NCBI GenBank assembly: GCA_012718915.1
Contig: JAAYBI010000058.1
Span: forward strand, 1-51,641
Length of the DNA stretch: 51,641 nt
Source: Clostridiaceae bacterium
GTDB taxonomy: Bacteria > Bacillota > Clostridia > Saccharofermentanales > Saccharofermentanaceae
Direction of reading: 5' to 3'
The notes beneath the pieces were generated by a model, which saw only the letters and a list, made by a program, of their open reading frames with translations, did no database searches and was not told the origin of the DNA. The position numbers were made by a program, and so were the translations under genes. This document shows positions 1 to 51,641 of the stretch, one piece after another. Numbering within the stretch: position 1 is the stretch's first letter; each line of letters starts with the position of its first letter.

Positions 1-2524
1 ATACATCCTTACGATATGCCAGAATGAATTCGCGAAGTGAAGTCAAACGTTTTGCCTGTGACGTATTCGCTATCATCTCAGCTATAGTTTTTAAGTCGCT
101 GACGACAAAAAGATGATTCTTCGCTCTTGTAATCGCAGTATAAAGCAAATTCCGATAATTTAATCTGTAAAAGCCGGGAGGCACAGCCAAAATAACGGCC
201 GGAAACTCACACCCCTGACTCTTGTGAACCGTCATCGCATATGCAGGTTCCAGTTCCGAAATTTTATCGTACTCGTAAGTCACTACTCTGGAATCATCGA
301 AAATTACTTCCAGTTTTTGTTCTTCGGTAATGATTTGTGACACAATTCCTAACTCCCCATTAAATATGCCCATGCCGGTTGCGCCACCGGGAAACGCGTA
401 TGTCAAATCGTAATCGTTGCGAATTTGCATCACCCGATCGCCTACCCTGTAATCAAAACCCTTTGAATGAATTGACTTTTCGGCAGGCAATCCGTATGCT
501 CCCTGTAATTTGAGATTTAATTCACGAGTGCCTGCCGCACTCTTGCGTGTTGGGCTCAGCACAACGACATCCTTAACCGGATGAATCCCATAACGATTTG
601 GAAGAATATCAGAATAGAGCCGCGTCACCGCATCTGCTATATCCTTGTCTCCATACTTATTGACCAGCATACAATCACTTTCAATGGTCTGATCAAATAC
701 GAGCCCTTTGCCTGCAATGACATTGTGTGCAGACAAGACAATTCTGCTTTTCTCGGCTTGCCTGTATATTTTTTTGAGGGCAACACAGGGAATAACCTTC
801 GAAGCGATGATATCAGCAAGAACATTGCCCGGTCCGACAGACGGGAGTTGATCTTTATCCCCAATGAATACAATCCTTCCTTTCGGCGGAATCGCATCCA
901 AGAGTGCCGCTGTCAGTGAAACATCAAGCATACTGGACTCGTCAACTACAAAAACATCCGCGTCAATCGGGTTTTCTGAATTGCGAGCAAAAGGCATATA
1001 GACGCCGTCAAGTTCACTTCTTCCGACTTCAAGCAATCTGTGAATTGTTCCTGCCGGATGATTGCATGCCTCAACAAGTCGCTTTGCCGCTCTCCCGGTC
1101 GGCGCGCACAAGACCAGTTTTTGCCCTTGTTGTTCGAAGAGTTTGACCAACACAGAAAGAATTGTAGTCTTTCCGGTTCCGGGGCCTCCGGTAATGACAC
1201 AGCATCTAGACCGGAGAGCCATGAAAAGTGCATCCGCCTGTTCGTTAGAAAGGATAATTCCCGTGTCACGAGAAGTCTCGTCAATCTTACGATACAAGGC
1301 GGCGTCTGTATAATGATAAAAAACATCATTAGAAATCGTGCGACCTGCATGATGAATGTCAGTCAATCGTTTTGCTGTTTTTATTTCATAAGTTAAATGA
1401 TGTAAAGCAGCAATTCGAACATGAGTCGAAGAAAAAACATCCGCAATGAATTGAAATTCACCTTCATCGGTAATCGTATAAGCAGCGATTTCTTTTGACT
1501 CAATCATCTGCGCAATGGCATTGCAATAAATGGTGTTTATTTCGCTTCTTTCTTGGTTAATATCCGAAACAAGAGAATCATCAATCCCTATCTTCTCTTC
1601 AACCTCCGAACCTAAAGCGTCCAAATCAAAAAGGTCTTCAATCGAATCCGGATTGTGGTTCGATTGAGAATGCAAAACAGCTTCTTCCGGTTCTGTGGTT
1701 TTCAGGTCAGGAACAACAGTAAGCAATCTTTTAAAGAGCATTTCCGGTGTCAAATATGTATGCCCATCCGAATCCATCTCGCTGATGACAAAGCGAATTG
1801 CCGCAGTAATTCGTTCAAAAGATCTGCGCTTAATGCCCAGATGCATCGCAATTCGATCAGCTGTCAAAAACCCGATGCCTTCAACATCTGAAGCGAGTCT
1901 ATAAGGGTTTTTGGTGACGATAGAGATCGCTTCCGTTCCGTATATTTTAAAAATCGCCATAACTCGCCCTGTGCCAATCCCAAGCGGAGTTAACAACTGC
2001 GCCAAACCCTGGTATTCTCCGGTCTCGCGAAGTGCCATCGCAATTTCAGTCGCTTTTTGAAGCGTTATTCCCCTAATCTTTGACAGCGAATCCGGATCAT
2101 CTCTCATCACGTCAATTGACTTGTCACCAAACTCTTTGACAATTTTCTCAGCGAGCTTCGGACCAATCCATTTAACTGACCCCGAAGACAAATAACTAAT
2201 GATGTCCTGCTCTGTTTTAGGAATAAGGGGCGCGATTCCAGACACCTTGAACTGACGACCATACGTTGTATGTTCATCCCAATCGCCGTCAAGAATTACT
2301 CGATCATCAACATCCAGAAACGGCATGACACCGACACCAAAAAATTCTTCTTGGCTATCGGTGTCTTGAAAAGCAGCAACCTTGAACCCATTGCTGTCAT
2401 TACTAAAGCGGACAAACAAGCAGACCGCTTTGATACGCTTCTTAATCTCGGCGGGCATGTCCGGCGCGCTCTTAATTTCCGTCACGCTCTCTATACTTTT
2501 TTCCGGATACGGATCTGATTGCAA
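1..2524 (-). CDS. recD2: RecD2-family DNA helicase (3' end outside window)
   Basis: A 5'-3' superfamily 1B DNA helicase of the RecD2/YrrC type, expected to act in DNA repair and replication-fork processing. The reading frame is open from a TTG at 2524 to the window edge (841 codons). An AAGGAG lies seven bases before the TTG. In order one sees the OB-like N-terminal part, helix-hairpin-helix repeats (about residues 95-220), Walker A GGPGTGKTT (about 450), VVDESSMLD, GDKDQLPSVGPG, TVHKSQG and YTAITRAK close to the edge, so only a few C-terminal residues are missing. Compared with B. subtilis YrrC, Walker A sits roughly 100 residues later. An acidic, Ser/Glu-rich stretch at about residues 280-320 explains part of this. 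The TTG start is inferred; the family assignment is secure from the motifs. Confidence 0.93.
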   Translation of the reverse strand, partial: MQSDPYPEKSIESVTEIKSAPDMPAEIKKRIKAVCLFVRFSNDSNGFKVAAFQDTDSQEEFFGVGVMPFLDVDDRVILDGDWDEHTTYGRQFKVSGIAPLIPKTEQDIISYLSSGSVKWIGPKLAEKIVKEFGDKSIDVMRDDPDSLSKIRGITLQKATEIAMALRETGEYQGLAQLLTPLGIGTGRVMAIFKIYGTEAISIVTKNPYRLASDVEGIGFLTADRIAMHLGIKRRSFERITAAIRFVISEMDSDGHTYLTPEMLFKRLLTVVPDLKTTEPEEAVLHSQSNHNPDSIEDLFDLDALGSEVEEKIGIDDSLVSDINQERSEINTIYCNAIAQMIESKEIAAYTITDEGEFQFIADVFSSTHVRIAALHHLTYEIKTAKRLTDIHHAGRTISNDVFYHYTDAALYRKIDETSRDTGIILSNEQADALFMALRSRCCVITGGPGTGKTTILSVLVKLFEQQGQKLVLCAPTGRAAKRLVEACNHPAGTIHRLLEVGRSELDGVYMPFARNSENPIDADVFVVDESSMLDVSLTAALLDAIPPKGRIVFIGDKDQLPSVGPGNVLADIIASKVIPCVALKKIYRQAEKSRIVLSAHNVIAGKGLVFDQTIESDCMLVNKYGDKDIADAVTRLYSDILPNRYGIHPVKDVVVLSPTRKSAAGTRELNLKLQGAYGLPAEKSIHSKGFDYRVGDRVMQIRNDYDLTYAFPGGATGMGIFNGELGIVSQIITEEQKLEVIFDDSRVVTYEYDKISELEPAYAMTVHKSQGCEFPAVILAVPPGFYRLNYRNLLYTAITRAKNHLFVVSDLKTIAEMIANTSQAKRLTSLREFILAYRKDV

Positions 2525-2581
2525 AGCAACTCTCCTTAGGTGTATCTTCCGTGACGCAATGAACTTAATGACTCGACGGAT

Positions 2582-3784
2582 TTATTTCTGAGTGATTGAT
2601 TGCTTGAGAATATCGATCTTATCAGTTTTCTCCCAAGGCAAACCCAAACCATTACGTCCAAAATGACCATATGCTGCTGTCGCCTTATAAATCGGCCGTC
2701 TTAAATCCAAGTCTCTGATGATTGCCGACGGGCGCAAATCAAAATGTGTACGCACTATATCAGTTATAGCCTCATCAGATATCACACCGCTTCCGAATGT
2801 ATCGATTCGAACAGATACCGGATGCGCCACTCCAATAGCATACGCAAACTGGATTTCGCATTCTTCTGCCAATCCGGCTGCGACAATATTTTTCGCAATA
2901 TAGCGAGCGGCATATGCTGCAGAGCGATCTACCTTGGTCGGATCCTTGCCGGAAAACGCGCCACCGCCATGGCGTGCGTAACCACCATAGGTATCAACTA
3001 TGATCTTGCGCCCCGTCAATCCGCTGTCCCCCTGAGGACCTCCGATTACAAAACGTCCGGTCGGATTGATGAAAATCTTGGTATTGTCGTCCATCATCTC
3101 GAGCGGAAGAATCGGGTCAATAACAAAGGTTTTTATACCATCACGAAGAGTATCAATATCGACATCCGCTGAATGCTGCGATGATATGACTACGGCCTCA
3201 ATTCGCTTGGCGCGCCGTCCTTCATACTCTATAGTGACTTGACTCTTGCCGTCCGGTCTCAGGTACGGAAGAGTGCCGTCCTTCCTAACCCGCGCAAGCT
3301 GCTCAGACAGACGATGCGACAGGTGAATCGGCAAAGGCATGTAGTCATCGGTGTCATTACACGCATAACCAAACATCATGCCTTGGTCACCTGCTCCATT
3401 CTCCATATCGTCCGCAGTCTGCCCGTTCCTTGACTCAAGAGAATGATCAACACCCAACGCTATATCAGAAGATTGCTCATCGATAGTGGTCAGCACGGCA
3501 CATGTCTTGTAGTCGAAACCAAAATCGGTCCCGTCATATCCGATATCCTTAACGGTATTTCTCACGATACTTGGAATATCAACGTATGCCGAAGTGGTAA
3601 TCTCTCCCATGACGAGAACCATTCCGGTCGTGCAAGCGGTCTCACACGCTACCCTTGCCTTCGGATCCTGAGACAATATTTCGTCCAGAACCGCATCGGA
3701 TATCTGATCACATACTTTATCAGGATGTCCTTCAGTAACAGATTCTGAAGTAAAAAACCATTTCCCAAGATTCTTACAACTCAT
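2582..3784 (-). CDS. metK: S-adenosylmethionine synthetase
   Basis: Makes S-adenosylmethionine from methionine and ATP in the cytoplasm. The 400-residue product has the full family pattern: the [13 protein letters not shown] start, the [13 protein letters not shown]-binding motif and the [19 protein letters not shown] loop region. Length equals B. subtilis MetK. The start was placed at the ATG at 3784 because a GGAGG stands five bases before it and the family begins here. The same frame stays open further upstream, but that part lies in the riboswitch terminator. The gene is transcribed alone behind a SAM-I riboswitch, so product feedback through SAM is the expected control. RecD2 begins 57 bases downstream and may be read through. 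Confidence 0.98.
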
Positions 3785-3831
3785 AAATACCTCCAATGAT
3801 GCGTATATTAAAAATGGGCTAATACAAAAAC

Positions 3832-3857
3832 AAAAAACCTCCCCCGGCAAGGAAAGG
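3832..3857 (-). terminator. Attenuator terminator of the metK riboswitch
   Basis: On the minus strand CCTTTCC pairs with GGGGAGG (7 bp, two G-U pairs) around a six-base loop and is followed by TTTTTT. The upstream arm GCCTTTCC (3851-3858) can instead pair with AAGGC (3875-3879), which overlaps the 3' strand of riboswitch helix P1. This gives the classical switch: SAM bound, P1 closed and terminator formed; SAM absent, antiterminator formed. The pairing is seen in the sequence; the mechanism is inferred from known S-box leaders. Confidence 0.85.
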
Positions 3858-3876
3858 CACTAATAAATCATATAGC

Positions 3877-3970
3877 CTTATCTCCCAGGTCACCCTGCCG
3901 GAATTGGCACCGCTGCTCTCCGCGGTTGCCGGGCTTCATAGGGCCGTATCCCTCTGCCACTCTTGATAAG
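3877..3970 (-). promoter_or_regulatory. SAM-I (S-box) riboswitch aptamer
   Basis: Read on the minus strand the leader starts CTTATCAAGAG, continues with a kink-turn segment, the conserved ATGAAGCCCGGCAACC, then GGTGCCAATTCC, and closes with GAGATAAG. P1 pairs CTTATC with GATAAG. This order and these conserved blocks are those of the SAM-I riboswitch. It lies directly before the metK attenuator, so it most likely turns metK off when SAM is plentiful. Confidence 0.96.
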
Positions 3971-3996
3971 AATGAAACTAATTCAATCGTTTTTTG

Positions 3997-4025
3997 ATAA
4001 TACCATTTACATTATCGTCACGCAA
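3997..4025 (-). promoter_or_regulatory. Predicted metK promoter
   Basis: Minus strand: TTGCGT (4020-4025), 17-base spacer, TATTAT (3997-4002). Transcription would start about 20 bases before the riboswitch, which fits a short leader. Confidence 0.65.
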
Positions 4026-4383
4026 TAGAGTATATACAAAGGCTCATAACTTATTGCCGTAAAATGTTTGATAATATCATTTGCCGACAAAATCACCCAT
4101 ACACCGGTTATCTATTCGGGATCCTCCGATATTGACGACTTCATAGTGCCCGCCATAACTAAATCAATAAATATCCGTGCCATTTGCTCGAAAAGATAAC
4201 GAATCTATTTTTTGCGCCTCAATGCCAATAACGATTAGTCCAAATTTTTCGCCACTAAGCTTTTCAATCCATTCACAGATTTCGATGAAGAGCCCATACA
4301 CTCATTTGTTACGTCATTTGCTCCGTTACAGCAAGCCTAAACACATTATTCGTGTGAGCTTTCTTACACGATTCTCAATTCAA
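4026..4383. other. Gene-free spacer between metK and the Tad locus
   Basis: A stretch of about 360 bases between two divergent promoters. Short open frames occur (for example plus strand 4177-4440) but none has a convincing ribosome site, conserved motif or protein-like composition. No repeat or RNA structure was recognised. Confidence 0.5.
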
Positions 4384-4412
4384 TTGTCGAAAATCGATCC
4401 GCATCTTGTAAT
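4384..4412 (+). promoter_or_regulatory. Predicted Tad operon promoter
   Basis: TTGTCG (4384-4389), 17-base spacer, TGTAAT (4407-4412), 44 bases before the first gene of the plus-strand pilus operon. A GGAGGT ribosome site follows at 4445-4450. Confidence 0.6.
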
Positions 4413-4455
4413 GCGAAAAGGCTATTCTTTCGACAAATGAATACGGAGGTGCCAA

Positions 4456-5391
4456 ATGCAATCAACTGTACACATCATCGATTCCGATCCCGCATATTCT
4501 CGTTTACTCATTGGTCGCTTACACGCTCATCTACCTGGTTTTTCAATTCAATCAATTGACAAGAATGATATAAGTTGCAAAACTTTTGGCGAAAATGATG
4601 TCATTCTATACGATTCAAAGACATGCAAATCGGAATCAATAAGTCGTGAGATTCCGGCACAACATGTTCCGACAATCAGCCTGAGAGATCAAAACAGTTT
4701 TCGAAAAAGCGCACGACTGCTTTCGAAGACCGTTCGCAACGAGCTTCACATATCGGAGGCGAAAGTTGATTTTTCGTGCAATGCTGATTTCACTCACCGG
4801 GGACGACTCGTTTTCTTTATCTCTCTTTCCGATTTTTCAAAAAGAGAAACATACATTTCGGCGAATACGACGATGATAAGAAACAATATGAATTTCGTAT
4901 ACCGCTTGAACCTCATGCCGGGTATTCGTATGCCACACAGCAAGTTCGAGCGAAGCACTTCTCGCGGAATCGAAAGATCAGCATCCGGCATCAGCGAGTT
5001 GTTGTTAAAATTATCCGGAAAAGCAAACAGTAATATCTTGCTTTCCTCATACGTCAACTTAGATGATATGGGTTTTCACAATTTTGGTCGCCCTGTCAGA
5101 TCTGACGACATTATAGATTCTGACGTTTCAGTCCTTACGACTCTAATTAACTTGTTGAGAAAAGAAGTCGACATGCCGGAGAACAAAGTTTCTGCAGTAG
5201 TCGTTTTAGAGGGTTTGTCATTTAAGAAACTCGAATTACTTTGTCCGTTGGCTCATGAGATTCACATGATTCTTCCAAACGAATCTGAAAATGAGGATTC
5301 CCTCTTCAATAACGAGATTGAATCTTTGTTCCGGAGTCTCCCGCCCCAACAACTTAAGTTCGTAAATGCTTCAGAAAGGGTATTCGCATGA
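4456..5391 (+). CDS. TadZ/CpaE-like protein with degenerate P-loop
   Basis: Probable TadZ/CpaE-type localisation factor of the pilus system. Residues 1-90 resemble an atypical receiver domain (VHIIDSDPAYSRLL, later VILYDS and VPTISL). After about residue 110 the layout follows the MinD-like half of TadZ, but where a GGxGKTT Walker A would stand the sequence reads SLSDFSKRET, so nucleotide binding is doubtful. The C-terminal part (VSAVVVLEGLSFKKLELL...HEIHMILPNE) matches the position of the Walker B and following strand without its acidic residue. Assignment rests on the weak pattern and on position immediately before the TadA ATPase, whose ATG overlaps this stop by four bases. It could be an unrelated protein that replaced TadZ. 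Confidence 0.6.
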   Translation: MQSTVHIIDSDPAYSRLLIGRLHAHLPGFSIQSIDKNDISCKTFGENDVILYDSKTCKSESISREIPAQHVPTISLRDQNSFRKSARLLSKTVRNELHISEAKVDFSCNADFTHRGRLVFFISLSDFSKRETYISANTTMIRNNMNFVYRLNLMPGIRMPHSKFERSTSRGIERSASGISELLLKLSGKANSNILLSSYVNLDDMGFHNFGRPVRSDDIIDSDVSVLTTLINLLRKEVDMPENKVSAVVVLEGLSFKKLELLCPLAHEIHMILPNESENEDSLFNNEIESLFRSLPPQQLKFVNASERVFA

Positions 5392-6647
5392 AACTTAAAT
5401 TCAGAGATCACGCTGTGAAATCAAGTGATTACATGACACAAGCAGCCTCTTCTCGTGACGCGAACGTTGATTCTCCAAATAGTTCTTCTTTGGACATAGA
5501 TGCGTTAAGACAGCGTCTCAGCCTTTACATCCTTCAAGAGATGCACGAGGATAACGAGATCAGTGATGATGCTTTTCGCGAAGTCATAGCAGATGTAATC
5601 GCTAATGACGAGTATTCAAAGAGCTTGACACTAAGCGAGAAGCGAGATCTCGCTGCCTCAATATTCAATAAAATGAGACGCCTTGATATCCTTCAACCTA
5701 TGATGGATGATCCCGGAATCACCGAAATAATGGTAAACGGTGCAAACTGCATATTTTTCGAAAAGTCCGGACGCCTATATCAAAGTAGCTTGCGCTTCAA
5801 AGATGCAGAATATCTCGAGTCAGTAATCACGTCTTTCTTCTCTCGAGCAAACCGTCCCCTAAACGAGTCCTCACCGATTGCGGATCTTCGGCTCCCCGAC
5901 GGGTCTCGAGCGAATGCTGTCTTGCCTCCGGTTGCTCCGGACGGGCCCATTTTCACCATTCGAAAATTTACCGGAGTTCGTCCGGATATGGAAACGTTGA
6001 TTAGACAAGGTTTTATCAATCGAGAAGCTTCAGATTACCTTTCTTCTGCCGTAATTTCCAAAAAAACAATTTTTATCTGCGGCGGCACAGGGTCAGGCAA
6101 AACAACTTTTTTGAATACGCTTTCTTCGTTTATACCAAAACACGAGCGAGTGGTCACCATCGAAGACTCCGCCGAACTTCGTTTGCAAGGTATTGATAAT
6201 CTTGTGCGGCTCGAGGCTCGCCTTCCGGGTCCTGACGGACACGGCTCAATTGACATCGGCAAATTGATACGTACGGCACTGCGAATGCGTCCTGATCGAA
6301 TTATTGTCGGAGAGGTGCGAGGCGAGGAAGCAGCCGAGATGCTTCATGCGCTTCATACCGGTCACCCTGGTTCATTGTGCACCGGTCATGCCAATTCATG
6401 TACGGAAATGCTTAATCGTTTAGCCACAATGGTTATGGCAGGTTCATCCTTGCCTTTCGATGCAGTCATAAGACAGATTGAAATGGGCATCGATATTCTT
6501 GTACACATTCGAAGAAATTCGGATGGGAAACGAGTGATTAACGAAATCTGCCGCATGGGTCCGTCTTCGAACGACAGGTTAATCGCACTTCCTGTTTTTA
6601 TAAGAAAGGAGCAAAATCTTGAAAAACACGTTGCAATCAATAGCTGA
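5388..6647 (+). CDS. cpaF: TadA/CpaF-type pilus assembly ATPase
   Basis: Cytoplasmic secretion ATPase that powers Flp/Tad pilus assembly. The 419-residue protein has an N-terminal helical region (to about residue 90), the CpaF motif PMMDDPGITEIMVNG, then Walker A GGTGSGKTT at about residue 230, the IEDSAEL aspartate box, Walker B IIVGEVRGEE near 303 and the HTGHPGSLCTGHA histidine box near 325. Catalytic residues are all present. The ATG overlaps the upstream stop (ATGA), which indicates translational coupling, and the downstream gene starts inside its 3' end. Confidence 0.94.
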   Translation: MKLKFRDHAVKSSDYMTQAASSRDANVDSPNSSSLDIDALRQRLSLYILQEMHEDNEISDDAFREVIADVIANDEYSKSLTLSEKRDLAASIFNKMRRLDILQPMMDDPGITEIMVNGANCIFFEKSGRLYQSSLRFKDAEYLESVITSFFSRANRPLNESSPIADLRLPDGSRANAVLPPVAPDGPIFTIRKFTGVRPDMETLIRQGFINREASDYLSSAVISKKTIFICGGTGSGKTTFLNTLSSFIPKHERVVTIEDSAELRLQGIDNLVRLEARLPGPDGHGSIDIGKLIRTALRMRPDRIIVGEVRGEEAAEMLHALHTGHPGSLCTGHANSCTEMLNRLATMVMAGSSLPFDAVIRQIEMGIDILVHIRRNSDGKRVINEICRMGPSSNDRLIALPVFIRKEQNLEKHVAINS

Positions 6648-8214
6648 CAATCGCGGCAAATTGAGCACCCGAATTGCTTGTTCAGAGAAGAAAGTAATTG
6701 ATCCTTCTCGACGCTCACGCCGTCACTTTCTACTACGACACCTTTATTTATATCCTGCTTGTCTCGGTGTTACATTTGTTTTGTCTGATCCTTTTTTGCC
6801 GGTAATGATTCTTCGTCTTCTCATGTCAGCACTGCTTTCTGTCTTCCCATTTCTGGCGGTCATTCGAGTTCTTTATTCAAAACGAAGTATGTTACTCCGA
6901 GCACAGAGCAAAGTGCTTCTGCAATCCCTCTGTACGTCCGTTTCCGGAGGTTATTCGCTCGAAAGCGCATTGATGTGCGCTCGAGGCAACATAGAAAAAG
7001 CTTTCGGCCAAAGAAGTTTAATGGGCGCTGCACTGATTCGGCTTGAAAAGTCTTTATCGGCACACGAGCCGGTGGGGGACTGTTTAGTAGAGATGTGTAG
7101 AAGGCTCGATTACATTGAGCTGTTACCTGTTATGCATGCGCTCTCCATTTCAAGAGTCGTCGGAACAGGAGTCATTTCCATCTTACGAAATAGCTGTCAA
7201 ATGCTCTCCGAATTAATGGCTGTCCGAAGCGAAGTTGAAGCAAATAACTCCGGAAAGAATGCTGAGGCATTTATTCTATGTCTTATGCCATTTGGAATTA
7301 CCTTTGCGCTATCAACATTTTCATCAGACTACATGTCCGTGGTTAAATCTAATCCCTTGGGCAATTTTATGATGCTTCTGGCATTCATTATAGCGGTCAT
7401 TTCATGTGCCCTTCTTTTTCGAATAATCGGAGAGAATGATAATAAGAAACTCAATCTAGGATTTCAAGAAGAACAATACCCAACCTTTGTTAATCGAATC
7501 GTTAATCAACTCGGCCATTGGGCCTCGAAGTATCTTCCGCAAAGCTATTTAACACGGCAACACGAATTATTTGGCGAATTATCTCAACAGCCTCAATTGG
7601 CGTTTTATCAGTTTATCGCCAAAACGATTGCTGTGGTCATATTTACGATGCCCCTTTCCATGTTCATACTCAATTCCTTGAATCAACCTCTGTGGATATC
7701 ACCGGGCATTGCTTTCTTGCTCACTGTGTTAATGCATCAAGACCTAAATAACAAGGTCATGCAAAGACGCGAATGCATCATGCAAGAAATCCCCCTCTTC
7801 CTCTCTATGCTTGTCACGCTTCTTCAATCCGGAATGCTGCTTCCAAAGGCCATTGACACATGCTCGGCCGCTTTTCATGAAAGTTCTGTACTCGGAAATG
7901 AATTGAGATACATAAAAGCGCATATTCTTTCCGGTCATTCTGCCGGTACCGCGATTGAGGCTTTTTCGGCGAGAACCGCAATACCGGAAGCGCAATCCGC
8001 CTTACTATTAGCAGCGCGCTTTGAACTATCGGGCGGATCAGAAGTTCTGTCTCTTCTATCTCTTCAATCAAATTCCTGCTGGTCATTAAGTCGAAACGCA
8101 TCCAGAAAAAAACGAGAAAGAGAGGCTTTGTCAATGATTTTTCCAATGATGCTGGACTTCGTTTCTGTACTCATCGTTGCCATTTCTCCGGCTCTGATTT
8201 CTCTAAAATTCTAG
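6619..8214 (+). CDS. TadB-TadC fused inner-membrane platform protein
   Basis: Membrane platform of the Tad pilus. Two GspF-type (T2SSF) units sit in one 531-residue chain. The first unit covers about residues 90-275 (LLQSLCTSVSGGYSLESAL..., then paired membrane segments), and the second about residues 380-531 (EIPLFLSMLVTLLQSGMLL..., ending in a membrane segment). Hydrophobic segments also lie near residues 45-75 and 330-375. In most Tad loci TadB and TadC are separate genes of about 300 residues each, so this is a fusion. The start is a TTG at 6619, seven bases behind AAGGAG and 29 bases inside the 3' end of cpaF. Confidence 0.85.
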   Translation: MKNTLQSIADNRGKLSTRIACSEKKVIDPSRRSRRHFLLRHLYLYPACLGVTFVLSDPFLPVMILRLLMSALLSVFPFLAVIRVLYSKRSMLLRAQSKVLLQSLCTSVSGGYSLESALMCARGNIEKAFGQRSLMGAALIRLEKSLSAHEPVGDCLVEMCRRLDYIELLPVMHALSISRVVGTGVISILRNSCQMLSELMAVRSEVEANNSGKNAEAFILCLMPFGITFALSTFSSDYMSVVKSNPLGNFMMLLAFIIAVISCALLFRIIGENDNKKLNLGFQEEQYPTFVNRIVNQLGHWASKYLPQSYLTRQHELFGELSQQPQLAFYQFIAKTIAVVIFTMPLSMFILNSLNQPLWISPGIAFLLTVLMHQDLNNKVMQRRECIMQEIPLFLSMLVTLLQSGMLLPKAIDTCSAAFHESSVLGNELRYIKAHILSGHSAGTAIEAFSARTAIPEAQSALLLAARFELSGGSEVLSLLSLQSNSCWSLSRNASRKKREREALSMIFPMMLDFVSVLIVAISPALISLKF

Positions 8215-8235
8215 CAGCAAAATAAGGAGGCAAAA

Positions 8236-8424
8236 ATGAAAAACAAACAATTACCAAAAACGTTTTCTACAAATCGAAAAGGCATGGGCACGGTCGAGAT
8301 CGTAATAATCATCGCTATTCTCGTCTCTTTGGCACTGGTATTCCGTGAGGGTCTGACTAATTACGCCGAGAATATTATGGACTTTGTATTTAACGACGGT
8401 CAAGTCATCGGTTCACTGAGGTAA
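8236..8424 (+). CDS. Flp1-type pilin
   Basis: Small (62 residues) prepilin of the Tad system. A short basic leader is followed by KGMGTVEIVIIIAILVSL. Cutting after Gly16 would leave Glu at position 5 of the mature protein, the hallmark of type IVb pilins, and the next 18 residues are hydrophobic. The mature pilin would have 46 residues. A strong AAGGAGG stands five bases before the ATG, fitting a highly made structural protein. No prepilin peptidase gene is in the window, so processing must depend on one elsewhere. Confidence 0.88.
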   Translation: MKNKQLPKTFSTNRKGMGTVEIVIIIAILVSLALVFREGLTNYAENIMDFVFNDGQVIGSLR

Positions 8425-8433
8425 ATAAGAAAA

Positions 8434-9663
8434 ATGAAAATTGAGCGCGGACCATATGGCAAAATAGCTGTATTTGATTTAGATCAAACACTGGTTCTGC
8501 ATGCCCTTGAGGTATTGCAGAACCAGTCCTGCCCTTGTTTTTTGCGGGCAAATGTCAGAGAGCAATTTGGCCATCTACAAATTTGCTATGATTGTACCGG
8601 ACTTAGAAGACTGTCTGAATACAATATATCGGAGACAGAAAATCTCGATCAATTAAGAACATCCGTGAAAAATCTTCTTCTCTCTTTGTTGGAAGCTTTA
8701 GATTATTGCCTATCCCCTTCAGGAATTATTTTAGACGAAGAGCATATTTGGATAGATCCCGTCGATAAAAGTATTTACTTGACCTATTTCCCGACGAGAT
8801 TGGACACCTCATCAGACCAATGCAACCTGACCGCAATAGACACGGATACATTGGACAAACTTCTGGGACATTCTATTTTTTCACAAGTCATTCCGACTGC
8901 CATCAAGCAGAAACTCATCTGCTCTTGTCAGAATAATGATGAACGGGGATTCGAAACCGCAATAAATAAAATAAGTAACTCGGGTTCTCTTACCCCGAAG
9001 GAAAGCGTGTCTATATCAATCTACACAAAATACTGGGCTTCATTGCTCGCGATTACAGCCATATATGGTATTTTGCAGCTTCGAATAATCTTTGATCAAT
9101 CCGCCATCTCAAAAAATGCAGATTCGTTTGAATCTCTGTTTTTTCTTTTTATTCCAATAGCTCTCTGCGCTGCAGCATTATTTCATAAGCAATTTAAGCA
9201 GGAGCATTCGCTTAGGGTTAATCCGTCTGAACTTAAAGAAAGACGACAAGTACAAGCCGGCATATTTTTCCCTGATCACTGTAACGAAACGACTTTGAAA
9301 TCAAGCGATGACTATGAGCAAAGAATTCGACCCGCATACCTAATTGAGCAAGAAGAGTACGGAATAAGCACAGCCAGACAGAAAAAGCGTCGCTCGTTTT
9401 TGGTTTGGGTCGACGACTACCTAATTGGAGCTGACAAATCTCTCTGTGATTTATATGTCAACGATGATTCGGTTGATCTCATGCATGCCCGGATTCTTAA
9501 AAGAGGCCATACCTATTTCCTCTCAGATCTAGGCTCGTCGAGCGGAACATGGATTGGGCACCAGAGACTCTATTCCCATGAAGAAACTCCCCTTAACGAA
9601 AACGATATAATCATCATCGGGAATTATCGATTATTGTTTTCATATAGCGGAAATAAGGATTAA
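8434..9663 (+). CDS. Membrane protein with C-terminal FHA domain
   Basis: The first 200 residues resemble the N-terminal domain found with FHA domains in clostridial Tad loci (I believe DUF6382). Two hydrophobic segments follow near residues 200-220 and 230-248, and an FHA-like domain at about 315-405 that contains LSDLGSSSGTWIG. The phosphothreonine-binding Arg of the usual GR is Ala (LIGADKS), and the SRxH motif reads DLMH, so binding to phosphopeptides is uncertain. Position at the end of the pilus operon, nine bases after the pilin, suggests a regulatory or anchoring role in pilus assembly. Its stop codon overlaps the stop of atpC on the other strand by three bases. Confidence 0.75.
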   Translation: MKIERGPYGKIAVFDLDQTLVLHALEVLQNQSCPCFLRANVREQFGHLQICYDCTGLRRLSEYNISETENLDQLRTSVKNLLLSLLEALDYCLSPSGIILDEEHIWIDPVDKSIYLTYFPTRLDTSSDQCNLTAIDTDTLDKLLGHSIFSQVIPTAIKQKLICSCQNNDERGFETAINKISNSGSLTPKESVSISIYTKYWASLLAITAIYGILQLRIIFDQSAISKNADSFESLFFLFIPIALCAAALFHKQFKQEHSLRVNPSELKERRQVQAGIFFPDHCNETTLKSSDDYEQRIRPAYLIEQEEYGISTARQKKRRSFLVWVDDYLIGADKSLCDLYVNDDSVDLMHARILKRGHTYFLSDLGSSSGTWIGHQRLYSHEETPLNENDIIIIGNYRLLFSYSGNKD

Positions 9664-10178
9664 ACACGATTGTCAGCAGACACATCAAACGACTGGGGCA
9701 ATGTGCCCCCGGTTAAAGAATTCAACTGTTCTTTTTGCGAATCAGAACCATGAAGAAATATCAGATGCATTCTCTCTCTGGCACGCTTCATCGAATGTCG
9801 AGCATAAAGACTTTCTTCACTGTTCAGCTTCATTTCATGGTATCGAGCGTATGCTCGGTTATATGCGTCATAGGCGCGCCTTATGTTAATGTCCTCGGGC
9901 CACTCCGCCGCATTACAAACAATAAGTACCAAGTGTTGTCCAATTTCAGCATAGCCTTCTGTAAGAACAGCGAAACGCCTTTCATCATTAATGATAATCT
10001 CAAGATGACCCGGTGTTAAGGCGACAACTAAAGGTGCGTGTCCGGGAAGCACACCCAATCCACCGTCCAACGAAGGAATGACTACCCCTGTAACCTGTCC
10101 CTCAAAAAAATGAGAGTACGGAGTCACAATTTCCAACATCATTTTCTTCTTCATTTTCTCTTTGTTATTATCAGCCAT
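9660..10178 (-). CDS. atpC: ATP synthase epsilon subunit
   Basis: Central-stalk subunit of F1, which couples gamma rotation to the c-ring and inhibits hydrolysis. The 172-residue protein begins with a lysine-rich stretch and then the family core: LEIVTPYSHFFEGQVTGVVIPS and GGLGVLPGHAPLVVAL. Start chosen at the ATG at 10178, behind GGAGAGG. The frame extends seven codons further upstream without a site. The chain is 30-40 residues longer than usual, mostly in a C-terminal tail after the two helices. Last gene of the atp operon. It ends head-on against the FHA gene with no space for a terminator. Confidence 0.95.
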   Translation of the reverse strand: MADNNKEKMKKKMMLEIVTPYSHFFEGQVTGVVIPSLDGGLGVLPGHAPLVVALTPGHLEIIINDERRFAVLTEGYAEIGQHLVLIVCNAAEWPEDINIRRAYDAYNRAYARYHEMKLNSEESLYARHSMKRARERMHLIFLHGSDSQKEQLNSLTGGTLPQSFDVSADNRV

Positions 10179-10219
10179 TCTGCCTCTCCAAACGGACACA
10201 ATTACTTCTCAGTTTTTGC

Positions 10220-12554
<2,335 letters not shown>

Positions 12555-12555
<1 letters not shown>

Positions 12556-14516
12556 TATCTTTCGGTCTCCAAGTAGTCGGGTCTGTCAGCCGAATAACCA
12601 TCCGCTTGCTCGTTTGCAATGCGTTTCAATTTTTCGGCAATGTCATCAGATATAGTAGCTGTTTCTTCGATTTCAGAGATAATATCCGGGTAAAGCGCAC
12701 GAATTTTTTCGATATATTGATTTACAAAACCTTTTACATCTTCTTTTTCAACGATTTCAACATATTCACCGGTCGCCAAAAATAATGTGATGACCTGCTC
12801 AGCCATAGAACGAGGCGCGTATTGATCTTGCTTAAGCACTTCATTTAATACCACGCCACGCTTGAGTTGCTTTCTGGTATTTTCGTCCAAATCAGAGCCA
12901 AATTGTGCGAATGCAGCCATCTCTCTGGCCTGAGCCAAATTGATACGAAGCGGTCCGGCAACCTTCTTCATCGCCTTTGTCTGTGCGGCTCCGCCGACAC
13001 GAGACACAGATAATCCGACATTGATTGCCGGTCGCTGTCCGGAGAAAAACAACTCCGATTCAAGATATATCTGACCGTCAGTAATGGATATGACATTGGT
13101 CGGAATATAAGCCGATATATCGCCTGCCAGCGTTTCAATTATTGGCAGTGCCGTAATGGATCCGCCGCCTTGAGCCTTTGATAGCTTTGCAGCACGCTCT
13201 AAGAGTCTCGAATGTAAATAGAATACATCTCCGGGATAGGCTTCACGTCCCGGCGGACGACGAAGTAACAACGAAATTGAGCGATACGCCTGAGCATGTC
13301 GCGTCAAATCATCGTATACAATCAACACATCTTCGTGCTCCTCATACATGAAGTATTCAGCTATAGCACATCCCGAAAATGGCGCGATATATTGCAAAGA
13401 AGCCTGATCCGCTGCACCGGCAGCAACTACTACGGTATAATCCAGCGCATGATTCTGATCCAGAATATTCACCGTCTGAACGATATTTGCCATTTTCTGC
13501 CCGATGGCAACATAGACACAGAGAACATTCTTACCCTTCTGGTTGATAATGGTATCAATTGCAATGGCGGTTTTTCCGGTCTGGCGATCTCCGATAATGA
13601 GTTCGCGTTGACCTCTTCCGATAGGTGTAAGCGCATCGATGGCTGTGATTCCGGTCGCCAATGATTCGTTGACAGGCGATCGATCAATGATTGAAGGAGC
13701 CACACTTTCTATTGGACGACAAGCAGTTGAACGTATCGGCCCTTTTCCGTCAATAGGATTTCCCAGAGGATCAATGACTCTGCCAAGAAGTTTTCGACCA
13801 ACTGTAACGCTTATCGTACGTCCGGTGCGCTTACAAATGGCTCCTTCCCGGATATATTTCTCATCGCCGAGAACCACCACGCCGACTCTCTCATCTTCGA
13901 GGTTCATCGCAATGCCAAAAATCGACGGCGTGAACATGATCAGCTCATTGGTCAGGCAGTTCTGCATGCCCTTAACAAAAGCAACGCCGTCTCCGACCTG
14001 CTGGACATATCCGATTTCTTCGACAGTAGTTGCATCTGAAAAAGCATTAGATGCTTGTTCCCGAAGCTGATCAACAAGAAGTTTAGCGGACTGCGCATCC
14101 GAAAGGCAAGCTGATTTTCCGTCCTGATCAAAGAGCAAATCTTGACCGTATAAGGCTGTTGGGCTTTCATCGAAACTCATTAATGCCCGGTCAATGGATT
14201 CACGTATTTGCTCGGATTCGATGGTGTCTTCATGTTCACCGTCAAGAGACTCTGTAGCCAAATGGTGCGTGCTTTTTAAGTGATGACCGATTCGTTCAAG
14301 TTGACCCCGAACAGAATAATCATATCTATAGCCGGCGGCGAAGATTATGAAGCCACCAATCAGATTTTTATCAACCTCATGCGATGAGGTATAACTTGTG
14401 ATTTTGAAAAATTCCGCGAAACGTTGTGCAATCAAATTGACTCGCTCCGGCGGCATTTCGGATGCCGTAACAACGCGTATGACGCGGAATTCCTTTTTGT
14501 TTGCTCTGTCAGTCAA
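12555..14516 (-). CDS. atpA: ATP synthase delta(C-terminal domain)-alpha fusion
   Basis: A 653-residue chain where about 500 is normal for alpha. Residues 11-82 match the C-terminal domain of the delta subunit: [16 protein letters not shown], then [14 protein letters not shown] and [14 protein letters not shown], the delta signature region. Residues 83-138 form a hydrophilic linker rich in Glu, Asp and Ser. From about 140 the alpha subunit runs complete, with [10 protein letters not shown], Walker [10 protein letters not shown], the [11 protein letters not shown] region and the [13 protein letters not shown] arginine finger. The six-helix N-terminal domain of delta, which normally grips alpha, is absent, and there is no separate atpH. 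The gene before it is atpF, whose end overlaps this TTG start by eight bases; GAGGTG precedes the TTG. No good internal start was found at the linker. Confidence 0.93.
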
Positions 14517-15126
14517 TGCTATTCACCTCTGTGTTCAGGGACTCCTTAAGAATTTTCTCGCTGAGTGCCTTTTGCTGACTTTCGTCGATGACATTACCAA
14601 CAACTTTTGAAGCAATTTTAACCGCTAAATCGGCAACTTCGTCCTTCATTTGCTCAAGCATAGCAGCATGCATACGGTCAGCATCTTCCTTGGCACGCTC
14701 TCGGATTTGCTCGGCGTCTTCCTTGGCCTTTTCAATAATGAGAAGCGCCTGTTTTTCGGACTGATTTCGAGCTTCCGCCAGAATGTCGGTTGCTTCAGAA
14801 CGTGTTTGCTCCGATGCGCGTTTACCTTCGGCGAAAAGAGACTGAGCTTGCTTCTTAGCTTCCTCTGCTTGGCTGATCTCGTCTTCTATACTTTGGCGAC
14901 GAGTCGCTAATAGAAGAATAATCGGCTTAAATACAAATCGCTTCAAAACAATATAAGCGACCAGAATATTGATAACCGTAAAAATTACAGTCACTGTATA
15001 TCCTGCCATCTGTTCCGGCGCTATAAGGCCCGGCTCTTCTGCTCCGGCCTCTGCTGACAACAATAACGGCAAAGCCCTGCGACTAATATCAAACAGAAAC
15101 GGTTTAATAAATGAGTACGTAAACAT
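14509..15126 (-). CDS. atpF: ATP synthase b subunit
   Basis: Peripheral stalk of Fo. The 205-residue chain has an extra N-terminal segment of about 25 hydrophobic residues, the usual membrane helix near residues 43-62 ([21 protein letters not shown]) and a long charged coiled coil. Unlike the actinobacterial version it is not fused to delta at its C-terminus. It must dock on the delta C-terminal domain that here belongs to alpha. AAAGGA stands before the ATG. Its last eight bases overlap the fused alpha gene. Confidence 0.95.
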
Positions 15127-15198
15127 GAGTTCATGTCCTTTCTTTTCGAAAAACTCCCGGTCGCGTCAGACGCAATCGAAAATCGAGAGATCATAAGA

Positions 15199-15471
15199 TT
15201 AGAAAGTGAAAATCAACAACAAACTGATAACCAAAGCATAAATAGCAACCGATTCCATAAAGACTATGGATGTCAGAAGCATTGTCTGAAGGCGTCCGTA
15301 TATTTCCGGTTGCCTTGCCGCAGACTCAAGCGCTTTACCGGCTGCGATACCCATACCGATGGCCGCTCCGCAAGCCGCCAATCCAATGGCCAAACCTGCA
15401 CCAACGCCTGCGAGACCTTTTGCCTCGACCGCCGCTTGTAAAACATAATACATTGCTAAAGAAATATTCAT
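15199..15471 (-). CDS. atpE: ATP synthase c subunit
   Basis: Proteolipid of the rotor ring, 90 residues with two membrane helices joined by the polar loop ARQPE. The ion-carrying Glu lies in helix 2 within [13 protein letters not shown]. The Na+-type ring of Ilyobacter has Gln in helix 1 and Glu-Ser-Thr in helix 2. Here the helix 1 Gln is Met ([10 protein letters not shown]), while the Ser after the Glu and the Tyr four residues later are kept, so the coupling ion cannot be told. Start set at the ATG at 15471, seven bases behind GGAGGG. A TTG further upstream overlaps that ribosome site and was rejected. Confidence 0.95.
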
Positions 15472-15508
15472 TTGTATACCCTCCAAAAGTGAATGCGATT
15501 ATTTATTA

Positions 15509-16339
15509 TTAAGCACCAGGCTGAATTTTTGCGAGTTTTTGCTCGTGAGCGGCGTGTGCACCCTCAACGATTTCACCAATATACAGAACGGTTAGATACA
15601 TAAAGATGACTGCTTGAAGAATACCGTCCGCTAAATCAAACCAAAGACCGAATACTCCGGGCACTACCACCGGTATGATGAGATGAAGAAATTCCATCAA
15701 AATAAACGCACCAAACACGTTGCCGAATAATCGAAGCGCCAAAGACATGGGCTTAATAATGTAATCGATAATCTTAAACGGCAGCATGATTGATGTCGGA
15801 TAGATAAGAGAACCCCAGAAACCCTTGAATCCAACAAAACGGATGGCTGTAAAAATGACATAAACGATTGTAAAAAGAGCCAGGGCAATCGGAAATGCGA
15901 TATTTTTTGCCGGAGGACTAATCTTGAAGATGGATACAAGATTGCAAGAAATTAGAAAGAAACATATGCTGCCAATCATTGGCGCTACTTGCTCTGCTTG
16001 TTTTTGGTTAAGACCGCTGCTCTTACACAGACTAAGAAACAGATCAACCAATGTTTCTCCGATAAGTTGGCGGCCACTTGGAATGCGCTCACGCTTTGAA
16101 GCGACCCAAATCCAGAACAGAACGGAAGGAATTACTGCAATCCAAGTAACTATTATGGCATCCGTGATTAGAAATTCATTCCCACCGACGGTAAATATCT
16201 CTTTCCACGGCAAAATAGCGTGCCTAATCTCTTCACCTATATTTTCAATTTTAAACTCATTAATAAATTCGTGCTTCAGTGCCTCCCAATAAGCAGCGAG
16301 CCACTGTGCGGCAGAAATGATTAAATGCTGACTTGTCAT
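15509..16339 (-). CDS. atpB: ATP synthase a subunit
   Basis: Fo stator channel. The 276-residue protein has five to six membrane segments, the IKPMSLALRLFGNVFGAF block with the essential Arg, and the C-terminal helix ending in EIVEGAHAAHEQK. Start set at the ATG at 16339 behind AGAGGG. The frame stays open 16 codons upstream without a ribosome site. It is the first gene of the atp operon; no atpI was found. Only about 40 bases separate the ATG from the terminator-like hairpin upstream. Confidence 0.95.
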   Translation of the reverse strand: MTSQHLIISAAQWLAAYWEALKHEFINEFKIENIGEEIRHAILPWKEIFTVGGNEFLITDAIIVTWIAVIPSVLFWIWVASKRERIPSGRQLIGETLVDLFLSLCKSSGLNQKQAEQVAPMIGSICFFLISCNLVSIFKISPPAKNIAFPIALALFTIVYVIFTAIRFVGFKGFWGSLIYPTSIMLPFKIIDYIIKPMSLALRLFGNVFGAFILMEFLHLIIPVVVPGVFGLWFDLADGILQAVIFMYLTVLYIGEIVEGAHAAHEQKLAKIQPGA

Positions 16340-16378
16340 TCGTCTTCCCTCTAAAATCAAAGAGATGCTGATAGTTTG

Positions 16379-16413
16379 AAAAAACACGAAGCCCGGTAAT
16401 TACTCCGGACTTC
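16379..16413 (-). terminator. Terminator between upp and atpB
   Basis: Minus strand: GAAGTCCGG, loop of eight bases, CCGGGCTTC (nine pairs, one G-T), then GTG and TTTTTT. It would end the upp transcript. A predicted promoter (16435-16463) lies upstream of it, so it may also act as an attenuator in the atp leader. Confidence 0.85.
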
Positions 16414-16434
16414 ATTATCCTTTATATTCTTGAG

Positions 16435-16463
16435 ATTCTACGCCTGATTTTAGATTAGTGCAA
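16435..16463 (-). promoter_or_regulatory. Predicted promoter before the atp operon
   Basis: Minus strand: TTGCAC (16458-16463), 17-base spacer, TAGAAT (16435-16440). It lies between the upp stop and the hairpin at 16379-16413. No better promoter was found between that hairpin and atpB, but a weak one is possible. Confidence 0.5.
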
Positions 16464-16565
16464 TCCAATTTTTCTGATTTTTGTCAAATAGACGGATTTG
16501 TTATGCCTACCGGCGAAATTGATAGGCAACTTTATTCAAAAAAACTGTGCTTAGTTGATAAAAAA

Positions 16566-17198
16566 CTACTTTGTTCCGAAAAGACGATCCCCTGCATCAC
16601 CGAGTCCGGGAACAATATAAGCATGATCATTGAGTTTAGGATCCTTTGCCGCACAAAAAATCGGCACATCGGGATGGTCTTTTTGTAATCTCTCAATACC
16701 TTCGGGAGCAGCAATCAAACACATAAACTTAATGTGTCGGATACCTTTTTCTTTTAAGAAACTGACCGCCGCAGAAGCTGAGCCGCCGGTAGCAAGCATC
16801 GGATCAAGAATAACAATTTCACGCTCCGTAGCATCGTCAGGAAGTTTACAATAATATTCAACCGGTTCAAGAGAATTAGGATCACGGTAAAGACCAATGT
16901 GTCCAACTTTTGCCATCGGAATCAAATTCAGCATACCGTCAACCATCCCCAACCCGGCTCTCAAAATCGGCACAATAGCAAGCTTCTTGCCGGCGAGGAC
17001 CTTAGTCTTTGCGATTGCGATGGGGGTTTCGATCTCAACTTCTTTGAGAGGAAGATCTCGAGTAACTTCATACGCCATTAACATGGCAAGTTCACCGACC
17101 AGTTCACGGAACTCCTTGGTGGTGGTTCGCTTATCGCGAAGCAGAGAAATCTTGTGTTGAATGAGAGGATGATCAAAAATAAATACGTTACTGTCCAT
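16566..17198 (-). CDS. upp: Uracil phosphoribosyltransferase
   Basis: Salvages uracil to UMP with PRPP in the cytoplasm. The 210-residue protein matches B. subtilis Upp in length, with [14 protein letters not shown] and the PRPP-binding loop [13 protein letters not shown], and the C-terminal [25 protein letters not shown] lies before the ATG. It stands alone between two terminators (17261-17297 and 16379-16413), so it is probably a single-gene transcript. In many Firmicutes upp sits just before the atp operon, as here. Confidence 0.98.
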
Positions 17199-17260
17199 GA
17201 ACGGCCCTCCTCAAATATCTGGCTTATTTATTCTATCATGTATCAATTGTCACGCGTGCT

Positions 17261-17297
17261 AAAAAAATCCGAGGTCACTTCTTTGAACTCGGATTTT
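17261..17297 (-). terminator. Terminator after rpiB
   Basis: Minus strand: AAATCCGAG, loop, CTCGGATTT followed by more T residues. The left arm overlaps the last codons of rpiB. It separates the proA-rpiB transcript from upp. Confidence 0.9.
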
Positions 17298-17730
17298 CTT
17301 GTTGAGAGATTTCGTCAATACGCTCCTGATGACGTCCCCCCTCAAAAGAACCGTCAATATAGTCATCTACTATGGATACTGCCAAAGAAGTTCCGATTAC
17401 GCGGGCGCCCAAAGCAAGAATCTGAGCATCATTATGCTCTCTGGCCATTCTTGCCATGAACTCATTAAGACACAGCGCGCATCGTATGCCTTGCTTTTTG
17501 TTACAAGCGATGGAAATGCCAATACCGGTGCCGCAAATAACGATGCCGCGCTCGACACGATGACTTTGAATATCACTTGCCACCGCCAGTCCGGCTTTGA
17601 CATAACTATAGGGTTCTGTCTCACTAACCGCACCATGCTCTATACACTCAAAGCCCTTTTTCTGAAGATGCGTCACGATCATCCGTCGCAATGCAAATCC
17701 GGCATGATCCGAACCTATTGAAATAAGCAT
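17275..17730 (-). CDS. rpiB: Ribose-5-phosphate isomerase B
   Basis: Interconverts ribose-5-phosphate and ribulose-5-phosphate in the pentose phosphate pathway. The 151-residue protein has the RpiB/LacAB start ISIGSDHAGF, the active-site loop GIVICGTGIGISIACNK and NDAQILALGARVIG. The ribose-type catalytic Cys (in ICGTG) is present, favouring RpiB, although allose-type isomerases are similar. Twenty-three bases behind proA with AGGAGG before the ATG, so the two are probably co-transcribed. Confidence 0.93.
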   Translation of the reverse strand: MLISIGSDHAGFALRRMIVTHLQKKGFECIEHGAVSETEPYSYVKAGLAVASDIQSHRVERGIVICGTGIGISIACNKKQGIRCALCLNEFMARMAREHNDAQILALGARVIGTSLAVSIVDDYIDGSFEGGRHQERIDEISQQENPSSKK

Positions 17731-17753
17731 CTGAACCTCCTAAACCCTGTCCT

Positions 17754-19040
17754 TTATTGATTGTCGTCAATCGGACGATGCTTAAAGGACTTGCGGCCCT
17801 TAGCGTAATCATCCACGATTTGACCATTTCCAATAAGTTTGTACTTGTAAGTGACCATTCCGTCAAGTCCGACAGGACCTCGCGCATGGATTTTTGAGGT
17901 GCTGACACCAACCTCTGCACCGAATCCATATTTGAAACCGTCCGAAAAACGAGTGGAACAGTTCCAGAAAACATTACCGGAATCGACATCGTTCATAAAT
18001 CTATCAGCAGCTACCCGATCGCGCGTCACAATTGCATCTGTGTGACCAGAACCGAATTGATTAATGTGATTAATGGCTTTGTCAATATTCTCGACAATCT
18101 TCACAGACATTTGGTAATCCAGATACTCCTGGTGCCATTCCGATACCTGCGGAACAGATAACATTGCTGCAGACTTCTCACACCCGAAAAGCTTAACGCC
18201 CTTCTGTCTGAGAGCATCAGCGATTCTCGGCAAAATTTCACCGGCAACAGAAGCATCAACGAGCAGAGTTTCTGCTGCATTACAGACCGCAACATACTGC
18301 GTCTTACTGTCAACTGCTATCGAGACAGCCATGTCGATGTCGGCTTGTTCATGAATATACAAATGGCAAACACCATCCGCATGGCCAAGAACCGGTATAT
18401 CCGAGTGATCCATAATGTATTTGACAAATGCGTTCGATCCTCTGGGAATAATCAAATCGATATAGTCGCTGAGTGCGAGCATCTCAGTCACTTCTTCTCT
18501 CGACTCCAAAAGCGTGAGGAAACCCTCAGGTAAACCGGACGCAGTCGCAGCGTCAGAAATAACCTCCGCCAGAATGCGATTCGTCTTTGCCGCTTCAGAA
18601 CCTCCCTTAAGAAAGACCGCATTACCGGTCTTAAGGCACAAAGAGGCAATCTGAACCAATGCGTCGGGACGAGACTCAAAGATTATGCCAATTACACCAA
18701 TCGGACAGGATATGCGATATAGCGATAGTCCGTCATCCAGCTCGGTAGCTAAAAGCTTTTTGCCGACAGGATCTTCCAGACCGGTTAATTGGACCAGCCC
18801 CTCGCACACCGTTGAAAGCTTAGACTCATCGAAAAGCAACCTCTTCTGAAGAGGCATAGGCAAGTTAGTCTGTTTTGCAAGCACCATATCTTCATCATTG
18901 GCCTCAAAAATGTCAAGCTTACGCTCTTGAAGAGCATTAGCAATCGACAACAGCGCTTGATTCTTCGTCTCAGACGACAAGGAAAACATCGTGTATGACG
19001 CTTCTTTAGCCTTCTTTGCTTGGTCAATAATCGAAGACAT
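17754..19040 (-). CDS. proA: Gamma-glutamyl phosphate reductase
   Basis: Second step of proline synthesis: reduces gamma-glutamyl phosphate with NADPH. The 428-residue protein carries the aldehyde-dehydrogenase fold with IGVIFESRPDALVQIASLC (split over residues 130-150), VFLKGGSEA, and the catalytic region YVAVCNAAETLLVD with the active Cys. Start set at the ATG at 19040, eleven bases behind GAGGAGG; the frame runs upstream through the promoter and was shortened. proB is not in the window. Confidence 0.95.
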   Translation of the reverse strand: MSSIIDQAKKAKEASYTMFSLSSETKNQALLSIANALQERKLDIFEANDEDMVLAKQTNLPMPLQKRLLFDESKLSTVCEGLVQLTGLEDPVGKKLLATELDDGLSLYRISCPIGVIGIIFESRPDALVQIASLCLKTGNAVFLKGGSEAAKTNRILAEVISDAATASGLPEGFLTLLESREEVTEMLALSDYIDLIIPRGSNAFVKYIMDHSDIPVLGHADGVCHLYIHEQADIDMAVSIAVDSKTQYVAVCNAAETLLVDASVAGEILPRIADALRQKGVKLFGCEKSAAMLSVPQVSEWHQEYLDYQMSVKIVENIDKAINHINQFGSGHTDAIVTRDRVAADRFMNDVDSGNVFWNCSTRFSDGFKYGFGAEVGVSTSKIHARGPVGLDGMVTYKYKLIGNGQIVDDYAKGRKSFKHRPIDDNQ

Positions 19041-19070
19041 AAACCAAATTTCCTCCTCAGACTTTTTCAC

Positions 19071-19099
19071 ATTATACCAAAGAGAGCCAAGAATGTCGC
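19071..19099 (-). promoter_or_regulatory. Predicted proA promoter (extended -10)
   Basis: Minus strand: GCGACA (19094-19099), 17-base spacer, TATAAT (19071-19076) preceded by TGG, which makes an extended -10 box. The leader to proA would be about 25 bases. Confidence 0.75.
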
Positions 19100-19143
19100 A
19101 GTCAAAAATCCACTTTTCGAGACGGTTTTCCACCGTAATAGCC

Positions 19144-19173
19144 TGTGGATAATGTGGATAACTCTGTGCATAA
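19144..19173 (-). promoter_or_regulatory. Cluster of three DnaA-box-like 9-mers
   Basis: Two perfect copies of TGTGGATAA (complement of the DnaA box TTATCCACA) stand end to end at 19144-19152 and 19153-19161, and TGTGCATAA (one mismatch) follows at 19165-19173, all in the same direction. An AT-rich stretch lies at about 19219-19280. They are 45-100 bases upstream of the proA promoter. The boxes are seen directly; DnaA binding is inferred. Confidence 0.6.
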
Positions 19174-19384
19174 CTTAATGACAAGGGTTTCGAGGTTTTC
19201 GACCCAGACAAAGCCTGATAATACGGATTTTACAAATTATGTAACGTTTTTGTAATAAACACTTGTGCAATTTATCAAACGCCGCGATGCCTTTATTCAG
19301 GTCGTCTTCACCGAAGAATACTTTGCTTTGTGTAGTTTAGTTGTTCGCCACTCGCGGACAGAATTCGTGACTCTCTGAATGGAT
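19174..19384. other. Rest of the gene-free region between proA and the methyltransferase gene
   Basis: The gene-free region runs from 19041 to 19384. Apart from the proA promoter and the DnaA-box cluster it holds an AT-rich stretch (19219-19280) and no credible open frame or terminator hairpin. Confidence 0.5.
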
Positions 19385-20590
19385 TCAGATGGATTTTCTC
19401 ATGCGAAAATAGTGATTCATTTGACACTTAATATTCCCGTTGTATAGTTTAATCCGTTTATCCGCATTGCGTCCGACCGCTTTTTCGAAAGAGTCCTCAG
19501 GACTGATGACCGTCAGGCGTATGCCCTTTTTGCAAAACCCATCTCGATCAAGATACGTATGTCCGATTGACACAAAAAGTTCAGTCGCCTCTTCTTCCGT
19601 CATCATGCGCCCGCCATAAGGTGGATTGCATACGACCAATTGTCTATCAATGCCTGTCCATTCAGCTAATGCGGAAGGGTCTTGATCCTTAAGGTCAGCA
19701 GTTTTAAACCGCGTAACGGATTCAACGCCTGCAGCGCGCGCATTTTGAATCGCATTCGATACCGCACGACCATCGACATCGGAACCATAGTAAAAAGCAC
19801 CGTCTTTACTTGGCTTGATGATCATGTCTTTAGCCTCTTCTCTTGCCTCGACAAATACCTGAGATCCGATAAAAGGCCATTTTTGGGCATCAAACTCGCG
19901 ACGCAAACCCGGCGCAATATTTAGCCCTGCCAACGCGGATTCAATGACAATCGTTCCCGAACCGCAACAAGGATCAACCACAGCTTCATATCCGAAGGGT
20001 TGATATTTCGACAGCATCACAAGCCCGGACGCAAGTGTTTCCTTAATTGGTGCAATATGACGAAGCGGTCTGTAACCTCGCTTGTGAAGACCATCGCCCG
20101 ACGTGTCCATCATCACACGAACTTGATCTGAGACGATTCCGAAGCGTACATTAAGAAGACCGACATCAGGGTTTTCTACAATATACTGACTCCCCTTGCC
20201 TCGACCCTTTTCAATCAGACGTTTAACTATTGCTTTTTTACAAAGGCTTTGGCAAGCAGGGATGCCAAACAACTGCGACTTTCTGGAGTAACCATTTACA
20301 TGAAAGGCAAAAGAATCCGGAATCCATTCTTCCCATGGCATTTTCTCGATACCTTCGAAAAAATCATCGAACGTAGTTGCTCGATAAGTGCCCAAGCTCA
20401 ATAGGACTCGTTCGCCATGTCGAACCCATAGATTGACACGAGCTACCGCTTGGGCAACTTTGCTTTTCGGCACACTCAGAATAACCTGACCGTCTTGAAC
20501 TTGAATATCGGACTTATCATACCCTATATGTTCCAAGTCTTGCCGCACAAGACTCTCAAGTCCGAATAGAGCCGTTATAATAATTTCCAT
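19385..20590 (-). CDS. THUMP-domain class I rRNA methyltransferase (RlmL/YpsC type)
   Basis: Predicted to put a methyl group from SAM on guanine N2 of 23S rRNA. Residues 1-60 form a ferredoxin-like part, 60-155 the THUMP RNA-binding domain, 155-401 the UPF0020 methyltransferase with VDPCCGSGTIVIES and the catalytic CNPPYGGRM. At 401 residues it is like B. subtilis YpsC and lacks the second methyltransferase of E. coli RlmL. Start set at the ATG at 20590, ten bases behind AGGAGGT. Last gene of a group with the hydrolase, kinase and nagB. Confidence 0.9.
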   Translation of the reverse strand: MEIIITALFGLESLVRQDLEHIGYDKSDIQVQDGQVILSVPKSKVAQAVARVNLWVRHGERVLLSLGTYRATTFDDFFEGIEKMPWEEWIPDSFAFHVNGYSRKSQLFGIPACQSLCKKAIVKRLIEKGRGKGSQYIVENPDVGLLNVRFGIVSDQVRVMMDTSGDGLHKRGYRPLRHIAPIKETLASGLVMLSKYQPFGYEAVVDPCCGSGTIVIESALAGLNIAPGLRREFDAQKWPFIGSQVFVEAREEAKDMIIKPSKDGAFYYGSDVDGRAVSNAIQNARAAGVESVTRFKTADLKDQDPSALAEWTGIDRQLVVCNPPYGGRMMTEEEATELFVSIGHTYLDRDGFCKKGIRLTVISPEDSFEKAVGRNADKRIKLYNGNIKCQMNHYFRMRKSI

Positions 20591-20648
20591 GTTGTCGTAT
20601 ACCTCCTGGTTGCCCGAAAAAATACCGAGCGAATTAAAGATCAACAGA

Positions 20649-21503
20649 TTAATCCGGCAAGGACTCAACCCATCGAAACAGCACTTTTAATGGGTCCGAT
20701 GTCTCCGGGTCATCAAAAAAGACACCCATAACCAAATTGGAATGGAAAACGTTCTCATCCCTTATGATCATTGAATCCGCTGTCTTCGGACGGAGACTAT
20801 TAACATGCTCCACAAACTTCGCCTCATTTTCAATTTCACTTATAGGGTCATTCATCGCATGAATGCAGAGCACCTTTGCTTTCTCGGTACCGTCAACCAA
20901 AGAGATCGGCTCGGCTCTTTTGCGATCGTATCCCTTTTCAAACAATGATTCTATGAGAAGCTGCGTCGTCGGGGCGTATTCGACCCCAAAAGAGAGAATG
21001 CCACCGAGTGAGACAAGTCCTTTGAACACATTAGGATTGATGCCATATTTTTGTTGCATTTCTTTATCGTAAACGAGAATGCCGCCCAAGTGACCACCCG
21101 CTGACGAACCAACCACAACGACGCGATCCGTTCGAACACCACTCTTTTGAAGAAAAGCAATGGCTTTGACATAGGCAGTAAATACATCCTCTGCTTGCGC
21201 GGGATACTTATACAGAGGCGTGTGCCTATATCCAAGAGATACGGTGTGGTATCCCATATCGGAAAAGACTTTTCCGATGTATTTGTACCTGTTTGGAGAA
21301 CCGGCCATCCAGCCGCCGCCGTGAATGTAAACAATGATGCGTCTCTTGATGGCACCGCTTGGTTTGAAATATAGAAAGTATTGCTTGTTATCCGGTCCAA
21401 ATCGATGTTTTCCGGCCTTGATTTCACTGTTCTTAACTGCTTGGTCAAGCTTGAGTTTGGGAAGTGATAGTGCTTCTCCGATTGCGTTTTTGGGATCAGC
21501 CAT
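20649..21503 (-). CDS. Alpha/beta hydrolase (HSL/BD-FAE-like esterase)
   Basis: A 284-residue esterase or lipase-like enzyme. It shows the oxyanion motif HGGGWMAGSP near residue 64, the nucleophile elbow VGSSAGG near 135, the acid residue around HAMNDP near 225 and a C-terminal His (ENVFHSN). No signal peptide is visible, so it probably acts in the cytoplasm; the substrate is unknown. Start set at the ATG at 21503 with AAAGGA nine bases before. It lies 58 bases before the methyltransferase and 22 bases behind the kinase gene. Confidence 0.82.
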   Translation of the reverse strand: MADPKNAIGEALSLPKLKLDQAVKNSEIKAGKHRFGPDNKQYFLYFKPSGAIKRRIIVYIHGGGWMAGSPNRYKYIGKVFSDMGYHTVSLGYRHTPLYKYPAQAEDVFTAYVKAIAFLQKSGVRTDRVVVVGSSAGGHLGGILVYDKEMQQKYGINPNVFKGLVSLGGILSFGVEYAPTTQLLIESLFEKGYDRKRAEPISLVDGTEKAKVLCIHAMNDPISEIENEAKFVEHVNSLRPKTADSMIIRDENVFHSNLVMGVFFDDPETSDPLKVLFRWVESLPD

Positions 21504-21525
21504 ATAGTGATGTCCTTTCAAATGG

Positions 21526-22005
21526 TCATTGACGCTTGACGTAAACATCAACTTCTTGCGGATCCGGATATTCAAACATCGGATCGAGTCTATGAAATGC
21601 CTCTTCCGAAATGTAATACTCTAAGCTTTGCCCATTATCAATGAGCTCATTTCGAGCCTTGATCCATTGTGCCCGTGTGGCGTCGTCCACATCGGTAAAA
21701 TGCAATTCCACATTATGGCCTTTTGCTGAAAATCGTGATTTGGCAAATGCTCTGTCACTTTGCTTCCAAAAGCCGAAATCCAAAACAACATCCACGCCGA
21801 CATCAAGTAAGCACTCAGCTAAATCATACAAGTAAGATTGCGCTCGTGCAAGTTTTGAAAAATGCTCCAGACAGCGCTCATGCGCGAAAACATCGCGCAT
21901 GAGTTTGTCCGTAGACAAAATAACCGAATGATTATTTTTTAGTTTTTCAGCGTAGATGCTTTTGCCGGAGCAAAGCTTGCCGCAAATCAGTATTATTTTT
22001 GTCAA
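21526..22005 (-). CDS. Small P-loop kinase-like protein (AAA_33 type)
   Basis: A 159-residue P-loop protein with Walker A GKLCSGKS at residues 9-16, STDKLMRDVF at the place where nucleoside or sugar kinases hold the acceptor, and VVLDFGFWKQSDR as a likely Walker B region. The layout is that of the zeta-toxin/AAA_33 family, small-molecule phosphotransferases. It could also be a nucleotidase or an antibiotic kinase. No toxin partner is nearby. The start is a TTG at 22005 with only a weak GGCGG before it. Probably co-transcribed with nagB, 44 bases upstream. Confidence 0.75.
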   Translation of the reverse strand: MTKIILICGKLCSGKSIYAEKLKNNHSVILSTDKLMRDVFAHERCLEHFSKLARAQSYLYDLAECLLDVGVDVVLDFGFWKQSDRAFAKSRFSAKGHNVELHFTDVDDATRAQWIKARNELIDNGQSLEYYISEEAFHRLDPMFEYPDPQEVDVYVKRQ

Positions 22006-22049
22006 TTATTTACCGCCCACCAAAACAAGTTCACCTCAAAATATTAACT

Positions 22050-22862
22050 TCAAAGCAATTGGGTTTTAACTTTTTCAACGTGCGAATAATGATCTTTGCA
22101 CTTAAGCTCCGATGATGCTTCTTCATCCAATACGACAATAGCGTGACCGGTATAGAGTTGAATCGCCGACGAGGTAATTTGAGAAGTCACCGGCCCCTCT
22201 AATGCCTTAGCTACTACGGAAGCCTTTTTGGAACCGGATGCCAGCATTAATAACGAACGCGCATCCAAGATGGTTCCAACACCCATCGTCAGTGCAAAAT
22301 GCGGCATTTCATCTCGACTAAATCCAGCTTTTTCGTAAAACAATTCGTAATTGTCATCAAGTGTCTGCTTTGTCAATACTTCAACGTGAGTCCTTGAAAA
22401 CAAGGAAGCTCCGGGTTCATTGAATGCCCAATGACCATCTCCGCCAATACCCAGCAGCTGAATATCAATACCACCGGCGTCTTTGATTGCGGCTTCGTAC
22501 TGTTCACAAAAAGCAGTGGGATCTTTCGCAAGCCCATCCGGAACATGCGTGCGATTTAAATCGATGTTTACATGCTTAAAAAGAGATTCAAACATGAACC
22601 GCGCATAACTCTGGTCTTGAAGATACGGTTTGGTCATATCTATGCCGATGCCCAGATACTCATCCAAATTGAACGTAGTAACTAAAGAAAAATCCAAACC
22701 TTCTTCCCGATGCATTCGAATTAACTCGTTGTATGTTCCGAGTGGTGTACTTCCGGTCGCCAACCCTAAAACGGCATCGGGTTTATTCTTGATTACATTA
22801 GCTATACATTTTGCTGCATAAAGACTCATTGCCTGATAATCGTCTCTGATTATAACATCCAT
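22050..22862 (-). CDS. nagB: Glucosamine-6-phosphate deaminase
   Basis: Converts glucosamine-6-phosphate to fructose-6-phosphate and ammonia, in amino-sugar catabolism. The 270-residue protein has GLATGSTPLGTY, the catalytic TFNLDEYLGI, and LGIGGDGHWAFNEPG, where most relatives have LGIGRNGHIGFNEP. The catalytic Asp, His and Glu are kept. The C-terminal SELKCKDHYSHVEK corresponds to the usual ELK-DY-H end. GGGGGG stands before the ATG. First of a run of four closely spaced genes. Confidence 0.95.
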   Translation of the reverse strand: MDVIIRDDYQAMSLYAAKCIANVIKNKPDAVLGLATGSTPLGTYNELIRMHREEGLDFSLVTTFNLDEYLGIGIDMTKPYLQDQSYARFMFESLFKHVNIDLNRTHVPDGLAKDPTAFCEQYEAAIKDAGGIDIQLLGIGGDGHWAFNEPGASLFSRTHVEVLTKQTLDDNYELFYEKAGFSRDEMPHFALTMGVGTILDARSLLMLASGSKKASVVAKALEGPVTSQITSSAIQLYTGHAIVVLDEEASSELKCKDHYSHVEKVKTQLL

Positions 22863-22948
22863 AAATAACCCCCCATCGGGTACAATATCGGCGTTTCATC
22901 GCCGTCGATTTTTTGATCTCTGATAATATCCGGACTTATAACTTTGAA

Positions 22949-24139
22949 TTAAGAAATGTAATTATCAAAATAGCCCTGAACCAATACAATGGGCGTTCCC
23001 TTATCACCACTTCCCGAAGTCAGGTCACAAAGCGAGCCGATTAAGTCTGTCAATCTGCGGGGTGTCGTACCCTGAGATGCCATACTGCCGACGAGATCTG
23101 ACTCCTTTTTGCGAATATAGTCGGAGATCGCCAATTTTAATGCTTCGCCATCAAGATCCGGGAACTCGTTGTCCGCCAAATACTTGAGTTTGACTTCATT
23201 GGGCTGACCTTCCAACCCCTCGGTGTATCCCGGAGAGACAACCGGATCTGCAAGTTCCCAAATTTTGCCGACAGGATCCTTAAATGCGCCATCTCCATAA
23301 ATCATCGCTTCAACTTTTTTGCCGGTTATTTCGAGTATACGCTGACTAATGCCTACCGCTACTTCTTTACAATCTCTGGGGAACAGTTTTACGGATTCTT
23401 CAGTCGCCTTGTTGCTTCCCAGAAGACCGTAATCCTTATTATATCCGCTACCCTCAACGGAACTATTCAGTATTTGATCCAGTCCGTAGACATTGGTTGC
23501 GCCTGCTTGCATCAACAATCTCCGGGTGCGCACTCTGGTATGAATATCACAATGTAAAATCGACGTTGTATAATCCAAAATCGCACGACAATCGTTGGCC
23601 AGAATTAATTCTGCTTCACAATCCTCAGACTCAATTAGCTCCTTATAATAACTGATATAATCAACACCGGTGAACTCATGCTTGTTATAACCGAATAACT
23701 CTCTGAATCGAGCTTCGGTAAGCACATCCGTCCAAGGATTGACTCCCTTCTCATCTAACAAATCCAAGTCGACAAGATGATTTCCGACTTCATCAGACGG
23801 ATAGCTCAGCATAAGCACTACTTTTTTCGAGCCCCGCGCAATACCTTTTAGACACGTGGCAAAACGATTGCGAGAGAGAATCGGGAAAATGACACCAACC
23901 GGTTCATCTCCAAACTTAGATTTGACATCTGTGGCTATTTGATCCACAGTCGCATAATTGCCTTGTGTTCTGGCAATGACCGCTTCAGTGACTGCAATAA
24001 CGTCACGATCGCGAATTTCAAATCCTTCCGATTGTGATGCCTCCAAAACACTATTGGTGACAATGGTTATCACATCATCGCCTTGGCGAAAAATCGGTGC
24101 GCGAATCCCTCGAGAAATGGTTCCAACTCGTCTTTCCAT
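22949..24139 (-). CDS. CofE-like F420-0:L-glutamate ligase family protein
   Basis: A 396-residue protein of the F420-0:gamma-glutamyl ligase family (PF01996). The N-terminal RDVIAVTEAVIARTQGNY, MIYGDGAFKDPVG near residue 280 and the RRLTDLIGSLCDLTSG end match the long variant seen in clostridia. In F420 makers CofE adds glutamates to the cofactor. Clostridia in general do not make F420 and no other cof gene is present here, so the true substrate is unknown. It has its own strong promoter at 24165-24193, divergent from tRNA-Arg, and GGAGGGG before the ATG. Confidence 0.8.
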   Translation of the reverse strand: MERRVGTISRGIRAPIFRQGDDVITIVTNSVLEASQSEGFEIRDRDVIAVTEAVIARTQGNYATVDQIATDVKSKFGDEPVGVIFPILSRNRFATCLKGIARGSKKVVLMLSYPSDEVGNHLVDLDLLDEKGVNPWTDVLTEARFRELFGYNKHEFTGVDYISYYKELIESEDCEAELILANDCRAILDYTTSILHCDIHTRVRTRRLLMQAGATNVYGLDQILNSSVEGSGYNKDYGLLGSNKATEESVKLFPRDCKEVAVGISQRILEITGKKVEAMIYGDGAFKDPVGKIWELADPVVSPGYTEGLEGQPNEVKLKYLADNEFPDLDGEALKLAISDYIRKKESDLVGSMASQGTTPRRLTDLIGSLCDLTSGSGDKGTPIVLVQGYFDNYIS

Positions 24140-24164
24140 TCAAACCCCTCCTAACAACCAGATT

Positions 24165-24193
24165 ATTATATAACCTATAAGATAGACTGACAA
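24165..24193 (-). promoter_or_regulatory. Predicted promoter of the CofE-like gene
   Basis: Minus strand: TTGTCA (24188-24193), 17-base spacer, TATAAT (24165-24170), about 25 bases before the ATG. Confidence 0.8.
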
Positions 24194-24316
24194 AGGTTTT
24201 TTCAGAATCTTCAGTTTTTGCCTCAAAAAAGCATCAATTTCGATATTTGCTAAGAAAAATCACAATAAATCCTCAACAATATCACAACTAACAATTTTGA
24301 ATAATCGCTTCTTTTC

Positions 24317-24345
24317 TTGTTTGTCCGACTGAAGTGCGATATAAT
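24317..24345 (+). promoter_or_regulatory. Predicted tRNA-Arg promoter
   Basis: TTGTTT (24317-24322), 17-base spacer, TATAAT (24340-24345), thirteen bases before the tRNA. Confidence 0.75.
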
Positions 24346-24358
24346 TCGTTCGTAATTT

Positions 24359-24435
24359 GTTTCCGTAGCTCAGCAGGATAGAGCGACCGCCTCCTAAGCG
24401 GTAGGCCAGCGGTTCGAATCCGCTCGGGAACACCA
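24359..24435 (+). tRNA. tRNA-Arg (anticodon CCU)
   Basis: A 77-base cloverleaf: acceptor GTTTCCG with CGGGAAC (one G-T pair), D arm GCTC...GAGC, anticodon arm ACCGC/GCGGT around the loop CTCCTAA with anticodon CCT, T arm AGCGG-TTCGAAT-CCGCT, discriminator A and an encoded CCA. It reads AGG codons. A run of seven T follows three bases after the CCA. Confidence 0.97.
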
Positions 24436-24531
24436 ATCTTTTTTTCGTAACGCGTGTATGTTACTTGATGCTCTCACCCGATTCGGTCGGGTATTTATCA
24501 TTATATTACAGATGATAGTGACGCCTGCATC

Positions 24532-25692
24532 CTAGATGCCGGTCTGATATATAGCTATCATTTTTTCACCGACGGCGAAAGAAAGTTGCGCCAGGATGAC
24601 AAGCATCGACAATGTGCCAAATGTCATCGCTCCTCCTTCAATACAATTGAAAGGCTTTGAGAATAGGGCTTTTCGAGCTGATACTCGAATAAATAGAAGT
24701 GATAGAAACATCACAAAAAATGTAAATACCGAAGCCGTTAGAATTATTAGTATATTATTCATCGCAAATGTATTTCCCTTAAGCTCAACTGACAGCATTT
24801 CGGACGGCAAAATGACGAGAAGTACATGCGCCGGAAGAATAATATAGTTAATTAACGAATCCGAAAAAAGCAAACGTCCGCTTTCCGAGTATTTCGAAAA
24901 GAAGCATGTGAAAATTGTCGGAAATACCACAGCAAGTGACAAGACCGAAAACCGAAATGGCGCGGATGAAAAAGCACTCATTAACAGAGTTGACACGGCA
25001 ACAAGAAATCCGGTCCATAATGAATACCCAAGCATCCCAACCAGTAGGGAGCGCTCATTATCCTGTGGTGCATACTGACTATAAATCGTTAATCCTGATT
25101 GTATTCGAGGGATCATTTTAAATGCCCAATGCCCTCTTCTCCGATAGATAAATACTACAGTTGCGGTGGCTGCCGCAATTATCATCAATATTCCGGCCGG
25201 ATTCATCAGTACATATATGGGAGGCAGACGTAATAGCGAGCGTCCAAAAAACAAGTTCCCCGACCACGAATGTCTTAAGGTTCCCAGCAACAAGATCGTC
25301 GGGAGAAACACACCAAAAGCCATCCATCCGAAAGCAAGTTGCTTTCGCCCAAACAATACATATGAAGAAATCAATGGACTCAGCAATAATAAATATGCTC
25401 CTTTTGCATACCCAAAAGTTAAGACAAAATCTTGGGGAATATCAAGTATTTCGGGCAAGAAAAATAATGTCAGCGATACAATCCTTACAGCAATAATGAC
25501 CCCGATAATATGAGCGACAGGAGATTTTTTAGGAATCAATAACGCGATCGGCATACAGACCACCAAGATTGCAAACACACTTATTATCGTCGTTATCGCA
25601 GCGTTCAAATCATTACTTCTCAGCGCTAAAAGCGCGCCAAGCGTGACAACAGTCACGAATCGAAACAATCCGAATTCAGTGATCTTATTCAT
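24532..25692 (-). CDS. Membrane protein resembling an RnfE-RnfA fusion
   Basis: A 386-residue protein with roughly ten to twelve hydrophobic segments, last gene of the Rnf-like operon, 12 bases behind the rnfG-like gene, GAGGGAGG before the ATG. The first half follows RnfE: PLISSYVLFGR near residue 106 for PLIVVNCIILGR, LLLGTLRHSWSGNLFFG near 134 for LLLGSIREILGSGTIFG, then a PP-x-PxG pattern. The second half ends KPFNCIEGGAMTFGTLSM, recalling the RnfA C-terminus. The cysteines that hold the membrane [2Fe-2S] cluster in RnfA and RnfE are not at their places; the whole chain has three Cys (46, 263, 350). The assignment is by weak pattern and position; it could be a different membrane subunit. 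Confidence 0.5.
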   Translation of the reverse strand: MNKITEFGLFRFVTVVTLGALLALRSNDLNAAITTIISVFAILVVCMPIALLIPKKSPVAHIIGVIIAVRIVSLTLFFLPEILDIPQDFVLTFGYAKGAYLLLLSPLISSYVLFGRKQLAFGWMAFGVFLPTILLLGTLRHSWSGNLFFGRSLLRLPPIYVLMNPAGILMIIAAATATVVFIYRRRGHWAFKMIPRIQSGLTIYSQYAPQDNERSLLVGMLGYSLWTGFLVAVSTLLMSAFSSAPFRFSVLSLAVVFPTIFTCFFSKYSESGRLLFSDSLINYIILPAHVLLVILPSEMLSVELKGNTFAMNNILIILTASVFTFFVMFLSLLFIRVSARKALFSKPFNCIEGGAMTFGTLSMLVILAQLSFAVGEKMIAIYQTGI

Positions 25693-25704
25693 CCAAAACC
25701 TCCC

Positions 25705-26979
25705 TCACAGAACATAATCTCTCATGTATTTATACGCTGTATTCACAGCGCTTACCAATGTATCAGAGAACGCCATAGCCGTATCCACACCTAAAATCTG
25801 GGTTCGAATCTCCGACAACGGAAGGCCGTCAACACTCTCAATAAGATTGTCACCCATCTCTCCGGGAACGACAACGCCATCCTCAACACCACCCATATCC
25901 ATTTCAACGGTCGTCGTTTCGGATGAAGTTGATTCTGTTTGTGATTGAGATTCATGCATCGATTGCTCCGAATCAAGATCATTCTCACTTTCAGCCGCTT
26001 CAGATACTTCCGATTCATCTGCTACAGATACTTCCGAAATCTCAGGCACAGGCGCATTTTCACCGGAGTCAGAAAACGACTCATCTGTGGAAGTTTCTTC
26101 AACCGTACTTTCTTTCGTAATATTATTCTTAGAATTATCTACGCACTCTTTAGCCAAACGATAAAAGACATTCACTTTCATCTCGACACCATCGACTATT
26201 TCTGTATAACCGTCAGATTTAATGGCCAACTTGTCCAGATCCTGCACTTTAACCAGCATATTGCTCATCGCGTAAGATTGTACTGCCCAAATCTGCTGTC
26301 CTTCAGGCATCTTGTATTCGCCGTCTACTGATGATTGCGCTCTGTTCTTACCACCATCTTTTGCCGCTGCATCCCATACGACAGAGATAATACGTCCATT
26401 TTTTACGATTAATTCTACATAATCTTTGTAACCGGAGCTGTCAAAATCGATATTTTCCGCATAGAAAACACCGTCATTTAAGCCCTCAACAGAAGGATAT
26501 TCACTATAAATAAGTTCTTCGTCTTCATATTCTCTCTGTAATGCAACCGGAATTCGAGCCCCCTGCAATTGAGATATTAATTCCTCGATTATATCCTGAG
26601 ACGGCAGAGAAATAATTTCTGAATCAAGGACTTCTATAGCGATCAAACGATCACCAGTCTCAGAAATTGCCATGCGCGAAGCTAATATACCCTCATCGGT
26701 CGTGACTGTTACTGTCAAAATATACCCAATCACTTTTCGATTCGTATCATAAGCGACAAAAAGATCTCTGACGCTATCTCCATAACCTGATTCCCGAATC
26801 TCAAAGTACTCGTAGTTATCGGCATCAATCAGGTGCCCCATGTCTAATCGGTAATTATATTGAATTTTTTCTTGGCGAGTATGATTGGCCAATAAAGCGC
26901 TCGTAATCAAAACAAATAGCGAAAGCAGCAACATAATTATCGCACTGAATACAATTTTCCGAGCATCGGAACGATTCAT
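25705..26979 (-). CDS. Diverged RnfG-like protein with FMN-binding-like domains
   Basis: Membrane-anchored, mostly extracytoplasmic protein of 424 residues. A single membrane helix spans residues 10-30. Residues 55-160 look like an RnfG FMN-binding core. Residues 168-282 (GYKDYVELIVKNGRIISVVWDAAAKDGGK) look like the PplA-type FMN_bind repeat. Residues 283-360 are a Ser/Glu/Thr-rich spacer, and 375-424 resemble the end of RnfG. At each place where the flavin-attachment motif SGAT would fall, it is missing: IVDGVEMKV (261-269) and VDTAMAFS (398-405), with Met at the flavinylated Thr. Its ATG overlaps the rnfD stop by four bases. RnfG by position and pattern; function in flavin binding is doubtful. 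Confidence 0.6.
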   Translation of the reverse strand: MNRSDARKIVFSAIIMLLLSLFVLITSALLANHTRQEKIQYNYRLDMGHLIDADNYEYFEIRESGYGDSVRDLFVAYDTNRKVIGYILTVTVTTDEGILASRMAISETGDRLIAIEVLDSEIISLPSQDIIEELISQLQGARIPVALQREYEDEELIYSEYPSVEGLNDGVFYAENIDFDSSGYKDYVELIVKNGRIISVVWDAAAKDGGKNRAQSSVDGEYKMPEGQQIWAVQSYAMSNMLVKVQDLDKLAIKSDGYTEIVDGVEMKVNVFYRLAKECVDNSKNNITKESTVEETSTDESFSDSGENAPVPEISEVSVADESEVSEAAESENDLDSEQSMHESQSQTESTSSETTTVEMDMGGVEDGVVVPGEMGDNLIESVDGLPLSEIRTQILGVDTAMAFSDTLVSAVNTAYKYMRDYVL

Positions 26980-27977
26980 TGGCCCACCTCCTCTGCACGG
27001 GCGCCATTTTCCCCGGTCATCTTATGCCCTCGAACTTCTTTACCTTGAGCAAATAGCTTGGACCGAGAATAGAAATCCGCAATTGGCGTCATTAAATTCA
27101 TCAAAAGCACAGGGAGTAGCAACGAAAAAATCGGTTGTACAAGAAGATAAATTACTGCCGTAAAAATACCGATCAACAGAGCCGCTATAAATCTAAATCG
27201 AGTATCAATAGGAGAAGTCGCATAATCGTTAACCGCGAAAACAGCGACAAAAACGACACCGCTTTCCGCAAGCGCATGTATTAGTCCAACAGATTCGGTC
27301 CGCCCGCCGGTGACCCCGATATACACGATTGAAAATGCCAGGATAACAGCCATTGGCTCATGCGGGCGAATGACGCCGTAAAGCATCAGGTAGACACCAC
27401 CGAAAAAAATCAGCAACACCGCCGAGGCTCCCATAAATCCGGGAACAGAACCCATCATCCATTCGGTTAAGTCAGAGAAATGTGTCCCGGTCTGAGCCGA
27501 TAAATTCTCTGAACTTGCGGACAACAGCGTATTCAAGACCCATCTTTCTTTGCCGGGCATGACAACATCATAATCCCGAACTCGATATATGACTTCAATA
27601 AATGCTCGCCCGATAAGTGCCGGATTGAACAAATTCGTTCCCGCACCACCATAAACTTGCTTTGCAAAAACGGATGCAAAAATGACTCCGACAAAAACAT
27701 GCAACATCGAGATATTTGCCGGCAACATGAGCGCAATCATAATACCGCTGATGATTGAGCTGATATCATAGTAGTGTGTATCCTTATGTATCAAAACCGA
27801 AATAATTCGATCACTGACCAGGAAGAGCAACGCCGACCACAGGATGATGACTATCGCGCGAATGCCATAAAAAAAGACCGCTGCAACACACGGAGGAATC
27901 AACGCCACCAATACATGCAAGTAAATACTAGGCGAGCTCATTTTTCGGTGTATATGTGGCGCCGGACGCAAAGTCAT
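26976..27977 (-). CDS. rnfD: Rnf electron-transport complex subunit D
   Basis: Multi-spanning membrane subunit (333 residues, about nine to ten membrane segments) of the Rnf/Nqr type. It shows SSIISGIMIALMLPANI, the conserved YGGAGTNLFNPALIGRAF near residue 110 (YGGLGQNPFNPAMVGR in relatives), GSVPGFMGASAVLLIFFGG near 177 and VNDYATSPID near 255. The flavin-attachment site, usually DxVTGATPL, may correspond to LSAQTGT near residue 160; a Thr is there but the motif is loose. Start and stop overlap the neighbours (ATGA) on both sides, so it is translationally coupled with rnfC and the rnfG-like gene. Confidence 0.88.
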   Translation of the reverse strand: MTLRPAPHIHRKMSSPSIYLHVLVALIPPCVAAVFFYGIRAIVIILWSALLFLVSDRIISVLIHKDTHYYDISSIISGIMIALMLPANISMLHVFVGVIFASVFAKQVYGGAGTNLFNPALIGRAFIEVIYRVRDYDVVMPGKERWVLNTLLSASSENLSAQTGTHFSDLTEWMMGSVPGFMGASAVLLIFFGGVYLMLYGVIRPHEPMAVILAFSIVYIGVTGGRTESVGLIHALAESGVVFVAVFAVNDYATSPIDTRFRFIAALLIGIFTAVIYLLVQPIFSLLLPVLLMNLMTPIADFYSRSKLFAQGKEVRGHKMTGENGARAEEVGQ

Positions 27978-29314
27978 GACCGCTCCTTTCTTCTGGAGCG
28001 ATGTCCAGCTCTGGCAATCGCAAAGGCCAATTCTTTACCGGCAGGACACACAAATGAACAAGCCCCGCAAGATATACACTCAGCCACACCCAGCTGCTCA
28101 ACCGCTTTGATGTCGCCAACCTCAAGAAGGCGGTGGCATAAATACGGCTGCAATCCGACCGGACAAGCATCGATGCATGCACCGCAATGGACACAAGGGG
28201 TTTTTGGCGGATCGCTTTTCCTTACCAAGGCCAATCCCTGCGTCGTCTTAATAATAGGCACATGTGTATCCTCTAGGCAAACACCGGTAATTGCCCCACC
28301 CATCACAATCCGATTAGCCGATGACGCACCGGGTACTCTAGCCAAAATGTCATCCACATAAGTACCGATAGGCACCAACATGTTGTGCCCTTGCATCGTA
28401 TCTCCTGATATCGAAATAATCCTCTGCACTAAAGGCATATTTTTCTCGACCATATCCGCGACTGCGGCGCAGGTAGATACATTAAAAACTACTGCACCGA
28501 CGGTATTTTCAGGTCTTTGTCCTGCCGGCAACTCGATACCATATAACGCTTTAATCAGCAATCGCTCATACCCTTGCGGAAAACGAGAACGCATGACGCG
28601 AACGATAAACTTGCGATCTGGGTATATTTTTTGAAAGCGCTTAAAAGCATCTTGAATTGCTTCAAGTTCAATAAGCCATTTGTCCATAACACAAAAAACA
28701 ACATTTTTTACTTTGCAAAAACCACTCAATGCACCGGCTCCTCGGATAACCCGATCGAGTTGCTCGCGCATCAGATGAATATCTCCGCTCAAATACGGCT
28801 CACTTTGGCAAGCATTTACAATTAATGTAGACACGCCGTCTTGATAAGCACGTTTGCATTTGGCCGCTGAAGGATAGCCTTCGCCGCCCATGCCGACAAT
28901 TCCCGAAAATTCAATTAATTTCGATATGTTTGCGGGTGTCAATTGCTCCGGATTCTCTCGTCGACGAATCGAATTGTGAATCGTTTTCTTATGATCATTG
29001 GTAATTTCGACAGCCAGGCAGTGTTTGCGATTAAGTAACTCAAAAGATTTAATGCCTGTTACCGTCCCCGATATGCCGGTATGAACCGGGGCGCTTAATG
29101 GTCCCGAAGCGCGACCAATCATCTGCCCAACTTCGACTTTTTCGCCGATTTTGACCACCGGTTCAGCCGGCGAGCCAACGTGCTGTAGCATCGGCAGCAA
29201 TATTTCGCGCGGCGAAAAAACCTCAAGCACAGGCTCTCGAGGGAAATCCAACTTTCCGTTGAACGCTAATCCGTCCATTGGAAACCAGCCCTTTTTGAAT
29301 GAAAGCTTTTTCAT
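27974..29314 (-). CDS. rnfC: Rnf electron-transport complex subunit C
   Basis: Peripheral cytoplasmic subunit that passes electrons between NAD(H) and the membrane part. Residue order: N-terminal RnfC barrel with PMLQHVGSPAEPVVKIGEKV, the NADH/FMN site GIVGMGGEGYPSAAK near 140, a SLBB-like part, and two intact [4Fe-4S] motifs, CVHCGACIDACP near 371 and CISCGACSFVCP near 408. All eight cluster cysteines are there, so this subunit looks functional. At 446 residues it has the usual length. It follows sigA by 21 bases with GGAG nine bases before the ATG; no promoter fits in that gap, so the operon may be read from a promoter upstream of or within sigA. Confidence 0.93.
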   Translation of the reverse strand: MKKLSFKKGWFPMDGLAFNGKLDFPREPVLEVFSPREILLPMLQHVGSPAEPVVKIGEKVEVGQMIGRASGPLSAPVHTGISGTVTGIKSFELLNRKHCLAVEITNDHKKTIHNSIRRRENPEQLTPANISKLIEFSGIVGMGGEGYPSAAKCKRAYQDGVSTLIVNACQSEPYLSGDIHLMREQLDRVIRGAGALSGFCKVKNVVFCVMDKWLIELEAIQDAFKRFQKIYPDRKFIVRVMRSRFPQGYERLLIKALYGIELPAGQRPENTVGAVVFNVSTCAAVADMVEKNMPLVQRIISISGDTMQGHNMLVPIGTYVDDILARVPGASSANRIVMGGAITGVCLEDTHVPIIKTTQGLALVRKSDPPKTPCVHCGACIDACPVGLQPYLCHRLLEVGDIKAVEQLGVAECISCGACSFVCPAGKELAFAIARAGHRSRRKERS

Positions 29315-29335
29315 ATCGTCTCCGCAAGAGGGTTA

Positions 29336-30403
29336 TCAGTCGATATAATCCTTTAACTTCTTGCTACGACTGGGATGACGTAATTTCCGAAGCGCCTTGG
29401 CTTCGATTTGTCGAATGCGCTCACGCGTGACGTTAAATTCACGTCCCACTTCTTCTAAGGTACGTTGTCTGCCATCGTCTAATCCAAAGCGAAGTCGAAG
29501 TACATTCTCTTCTCGTGGTGTAAGTCCGCTCATCGCTTCAATTAATTGTTCCTTCAGCAAAGTATAGGCCACCTGATCTGCCGGAGACATCGCATCGTCA
29601 TCGGGAATAAAATCTCCAAGATGGCTGTCCTCTTCTTCACCGATCGGCTTCTCCAATGACACCGGCTCCTGTGAAATCTTTTGAATTTCACGAACTTTCT
29701 CAACCGGAATCCCCATCTCTTCTGCGATTTCTTCGACCTCCGGTTCTCTGCCAAGCTCTTGAATCAGAGAGCGTTGAACGCGAACCAGACGATTGATGGT
29801 CTCAACCATATGAACAGGTATACGAATCGTACGAGCTTGGTCTGCAATCGCCCGAGTAATCGCTTGACGAATCCACCAAGTTGCATAGGTACTAAACTTA
29901 AAACCCTTTGAGTGATCAAATTTATCTACGGCCTTAATTAAACCGAGGTTTCCTTCTTGGATGAGATCCAAGAATTGCATGCCTCTTCCGAGATATCTTT
30001 TAGCGATAGATACTACTAATCTAAGGTTTGCTTCTATGAGCATATCCTTAGCATTGTTATCGCCGTCAAGCATTCTTTGTGCATAATCTTGCTCTTGCTC
30101 TGCGGTAAGGAGCGGTACCTTTCCAATCTCCTTGAGATACATACGAACAGGATCATCCATTCCTATTGACTCACCGGCAGAGCCGGCCAAGTCGAGATCA
30201 ACACCACTTTCTTCTTCGACATTGGTCTCCGGAATAATCTCTACACCCTTATCTTGCAACGTATCAAAAATCTTTTCGGCATCGTCAGGGTCTATGTCAT
30301 GCTTGTCAATAAGTGACATCATGTCCTTGTAACTGATGCTGTTATTATTCGCTGAAGCACGTTTTTCAATTTGTTGAAGAATCGAACGAAAATCACTGGC
30401 CAT
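29336..30403 (-). CDS. sigA: Primary RNA polymerase sigma factor (SigA/RpoD)
   Basis: Housekeeping sigma-70, 355 residues. It has region 1.1-like helices (1-55), an acidic linker, region 1.2 ([18 protein letters not shown]), region 2 with [17 protein letters not shown] and [15 protein letters not shown] for the -10 box, region 3, and region 4 with [20 protein letters not shown] for the -35 box. AGGAGG lies before the ATG. It does not follow dnaG as in B. subtilis; a zinc-ribbon membrane protein precedes it and the Rnf-like operon follows. Confidence 0.98.
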
Positions 30404-30470
30404 TCATTTCCTCCTCTGGTCACTAGAAAAAATCGGTGAGTCCCACAAAAAACCGTAAGCGTTTATTAAA

Positions 30471-31241
30471 TCATTCCGCCTTATCGACATATGCAACGAT
30501 TCGAATGTTCTCCACAGTCATGTCTTCTGAAGAATCAAAATCGATAATATACTCTGCATCGGCCGAAACGAGATCAACACGAATCGGAGCGTAATATTTG
30601 CCAAATGATTCATCTTTCAACCCATATTGATTGGCACGAAGTGCCGCATACCCTTTGAATACGTCAAAAGCCACTTCCGGACTAACCTCACTGTCCGTGA
30701 CAACGCGAAGACGATCGTTCTTCTGTCCGGAGAGAGAAAATCCCACAAAATGTCCGTCAACCTTTTCGGTATTAACATCAATGCCCGCTTGTACAAAAAC
30801 ATTATCGATTGATTCGGCAATAGCCTTCTTGTTTTTCTGTCTGGAAAAATATAACGGCGCACTAATGGCCAAAACCAGAACCAATGCAGCAAGAAAGGAT
30901 ACAGCGATCTTGATAACAACATCTTTAGGGGCTTTTATCTGATCAGCACTCACTTCGTATGGATTCTTTTCGACACTGGTCGTTGTTGATACGGCTGCCT
31001 GCTGCTTGATAGCATTAGGAATCGGATCCGGATACACCGGAACAACGTTATATCTCTTAACCCCTTCTCGCTTAGGTTGCGGTTCGTTGGGAAAAGTATA
31101 CTCTTCCGGATTCTTTGCAATCGCCAGAGCTTCCGAAGTAGGAAATACACAATCACAAAAAAGACATTCGCACAATTCTTCTCTATCGTTTAGAATAATC
31201 AGTGATCCACAGTTCTTGCAGATCCCTTGAGTTGACGCCAT
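30471..31241 (-). CDS. Zinc-ribbon membrane protein of unknown function
   Basis: Not assigned to a known function. The 256-residue protein starts with a zinc-ribbon-like CKNCG...CLFCDC (residues 8-32). A polar, proline-rich stretch follows, then one membrane helix near residues 110-132 and an outside domain of about 120 residues. The N-terminus is cytoplasmic by the positive-inside rule (a Lys-rich flank follows the helix, so the topology is not certain). AAAGGTGG stands before the ATG and a strong promoter at 31303-31331. It lies 67 bases before sigA and may share its transcript. Confidence 0.75.
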   Translation of the reverse strand: MASTQGICKNCGSLIILNDREELCECLFCDCVFPTSEALAIAKNPEEYTFPNEPQPKREGVKRYNVVPVYPDPIPNAIKQQAAVSTTTSVEKNPYEVSADQIKAPKDVVIKIAVSFLAALVLVLAISAPLYFSRQKNKKAIAESIDNVFVQAGIDVNTEKVDGHFVGFSLSGQKNDRLRVVTDSEVSPEVAFDVFKGYAALRANQYGLKDESFGKYYAPIRVDLVSADAEYIIDFDSSEDMTVENIRIVAYVDKAE

Positions 31242-31302
31242 AAAGAACCACCTTTAAAATCATTACATACGTATCGGACTATACCCATAAGTAAGCAGAG
31301 TA

Positions 31303-31331
31303 ATTATATACGTAAGCGCCCTAAAGTGCAA
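31303..31331 (-). promoter_or_regulatory. Predicted promoter of the zinc-ribbon gene and sigA
   Basis: Minus strand: TTGCAC (31326-31331), 17-base spacer, TATAAT (31303-31308). It could drive the zinc-ribbon gene, sigA and the Rnf-like genes as one long transcript. Confidence 0.8.
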
Positions 31332-31442
31332 ACACAAATTATCTCACAATACTTGATTTCACACAACAACACCTCACGTCACGTTTTTACGTTCCCACTG
31401 AAAGTGTCGACCATACGCTAACTATCCTAGGGGGTGAATTTT

Positions 31443-32414
31443 ATGTCCATTCAAATATCCATGCAACCGATTGAGAACTTAGATGAAATAAAGTCTCTGT
31501 GGGAAGCCATTCGAGATGATCATGCTACGCGATCAACCTATTTTGGGAATGATTTTCGCGGGAGAAGATTTGAAAACCGCTTTGATTTCTATCATGACGC
31601 TGACAGAGTTAAGTATGCCGGTTTATGCGTTGCCCGAGACAATTCGCTAATTATCGGATATTGTGCCGGACATATTGATTATCAGGGTATCGGAGAGATC
31701 GACTCTTTTTATGTGGTTCCCAAGTATCGTTCACAAGGTATCGGTCACCTGATTTTCGAGAGATTGCACCAAGAAATCAGCGCACGTAATCCGTCGAAAA
31801 TTCACATTTCCGTCATCCACGGCAACGAGAGAGCCTTGAGCTTTTATAAAAGACACGGCTTCCTACCGATTGGGTATAAACTTCAAAATATCCCGAGTGG
31901 CGATTCAAGTCGCGAATTAATAACGGATTTTGCTATGACGGATATTCTTTATCATGAGCGGAAAATGAAGCAGGCGATATACTGGGCTTTAAAAGCGCAA
32001 TCATTATCTGAAGCCCCCATCGGATGCGTCATCGTTCGTGACGGACGCATTATCTCTCACGGATACAATCTCCGCGAATCCAGACAGGATGTCACTGAGC
32101 ATGCAGAAATCGCCGCAATTCGTTCTGCTTGCCGGAAACTCAAGTCATGGAGACTAGAAGATTGTGATTTATATGTCACTCTTGAACCCTGCACCATGTG
32201 CGCCGGAGCTATCGTTCAATCTCGAATTCGACACGTCTACTTCGGAGCGACGGATCCGAAAGCCGGAGCTGTCGTATCTAAACAACAAGTTTTCGATGCA
32301 GAACATAATCATAAAGTCCAATATACCGGCGGCATCCTCTATGAAGAATGCGGTCAGATGCTTACAGATTTTTTCAGAACGCTCAGAAAAGAAAAGCCTT
32401 CGCATCAGGAATAA
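31443..32414 (+). CDS. tadA: GNAT acetyltransferase-TadA tRNA adenosine deaminase fusion
   Basis: Two enzymes in one 323-residue chain. Residues 1-165 are a GNAT acetyltransferase with the acetyl-CoA loop VPKYRSQGIGHLIFERL and NERALSFYKRHGF. Residues 172-318 are TadA, which turns the wobble adenosine of tRNA-Arg(ACG) into inosine: HAEIAAI holds the zinc His and proton-shuttle Glu, and PCTMCAGAI the two zinc Cys. The start is the ATG at 31443, six bases behind AGGGGGTG; a GTG three codons earlier overlaps that site. The GNAT substrate is unknown. The 3' end overlaps addA on the other strand by 32 bases. Confidence 0.92.
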   Translation: MSIQISMQPIENLDEIKSLWEAIRDDHATRSTYFGNDFRGRRFENRFDFYHDADRVKYAGLCVARDNSLIIGYCAGHIDYQGIGEIDSFYVVPKYRSQGIGHLIFERLHQEISARNPSKIHISVIHGNERALSFYKRHGFLPIGYKLQNIPSGDSSRELITDFAMTDILYHERKMKQAIYWALKAQSLSEAPIGCVIVRDGRIISHGYNLRESRQDVTEHAEIAAIRSACRKLKSWRLEDCDLYVTLEPCTMCAGAIVQSRIRHVYFGATDPKAGAVVSKQQVFDAEHNHKVQYTGGILYEECGQMLTDFFRTLRKEKPSHQE

Positions 32415-35400
32415 GCCAAATCCATTTTTCTTTGACTTTGGTCTTTCCTGCGCGTTCGATGGCTTTTGCATAATAATCGAGTTGCGAAGCATAGCGTTTT
32501 TCGAGCGCGAGTCTCTTCTCCTCATCCGTGCCACTTAATCGGTCTGATTTATAGTCGACAAGAACTGCCCCGTCATCTTCAGCAAACCAACAATCAATCA
32601 TACCCTGAATGAGGCAATAATCGTTGATGCCGACCCGCTCGGTCATCGAGAAAGGAATCTCGCGATAAGGTCCACGATCGCTCTTCCTTTCTGCTTCAAC
32701 CAGTCGTGAAGCGAGCGAAGATCCCGCGAAAGCGGTAATCGCAGGAATATATGGATTAATTAGGGCTACGGAATCGGAACGAATCATCTTGAACTCAATC
32801 ATTTTGTCAATCTGAGCGCGGATTTCTTCTTCCGACGGCGTCTGACTTAAGGATTCAAGATCAAGGTATTGCAGAACACTGTGAAGCAGTATGCCGCGCT
32901 CTGTCGCAGGCATGTATCGACTCTGGCCATCAGCCGAAATTCCGGATCTGAGCGTCAAGTTAACCGATCGGCCGGAAGCGGCTTGACTGATGGTGTCAGC
33001 CATATAATCCGTAACATCATCATATTCCTCTTCCGCTACTATCGGCGCCCGACGTTTGATTTCCGAGACCGTGATTTTAGCCGGAAGTTCGGTATAATTA
33101 CGAAACGGATAAACTGTGTTGCGTTTTTTATCAAGAGCAACCGCTCGGTCAATATTTTTATCCGATAAGTCTTTTTTCAAGGCTGCCGGTGAATCCTGTG
33201 AACCCAAAAAATCCATCGGCGCAGTAATATTATCTGTAGTCATTAACGCTAAAGACTTTGCCCGCTTCAAAATCTCGCCTTCACCAACGACAGACAACGC
33301 CAAATTGAAGTCCTGATCATAAACACGGAGGCTCCGGTCATACATATCCGTCTGGTATAGAGTCGTCAACAAATCCAGCCCTTTTCGTCGCGCCATTGCC
33401 ATAAGCAGAAAACTTAAGTAATTTTTTGATTCATATATAGCCCAGCTCGGCATTGTGTTTTCTACGCATGCCGAAGCTGCTTTAATTTGTTTGTCAAGAC
33501 CACTGATTTCATTGTTAGTATTATGTTTGATAGTTCCGGTCAAATAGAGCCGCGTCTCCGCCCGAGTCATTGCTACATATAAAAGTCTTATTTTTTCGGC
33601 AAGAAGCGCTCGTTTCTCTGCCTCTATGATTCGGTGCTTTTCAAGAGGCTTGAATCGGTAACCTTCTTCCGGATAAATACAATCCGACGCTACACCAAAA
33701 CGATCATCAAACACAATGGAATTCGACGATTGGACGCTTTGCAATTTACTGCTAAGCCCGCATACAAAAACATACTTGTATTCAAGTCCTTTGCTTTTGT
33801 GAATTGTAGTACATGTAACCGCATTTCTGATTTTTGCAAAAATATCGACTTCCTCAACAGACTTCTTATCCTCGCGAATCATTTCGGTAAGCTTAACGAA
33901 GGCATACAGGCCTCCGCTGGATTTCTCGTCAAATCTGGCTGCCCAATCTCGAAATGCGTCCAGAGCCGCAATGTTTTCCGTTGCACCTTCCATTGTGCTC
34001 AGATAGTCCACGTATCCGGTGGAAAGATAAATGTGTTCAACGAGCTCTGCTACACCGACAATACCGGCTCGCCGACGCAGATCCATCAGATAGTCCAAAA
34101 AATTCGACACTTTTTCACGAAGCGGCGATTCACCGTGCGCAGCAAAATAGAACACTTTTTCATGGAATGACACAAGGTCCTTATCTGCCTCATTTGAAGA
34201 TACATATATTTGAGTCAATTCATCGATTGAAAAACCCGACTGCAAAAACGGCGCGCGCATCATTGCGGTTAATGGGTAGTCTTGACGCGCATTATCAATT
34301 ACACGAATGACATTTTGCATCAACAAAAGCACCTTGTTCTCAAATAACGGATCCTGAGTCGGCCCTTGAGCAGGAATATTATACCGGTTCAGGATGTCCG
34401 CAAAGAGCGATGCTGAATTGTTTTTTTGAACCAATACCGCGCAATCACCGGGTGCCACCTCTCCGAGATTGATCAGACGCCTAATCTCAGAGACGACATA
34501 GAGCGCTTCCAATTTAAGTCCGGAAATGTCCTCTTCCGAATCATCCGTGATTGCATCCGACTCCGACTCTCCGTTTTTTGCCGAAGTATCCGATACATTT
34601 GCGCTTAAAGGATTCTCGGCAGATTCGGAAACGACCGGCTCGCCGACTTTCGAAGGCTCCGAAAGCGCTTGTTCGGAAATAATTACTTCAGGATTCGAAG
34701 ATTCTTTCGGACGAGTGTTGTCAATCAATACAACCTGAACCGGATCTCCGACTATAGGGGCACCGTCCTCGTCGGTTTTTGATGCAATGAGTTGATGAGA
34801 CTGATCATAATCGAATTCACCTACTTTTTTATAAAGTATCTGCGTAAAAACAAAATTAACAAAATCCAAAATGGTCTTAGTGCTTCTGAAATTGCCGTTC
34901 AGCTCCAAAAGTCTGCCGTTGTGTCCGTCTTTATATCTTTCCATTCGAGAAATGAATAAATCCGGTCTCGCATGCCTAAACCTGTATATGCTTTGCTTGA
35001 TATCACCGACATAAAAAACATTATGATCCGAGAATAATTCTACAATCGAATCTTGGATTTTACTGTTATCTTGATACTCGTCGATATAAACCTCATCAAA
35101 TAATTCTCTGTAATATGATGCGACTTGTTCGGTTTGCAAAAGACTCAGCGCAAATTGCTCCTGATCCGAAAAATCCATACCCTTTTCACGGCGTTTCTTC
35201 TCTGCATAGAGATCGTCAGACAACAGAACCAGTTCGAAAAACCGACAAATACAAGGGTACATCCGGCTCATGTTCATTTCTATATCTTCCAAAGACATTG
35301 AAAATGCATGATATATGCTATTAAAGTAAGGCTTCCATTTGGATGATCTGCCTTTTGGAAGTCGACCGGTCAGCATATAAATCGCTTCAAACATTTGCCT

Positions 35401-36468
35401 TAAAGCTTCGAAAAACGCAATTTTCGTCGCATCATCATCCGTGCGCTCCGAAGGCAACGAAATATCCGGAAACGCCAGCCCACAATGATATAGCGCATTC
35501 CAATCGGCCCCTTGATCAATGAGCTCCCCAAGATGATCGAACGCATCGAATATCTGTTGAATTGAATTTGCGTGTTTGTTATGGGTTGCCTTTGTCTTAG
35601 CAAATGCGACCTCGCTGAAGAGACCTTTTGCGGTAAAAAACGCATTTTTCGAAACATTGAAGGCCTCTAAAAACTCATTCAAATAGGTTTTGCACGTCTC
35701 CGATTGAGAATAGTTTCGAGAATCCCGAGCATATACGGCCAATGCATTTCGGACTAAATCTTTATAATTTGGCAAGCTTCTCAACTTGGTATGCATGGTC
35801 ATCACTTCGGATACCAATTCGCGATCTGACAGCGCTTTGCCATAAATGCGTGTCATCAACATAAATGACTCACACCAATCGATATAGTGTTCTGGTATAT
35901 CTGCCAGAGAATAAATAAATCCATCTGCCGAATCGGAAACCAATCCGGATGGCACAGATTGCTCTTGATACTCTTCCCTGTTCATTTGTACTCGGTAAAC
36001 CAGCGCATAAATTTGGTCCATCATTTCCAGAACAGACTCTTTCAGCAGCATTTGCGCCGCTTGTGTCTCAAGCACGTAAGAATTCGGCTCAATACAAACG
36101 TTTCCGTTGATATCTTCCAGTACATTTTCGAAATTTTTAATGACCTGAACACAAAAACCATTGATGGTTGAAATTTGCGTCAATGGCAGCAGAGAAATTT
36201 GTTCTGCCAACCGGCGGCGGACAGAATCGTCTTTTGAATCAGTCATAGCCTTGACTAAAGCACGCTCCAATCGATCTTTCATATTGGCGGCCGCAGACTT
36301 TGTAAAAGTCATCAACAGAATCTTTCGAACATCTAGATCGCCGCTTTCGATTCTTGACGCAATCCGCTCCACCAAGACCATCGTTTTGCCGGAACCTGCC
36401 GCAGCACTAATAAGCATGTCGGACCTTGGTGCATCGACCACTTCTTGTTGAGAAGATGTCAATTTCAT
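32383..36468 (-). CDS. addA: ATP-dependent helicase/nuclease subunit A
   Basis: Helicase and nuclease of the AddAB double-strand-break repair enzyme. The 1361-residue protein starts with Walker A ISAAAGSGKTMVLVERI (near residue 20), has DEYQDNSKIQD (Walker B), GDIKQSIYRFRHA, CTTIHKSKGLEYKYVFV, LLYVAMTRAE and a C-terminal RecB-type nuclease with RGILLHSVLQYLD and LVDYKSDR. It is about 130 residues longer than the B. subtilis protein; an insert rich in Ser, Glu and Asp at about residues 581-651 accounts for more than half. GGAG lies nine bases before the ATG. It follows addB by 58 bases. Confidence 0.97.
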   Translation of the reverse strand: MKLTSSQQEVVDAPRSDMLISAAAGSGKTMVLVERIASRIESGDLDVRKILLMTFTKSAAANMKDRLERALVKAMTDSKDDSVRRRLAEQISLLPLTQISTINGFCVQVIKNFENVLEDINGNVCIEPNSYVLETQAAQMLLKESVLEMMDQIYALVYRVQMNREEYQEQSVPSGLVSDSADGFIYSLADIPEHYIDWCESFMLMTRIYGKALSDRELVSEVMTMHTKLRSLPNYKDLVRNALAVYARDSRNYSQSETCKTYLNEFLEAFNVSKNAFFTAKGLFSEVAFAKTKATHNKHANSIQQIFDAFDHLGELIDQGADWNALYHCGLAFPDISLPSERTDDDATKIAFFEALRQMFEAIYMLTGRLPKGRSSKWKPYFNSIYHAFSMSLEDIEMNMSRMYPCICRFFELVLLSDDLYAEKKRREKGMDFSDQEQFALSLLQTEQVASYYRELFDEVYIDEYQDNSKIQDSIVELFSDHNVFYVGDIKQSIYRFRHARPDLFISRMERYKDGHNGRLLELNGNFRSTKTILDFVNFVFTQILYKKVGEFDYDQSHQLIASKTDEDGAPIVGDPVQVVLIDNTRPKESSNPEVIISEQALSEPSKVGEPVVSESAENPLSANVSDTSAKNGESESDAITDDSEEDISGLKLEALYVVSEIRRLINLGEVAPGDCAVLVQKNNSASLFADILNRYNIPAQGPTQDPLFENKVLLLMQNVIRVIDNARQDYPLTAMMRAPFLQSGFSIDELTQIYVSSNEADKDLVSFHEKVFYFAAHGESPLREKVSNFLDYLMDLRRRAGIVGVAELVEHIYLSTGYVDYLSTMEGATENIAALDAFRDWAARFDEKSSGGLYAFVKLTEMIREDKKSVEEVDIFAKIRNAVTCTTIHKSKGLEYKYVFVCGLSSKLQSVQSSNSIVFDDRFGVASDCIYPEEGYRFKPLEKHRIIEAEKRALLAEKIRLLYVAMTRAETRLYLTGTIKHNTNNEISGLDKQIKAASACVENTMPSWAIYESKNYLSFLLMAMARRKGLDLLTTLYQTDMYDRSLRVYDQDFNLALSVVGEGEILKRAKSLALMTTDNITAPMDFLGSQDSPAALKKDLSDKNIDRAVALDKKRNTVYPFRNYTELPAKITVSEIKRRAPIVAEEEYDDVTDYMADTISQAASGRSVNLTLRSGISADGQSRYMPATERGILLHSVLQYLDLESLSQTPSEEEIRAQIDKMIEFKMIRSDSVALINPYIPAITAFAGSSLASRLVEAERKSDRGPYREIPFSMTERVGINDYCLIQGMIDCWFAEDDGAVLVDYKSDRLSGTDEEKRLALEKRYASQLDYYAKAIERAGKTKVKEKWIWLIPDAKAFLF

Positions 36469-36526
36469 CTTTTGAAACTCCTATCTGTTCACTTTGCATC
36501 AGCCGAAATAAATACTGCAATACAAT

Positions 36527-39500
36527 TTATTTCTTATCCGCCAATATATTAATCAGAGCTTTTGCCTTGCTTAGTTTCTTATTGGTTATTGCATCCGTCA
36601 TTTCCGGAATTGGCTTGATCCATTTTCGGGGTGGATTAACCGGATCTATACCGCATATTGCTTTGTTATCACAATACTCGCAGGGTGCTTTGTTGCCTGC
36701 TTTTCCAACAGCAAAGGGCGCTACTTCAAATTCTCCTTGAATCATTCGACTGCAATGCGACCTGATTTGACTAATACCATGTGCCGCAATAAGCTCTAAT
36801 TCTTCCGTCTCATACTTCATGCTTAGCAACTCGAATTTTTTCTCTCGGCTCTCTTTCGCAAGCTCTCGCATTTCATCTTGAGAACAGATTACATCCATGC
36901 TCAATATTGGAGCATCTATCCGAAAGTAGCCTGCATCGCCCGGTCTTAAGTCGCTATGGGTCTGTGAATAAGCGTAGATGTAAGCTGCAAGTTGCAATTG
37001 TATGCCCGCGTAAAGCAAATCGTAATCCACTTCTTTGGTTCCGGTTTTATAGTCCACCACCCGAAACAAGCCTTCGCTTCGAAACACATCGACCCGGTCG
37101 ATAACGCCGTTAAACGCAATCGACTTCTTCTTCTCATCAAGAAAAATCTCAATCGGAGGCGATTCACCCTTGCCGTAAGCCCACTCCGTTTGCTCCGGCG
37201 AATAGAAAAAAGGATGAATCTGTCGAAATATCGCCTCAAGCGAATGTCGCGATATTTCCTTTATCTTTGATCCTTCTCCGACAACAAGTGACGGTTCTTC
37301 AAACAGATGAATCCGACTCATCTCGCATGCGGGAGAAAACAGATTTTCAACCCAATTTTTAAAATCACCGGATACAAACGATTGATAAATTGCTTCACGC
37401 TCTTCAACCGAAGTCGCTTTATTGATACAAGAAATGTATTCATTAACCGCTAATTCGGCGATTGCATGAGCAACGGTTCCGGAATATCGCGGATTATTTT
37501 CGAATATTTGTCGTTCCTGCAATCGAAGGACATATTTAACAAAATGAGAAAATGGACACCTAGCATATTCTTCGATTTGAGATACGCTCATTTTAAGTTT
37601 GGATTCACCAAAACGTCGACTAATCCATCGCTCGGATACCGTCGAACTCAAGTATGCTTCATCAAAAACTCTCGGGCTGAATTCTTGAGGTCGCATGAGT
37701 GCGAGTGCCTCGATTGTCTCAAATTCATCCATGTTTTCTGTCTGACGAACACCTCGAACGACTCCCGAAACATAATTTTGAAAAATCTGCCGTGACAGAG
37801 ACCGAGGGTCTTCTGACGAGAGAACCGGTTGATCAACTAACTGACAATCCGGCACACACTGACCGATCAATGTATATATACTCGAAGGTTCTGCCGCAGT
37901 AATCGCTGTAATCATAAAATACTCCCGGACCGCAGTAATCATTGCATACGCAGTGAAAAAATCCGAATATGTACTATCTTTGGCATGACTTGGAAAAACA
38001 ATACCTAAAGCCTGACCAAGAAGATCTCTTTCAAAGTCACGAAGATAGCCTTCCGGTCGGCTCTTGTAGGGAAAATTATCGCGCTTTGCTCCTATGACAA
38101 ACATAGCTCGAGTCGGCTGATGGTAAGCTCTCTCCGGTTCAGTTATTCGAATCTGATCAACAAATGACGGTATGGCTCCCGCCATCGCCGCGTCCATTCC
38201 ACTTTTAATGGCATCTCTGAAATTGAGTATCGAGATGGACATATTTCCCAACGGACCACAAAGTTGTTCAAGCATACGATGTAATTCGTTATAAGATGCG
38301 ACCAAGGCTAATGCCGCATCCTGATTGTTGTCCGAAATCCATTCCTCGCTTAATGCCTCAATATGATTGATCGGCGGAGAATCAGAATGAGGATCCGAAT
38401 ATACAAAATATGACTCAAGAAAACCCAGAAGCGCCATCGCTTTCTCGTCGCAGCGGCGTAATTGGCGCATGCGATCGACAATGTCGCGCAGAGGATAAAG
38501 AGATCGCTTTACCATCTCATAGATGAGCGGGGCACGGATATCTCTTGTTGGATTGTATTGGTCTGCATCGAAAACCCGTCGGCATTTAAAAAGCCCATAT
38601 TGAAGAATATAGTTTTCTAATATATCTGATTCTTCCGGACTAAGATGACACATGCCGGACTTCACGCAACGCATCAAACTCTCAAAAGACCAACCGCTGA
38701 CGGATAAATCCAGAAGCGAATACACAAATCGCATCAGCGGCGTATCCGATAGTTTTCGTCTTTTATCTAAAAAGCCGGATAAACCAAAATCAGAAAATAC
38801 GGCTCGTAAATCTGACTCATACGACTGTCGATCGCAAAGAACGACGCTTATGTCTCGATAACGATAGCCCTCAAAAAGGACCATTTCTTTGATTCTTCCG
38901 GCAACATAAGACAGTTCTTCAATTCGGCCGGGGAATAGCGCACGGACAATCTCCTTGTGAGAACCCGGAAGGTTATTGACTTGCCTTGATAGTAAGCATT
39001 TCGATAAATGATCAAGCGAATGAGGACGATTATGCAATGCCTTCACTTCAATCACATTCGCACGCGGCTCCAAGGCCAGTAAAGAATTCATCGTCTGCAC
39101 GCCAAAGCGAAATGCATCCGAAGTATGACGCGCCGGATCCATCGTCTTCTTGATGTCCGCACAAACAGTGACTACCACTTTTTCACATATCTGCGCGAGT
39201 CTCATGATAATCCGATGTTCTTCGGGCGTGAAATCTCTCGTTTGACCAAAACCGACAATGTAGATGGATGTATGCTTGAGGTATGATAACCTGTTATACG
39301 GCCAAGGTATATCGGCAGAGTTCATTTTTAATAATGCCAGATGCTCTAATATGTCGGCCGTCTGCCTCATCGGTTGACCCTTTGAACAGCACTGCAAGGA
39401 CTCACTCAATTCATCAATCCGGTCCATGAGTAAGGCAAAATCAGCCATTTTTCGGGAAAACGAAATCTCAGACGATGCTATCAGCTCAGATCGTAACATC

Positions 39501-39955
39501 TCCGAGGTAATATTGTATCGATAGAAATCGCCTAATACTTTCTCGATTTCGGCAGCAAAACCGATTCTCCGGGACATGCCAGACAATACTTGAAAATCGT
39601 CCGGCGCAGAAGACAAAATGCGATGAACCATTAGACTCATCACAGATGTGCTGAATACTTCTCTGTTTGGTGCGCCGATTTCTGAAGCCAAACGATGAGC
39701 AAACCGATGAAAACTCAGAATATCTGTCAGCATCAGACTGTCGTTACGCGAAGACGCTTCCTTCTCATCCGCACTCTGAGAACTAAGACGAACATCCAAG
39801 AACCGACGTTCCATGTCCGCTTTAGTCTGTTCCGGAACCAAAAGAAATGATCTTTTTCGCGGCCAAGACGAGACCTCTTCAGACATTTCCTTAAGGGCAC
39901 GGTCCGTCAATGCGACTACATCCGTCCCACAATAAATCTGAAGAGCCAAAAGCAT
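36527..39955 (-). CDS. addB: ATP-dependent helicase/nuclease subunit B
   Basis: Partner subunit of AddAB with the second nuclease, 1142 residues (B. subtilis 1166). The nuclease core FNGVIDRVDVF and VVDYKTGTKE is near residues 960-990. The iron-sulphur cysteines are placed as in the family: YARCPFSHFVKY near 798 and CEYCDNKAICGID near 1088-1100. The N-terminus differs: where relatives have a Walker A of the GRAGSGKT type, this one reads YCGTDVVALTDRAL, so the P-loop is lost. GGGAGG stands just before the ATG. The stop of the acyl ligase upstream is eight bases away. Confidence 0.95.
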   Translation of the reverse strand: MLLALQIYCGTDVVALTDRALKEMSEEVSSWPRKRSFLLVPEQTKADMERRFLDVRLSSQSADEKEASSRNDSLMLTDILSFHRFAHRLASEIGAPNREVFSTSVMSLMVHRILSSAPDDFQVLSGMSRRIGFAAEIEKVLGDFYRYNITSEMLRSELIASSEISFSRKMADFALLMDRIDELSESLQCCSKGQPMRQTADILEHLALLKMNSADIPWPYNRLSYLKHTSIYIVGFGQTRDFTPEEHRIIMRLAQICEKVVVTVCADIKKTMDPARHTSDAFRFGVQTMNSLLALEPRANVIEVKALHNRPHSLDHLSKCLLSRQVNNLPGSHKEIVRALFPGRIEELSYVAGRIKEMVLFEGYRYRDISVVLCDRQSYESDLRAVFSDFGLSGFLDKRRKLSDTPLMRFVYSLLDLSVSGWSFESLMRCVKSGMCHLSPEESDILENYILQYGLFKCRRVFDADQYNPTRDIRAPLIYEMVKRSLYPLRDIVDRMRQLRRCDEKAMALLGFLESYFVYSDPHSDSPPINHIEALSEEWISDNNQDAALALVASYNELHRMLEQLCGPLGNMSISILNFRDAIKSGMDAAMAGAIPSFVDQIRITEPERAYHQPTRAMFVIGAKRDNFPYKSRPEGYLRDFERDLLGQALGIVFPSHAKDSTYSDFFTAYAMITAVREYFMITAITAAEPSSIYTLIGQCVPDCQLVDQPVLSSEDPRSLSRQIFQNYVSGVVRGVRQTENMDEFETIEALALMRPQEFSPRVFDEAYLSSTVSERWISRRFGESKLKMSVSQIEEYARCPFSHFVKYVLRLQERQIFENNPRYSGTVAHAIAELAVNEYISCINKATSVEEREAIYQSFVSGDFKNWVENLFSPACEMSRIHLFEEPSLVVGEGSKIKEISRHSLEAIFRQIHPFFYSPEQTEWAYGKGESPPIEIFLDEKKKSIAFNGVIDRVDVFRSEGLFRVVDYKTGTKEVDYDLLYAGIQLQLAAYIYAYSQTHSDLRPGDAGYFRIDAPILSMDVICSQDEMRELAKESREKKFELLSMKYETEELELIAAHGISQIRSHCSRMIQGEFEVAPFAVGKAGNKAPCEYCDNKAICGIDPVNPPRKWIKPIPEMTDAITNKKLSKAKALINILADKK

Positions 39956-39963
39956 GCACCTCC

Positions 39964-41799
39964 CTAAAGCGTGTCGAGGTTCTTTCCGTTTGCCGATTTC
40001 ATCGACATCCCCGCTGCACTCAGTTTAGCATGAATCTGCTCGGATTCGTCTCTTCTTTTTACTTTCAGAGTTGTTGTCTTAATCATGTCACCTTCAGAAA
40101 AAACGAAATATCGAACGGCCTTAAAAGTTGGCATCGTCTGATTGATCTCCTTGAGTTTTGCACGAAAGAAACTCTGAATATCGTTATCTCCGGGCATTTT
40201 ATCCGGTATCGGCAAATATTTTCCGACCGTCGCCCGATCTATCAGAATTTTGGCACAAATATCTACGGAATCTTTTTCGGAAACTTCACCCCAAACATAG
40301 GATTCACGTACGCCCGGAATCAGGTTAATCAGGGATTCAATCTCCTCCGGGAAAACTTTTTTGCCGTTCGTCAATACAATCATGGATTTAACGCGACCGG
40401 TAATATGTAAACAGCCCTTCTTATCCAAAAATCCCATGTCTCCTGTTCGAAACCATTGTCCCTCGGTCATCACTTCAGCGGTTGCCTCGGGATTCTCATA
40501 ATAGCCCAACATGACACAATCACTTTTTGAAAGAATTTCGCCGATTGCCCCCGGCTTAGTCTCATTGGTATCAATTCCGACACTTACATCTTTGATCGGA
40601 CGACCAACGCTTCCGTATACATTACACTCTTGCGTCGTCACACTGATAACCGGAGAAGTCTCGGTCAACCCATAACCCATAAGAAAGTCAATGCCAAAAT
40701 CATTGAAGTCGCGAATGTATTTCTTGTCGATGCCGGCCCCGCCGATAACGACTAATCTTAAGTGTCCGCCCAGCTTTTTGATAATATCCTTGAAAATCTT
40801 TCTGCGTAAATCGATGCGAATTTTTCTCAGGAATCGTGTAATCGGAATCATTATCGAGATCAACGTCGATTTTCCGGATTCTTCTATGCCGGTCATAATC
40901 TTGGAGTGAACACTCTCGAAAAGCAACGGCACGGAAATGACGACTTCAACGTGCCACTCCTGAATATTCTTGACCAAGTATCTCAATCCGTCGGAAAAGC
41001 AAATAGTACATCCTCTGGAGAGCAAGAAAAAGTCACAAGTGTTCTCAAATGTATGGTGCAAAGGCAATATAGAAAACGATCTCTCTCCGGGCTCAACATA
41101 TAACGTCGCACCGATGGCCTCAACATTGCGGCAAATATTCTTATGCGAAAGCATTACACCCTTACTCATCGCAGTCGTACCGGAAGTGAAAAGGATAATC
41201 TTCATCACTTCCGGGTCAATCTGAGCTTCAATAAAACGCTTATCTCCGGCTTCAGCCATGGCTTTTCCCTTTTCGATCAAAGACGAAAAGGTAACAAAAT
41301 TCTTCGTCTCACGCCACTGTCCCTTTACTCGGTCCGGATCCATGCAAATGAAGTAATCGATTTGCAAAGCATCGTCAGAATCATTTAGAGCGGCAATCGA
41401 AAGCATCATATCATGATGATTCGGATGATAGAAAACGGCTCGTACTTTGCCGCGCTTCAATAAGTTAACCACTTCATTCTCGGGAAGTAATCGATCTAAG
41501 GGAACACCGACACTACCACCACCAAGAATAGCGGAATAAGATACCATCCATTCATAGGAGTTCTCTCCAACTACCGATAAATGTGTTCCTTCAAGCCCTA
41601 TATCCGCCAAAGCCAGTGCAATATATTCTACATCGTAACCAAAATCCTTATAGGTCTTATGTATTTCTGCTTCGTCCGGATGACGCCTGAAAATAAATGC
41701 GTCCATTTGCGAAAAACTACTGCGAACACTTAGCACTAAATCCTTTATATCTCTGTATTTCTTTCCTTCTCTAATTGCTTTGCCTGTTACTGTTTGCAT
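39964..41799 (-). CDS. AMP-forming acyl-CoA/acyl-ACP ligase
   Basis: Activates fatty acids with ATP and joins them to CoA or to an acyl carrier protein. The 611-residue protein has IILFTSGTTAMSKGVMLSH (P-loop-like AMP motif near 200), MGYGLTETSP near 370, WFRTGDMGFLDKKGCLHITGR and the catalytic Lys region near the C-terminus (IKTTTLKVKRRD). No signal or membrane segment is clear. The lipid genes next door (PlsC, acyl carrier protein, lipid kinase) favour a role in feeding exogenous or recycled fatty acids into phospholipid. First gene of an operon with addB and addA; GGAGGGG before the ATG. Confidence 0.88.
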   Translation of the reverse strand: MQTVTGKAIREGKKYRDIKDLVLSVRSSFSQMDAFIFRRHPDEAEIHKTYKDFGYDVEYIALALADIGLEGTHLSVVGENSYEWMVSYSAILGGGSVGVPLDRLLPENEVVNLLKRGKVRAVFYHPNHHDMMLSIAALNDSDDALQIDYFICMDPDRVKGQWRETKNFVTFSSLIEKGKAMAEAGDKRFIEAQIDPEVMKIILFTSGTTAMSKGVMLSHKNICRNVEAIGATLYVEPGERSFSILPLHHTFENTCDFFLLSRGCTICFSDGLRYLVKNIQEWHVEVVISVPLLFESVHSKIMTGIEESGKSTLISIMIPITRFLRKIRIDLRRKIFKDIIKKLGGHLRLVVIGGAGIDKKYIRDFNDFGIDFLMGYGLTETSPVISVTTQECNVYGSVGRPIKDVSVGIDTNETKPGAIGEILSKSDCVMLGYYENPEATAEVMTEGQWFRTGDMGFLDKKGCLHITGRVKSMIVLTNGKKVFPEEIESLINLIPGVRESYVWGEVSEKDSVDICAKILIDRATVGKYLPIPDKMPGDNDIQSFFRAKLKEINQTMPTFKAVRYFVFSEGDMIKTTTLKVKRRDESEQIHAKLSAAGMSMKSANGKNLDTL

Positions 41800-41864
41800 A
41801 GTCCCCCTCCGTTAACTCTTGGTATGAATGGACAATTTTTCAGCGTCATAATTGATTTTTTTAG

Positions 41865-41893
41865 ATAATATCACGTATCAGAAATAGCGTCTA
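41865..41893 (-). promoter_or_regulatory. Predicted promoter of ligase-addB-addA
   Basis: Minus strand: TAGACG (41888-41893), 17-base spacer, TATTAT (41865-41870). The palindrome at 41905-41931 lies twelve bases upstream of its -35 box. Confidence 0.55.
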
Positions 41894-41904
41894 TGGATTT
41901 TTCA

Positions 41905-41931
41905 AAAATAGTTTGATTCTCAAACTATTTT
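41905..41931. promoter_or_regulatory. FabT/MarR-type palindromic operator 1
   Basis: A perfect inverted repeat: AAAATAGTTTGA, centre TTC, TCAAACTATTTT. The core GTTTG-N5-CAAAC matches the reported streptococcal FabT box (ANTTTGATTATCAAATT) closely. It sits between the divergent promoters of the acyl ligase and plsC. A second copy of the core lies at the promoter of the MarR-family gene (44648-44662). Binding by that protein is inferred. Confidence 0.75.
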
Positions 41932-41941
41932 CCCGTAATCA

Positions 41942-41970
41942 TTGACATTATTATCGTCGTGGCTTAGGAT
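41942..41970 (+). promoter_or_regulatory. Predicted plsC promoter
   Basis: TTGACA (41942-41947), 17-base spacer, TAGGAT (41965-41970). The operator palindrome ends ten bases before the -35 box. Confidence 0.75.
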
Positions 41971-42056
41971 GAACGTAAATTAAGAAGATTAAATCCGTGT
42001 TAAGAACGCGTTTACAATATTTCCTGAACAACCACCTCGAAGGAGCAAACACGACA

Positions 42057-42839
42057 GTGAGCGAGAATCAAAAAAAAGATATTGCCGATGATAATAATAA
42101 CAATGAAACCGCGATAAAAACGAACAACCCTCATCCTCCGGCTATGAATCCAAAAGCTACCGACAAATATCCGATGAAGCGAGGCTTTGCCGGTAACTTC
42201 TTTTTTGGGCTGGGCGTTATTGGCACATATGCGTTCATCCGCTTTGGCGCCGAAGGCGTTGCAAACATCCCAAAAGATATTCCATACGTGATTGCCGCCA
42301 ACCATCAAACCTACGTGGACGGCATGTGGATCGCTCGTTTTCTGCCGAGAAAGCATTTTAAAGTGATGTGTTGCCTCGCAGCATCAGATCTCGAAACAGA
42401 TCACGGTCTCTTGGGCAGAATTATTATGCGTGTCGGTCGCGGTATAGCGGTAGATCGTTACGGAAGCCCTGTACGAGGCTTGATTAAGGCAAAGAAAGAA
42501 ATTGAAAACGGTCACGTCATGTTAGTCCATCCTGAAGGCACCAGAACCTCTGATGGTCTGGTTGCAGATCTGAAGGATGGTGCAGCATACATGGCGGTCA
42601 AGGCCAACGTTCCCGTTCTGCCGGTCTATATCAGCGGTGGTTACGACGTTTTTTCGAGACACATGAAAAAACCCCAATTCTGGGATAAGGCCAATAAACG
42701 GCGGAAAAAGGTAACCATTCACTTTGGGCCGGTTATGCTTCCGCAAACTTACGGAAAAGATGCCCACAAACTTACGACAGCTATTCAGGATTGGCTTCGA
42801 GAGATGGAAAAAACACAAATGGCAAAGAAGCCGGAATAA
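42057..42839 (+). CDS. plsC: 1-acyl-sn-glycerol-3-phosphate acyltransferase (PlsC family)
   Basis: Adds the second acyl chain to lysophosphatidate in phospholipid synthesis. The 260-residue protein has the HX4D motif NHQTYVDG near residue 80, and VHPEGTRTSDG near 155, both intact; a hydrophobic stretch near 45-60 would hold it to the membrane. The N-terminal 35 residues are polar and Asn-rich, unusual for the family. The start is uncertain: the GTG at 42057 has AAGGAG eleven bases before it, while a GTG at 41997 has no site. Its 3' end overlaps the lipid kinase gene on the other strand by 59 bases. Confidence 0.88.
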   Translation: MSENQKKDIADDNNNNETAIKTNNPHPPAMNPKATDKYPMKRGFAGNFFFGLGVIGTYAFIRFGAEGVANIPKDIPYVIAANHQTYVDGMWIARFLPRKHFKVMCCLAASDLETDHGLLGRIIMRVGRGIAVDRYGSPVRGLIKAKKEIENGHVMLVHPEGTRTSDGLVADLKDGAAYMAVKANVPVLPVYISGGYDVFSRHMKKPQFWDKANKRRKKVTIHFGPVMLPQTYGKDAHKLTTAIQDWLREMEKTQMAKKPE

Positions 42840-43770
42840 CCTCAAAGCGAATTTGACTGGCCGAGAAAAGTTCTCCGTCATAATTGCCACGCAAAGGCCG
42901 ATTAACATCTGTCGAAGCAATAACCCCACTTGTTACTTTGAAGGAATGCACATTCGGATGACCCAGGTGCTTTCCTTTTTTGTACTTACCGATAAGAGGC
43001 AAAGCTTTGCGCCTTGTGAGATCATCGACGATACATACTTCCAGCGTGCCGTCATCGACTCTGGAATTGGGAGAAGGACAAAAGCCTTTTCCGTAATAAC
43101 GGGCATTGCAGATACACGCCAAAGTATATCGGCACTGACTATCTATATTTTCAAGTTCATCCGCTAACTCAAGTGAATACCTGAAACTATATCGCCATCC
43201 TTTAAAAAAGCACTTTAAAATTGCTAAATCATATGCTCGTTTCTTGAAAAAACGACTATTCGGATGCTTCTTGACCATAGCCATTGCTGTATCATTAATT
43301 GCTGTATCCAGTCCAAAAGAAGTGATATTAACACTATAAACACTTAGCTCCGGAATATGATCTGAAAGCAGATTGTAACAATCCACTCTTAACAGATCGA
43401 TACTCCTGATATCAATACGATTTAACGCCTGAATAATTAACAGCGGATTGTCATACATCTCCTGACTCAAAACCGTACGAGCAAAATCATTGCCGGTTCC
43501 CATCGGAATAACGCCTACCGGAGTTTGACTGAATGCGACAGCATTAGCAATTTCGTGAACCGTTCCGTCTCCGCCACACGCAAAAATAATAGCCTCGTTA
43601 CGATAGCGATTCGAATACTCTTCGGCCAATTCTTTCGCATGACCGGCATATTCTGTTTTCAAGAAGTGGTAATCATTCTTATCGCGCTCCGCCTGAAGTC
43701 GAACCGCTTTTTCAAGCTGAGAAGCCGCTTTTAATCCGGATCGAGCATTAACAATGAAAACAAAATGCAT
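42781..43770 (-). CDS. dagK: Diacylglycerol kinase-family lipid kinase
   Basis: Phosphorylates diacylglycerol or a similar lipid, recycling it to phosphatidate. The 329-residue protein shows VNARSG at the N-terminus, the ATP-binding FACGGDGTVHEIAN near residue 65 and GVIPMGTGNDFART near 87, plus the FGLDTAINDTA and YYGKGFCPSPNSRVDDGTLEV (split) regions. The catalytic GGDGT is intact. AGGGGTG precedes the ATG. It follows the acyl carrier protein by 19 bases and is probably in the same operon as the MarR regulator. Confidence 0.92.
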   Translation of the reverse strand: MHFVFIVNARSGLKAASQLEKAVRLQAERDKNDYHFLKTEYAGHAKELAEEYSNRYRNEAIIFACGGDGTVHEIANAVAFSQTPVGVIPMGTGNDFARTVLSQEMYDNPLLIIQALNRIDIRSIDLLRVDCYNLLSDHIPELSVYSVNITSFGLDTAINDTAMAMVKKHPNSRFFKKRAYDLAILKCFFKGWRYSFRYSLELADELENIDSQCRYTLACICNARYYGKGFCPSPNSRVDDGTLEVCIVDDLTRRKALPLIGKYKKGKHLGHPNVHSFKVTSGVIASTDVNRPLRGNYDGELFSASQIRFEVIPASLPFVFFPSLEANPE

Positions 43771-43789
43771 ATGACACCCCTGTGCTGTC

Positions 43790-44122
43790 TTACTGAGATC
43801 CGAAGTAAACGAGGTCGACTACATCCTGCACTGTAACTACTTTGTCGAGATCATCGTCTGATAGACGAATATCATAGGTGCTTTCGAGATCTACAACCAA
43901 CTCATAAATCTGTAGCGAATCAAAACCCAAGTCTGCGATAATTTCAGTCCCCGGCTTGATGTCTGTCGGAGATAGACCGGTCAACTCCGTGACCATCTGC
44001 ATCAGACTATCGTATATCCTTTCCTTTTGCCTTTCGGCAACATCTTCTAAATCGGACACCCGTTCTCGATCTGCATCAGGGTCCGGCTCTGAGACAGCAT
44101 GATCTGATTCGACTGGTTTCAT
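43790..44122 (-). CDS. Acyl carrier protein with acidic N-terminal extension
   Basis: Carries acyl groups on a phosphopantetheine arm. The attachment Ser is in DLGFDSLQIYELV near residue 69, in the normal context. The core (about residues 33-110) has the usual length, but 30 polar, mainly acidic residues precede it. The ATG lies nine bases behind AGGAGG and overlaps the stop of the MarR gene (ATGA), supporting this start. As it stands apart from fatty-acid synthase genes and next to an acyl ligase and PlsC, it may serve uptake or regulation rather than bulk synthesis. Confidence 0.92.
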   Translation of the reverse strand: MKPVESDHAVSEPDPDADRERVSDLEDVAERQKERIYDSLMQMVTELTGLSPTDIKPGTEIIADLGFDSLQIYELVVDLESTYDIRLSDDDLDKVVTVQDVVDLVYFGSQ

Positions 44123-44622
44123 GATTCTAGTCCTCCTGAATCCTTTGCCGTTATGGCATTTTCCTCTTCACTATATTTGTGATACTGCTCGGCGATAAAC
44201 TCGTCGATATTTTTTACCAGACTGACCAAGCGCTGCTTCTCACTCTCATCTAAAGGGTCCAACAGCCTTCTGACCAAAAGCGTATGAAACTTTGCATGCA
44301 TACGGTACGCTAACTTTCCTTGCCGAGTCAACCTAATTCGAACCACTCTTCGGTCCTTCATGTCACGGTATCGCTCGACGTATGCTTTGCGAACCAGACG
44401 ATCGATTGCTACGGTCAGCGTGCCTGTCGTAATGCCAAGGCGAGCAGCAGTCTCAGACATTGTTCGAGCATCATAGGGTCCGATCGCTTCGAGTGTGTGA
44501 AGTTCGGCAATTGAGAGATTCGAAAAGTAACCCTTGGAGAGAGCTTTCTCTTCTGTCAGCAACACATTATCAAATATTCGCAACAAACTTTTCGCAAATT
44601 CTTGATCCGAAGGGTTCAACAC
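44119..44622 (-). CDS. MarR-family regulator, FabT-like
   Basis: Winged-helix repressor of 167 residues. The helix-turn-helix lies near TMSETAARLGITTGTLTVAIDRLVRKAYVER, and the wing holds the DMKDRRVVRIRLT pattern typical of MarR. Start set at a GTG at 44622, five bases behind GGGAGG (TTG at 44619 is equally possible). The frame is open for 20 more codons, but that part contains the promoter and the operator. The operator GTTTG-N5-CAAAC lies just after its own -10 box and again between the ligase and plsC promoters, so it probably represses itself and the lipid genes. In streptococci FabT works with acyl-ACP as corepressor; here the acyl carrier gene overlaps the stop. Confidence 0.85.
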   Translation of the reverse strand: MLNPSDQEFAKSLLRIFDNVLLTEEKALSKGYFSNLSIAELHTLEAIGPYDARTMSETAARLGITTGTLTVAIDRLVRKAYVERYRDMKDRRVVRIRLTRQGKLAYRMHAKFHTLLVRRLLDPLDESEKQRLVSLVKNIDEFIAEQYHKYSEEENAITAKDSGGLES

Positions 44623-44647
44623 AAGCGCCTCCCATACGAAATAAATA

Positions 44648-44662
44648 GTTTGATTTGCAAAC
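44648..44662. promoter_or_regulatory. FabT/MarR-type palindromic operator 2
   Basis: GTTTG, five bases, CAAAC, with flanking AATA on one side. It covers the expected transcription start of the MarR gene, directly next to the -10 box, which is a typical place for self-repression. Confidence 0.7.
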
Positions 44663-44691
44663 ATTTTATCGTTTTCAACCAAAAATTACAA
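44663..44691 (-). promoter_or_regulatory. Predicted promoter of MarR-acp-dagK
   Basis: Minus strand: TTGTAA (44686-44691), 17-base spacer, TAAAAT (44663-44668). The operator follows at once. Confidence 0.7.
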
Positions 44692-44797
44692 CTAATGGAT
44701 GATCTTGGATGATTGTTATATCATATGAATCAAAAAATATGCTAGCACAAAAGCAATGACAGATGGACATAGCATGCCAAACGAACCGTAAAATTAA

Positions 44798-45526
44798 TCA
44801 GGAGTATGTCTTGCTCAATGGCTCAAGGTGCGGATATTCACCCATAAATAGTGCGGTTCTTGTCACCATTGCATTATCTTTGTCTATTGATGGATAAGCT
44901 TCTAATTCCGACATTGCCTCTAAGAATAAATCCGGTCTGAGATTTCGAGAAGAGCCCGCTAGTACTGTAATTGATATTGAATGCGGTTCAGATTCTTCTT
45001 GTGAAACCTCAAGGAATAAATCGCGAATCTCAGCCTCTTTCATTTTGCCTTTTGAACGCTTCATAACCATGATTGAGTCTCTTTGCAGGAGTTTCTCAGT
45101 GTATTCGCGAATATTCGGAGATGCAATATGATAGGTCGCAGCCGAAACCTCTGCCATCAGACTGCCGGAGTCAGAGGATACATACCCTCCTTCCAATAAT
45201 CGGAGGCCATTCGGACAAAATTGATTGAATCGTGAAATAATAATCGCTGCATCTATTCGTTCTTCCAGAAAAATATCAACGTAATCCGAAGTCGTCGCTA
45301 CACCGACGCCTAACGGCAAAGCAAATACCATACTCGGCCTTGGATTATATCCCTGTGAGTACAAAATCGGGAATTCAGCGCGTCGACAAACACGTTCAAA
45401 CGTGCGCATCAAGTCTAAATGACCGATATAAACAATCCCTGCCGTTCGTGCAAACCGAGCGCGAAATATTTGCGCAACACGATGTGGTTTCATGGTCATG
45501 GCTATTTGGCGTTCATTTTCAAGCAT
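44798..45526 (-). CDS. DUF2344 protein associated with radical SAM (TIGR03936 family)
   Basis: A 242-residue protein of unknown biochemical role that regularly accompanies the large radical SAM protein encoded just before it. It shows RARFARTAGIVYIGHLDLMRTFERVCRRAEFP (residues about 22-55) and SQGYNPRPSMVFALPLGVGV, the family core. In many clostridia the pair lies by rng and rplU; here the downstream neighbours are lipid genes. Start set at the ATG at 45526, overlapping the upstream stop by eight bases with GGGGGT before it; the longer open frame was rejected. Confidence 0.88.
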   Translation of the reverse strand: MLENERQIAMTMKPHRVAQIFRARFARTAGIVYIGHLDLMRTFERVCRRAEFPILYSQGYNPRPSMVFALPLGVGVATTSDYVDIFLEERIDAAIIISRFNQFCPNGLRLLEGGYVSSDSGSLMAEVSAATYHIASPNIREYTEKLLQRDSIMVMKRSKGKMKEAEIRDLFLEVSQEESEPHSISITVLAGSSRNLRPDLFLEAMSELEAYPSIDKDNAMVTRTALFMGEYPHLEPLSKTYS

Positions 45527-47429
45527 GACAAACCCCCGTATTATATTCCGCAGCACCACAAGCCCGACATCCTCCGTGACATGGTGCGGTCGTCTTCTCT
45601 TGGTATGCCATCGCGCGCTCGTGAAACAGATATGACTTGCGCACGCCGATGTCGATATGATCCCATGGCAGAATCTCTTCTTCACCGCGCGACCTCGCGC
45701 CGAAGAAATCCAAACTCAATCCATGCGATTCGAGAACCCTCAACCAGTCCTCATAGCGAAAACAATCATCCCAGGCATCAAAGTACAAACCTTGTCGATA
45801 ACCGTCCGTCAAAACATCAAGAAGCCTTCGATCTCCCCTTGCGAGTAATGCTTCCCATACCGAGGTCTTAAGGTCATGCCATGAGTATTTTATGTTCCTA
45901 CTCTTCAGGGCTTCGGCCAATACTTTCTGCTTATCGCGAAGCGACTCAATCGTGTCTTGCGCCTCCCACTGAAATGGAGTAAAAGGCTTGGGGATAAACA
46001 TAGAAGTTGACACAACAATCTCCGGTTTTCTCCTCTTGAGTCCTTCACGGTTGGCTACTTCGAAAAACAGTTTTTCTACACGTCTTGCTATCTGCGCGAT
46101 GCCCAAGACATCTTCCATCGTTTCCGTTGGCAATCCCAACATAAAATAAAGCTTGACCCTTTGCCAACCACCGGCAAACGCCAGTTCCAGCGAGGACATA
46201 ATGTCCTCCTCTGTGATGCCTTTATTTATGACATCTCGCAAACGTTGTGTTCCAGCCTCAGGAGCAAATGTCAGACCGGTTTTTCGAGTACCGGATACTT
46301 TTTCCATTAACTCCAAAGAAAAGGAATCCAAGCGCAATGACGGCAAGGATAAACTGGTATGCCGGTCTGCGAAGGGCTCAACCATGATATCCAGAAATTC
46401 CGGAAGCGAAGAGTAATCGCTTGTAGATAAAGATAAGACACCGATTTCATCATATCCCGTGGCAGCTTCTAATTCATAACCTTGACCACATAGCGTTTCG
46501 ATGCTTTTCTCTCTTACCGGACGATAGACGTATCCTGCTTGGCAAAAGCGACAACCCCGACTGCACCCGCGAAACAACTCAAGATAAGCGCGATCATGGA
46601 CAATTTTGGTATGCGGAACCACCGGATTAGTCGGAAAATCAACGCAGTCCAAGTTCGAAATAATGCGCTTACGAACCGATTTCGGTGCCCATTCAACGAG
46701 GGTGTCGATACTCTTTATTGTACCGTCAGTATTATAGTCCATCGAATAGTATGAAGGTACATAAACACCTTCAAGCTTTGAAGCCTCCTTAAGCAATGAA
46801 GCCTTGCTCATTGGCTCGTTCGTACGAGCGGATGCCTTGTAAATCTTCATTAAGTCCATGAACTCTGCAAGGACTTCTTCTCCCTCGCCCAAAAAGACCA
46901 GGTCAAATACTTCAGCAATCGGCTCAATATTATATACCACCGGTCCGCCGGCAACTACAATTGGGTCAGATTCCGATCGCTCAGAAGCCCGAAATGAAAT
47001 CCCTGATAAATCAAGCATTTGGAACACGTTAGTAAAGCACATTTCATACTGCAGTGAAAACCCGAGCACGTCGAAATCATTCAGCGGACTTCGGGTCTCA
47101 AGAGTGAACAGCGGCAATGCTTTATCGCGCATCAACCGGTCCATGTCTTTCCATGGCGAAAAGGCACGCTCACAAGCCACACCGTCAATATCATTGAGAA
47201 TCTTGTATAGAATTTTCATCGCAAGATTACTCATCGCAATTTCGTAAATATCGGGAAAGCACAACGCAAATCTAAGGTAAGACGTGGTACCTTCCTCACG
47301 CAACTGCCGAAGCATTTCGGATTTGATCACCTCACCCCACTCACCGCCAACATAACGCGCAGGGTTTTCTACAGACAGTAAATCACCCCGACTTAATTCG
47401 ACACGGTGAATTGAATTGTTCTCATTCAT
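45519..47429 (-). CDS. B12-binding-like radical SAM protein (TIGR03960 family)
   Basis: A 636-residue radical SAM enzyme of unknown substrate. The N-terminal part (to about residue 230) has a B12-binding-like fold without an obvious cobalamin His (LGFSLQYEMCFTNVF, VVAGGPVVYNIEP). The radical SAM cluster motif is CSRGCRFCQAG near residue 290. A C-terminal CHGGCRACGA (CxxxCxxC-like) near 620 may hold a second metal site. Start set at the ATG at 47429 with GGGAG before it, overlapping the trpF stop (ATGA). It works with the DUF2344 protein in a pair conserved through the clostridia. Confidence 0.9.
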   Translation of the reverse strand: MNENNSIHRVELSRGDLLSVENPARYVGGEWGEVIKSEMLRQLREEGTTSYLRFALCFPDIYEIAMSNLAMKILYKILNDIDGVACERAFSPWKDMDRLMRDKALPLFTLETRSPLNDFDVLGFSLQYEMCFTNVFQMLDLSGISFRASERSESDPIVVAGGPVVYNIEPIAEVFDLVFLGEGEEVLAEFMDLMKIYKASARTNEPMSKASLLKEASKLEGVYVPSYYSMDYNTDGTIKSIDTLVEWAPKSVRKRIISNLDCVDFPTNPVVPHTKIVHDRAYLELFRGCSRGCRFCQAGYVYRPVREKSIETLCGQGYELEAATGYDEIGVLSLSTSDYSSLPEFLDIMVEPFADRHTSLSLPSLRLDSFSLELMEKVSGTRKTGLTFAPEAGTQRLRDVINKGITEEDIMSSLELAFAGGWQRVKLYFMLGLPTETMEDVLGIAQIARRVEKLFFEVANREGLKRRKPEIVVSTSMFIPKPFTPFQWEAQDTIESLRDKQKVLAEALKSRNIKYSWHDLKTSVWEALLARGDRRLLDVLTDGYRQGLYFDAWDDCFRYEDWLRVLESHGLSLDFFGARSRGEEEILPWDHIDIGVRKSYLFHERAMAYQEKTTAPCHGGCRACGAAEYNTGVCHA

Positions 47430-48115
47430 GAGTGACTCCCTACTTTGCGTGCTGCAATAACAAAATCGCACACCTTATTATTGTCCTTGAAGCCGTCCGT
47501 TTCCAACAAGCTCGAAGCATCCACACCGAACGGAGAAAAGAACCGAACGGTCTCTTCAACATTCATCGGATCAAGCCCACCGGCAACGAAAATCAAGTTA
47601 TTGTCAATCTTGATTCTTTCATAAAAGCGCTTGCCGATCTCCCACGGAAATGCAACACCGGAACCCCCGTCCGATTGATCAACACAGATATCGAACAAGA
47701 GTGCGTCAAATCTCGAAAGGTTCGGCATTCTATGAATTCTAAGCCAAAACTCATCCGTCTTAGATTCCTCGTCAGGAATCGGAATACGCTGCCAAATTTT
47801 GATTCCCGTTAATGAGTTTCTGTTGAAGGCGGCTATGAGCTCGTCGAGATAGACTTCAGTTGTGTCCCAGTGTAATTGAATGACATCAAGACCGACCGTT
47901 TTGGCAGTCGAAACGATTTCTTCGACAGGAGTATGAGTAAATACACCAACACAAGAGATTCCGGAATCCAGTCGGTCGCGAATGCGTCTTGCCTCTTGAG
48001 CCGAAACCCGTCTCTTCGAAGGCGCAAAGACGAATCCGATATAATCCGGCAGACACGCATTCACGATATTTGCGTCTTCTTCTCTGCGAAGTCCGCAAAC
48101 TTTAACTAGCGTCAT
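47426..48115 (-). CDS. trpF: Phosphoribosylanthranilate isomerase
   Basis: Third step of tryptophan synthesis. The 229-residue TIM barrel has VKVCGLRREEDA with the catalytic Cys, GFVFAPSKRRV, CVGVFTH, the catalytic Asp in FDICVDQSDGGSG and FVAGGLDPMNVEE. IQLHWDT replaces the usual IQLHG, and DASSLLET the usual DvSSGvE, so the phosphate site has drifted somewhat. No other trp gene is near. The ATG at 48115 follows pgi by ten bases; the radical SAM gene overlaps its stop, so the four genes form one operon. Confidence 0.9.
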   Translation of the reverse strand: MTLVKVCGLRREEDANIVNACLPDYIGFVFAPSKRRVSAQEARRIRDRLDSGISCVGVFTHTPVEEIVSTAKTVGLDVIQLHWDTTEVYLDELIAAFNRNSLTGIKIWQRIPIPDEESKTDEFWLRIHRMPNLSRFDALLFDICVDQSDGGSGVAFPWEIGKRFYERIKIDNNLIFVAGGLDPMNVEETVRFFSPFGVDASSLLETDGFKDNNKVCDFVIAARKVGSHS

Positions 48116-48125
48116 CAATACTCAC

Positions 48126-49478
48126 TTAAGCCTTTCCGGACAAACGTGCTTCGAGCTGAACTTTTTCAGTCTCAAAGCCGGGCTTGCCCAACAAAGCAAA
48201 CATGTTTTTCTTATAGGCCTCTACACCGGGCTGATTAAAGGGATTAACCGCTAATACATATCCCGATATCGCGCAGGATTTTTCGAAGAAAAAGATTAAC
48301 TGACCCAACCAGTAAGCGTTCATCTCAGGAACATCAAGTATCAGATTCGGCACCTTACCGTCAACATGTGCTAAAACCGTACCCTGCATTGCCTTGAAAT
48401 TTACCTCGTTCATATCCATCCCGGAAAGGAAATTCAATCCGTCGAGATTTGAAGGATCGTTGGGAATCTCAAAATGACGGCGCGCCTTACTAAAATGGAC
48501 AACCGTTTCAAACAACATGCGTTGTCCATCTTGAATGTACTGACCCATCGAATGTAAATCCGTCGTATTATCAACACCGGCAGGGAAAATACCACGCTGA
48601 TCCTTACCCTCGGACTCTCCGAATAGCTGTTTCCACCACTCTGTCATAAAGTGAAAAGACGGCTCATAGTTAACCATAACCTCCGTCGTAAATCCCTTGC
48701 GAAGCAAGGCATTGCGAACAGCGGCATAGCGATAGCAAGCATTCTCCGCAACAGATACATTCTTGAATGTCTTAGCGCCATCTTTTGCGCCTTGCATCAA
48801 TTCGCGAATGTCTATGCCGGCAACCGCTATCGGCAAAAGGCCGACCGCTGTCAAAACAGAGAAACGTCCGCCAACATCATCCGGAACCACAAAAGTCTCA
48901 TATCCCTCTTGATCCGCAAGATTCTTCAAAGCGCCTCGCGCTTTGTCAGTCGTCGCAAAGATTCTTGTCTTTGCCTCTTCCTTACCGTAACGGTTCTCCA
49001 TGTAAGCCCGAAGAATACGAAATGCGATCGCTGGCTCTGTCGTTGTTCCGGACTTAGAAATAACATTTACAGACACGCGCTTGCCGTCAAGAATATCCAT
49101 TAAATCTGCCAGATATGTCGCACTGATTGAATTTCCGCAGAATATGACCTGTGGGGCCTTTCTGATCTTTTTACCGGCGATTGAAGCAAATGAATGCGAC
49201 AACAATTCAATGACTGCGCGAGCACCTAAATATGAACCTCCGATGCCAACTACCAAAAGAATATCGGAGTTTCTGCGTATTTTGGCCGCTGCCTTCCGTA
49301 TACGAGAGAATTCTTGTTTATCAAAATCACTCGGAAGATTGAGCCACCCCAAAAAATCATTGCCCGGGCCACTCTTCTTATGAAGCATCTCGTGCGCTAA
49401 TTTTATCTGCGGTACTAAATTGTCAATTTCTTCCTCTGATATAAAGTGAGCTGTATTCTTAATATCCAGTTTTATCAT
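48126..49478 (-). CDS. pgi: Glucose-6-phosphate isomerase
   Basis: Glycolytic isomerase of glucose-6-phosphate and fructose-6-phosphate. The 450-residue protein matches the B. subtilis length and begins [11 protein letters not shown] near residue 42; it has [25 protein letters not shown] and the catalytic Glu region, and [15 protein letters not shown]. Start set at the ATG at 49478 with GGAG before it; an ATG four codons upstream is possible. A promoter is at 49516-49545. First gene of the operon with trpF and the radical SAM pair. Confidence 0.97.
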
Positions 49479-49515
49479 ATAAGTCTCCATTCTTTCCCAA
49501 ATTATGCCTTGCGTT

Positions 49516-49545
49516 AGTATAGCATTTTCAAACTGTTTATGTGAA
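49516..49545 (-). promoter_or_regulatory. Predicted pgi operon promoter
   Basis: Minus strand: TTCACA (49540-49545), 18-base spacer, TATACT (49516-49521) preceded by TGC (extended -10). Confidence 0.65.
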
Positions 49546-49645
49546 TATATAGCAAGAGATTTTGAATTTCAATCTATAAAAAGCGGCAATGGTTGGGCAA
49601 AAACACTCTGCTTTTTATTGAATAGTCATAATGACCCACACGAGC

Positions 49646-49670
49646 ACCGGCGACCGGTTGAGTGTATAAT
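49646..49670 (+). promoter_or_regulatory. Possible promoter with inverted repeat before the DUF4364 gene
   Basis: TATAAT at 49665-49670 without a good -35 box. The inverted repeat ACCGG-CGA-CCGGT (49646-49658) covers the spacer region, which could be an operator. No regulator is assigned. Confidence 0.4.
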
Positions 49671-49699
49671 ATATAAACAAACGGATACGAGGTATTAAA

Positions 49700-50251
49700 G
49701 TGTCGAACAGCCAGCTTCCAAACGCCAAACTTATTATTCTATACATACTTCAAAAGATACCGGGTATCAGCGCAACGGACTTGATGAAGCAGTCCATTGA
49801 TTCTTTGTACATGGATTATTTCATGTTTTCACAGGCAAAAGACGAATTACTTCGCGATCATTTGATGATTGAATCGGTCCGAAAAGGCGAAACAAGAAAA
49901 ACTGCCTCCGGACATCCGTTAGCTCTATGTGACATTACGCCGGAGGGCCAATCAGTACTTACCCGATTACTGCCGACTCTGCCGACCGCTGCACTCAGTT
50001 ATCTGACCGCCGAGGCAAGTAAATCGATCGTTCAAATCAAGAAATCTACGGAAGTCAGAGCCTATTATGAACCCGATGCCGACGGCCATTATAATGTTCA
50101 CCTCATACTAAAAGAGGGCGAACGCTATATTATTAATATCACACTCAACGCTCCAAACGAGAAGGTCGCCGAGCATATGATCCGTCGATGGAAGGAAAAC
50201 ACATCCACTATCTACGCCACATTAATTAATCAATTGTCCGACCCAAAATAA
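49700..50251 (+). CDS. DUF4364 winged-helix protein
   Basis: A 183-residue protein of a family common in clostridia, thought to be transcription regulators. Residues 1-85 form a PadR-like winged helix (LIILYILQKIPGISATDLMKQ, later LCDITPEGQSVLTRLL); the rest is a mixed domain of unknown role. GTG start at 49700 behind ACGAGG. Single gene ending at the terminator at 50253-50296. Its target is not evident; the palindrome at its own promoter is a candidate. Confidence 0.85.
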   Translation: MSNSQLPNAKLIILYILQKIPGISATDLMKQSIDSLYMDYFMFSQAKDELLRDHLMIESVRKGETRKTASGHPLALCDITPEGQSVLTRLLPTLPTAALSYLTAEASKSIVQIKKSTEVRAYYEPDADGHYNVHLILKEGERYIINITLNAPNEKVAEHMIRRWKENTSTIYATLINQLSDPK

Positions 50252-50252
50252 A

Positions 50253-50296
50253 GGAGCGTCTCAAAAGGCTTAATAATATGTCTTTTGAGAAACTCC
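50253..50296. terminator. Bidirectional terminator between the DUF4364 gene and fprA
   Basis: Inner stem TCTCAAAAG (50259-50267) with CTTTTGAGA (50282-50290), outer GGAG/CTCC. On the minus strand it is followed by TTTATTTT, on the plus strand by few T. It most likely ends fprA transcription and may also stop the convergent one. Confidence 0.75.
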
Positions 50297-50320
50297 CTCA
50301 CTAACTAAATCCGGCATCAC

Positions 50321-51532
50321 TCAGATCAATCGGTCGCCCAGCTGGAAAATTTTAGCCGCTAGCTCATCAGCGTATCGATCTATTTCGACTAGTTGTTCTT
50401 CGGTAGGAAGTCCTTCGTATTGAAGACTAGGCAATCGCTCCGCCTTCTTAAGGTTACTTGTCATTTCAGCAAATATTTCCGAGGCACGAGTCCCCCATCC
50501 ATACGATCCGATCAAGCCAATAAAAGGCGTCTTCACTCGCATCGCATTCATGAGCATTGAACAATATGCACCGGCAGGATGAGGCCCACCGAGAACCGTA
50601 GGCATAACAAATACGACAGCAGCGGCAGTGACCAAATCTCTCATCACCAGCCCGCTCTGAACAACAAGACTATCCGGCTTCTTTCCAAGATTTCGAGAAA
50701 GAACAGATATACCCTTAGAAGCCAGCTGTAAACAAAGACGCTCGGCTATTAGAGCTGAGCTTCCGTGCATACTCACAAAAGGCACTACGACTGTCTTTTC
50801 CACCTGATCGGAAGTCCAACGCATATACTTCTGAAGAATTACTGAAGGCTGATTCCAAATCGGACCATGTGCCGTAGCAATAATCGACGGAGCAAGCTCA
50901 ATGACCTTCTCGGTATATTTGCGAACCTGCGCAGAAAAGGGCATCATAATCTCAGCAAAATACGCTCTGGCGGCCACCTTAATCTCGTGACTGTTTGTGG
51001 CGAATATCTTATCTGAGGCGTAGTGCGAACCGAATAAGTCACTCGAAAACAGCGTCCGCGTCGTCGACTCATATACCATGGTATTATCCGGCCAATGCGC
51101 AAACGGAATCTTAATAAATGTCAGCGACCTTCCACCCAAGTCAATCTGGTCGCCCTCTGATACAATGTGAAATTTCTCAATCCCAATATGAAGATGAGTT
51201 ACCATGAGCTTAGCAACCGCTTCTGTTGCGACAATCTGAGCATTCGGGAACTTCTTCATTAACACCGGTAATGAACCGGAATGATCCTGTTCCGTGTGAA
51301 GGATGATAACATAATCAATGACCTTCACATCACATCGATCTACGCAATCCATAAACTCCTTCGTGAAGTCCGGATCGGCAGTATCTATTAGCGCAGACTT
51401 CGTCTGCCCTTTGACCACATAGGCATTATAGGTGGTACCATGCTCCGTGGGCATGATACAATCAAACATCTTACGATCGGGGTGCTGAATATCTATGCAA
51501 AATATTCCGTCATTAATTGCCTGAACCGCCAT
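50321..51532 (-). CDS. fprA: Flavodiiron protein (FprA, class A)
   Basis: Reduces oxygen to water (or NO) and so protects an anaerobe. The 403-residue protein has a metallo-beta-lactamase-like half with the diiron ligands HTEQDHSG (near 78), PFAHWPDNTM (near 145), LFSSDLFGSH (near 163) and IATAHGPIW (near 225), and a flavodoxin half from about 255 (VVVPFVSMHGSSALIAERL binding FMN). No rubredoxin domain is fused. Start set at the ATG at 51532 behind GGGAGG; the longer frame would run through the promoter. The family electron donor (rubredoxin or a partner reductase) is not in the window. Confidence 0.95.
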   Translation of the reverse strand: MAVQAINDGIFCIDIQHPDRKMFDCIMPTEHGTTYNAYVVKGQTKSALIDTADPDFTKEFMDCVDRCDVKVIDYVIILHTEQDHSGSLPVLMKKFPNAQIVATEAVAKLMVTHLHIGIEKFHIVSEGDQIDLGGRSLTFIKIPFAHWPDNTMVYESTTRTLFSSDLFGSHYASDKIFATNSHEIKVAARAYFAEIMMPFSAQVRKYTEKVIELAPSIIATAHGPIWNQPSVILQKYMRWTSDQVEKTVVVPFVSMHGSSALIAERLCLQLASKGISVLSRNLGKKPDSLVVQSGLVMRDLVTAAAVVFVMPTVLGGPHPAGAYCSMLMNAMRVKTPFIGLIGSYGWGTRASEIFAEMTSNLKKAERLPSLQYEGLPTEEQLVEIDRYADELAAKIFQLGDRLI

Positions 51533-51560
51533 AATATCCTCCCATTTCTGAAGTAAACAC

Positions 51561-51589
51561 ATTTTACCCCTAAGCGAAAAAAAGAGCAA
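51561..51589 (-). promoter_or_regulatory. Predicted fprA promoter
   Basis: Minus strand: TTGCTC (51584-51589), 17-base spacer rich in T, TAAAAT (51561-51566). Confidence 0.65.
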
Positions 51590-51641
51590 CGCAGATATGA
51601 TATAAGTATTTGCGTCTCTTTATGAAAGTTACTGATAACAA

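Follow-up and report, generated by a model that had tools for sequence, protein, structure and literature searches.

The locus considered here raises the question of whether five clustered Tad genes, with no prepilin peptidase or minor pilins beside them, constitute a whole pilus machine or one part of a larger system. It lies in the genome of a Clostridiaceae bacterium of the order Saccharofermentanales (the host order), within a stretch of 51,641 nucleotides to which we refer as the window. The reading we favour, with a probability of roughly 0.83, is that the operon in the window encodes the core of a single Tad (type IVc pilus) system, the rest of which is encoded at two conserved chromosomal sites, on contigs C105 and C77 of the same genome.

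Five plus-strand ORFs were confirmed at positions 4456-9663 of the window, exactly where an earlier note on this DNA had placed them. The genes overlap or are separated by no more than 21 bases, with clear Shine-Dalgarno sequences at genes 1 and 4, and their neighbours are metK and ATP synthase genes, all on the minus strand. The SAM-I riboswitch of metK (3875..3972, minus strand; RF00162, 76.1 bits) marks the edge of the locus and is outside the pilus system. All five genes are contiguous in 34 of the 43 host-order genomes whose loci were retrieved, and comparison of each core gene with the nearest relative gave a pN of 0.08-0.20, below a pS of 0.53-0.79. As synonymous sites are saturated, dN/dS ratios were not used and pN against pS is quoted alone. 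Conservation in the order and the lower pN make the five-gene arrangement more than chance.

Gene 1 (4456..5391, plus strand) encodes a TadZ-like protein of 311 aa, in which a receiver-like N-terminal domain is followed by a ParA/MinD-like domain without P-loop. It has no Pfam match. A 35-row profile of its host-order homologues reached the solved chain 3fkq (E=2.9e-6), which we take to be the published E. rectale TadZ, and the same chain was the best fold match (Foldseek 3.1e-9) of a predicted model built from 4 sequences (mean pLDDT 70, pTM 0.54). The superposition gave a VIA Z of 13.1 with 273 residues aligned, covering both domains (residues 1-311). The rmsd of 16.3 over these 273 residues probably reflects a different placement of the two domains in the model, and given its size we restrict the claim to the fold of the domains. 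A P-loop pattern is absent from 36 of 37 host-order TadZ-like homologues; the sole match (L042, residue 86) lies ahead of the ATPase-like domain. The TadZ hub of the Tad / type IVc pilus system is thus present, though without a P-loop.

Gene 2 (5388..6647, plus strand; 419 aa) is a TadA/CpaF assembly ATPase (T2SSE 6e-51) whose best solved match is CpaF 8rkd (9.9e-76), and it provides the TadA-type ATPase of a Tad system. The host genome contains one TadA-type T2SSE match, beside PilB- and PilT-type matches; these other two adjoin on contig C11, which carries type IVa-type genes. Gene 3 (6619..8214, plus strand; 531 aa) encodes a platform protein with TadB as its N-half and TadC as its C-half. 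The T2SSF match on the C-half falls under the cut-off (5e-5, 23.7 bits against 25.2), and separate genes in outgroup loci match the two halves in the same order, bearing out the earlier description of gene 3 as a single TadB-TadC chain. Both platform domains are therefore present, in one protein. TadBC is a single open frame in 10/10 host-order genomes of a class scan; of the fused-looking frames outside the order, those in G326, G140 and G195 proved on reading to be separate genes, and further ones, such as that in G072, were judged from the class scan alone. One TadBC match was found in the host genome, while a more sensitive profile counted two; the extra match is probably to the platform gene of the type IVa set on C11, a gene that our own profile labelled as well. 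We rejected the idea that the fused gene retains an archaeal two-domain platform: archaeal platforms have the opposite order of halves to that seen in the outgroup (PMC6668835, partial text), which makes a later TadB-TadC fusion likelier.

Gene 4 (8236..8424, plus strand) encodes an Flp1-like major prepilin of 62 aa (PF16982 Flp1_like, 1.7e-13), the only Flp1 match in the host genome. It is a small Flp prepilin with a G/xxxxE site (KG/MGTVE): the class III-type sequence RKG/MGTVEIVIIIA has Glu at +5 and yields a mature chain of about 46 aa. G(-1) and E(+5) are kept in 40 of 43 host-order homologues. Residue +6 is Ile, Val or Met among these 43, Ile in the window, and never the Tyr of canonical Flp pilins, for which reason we term the pilin 'Flp-like'. 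Such pilins without Tyr+6 occur in tad loci of Gram-positive bacteria (PMC3244431, partial text). Gene 5 (8434..9663, plus strand; 409 aa) is a DUF6382-FHA protein (PF00498 8.5e-14, PF19909 6.9e-13). By eye, hydrophobic stretches lie between its two domains; the window has IGAD against IGRD in most relatives of families f2 and f3, so that Ala replaces the FHA arginine. An apparent loss of Flp1 and FHA in G004 and G036 was rejected, as both genes are elsewhere in those genomes: the flp gene of G004 is interrupted by inserted DNA, and the Flp1-FHA pair of G036 lies about 20 kb away. Pfam, solved-structure matches and profiles thus uphold the identities first given to all five genes.

The earlier note had also observed, correctly, that the locus lacks CpaB, a prepilin peptidase and pseudopilins: when the host genome was searched with A24, TadE and CpaB profiles, nothing inside the window matched. 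It remarked that a peptidase must nevertheless exist and proposed a genome search for TadV/CpaA and pseudopilins, which turned up both: contig C105 carries an A24 prepilin peptidase, and contig C77 minor-pilin genes. The A24 match is the only one in the host genome. Residues D104, G178 and D181 are invariant among 12 aligned A24s, with the catalytic Asp pair kept, and there is no methylase family among the Pfam matches of the C105 protein. It is an A24 peptidase without methylase domain, as expected of a Tad system, and would act on Flp1. In a sample of 58 host-order genomes, mostly drafts, Flp1 is present in 58/58 (53 above cut-off), TadBC in 56 and A24 in 55 by Pfam (52 above cut-off); this Pfam search did not find A24 in G035 and G040, both of which keep Flp1. 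At several f2 loci, GxGD-containing ORFs next to the FHA gene were considered as local A24s and rejected, their sequences being by eye uracil phosphoribosyltransferases. For CpaB (TIGR03177), the search of the draft host genome (96% complete) came back empty; across the order, 8/58 genomes gave matches (2 above cut-off). The CpaB/RcpC component of Tad systems is thus missing here; as it is also missing from the Bifidobacterium breve list (PMC6916266, partial text), we do not take it as defining in monoderms.

Contig C77 carries, between pheT and secA, a short TadE relative, a DUF5702 protein (E=4.2e-17) and, adjoining the latter, a second TadE-like protein (TadE2) with PF21111 in its C-terminal domain (3.5e-10). 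A TadE-like gene inside the outgroup Tad locus L151 also carries PF21111 (4.4e-16); the TadE family PF07811 has no match in the host genome. The TadE2 motif [GA]xxxx[ED] was present in 16/16 sequences read. A profile search found TadE2 in 55/58 host-order genomes and not in G011, G022 and G053; 16 of the 55 are rows of the profile, so that independent finds number 39 of the 42 other genomes. DUF5702 directly adjoins TadE2 in 55/55; its Pfam family matched 37/58 genomes and a closer profile all 55 stretches tested. No paper in the literature searched mentions DUF5702, and one mentions DUF6382.

These remote genes have homologues inside outgroup Tad loci (n=15). The host-order DUF5702 profile matches an in-locus DUF5702-type gene in 10/15 (1.5e-16 or better), the ten best TadE2-profile matches are the second TadE-like genes of their loci, and the short-gene profile ranks first-TadE genes top, weakly (best 9e-7). 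The outgroup loci vary in composition and the complete gene order is plain in L151 only: one or more genes are unlabelled or cut off in L149, L157 and L162, no DUF5702 was seen at L153 and L155, and L156 has no TadA beside the platform genes. L151 shows the same order, Z-A-B-C-Flp1 ... FHA, as the host core, and the full clostridial loci (best L151; also L149, L157 and L162) have the DUF5702, TadE-like and A24 families in common with the host. They differ in forming one cluster, with separate TadB and TadC and a TadE with leader peptide. At the level of sequence, then, the identities of the parts, their single matches, their conservation across the order and the homology of the remote genes to full clostridial Tad loci are established, and the place of the minor pilins TadE/TadF is taken by the three C77 genes, which encode the divergent TadE-like protein, the DUF5702 protein and the short TadE-like protein.

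The short TadE lacks a leader peptide at its start in every one of the 55 genomes read. A Glu or Gln lies near its start in 52 of these and in none of G018, G031 and G052. Where residue 2 is small (Met removed), this Glu/Gln is residue 6 in 24 genomes and residue 5 in 9; where residue 2 is large (Met kept), 18 genomes have it at residue 5, among them G016, which was read by hand, and 1 has it at residue 6. By the residue-2 rule for Met removal, it therefore stands at +5 in 42/52. Sorted by genus, the +5 position holds for 17 of 20 entries (19 genera, with two entries for g2; Fisher p=0.014, from hand-sorted entries and a test that ignores kinship), and the host genus (MSTLQ) is among the exceptions. 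We tentatively suggest, with the odds somewhat against it, that the short TadE is a leaderless pseudopilin whose start codon lies near the former cleavage site, so that it skips prepilin peptidase and methionine aminopeptidase sets its mature N-terminus. The literature searched contained no description of a leaderless TadE.

Since the host genome carries type IVa-type genes on C11, its single A24 may mainly serve type IVa pili. In ten other host-order genomes TadA is the only T2SSE match among the candidates scored, at most 27 of 28-63 per genome, so that a further T2SSE ATPase could be missed; G011 (78% complete) was left out of this set. Each of the ten has a single A24 match and a single TadE2 match, and these parts therefore go with Tad and not with type IVa pili. 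A24 lies at the typA-mltG-U32 site in the host genome and in 3/3 f2 genomes examined among the ten, and at other sites in 4/4 f4 genomes examined among them.

Several features have counterparts in known systems, as far as the partial texts go. The Flp pilus of Micrococcus luteus, for which tad-1 and tad-2 loci about 1.2 Mb apart are both required, shares with the host a fused TadB/C in one cluster and a TadV elsewhere (PMC4322843). It differs in being actinobacterial, in having no TadZ, in its Flp site G/XXXXEY and in TadE/F-type ORFs that retain a processing site, unlike the host short TadE; DUF5702 and FHA go unmentioned in the text of PMC4322843 available. The Tad pilus of B. breve is likewise that of a monoderm with TadZ and the peptidase at a different locus, but has two platform proteins and two minor pilins (PMC6916266). 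Gram-positive Flp-like loci share the small pilin without Tyr+6, whereas most carry tadV and dispersal is undescribed in the available text (PMC3244431). The literature searched contained no description of a dispersed three-site Tad arrangement.

Judged from the genomes, the three sites most likely form one system. An ancestral order Z-A-B-C-Flp1-TadE-DUF5702-TadE2-A24-FHA would have been broken up in the ancestor of the host order, with tadB and tadC becoming fused over the same period. A24 would cleave Flp1, DUF5702 and TadE2 behind Gly or Ala, and a TadA hexamer would power the TadBC platform, on which a thin Flp1 fibre would be assembled, with the minor pilins at its initiation or tip. TadZ may position the machine and the FHA protein may be a scaffold or regulatory link. 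The most likely role is that of an adhesive type IVc pilus, to surfaces or cells. The same dispersed system could instead have DNA uptake as its main task, a proposal that concerns function only and overlaps with our reading. M. luteus Flp pili, with fused TadB/C and remote TadV, serve transformation (PMC4322843, partial text), and any member that lacks type IVa ATPases would require another uptake pilus; the type IVa-type genes of the host genome could do this work themselves, and we regard uptake as unlikely to be the main task.

It is very unlikely that core and C77 genes are separate systems, the core acting in secretion or sensing and C77 in, for example, SecA-linked export. In its favour, a long distance separates the sites, the retrieved TadE2 stretch includes secA in 49/55 genomes and clusters for type VII secretion can likewise encode DUF6382-FHA proteins (PMC11217815, partial text), but the homologues sit together inside outgroup Tad clusters and their joint presence is near-universal in the order. 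About as unlikely is that the five genes build Flp1 pili without minor pilins, using the peptidase of type IVa pili, as the lack of a minor pilin in the locus and of PF07811 and CpaB matches in the host genome might suggest, given the divergent minor-pilin genes on C77 and in 55/58 genomes, including all ten TadA-only ones, and their homology to in-locus Tad genes elsewhere.

The assembly-core-only, minimal monoderm machine envisaged earlier thus gives way to a dispersed Tad system, with A24 on C105 and three minor-pilin-like genes on C77. Nor was there a second Tad cluster that would make the core a partial duplicate; the missing parts are single-copy and scattered. Comparison of gene content across related clostridia confirmed the conserved five-gene core and spoke against a minimal set. 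Pilus systems judged minimal or incomplete from one cluster may therefore be complete yet scattered, and the whole host order would be misread in surveys that rely on gene clusters. With TadA the only T2SSE match among the candidates scored in ten genomes, there is no ambiguity in attributing their peptidase and minor pilins to Tad, which makes the order a natural test bed for the assignment of Tad parts. Moreover, order-wide leader loss, if true, would mean that processing by prepilin peptidase is dispensable for some minor pilins.

Five plus-strand genes had been described in the earlier note, and exactly these are borne out as open reading frames at window 4456-9663 (+). Pfam names a T2SSE ATPase, a Flp1-like pilin and a DUF6382-FHA protein among them, and the third gene, for the platform protein, has a T2SSF match below threshold. 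For gene 2 the best NCBIfam match is the TadA family model, below that model's cut-off. The locus lies between metK with its SAM riboswitch on one side and ATP synthase genes on the other, both on the minus strand; the SAM-I riboswitch (window 3875-3972, -) is upstream of metK and adjoins the pilus operon. The first gene has no family match in Pfam. A profile of 35 homologues matches the solved chain 3fkq (E=2.9e-6), the published E. rectale TadZ, and for the predicted model both Foldseek (3.1e-9) and VIA (Z 13.1; runner-up VpsO kinase domain, Z 12.4) rank 3fkq first. In the model residues 1-100 are receiver-like, and a domain of the MinD/ParA type begins near residue 111. Profile match and predicted fold thus make this protein TadZ-like. 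A P-loop is absent from it, and the pattern is lacking in 36 of 37 homologues; the only one with a match has it at residue 86, which is not part of the ATPase-like domain.

The core is widespread among 58 genomes (own, 1 same genus, 32 same family, 24 same order) of the order Saccharofermentanales: the fused platform protein TadBC is matched in 56 and Flp1 in all 58 (53 above cut-off). The core locus, or pieces thereof, was fetched from 43 genomes, in 34 of which all five genes occupy one stretch, some truncated at contig ends. The genes are split over two places in two (G004 and G036, the latter assumed to be Mageeibacillus indolicus), and a recognised TadZ is lacking in five (G011, G024, G028, G053, G056). 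The G051 locus, cut by contig ends, has no platform gene. TadZ and FHA of G048 fall under the analysis threshold. The fetched stretch includes metK in 33/43 genomes. Gly(-1) and Glu(+5) are retained in 40/43 Flp1 homologues, the deviants being two with Ala(-1) and the interrupted G004 gene; position +6 is Ile, Val or Met. For all five core genes pN is far under pS against sampled genome G001. The G004 flp1 is naturally disrupted by inserted DNA (L051:5672-5965, -; L120:7641-7877, +), which carries several large ORFs (438, 816 and 571 aa).

To compare with full Tad loci, a class scan covered 291 genomes (112 with a match), and 15 outgroup loci, all in other families, were hand-chosen from the better matches. 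L151 has the plain order TadZ, TadA, TadB, TadC, Flp1, TadE, DUF5702, second TadE-like, A24 (prepilin peptidase), FHA; the same order is seen in L149, L157 and L162, where some genes carry no label or are truncated. Deviants are L153 and L155 (no DUF5702), L156 (no TadA beside the platform genes) and L159 (A24 not seen). Gene families were checked for L151, L155 and L156. The family DUF5702, present inside outgroup Tad loci, is matched outside the window on another contig of the own genome (C77:15688-16344, E=4.2e-17); Pfam matches it in 37/58 order genomes. Profiles of such remote genes from the order match the in-locus DUF5702-type gene, at 1.5e-16 or better, in 10/15 outgroup loci; with the profile of TadE2, the order's remote TadE-like gene, the top ten matches are second TadE-like genes of these outgroup loci. 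With the short-gene profile, first-TadE genes rank top, weakly (best 9e-7, filters off). Outgroup gene order and remote-gene homology together indicate that the window locus is colinear with the fullest cluster, minus the genes that stand there between Flp1 and FHA, and with tadB and tadC fused.

From pheS (identified by eye), contig C77 runs through pheT and a gene of 95 aa to DUF5702 (465 aa) and TadE2, and on through a gene of 100 aa and one of the TrpR family to secA. TadE2 (L171:6539-7612, -) encodes 358 aa with a C-terminal PF21111 domain, and the small gene of about 100 aa (L171:6115-6414, -) lies between it and the TrpR-family gene. A TadE2 profile (16 order rows and 2 outgroup rows) finds the gene in 55/58 genomes, 39 of them outside the profile rows; by profile it is missing from G011 (78% complete), G022 (89%) and G053 (93%, 600 contigs). 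The DUF5702 gene is directly beside TadE2 in 55/55 stretches read, the short gene abuts DUF5702 in 51/55, and secA (49/55) and pheT (26/55) fall within these short stretches. PF07811 (TadE) matches only 4/58 genomes. In G042 and G048 the match is at the remote minor-pilin site; G041 and G044 have it in another Tad cluster, of canonical make-up, which includes CpaB and TadE and keeps TadB and TadC as two genes. This second cluster (L121; L122-L123) coexists with the dispersed system. Pfam names PF21111 CDI_toxin_EC869_like; it is found at the C-terminus of TadE-like minor pilins (also L151:3981-5084, -), and since the region is conserved over 18 aligned sequences, a structural tip domain appears more likely than a variable toxin.

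The own genome has one A24 match, on contig C105, with D104, G178 and D181 shared with 11 relatives in alignment. Alone it says little, because type IVa-type genes are also present on contig C11, including two T2SSE matches, the remaining genes being named by eye. TadA is the sole T2SSE match, among at most 27 scored candidates per genome, in ten genomes (G037, G039, G042, G043, G045, G046, G048, G051, G054, G057); G011 also has one T2SSE match and, at 78% completeness, was left out. Each of the ten has one A24, and all have TadE2. As in the own genome, A24 is at a typA-mltG-U32 site in all three TadA-only genomes examined from family f2 (G037, G043, G046), and it is away from that site in all four examined from f4 (G039, G042, G045, G048). 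By Pfam, A24 is present in 55/58 genomes (52 above cut-off); G036 is added by a profile built from A24 sequences of the order (E=2.4e-7), and neither search finds one in G035 or G040. The C105 A24 gene adjoins a CPBP-family protease gene. Pairing of a CPBP-family (PF02517) membrane protease gene with A24 is seen in f1 and f2 genomes (L006:7533-8519, -; L131:4142-5239, -).

The short TadE, a small TadE relative at C77, has its start codon at most a few residues from the conserved Glu/Gln position in 55/55 genomes, with a recognisable ribosome-binding motif before it in 54/55 (exception G034); these starts were chosen by the analyst from motif and position. Some genomes have an in-frame start upstream, in those read overlapping or preceding the ribosome-binding sequence. 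Among the 52 genomes that have the Glu/Gln, its position tracks how large residue 2 is in 42, the exceptions being nine MSTL[EQ] proteins, own genus among them, and G034. This no more than hints at a leaderless short TadE whose Glu/Gln position follows residue 2 size.

The Tad parts are present, with their homology and motifs. From established knowledge of Tad systems, A24 would cut Flp1 and two leader-bearing minor pilins, TadA would power TadBC, the minor pilins would initiate or cap the fibre, and TadZ would localise it. Phosphothreonine binding by the window FHA protein is doubtful, because its FHA domain carries Ala where most f2 and f3 relatives carry Arg; a scaffold role is more likely.

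A precedent exists in M. luteus, for which PMC4322843 describes a TadB/C fusion, a TadV encoded elsewhere and two tad loci, far apart, that are jointly required. The minimal type IVc machinery, as listed in PMC6916266, comprises a major pilin, two minor pilins, a peptidase, two platform proteins and an ATPase, and the window system has all of these with remote sites counted and the platforms fused. Three features appear to be new: the three-way split across the order, a remote set of minor pilins of the DUF5702/PF21111 kinds, and a leaderless TadE.
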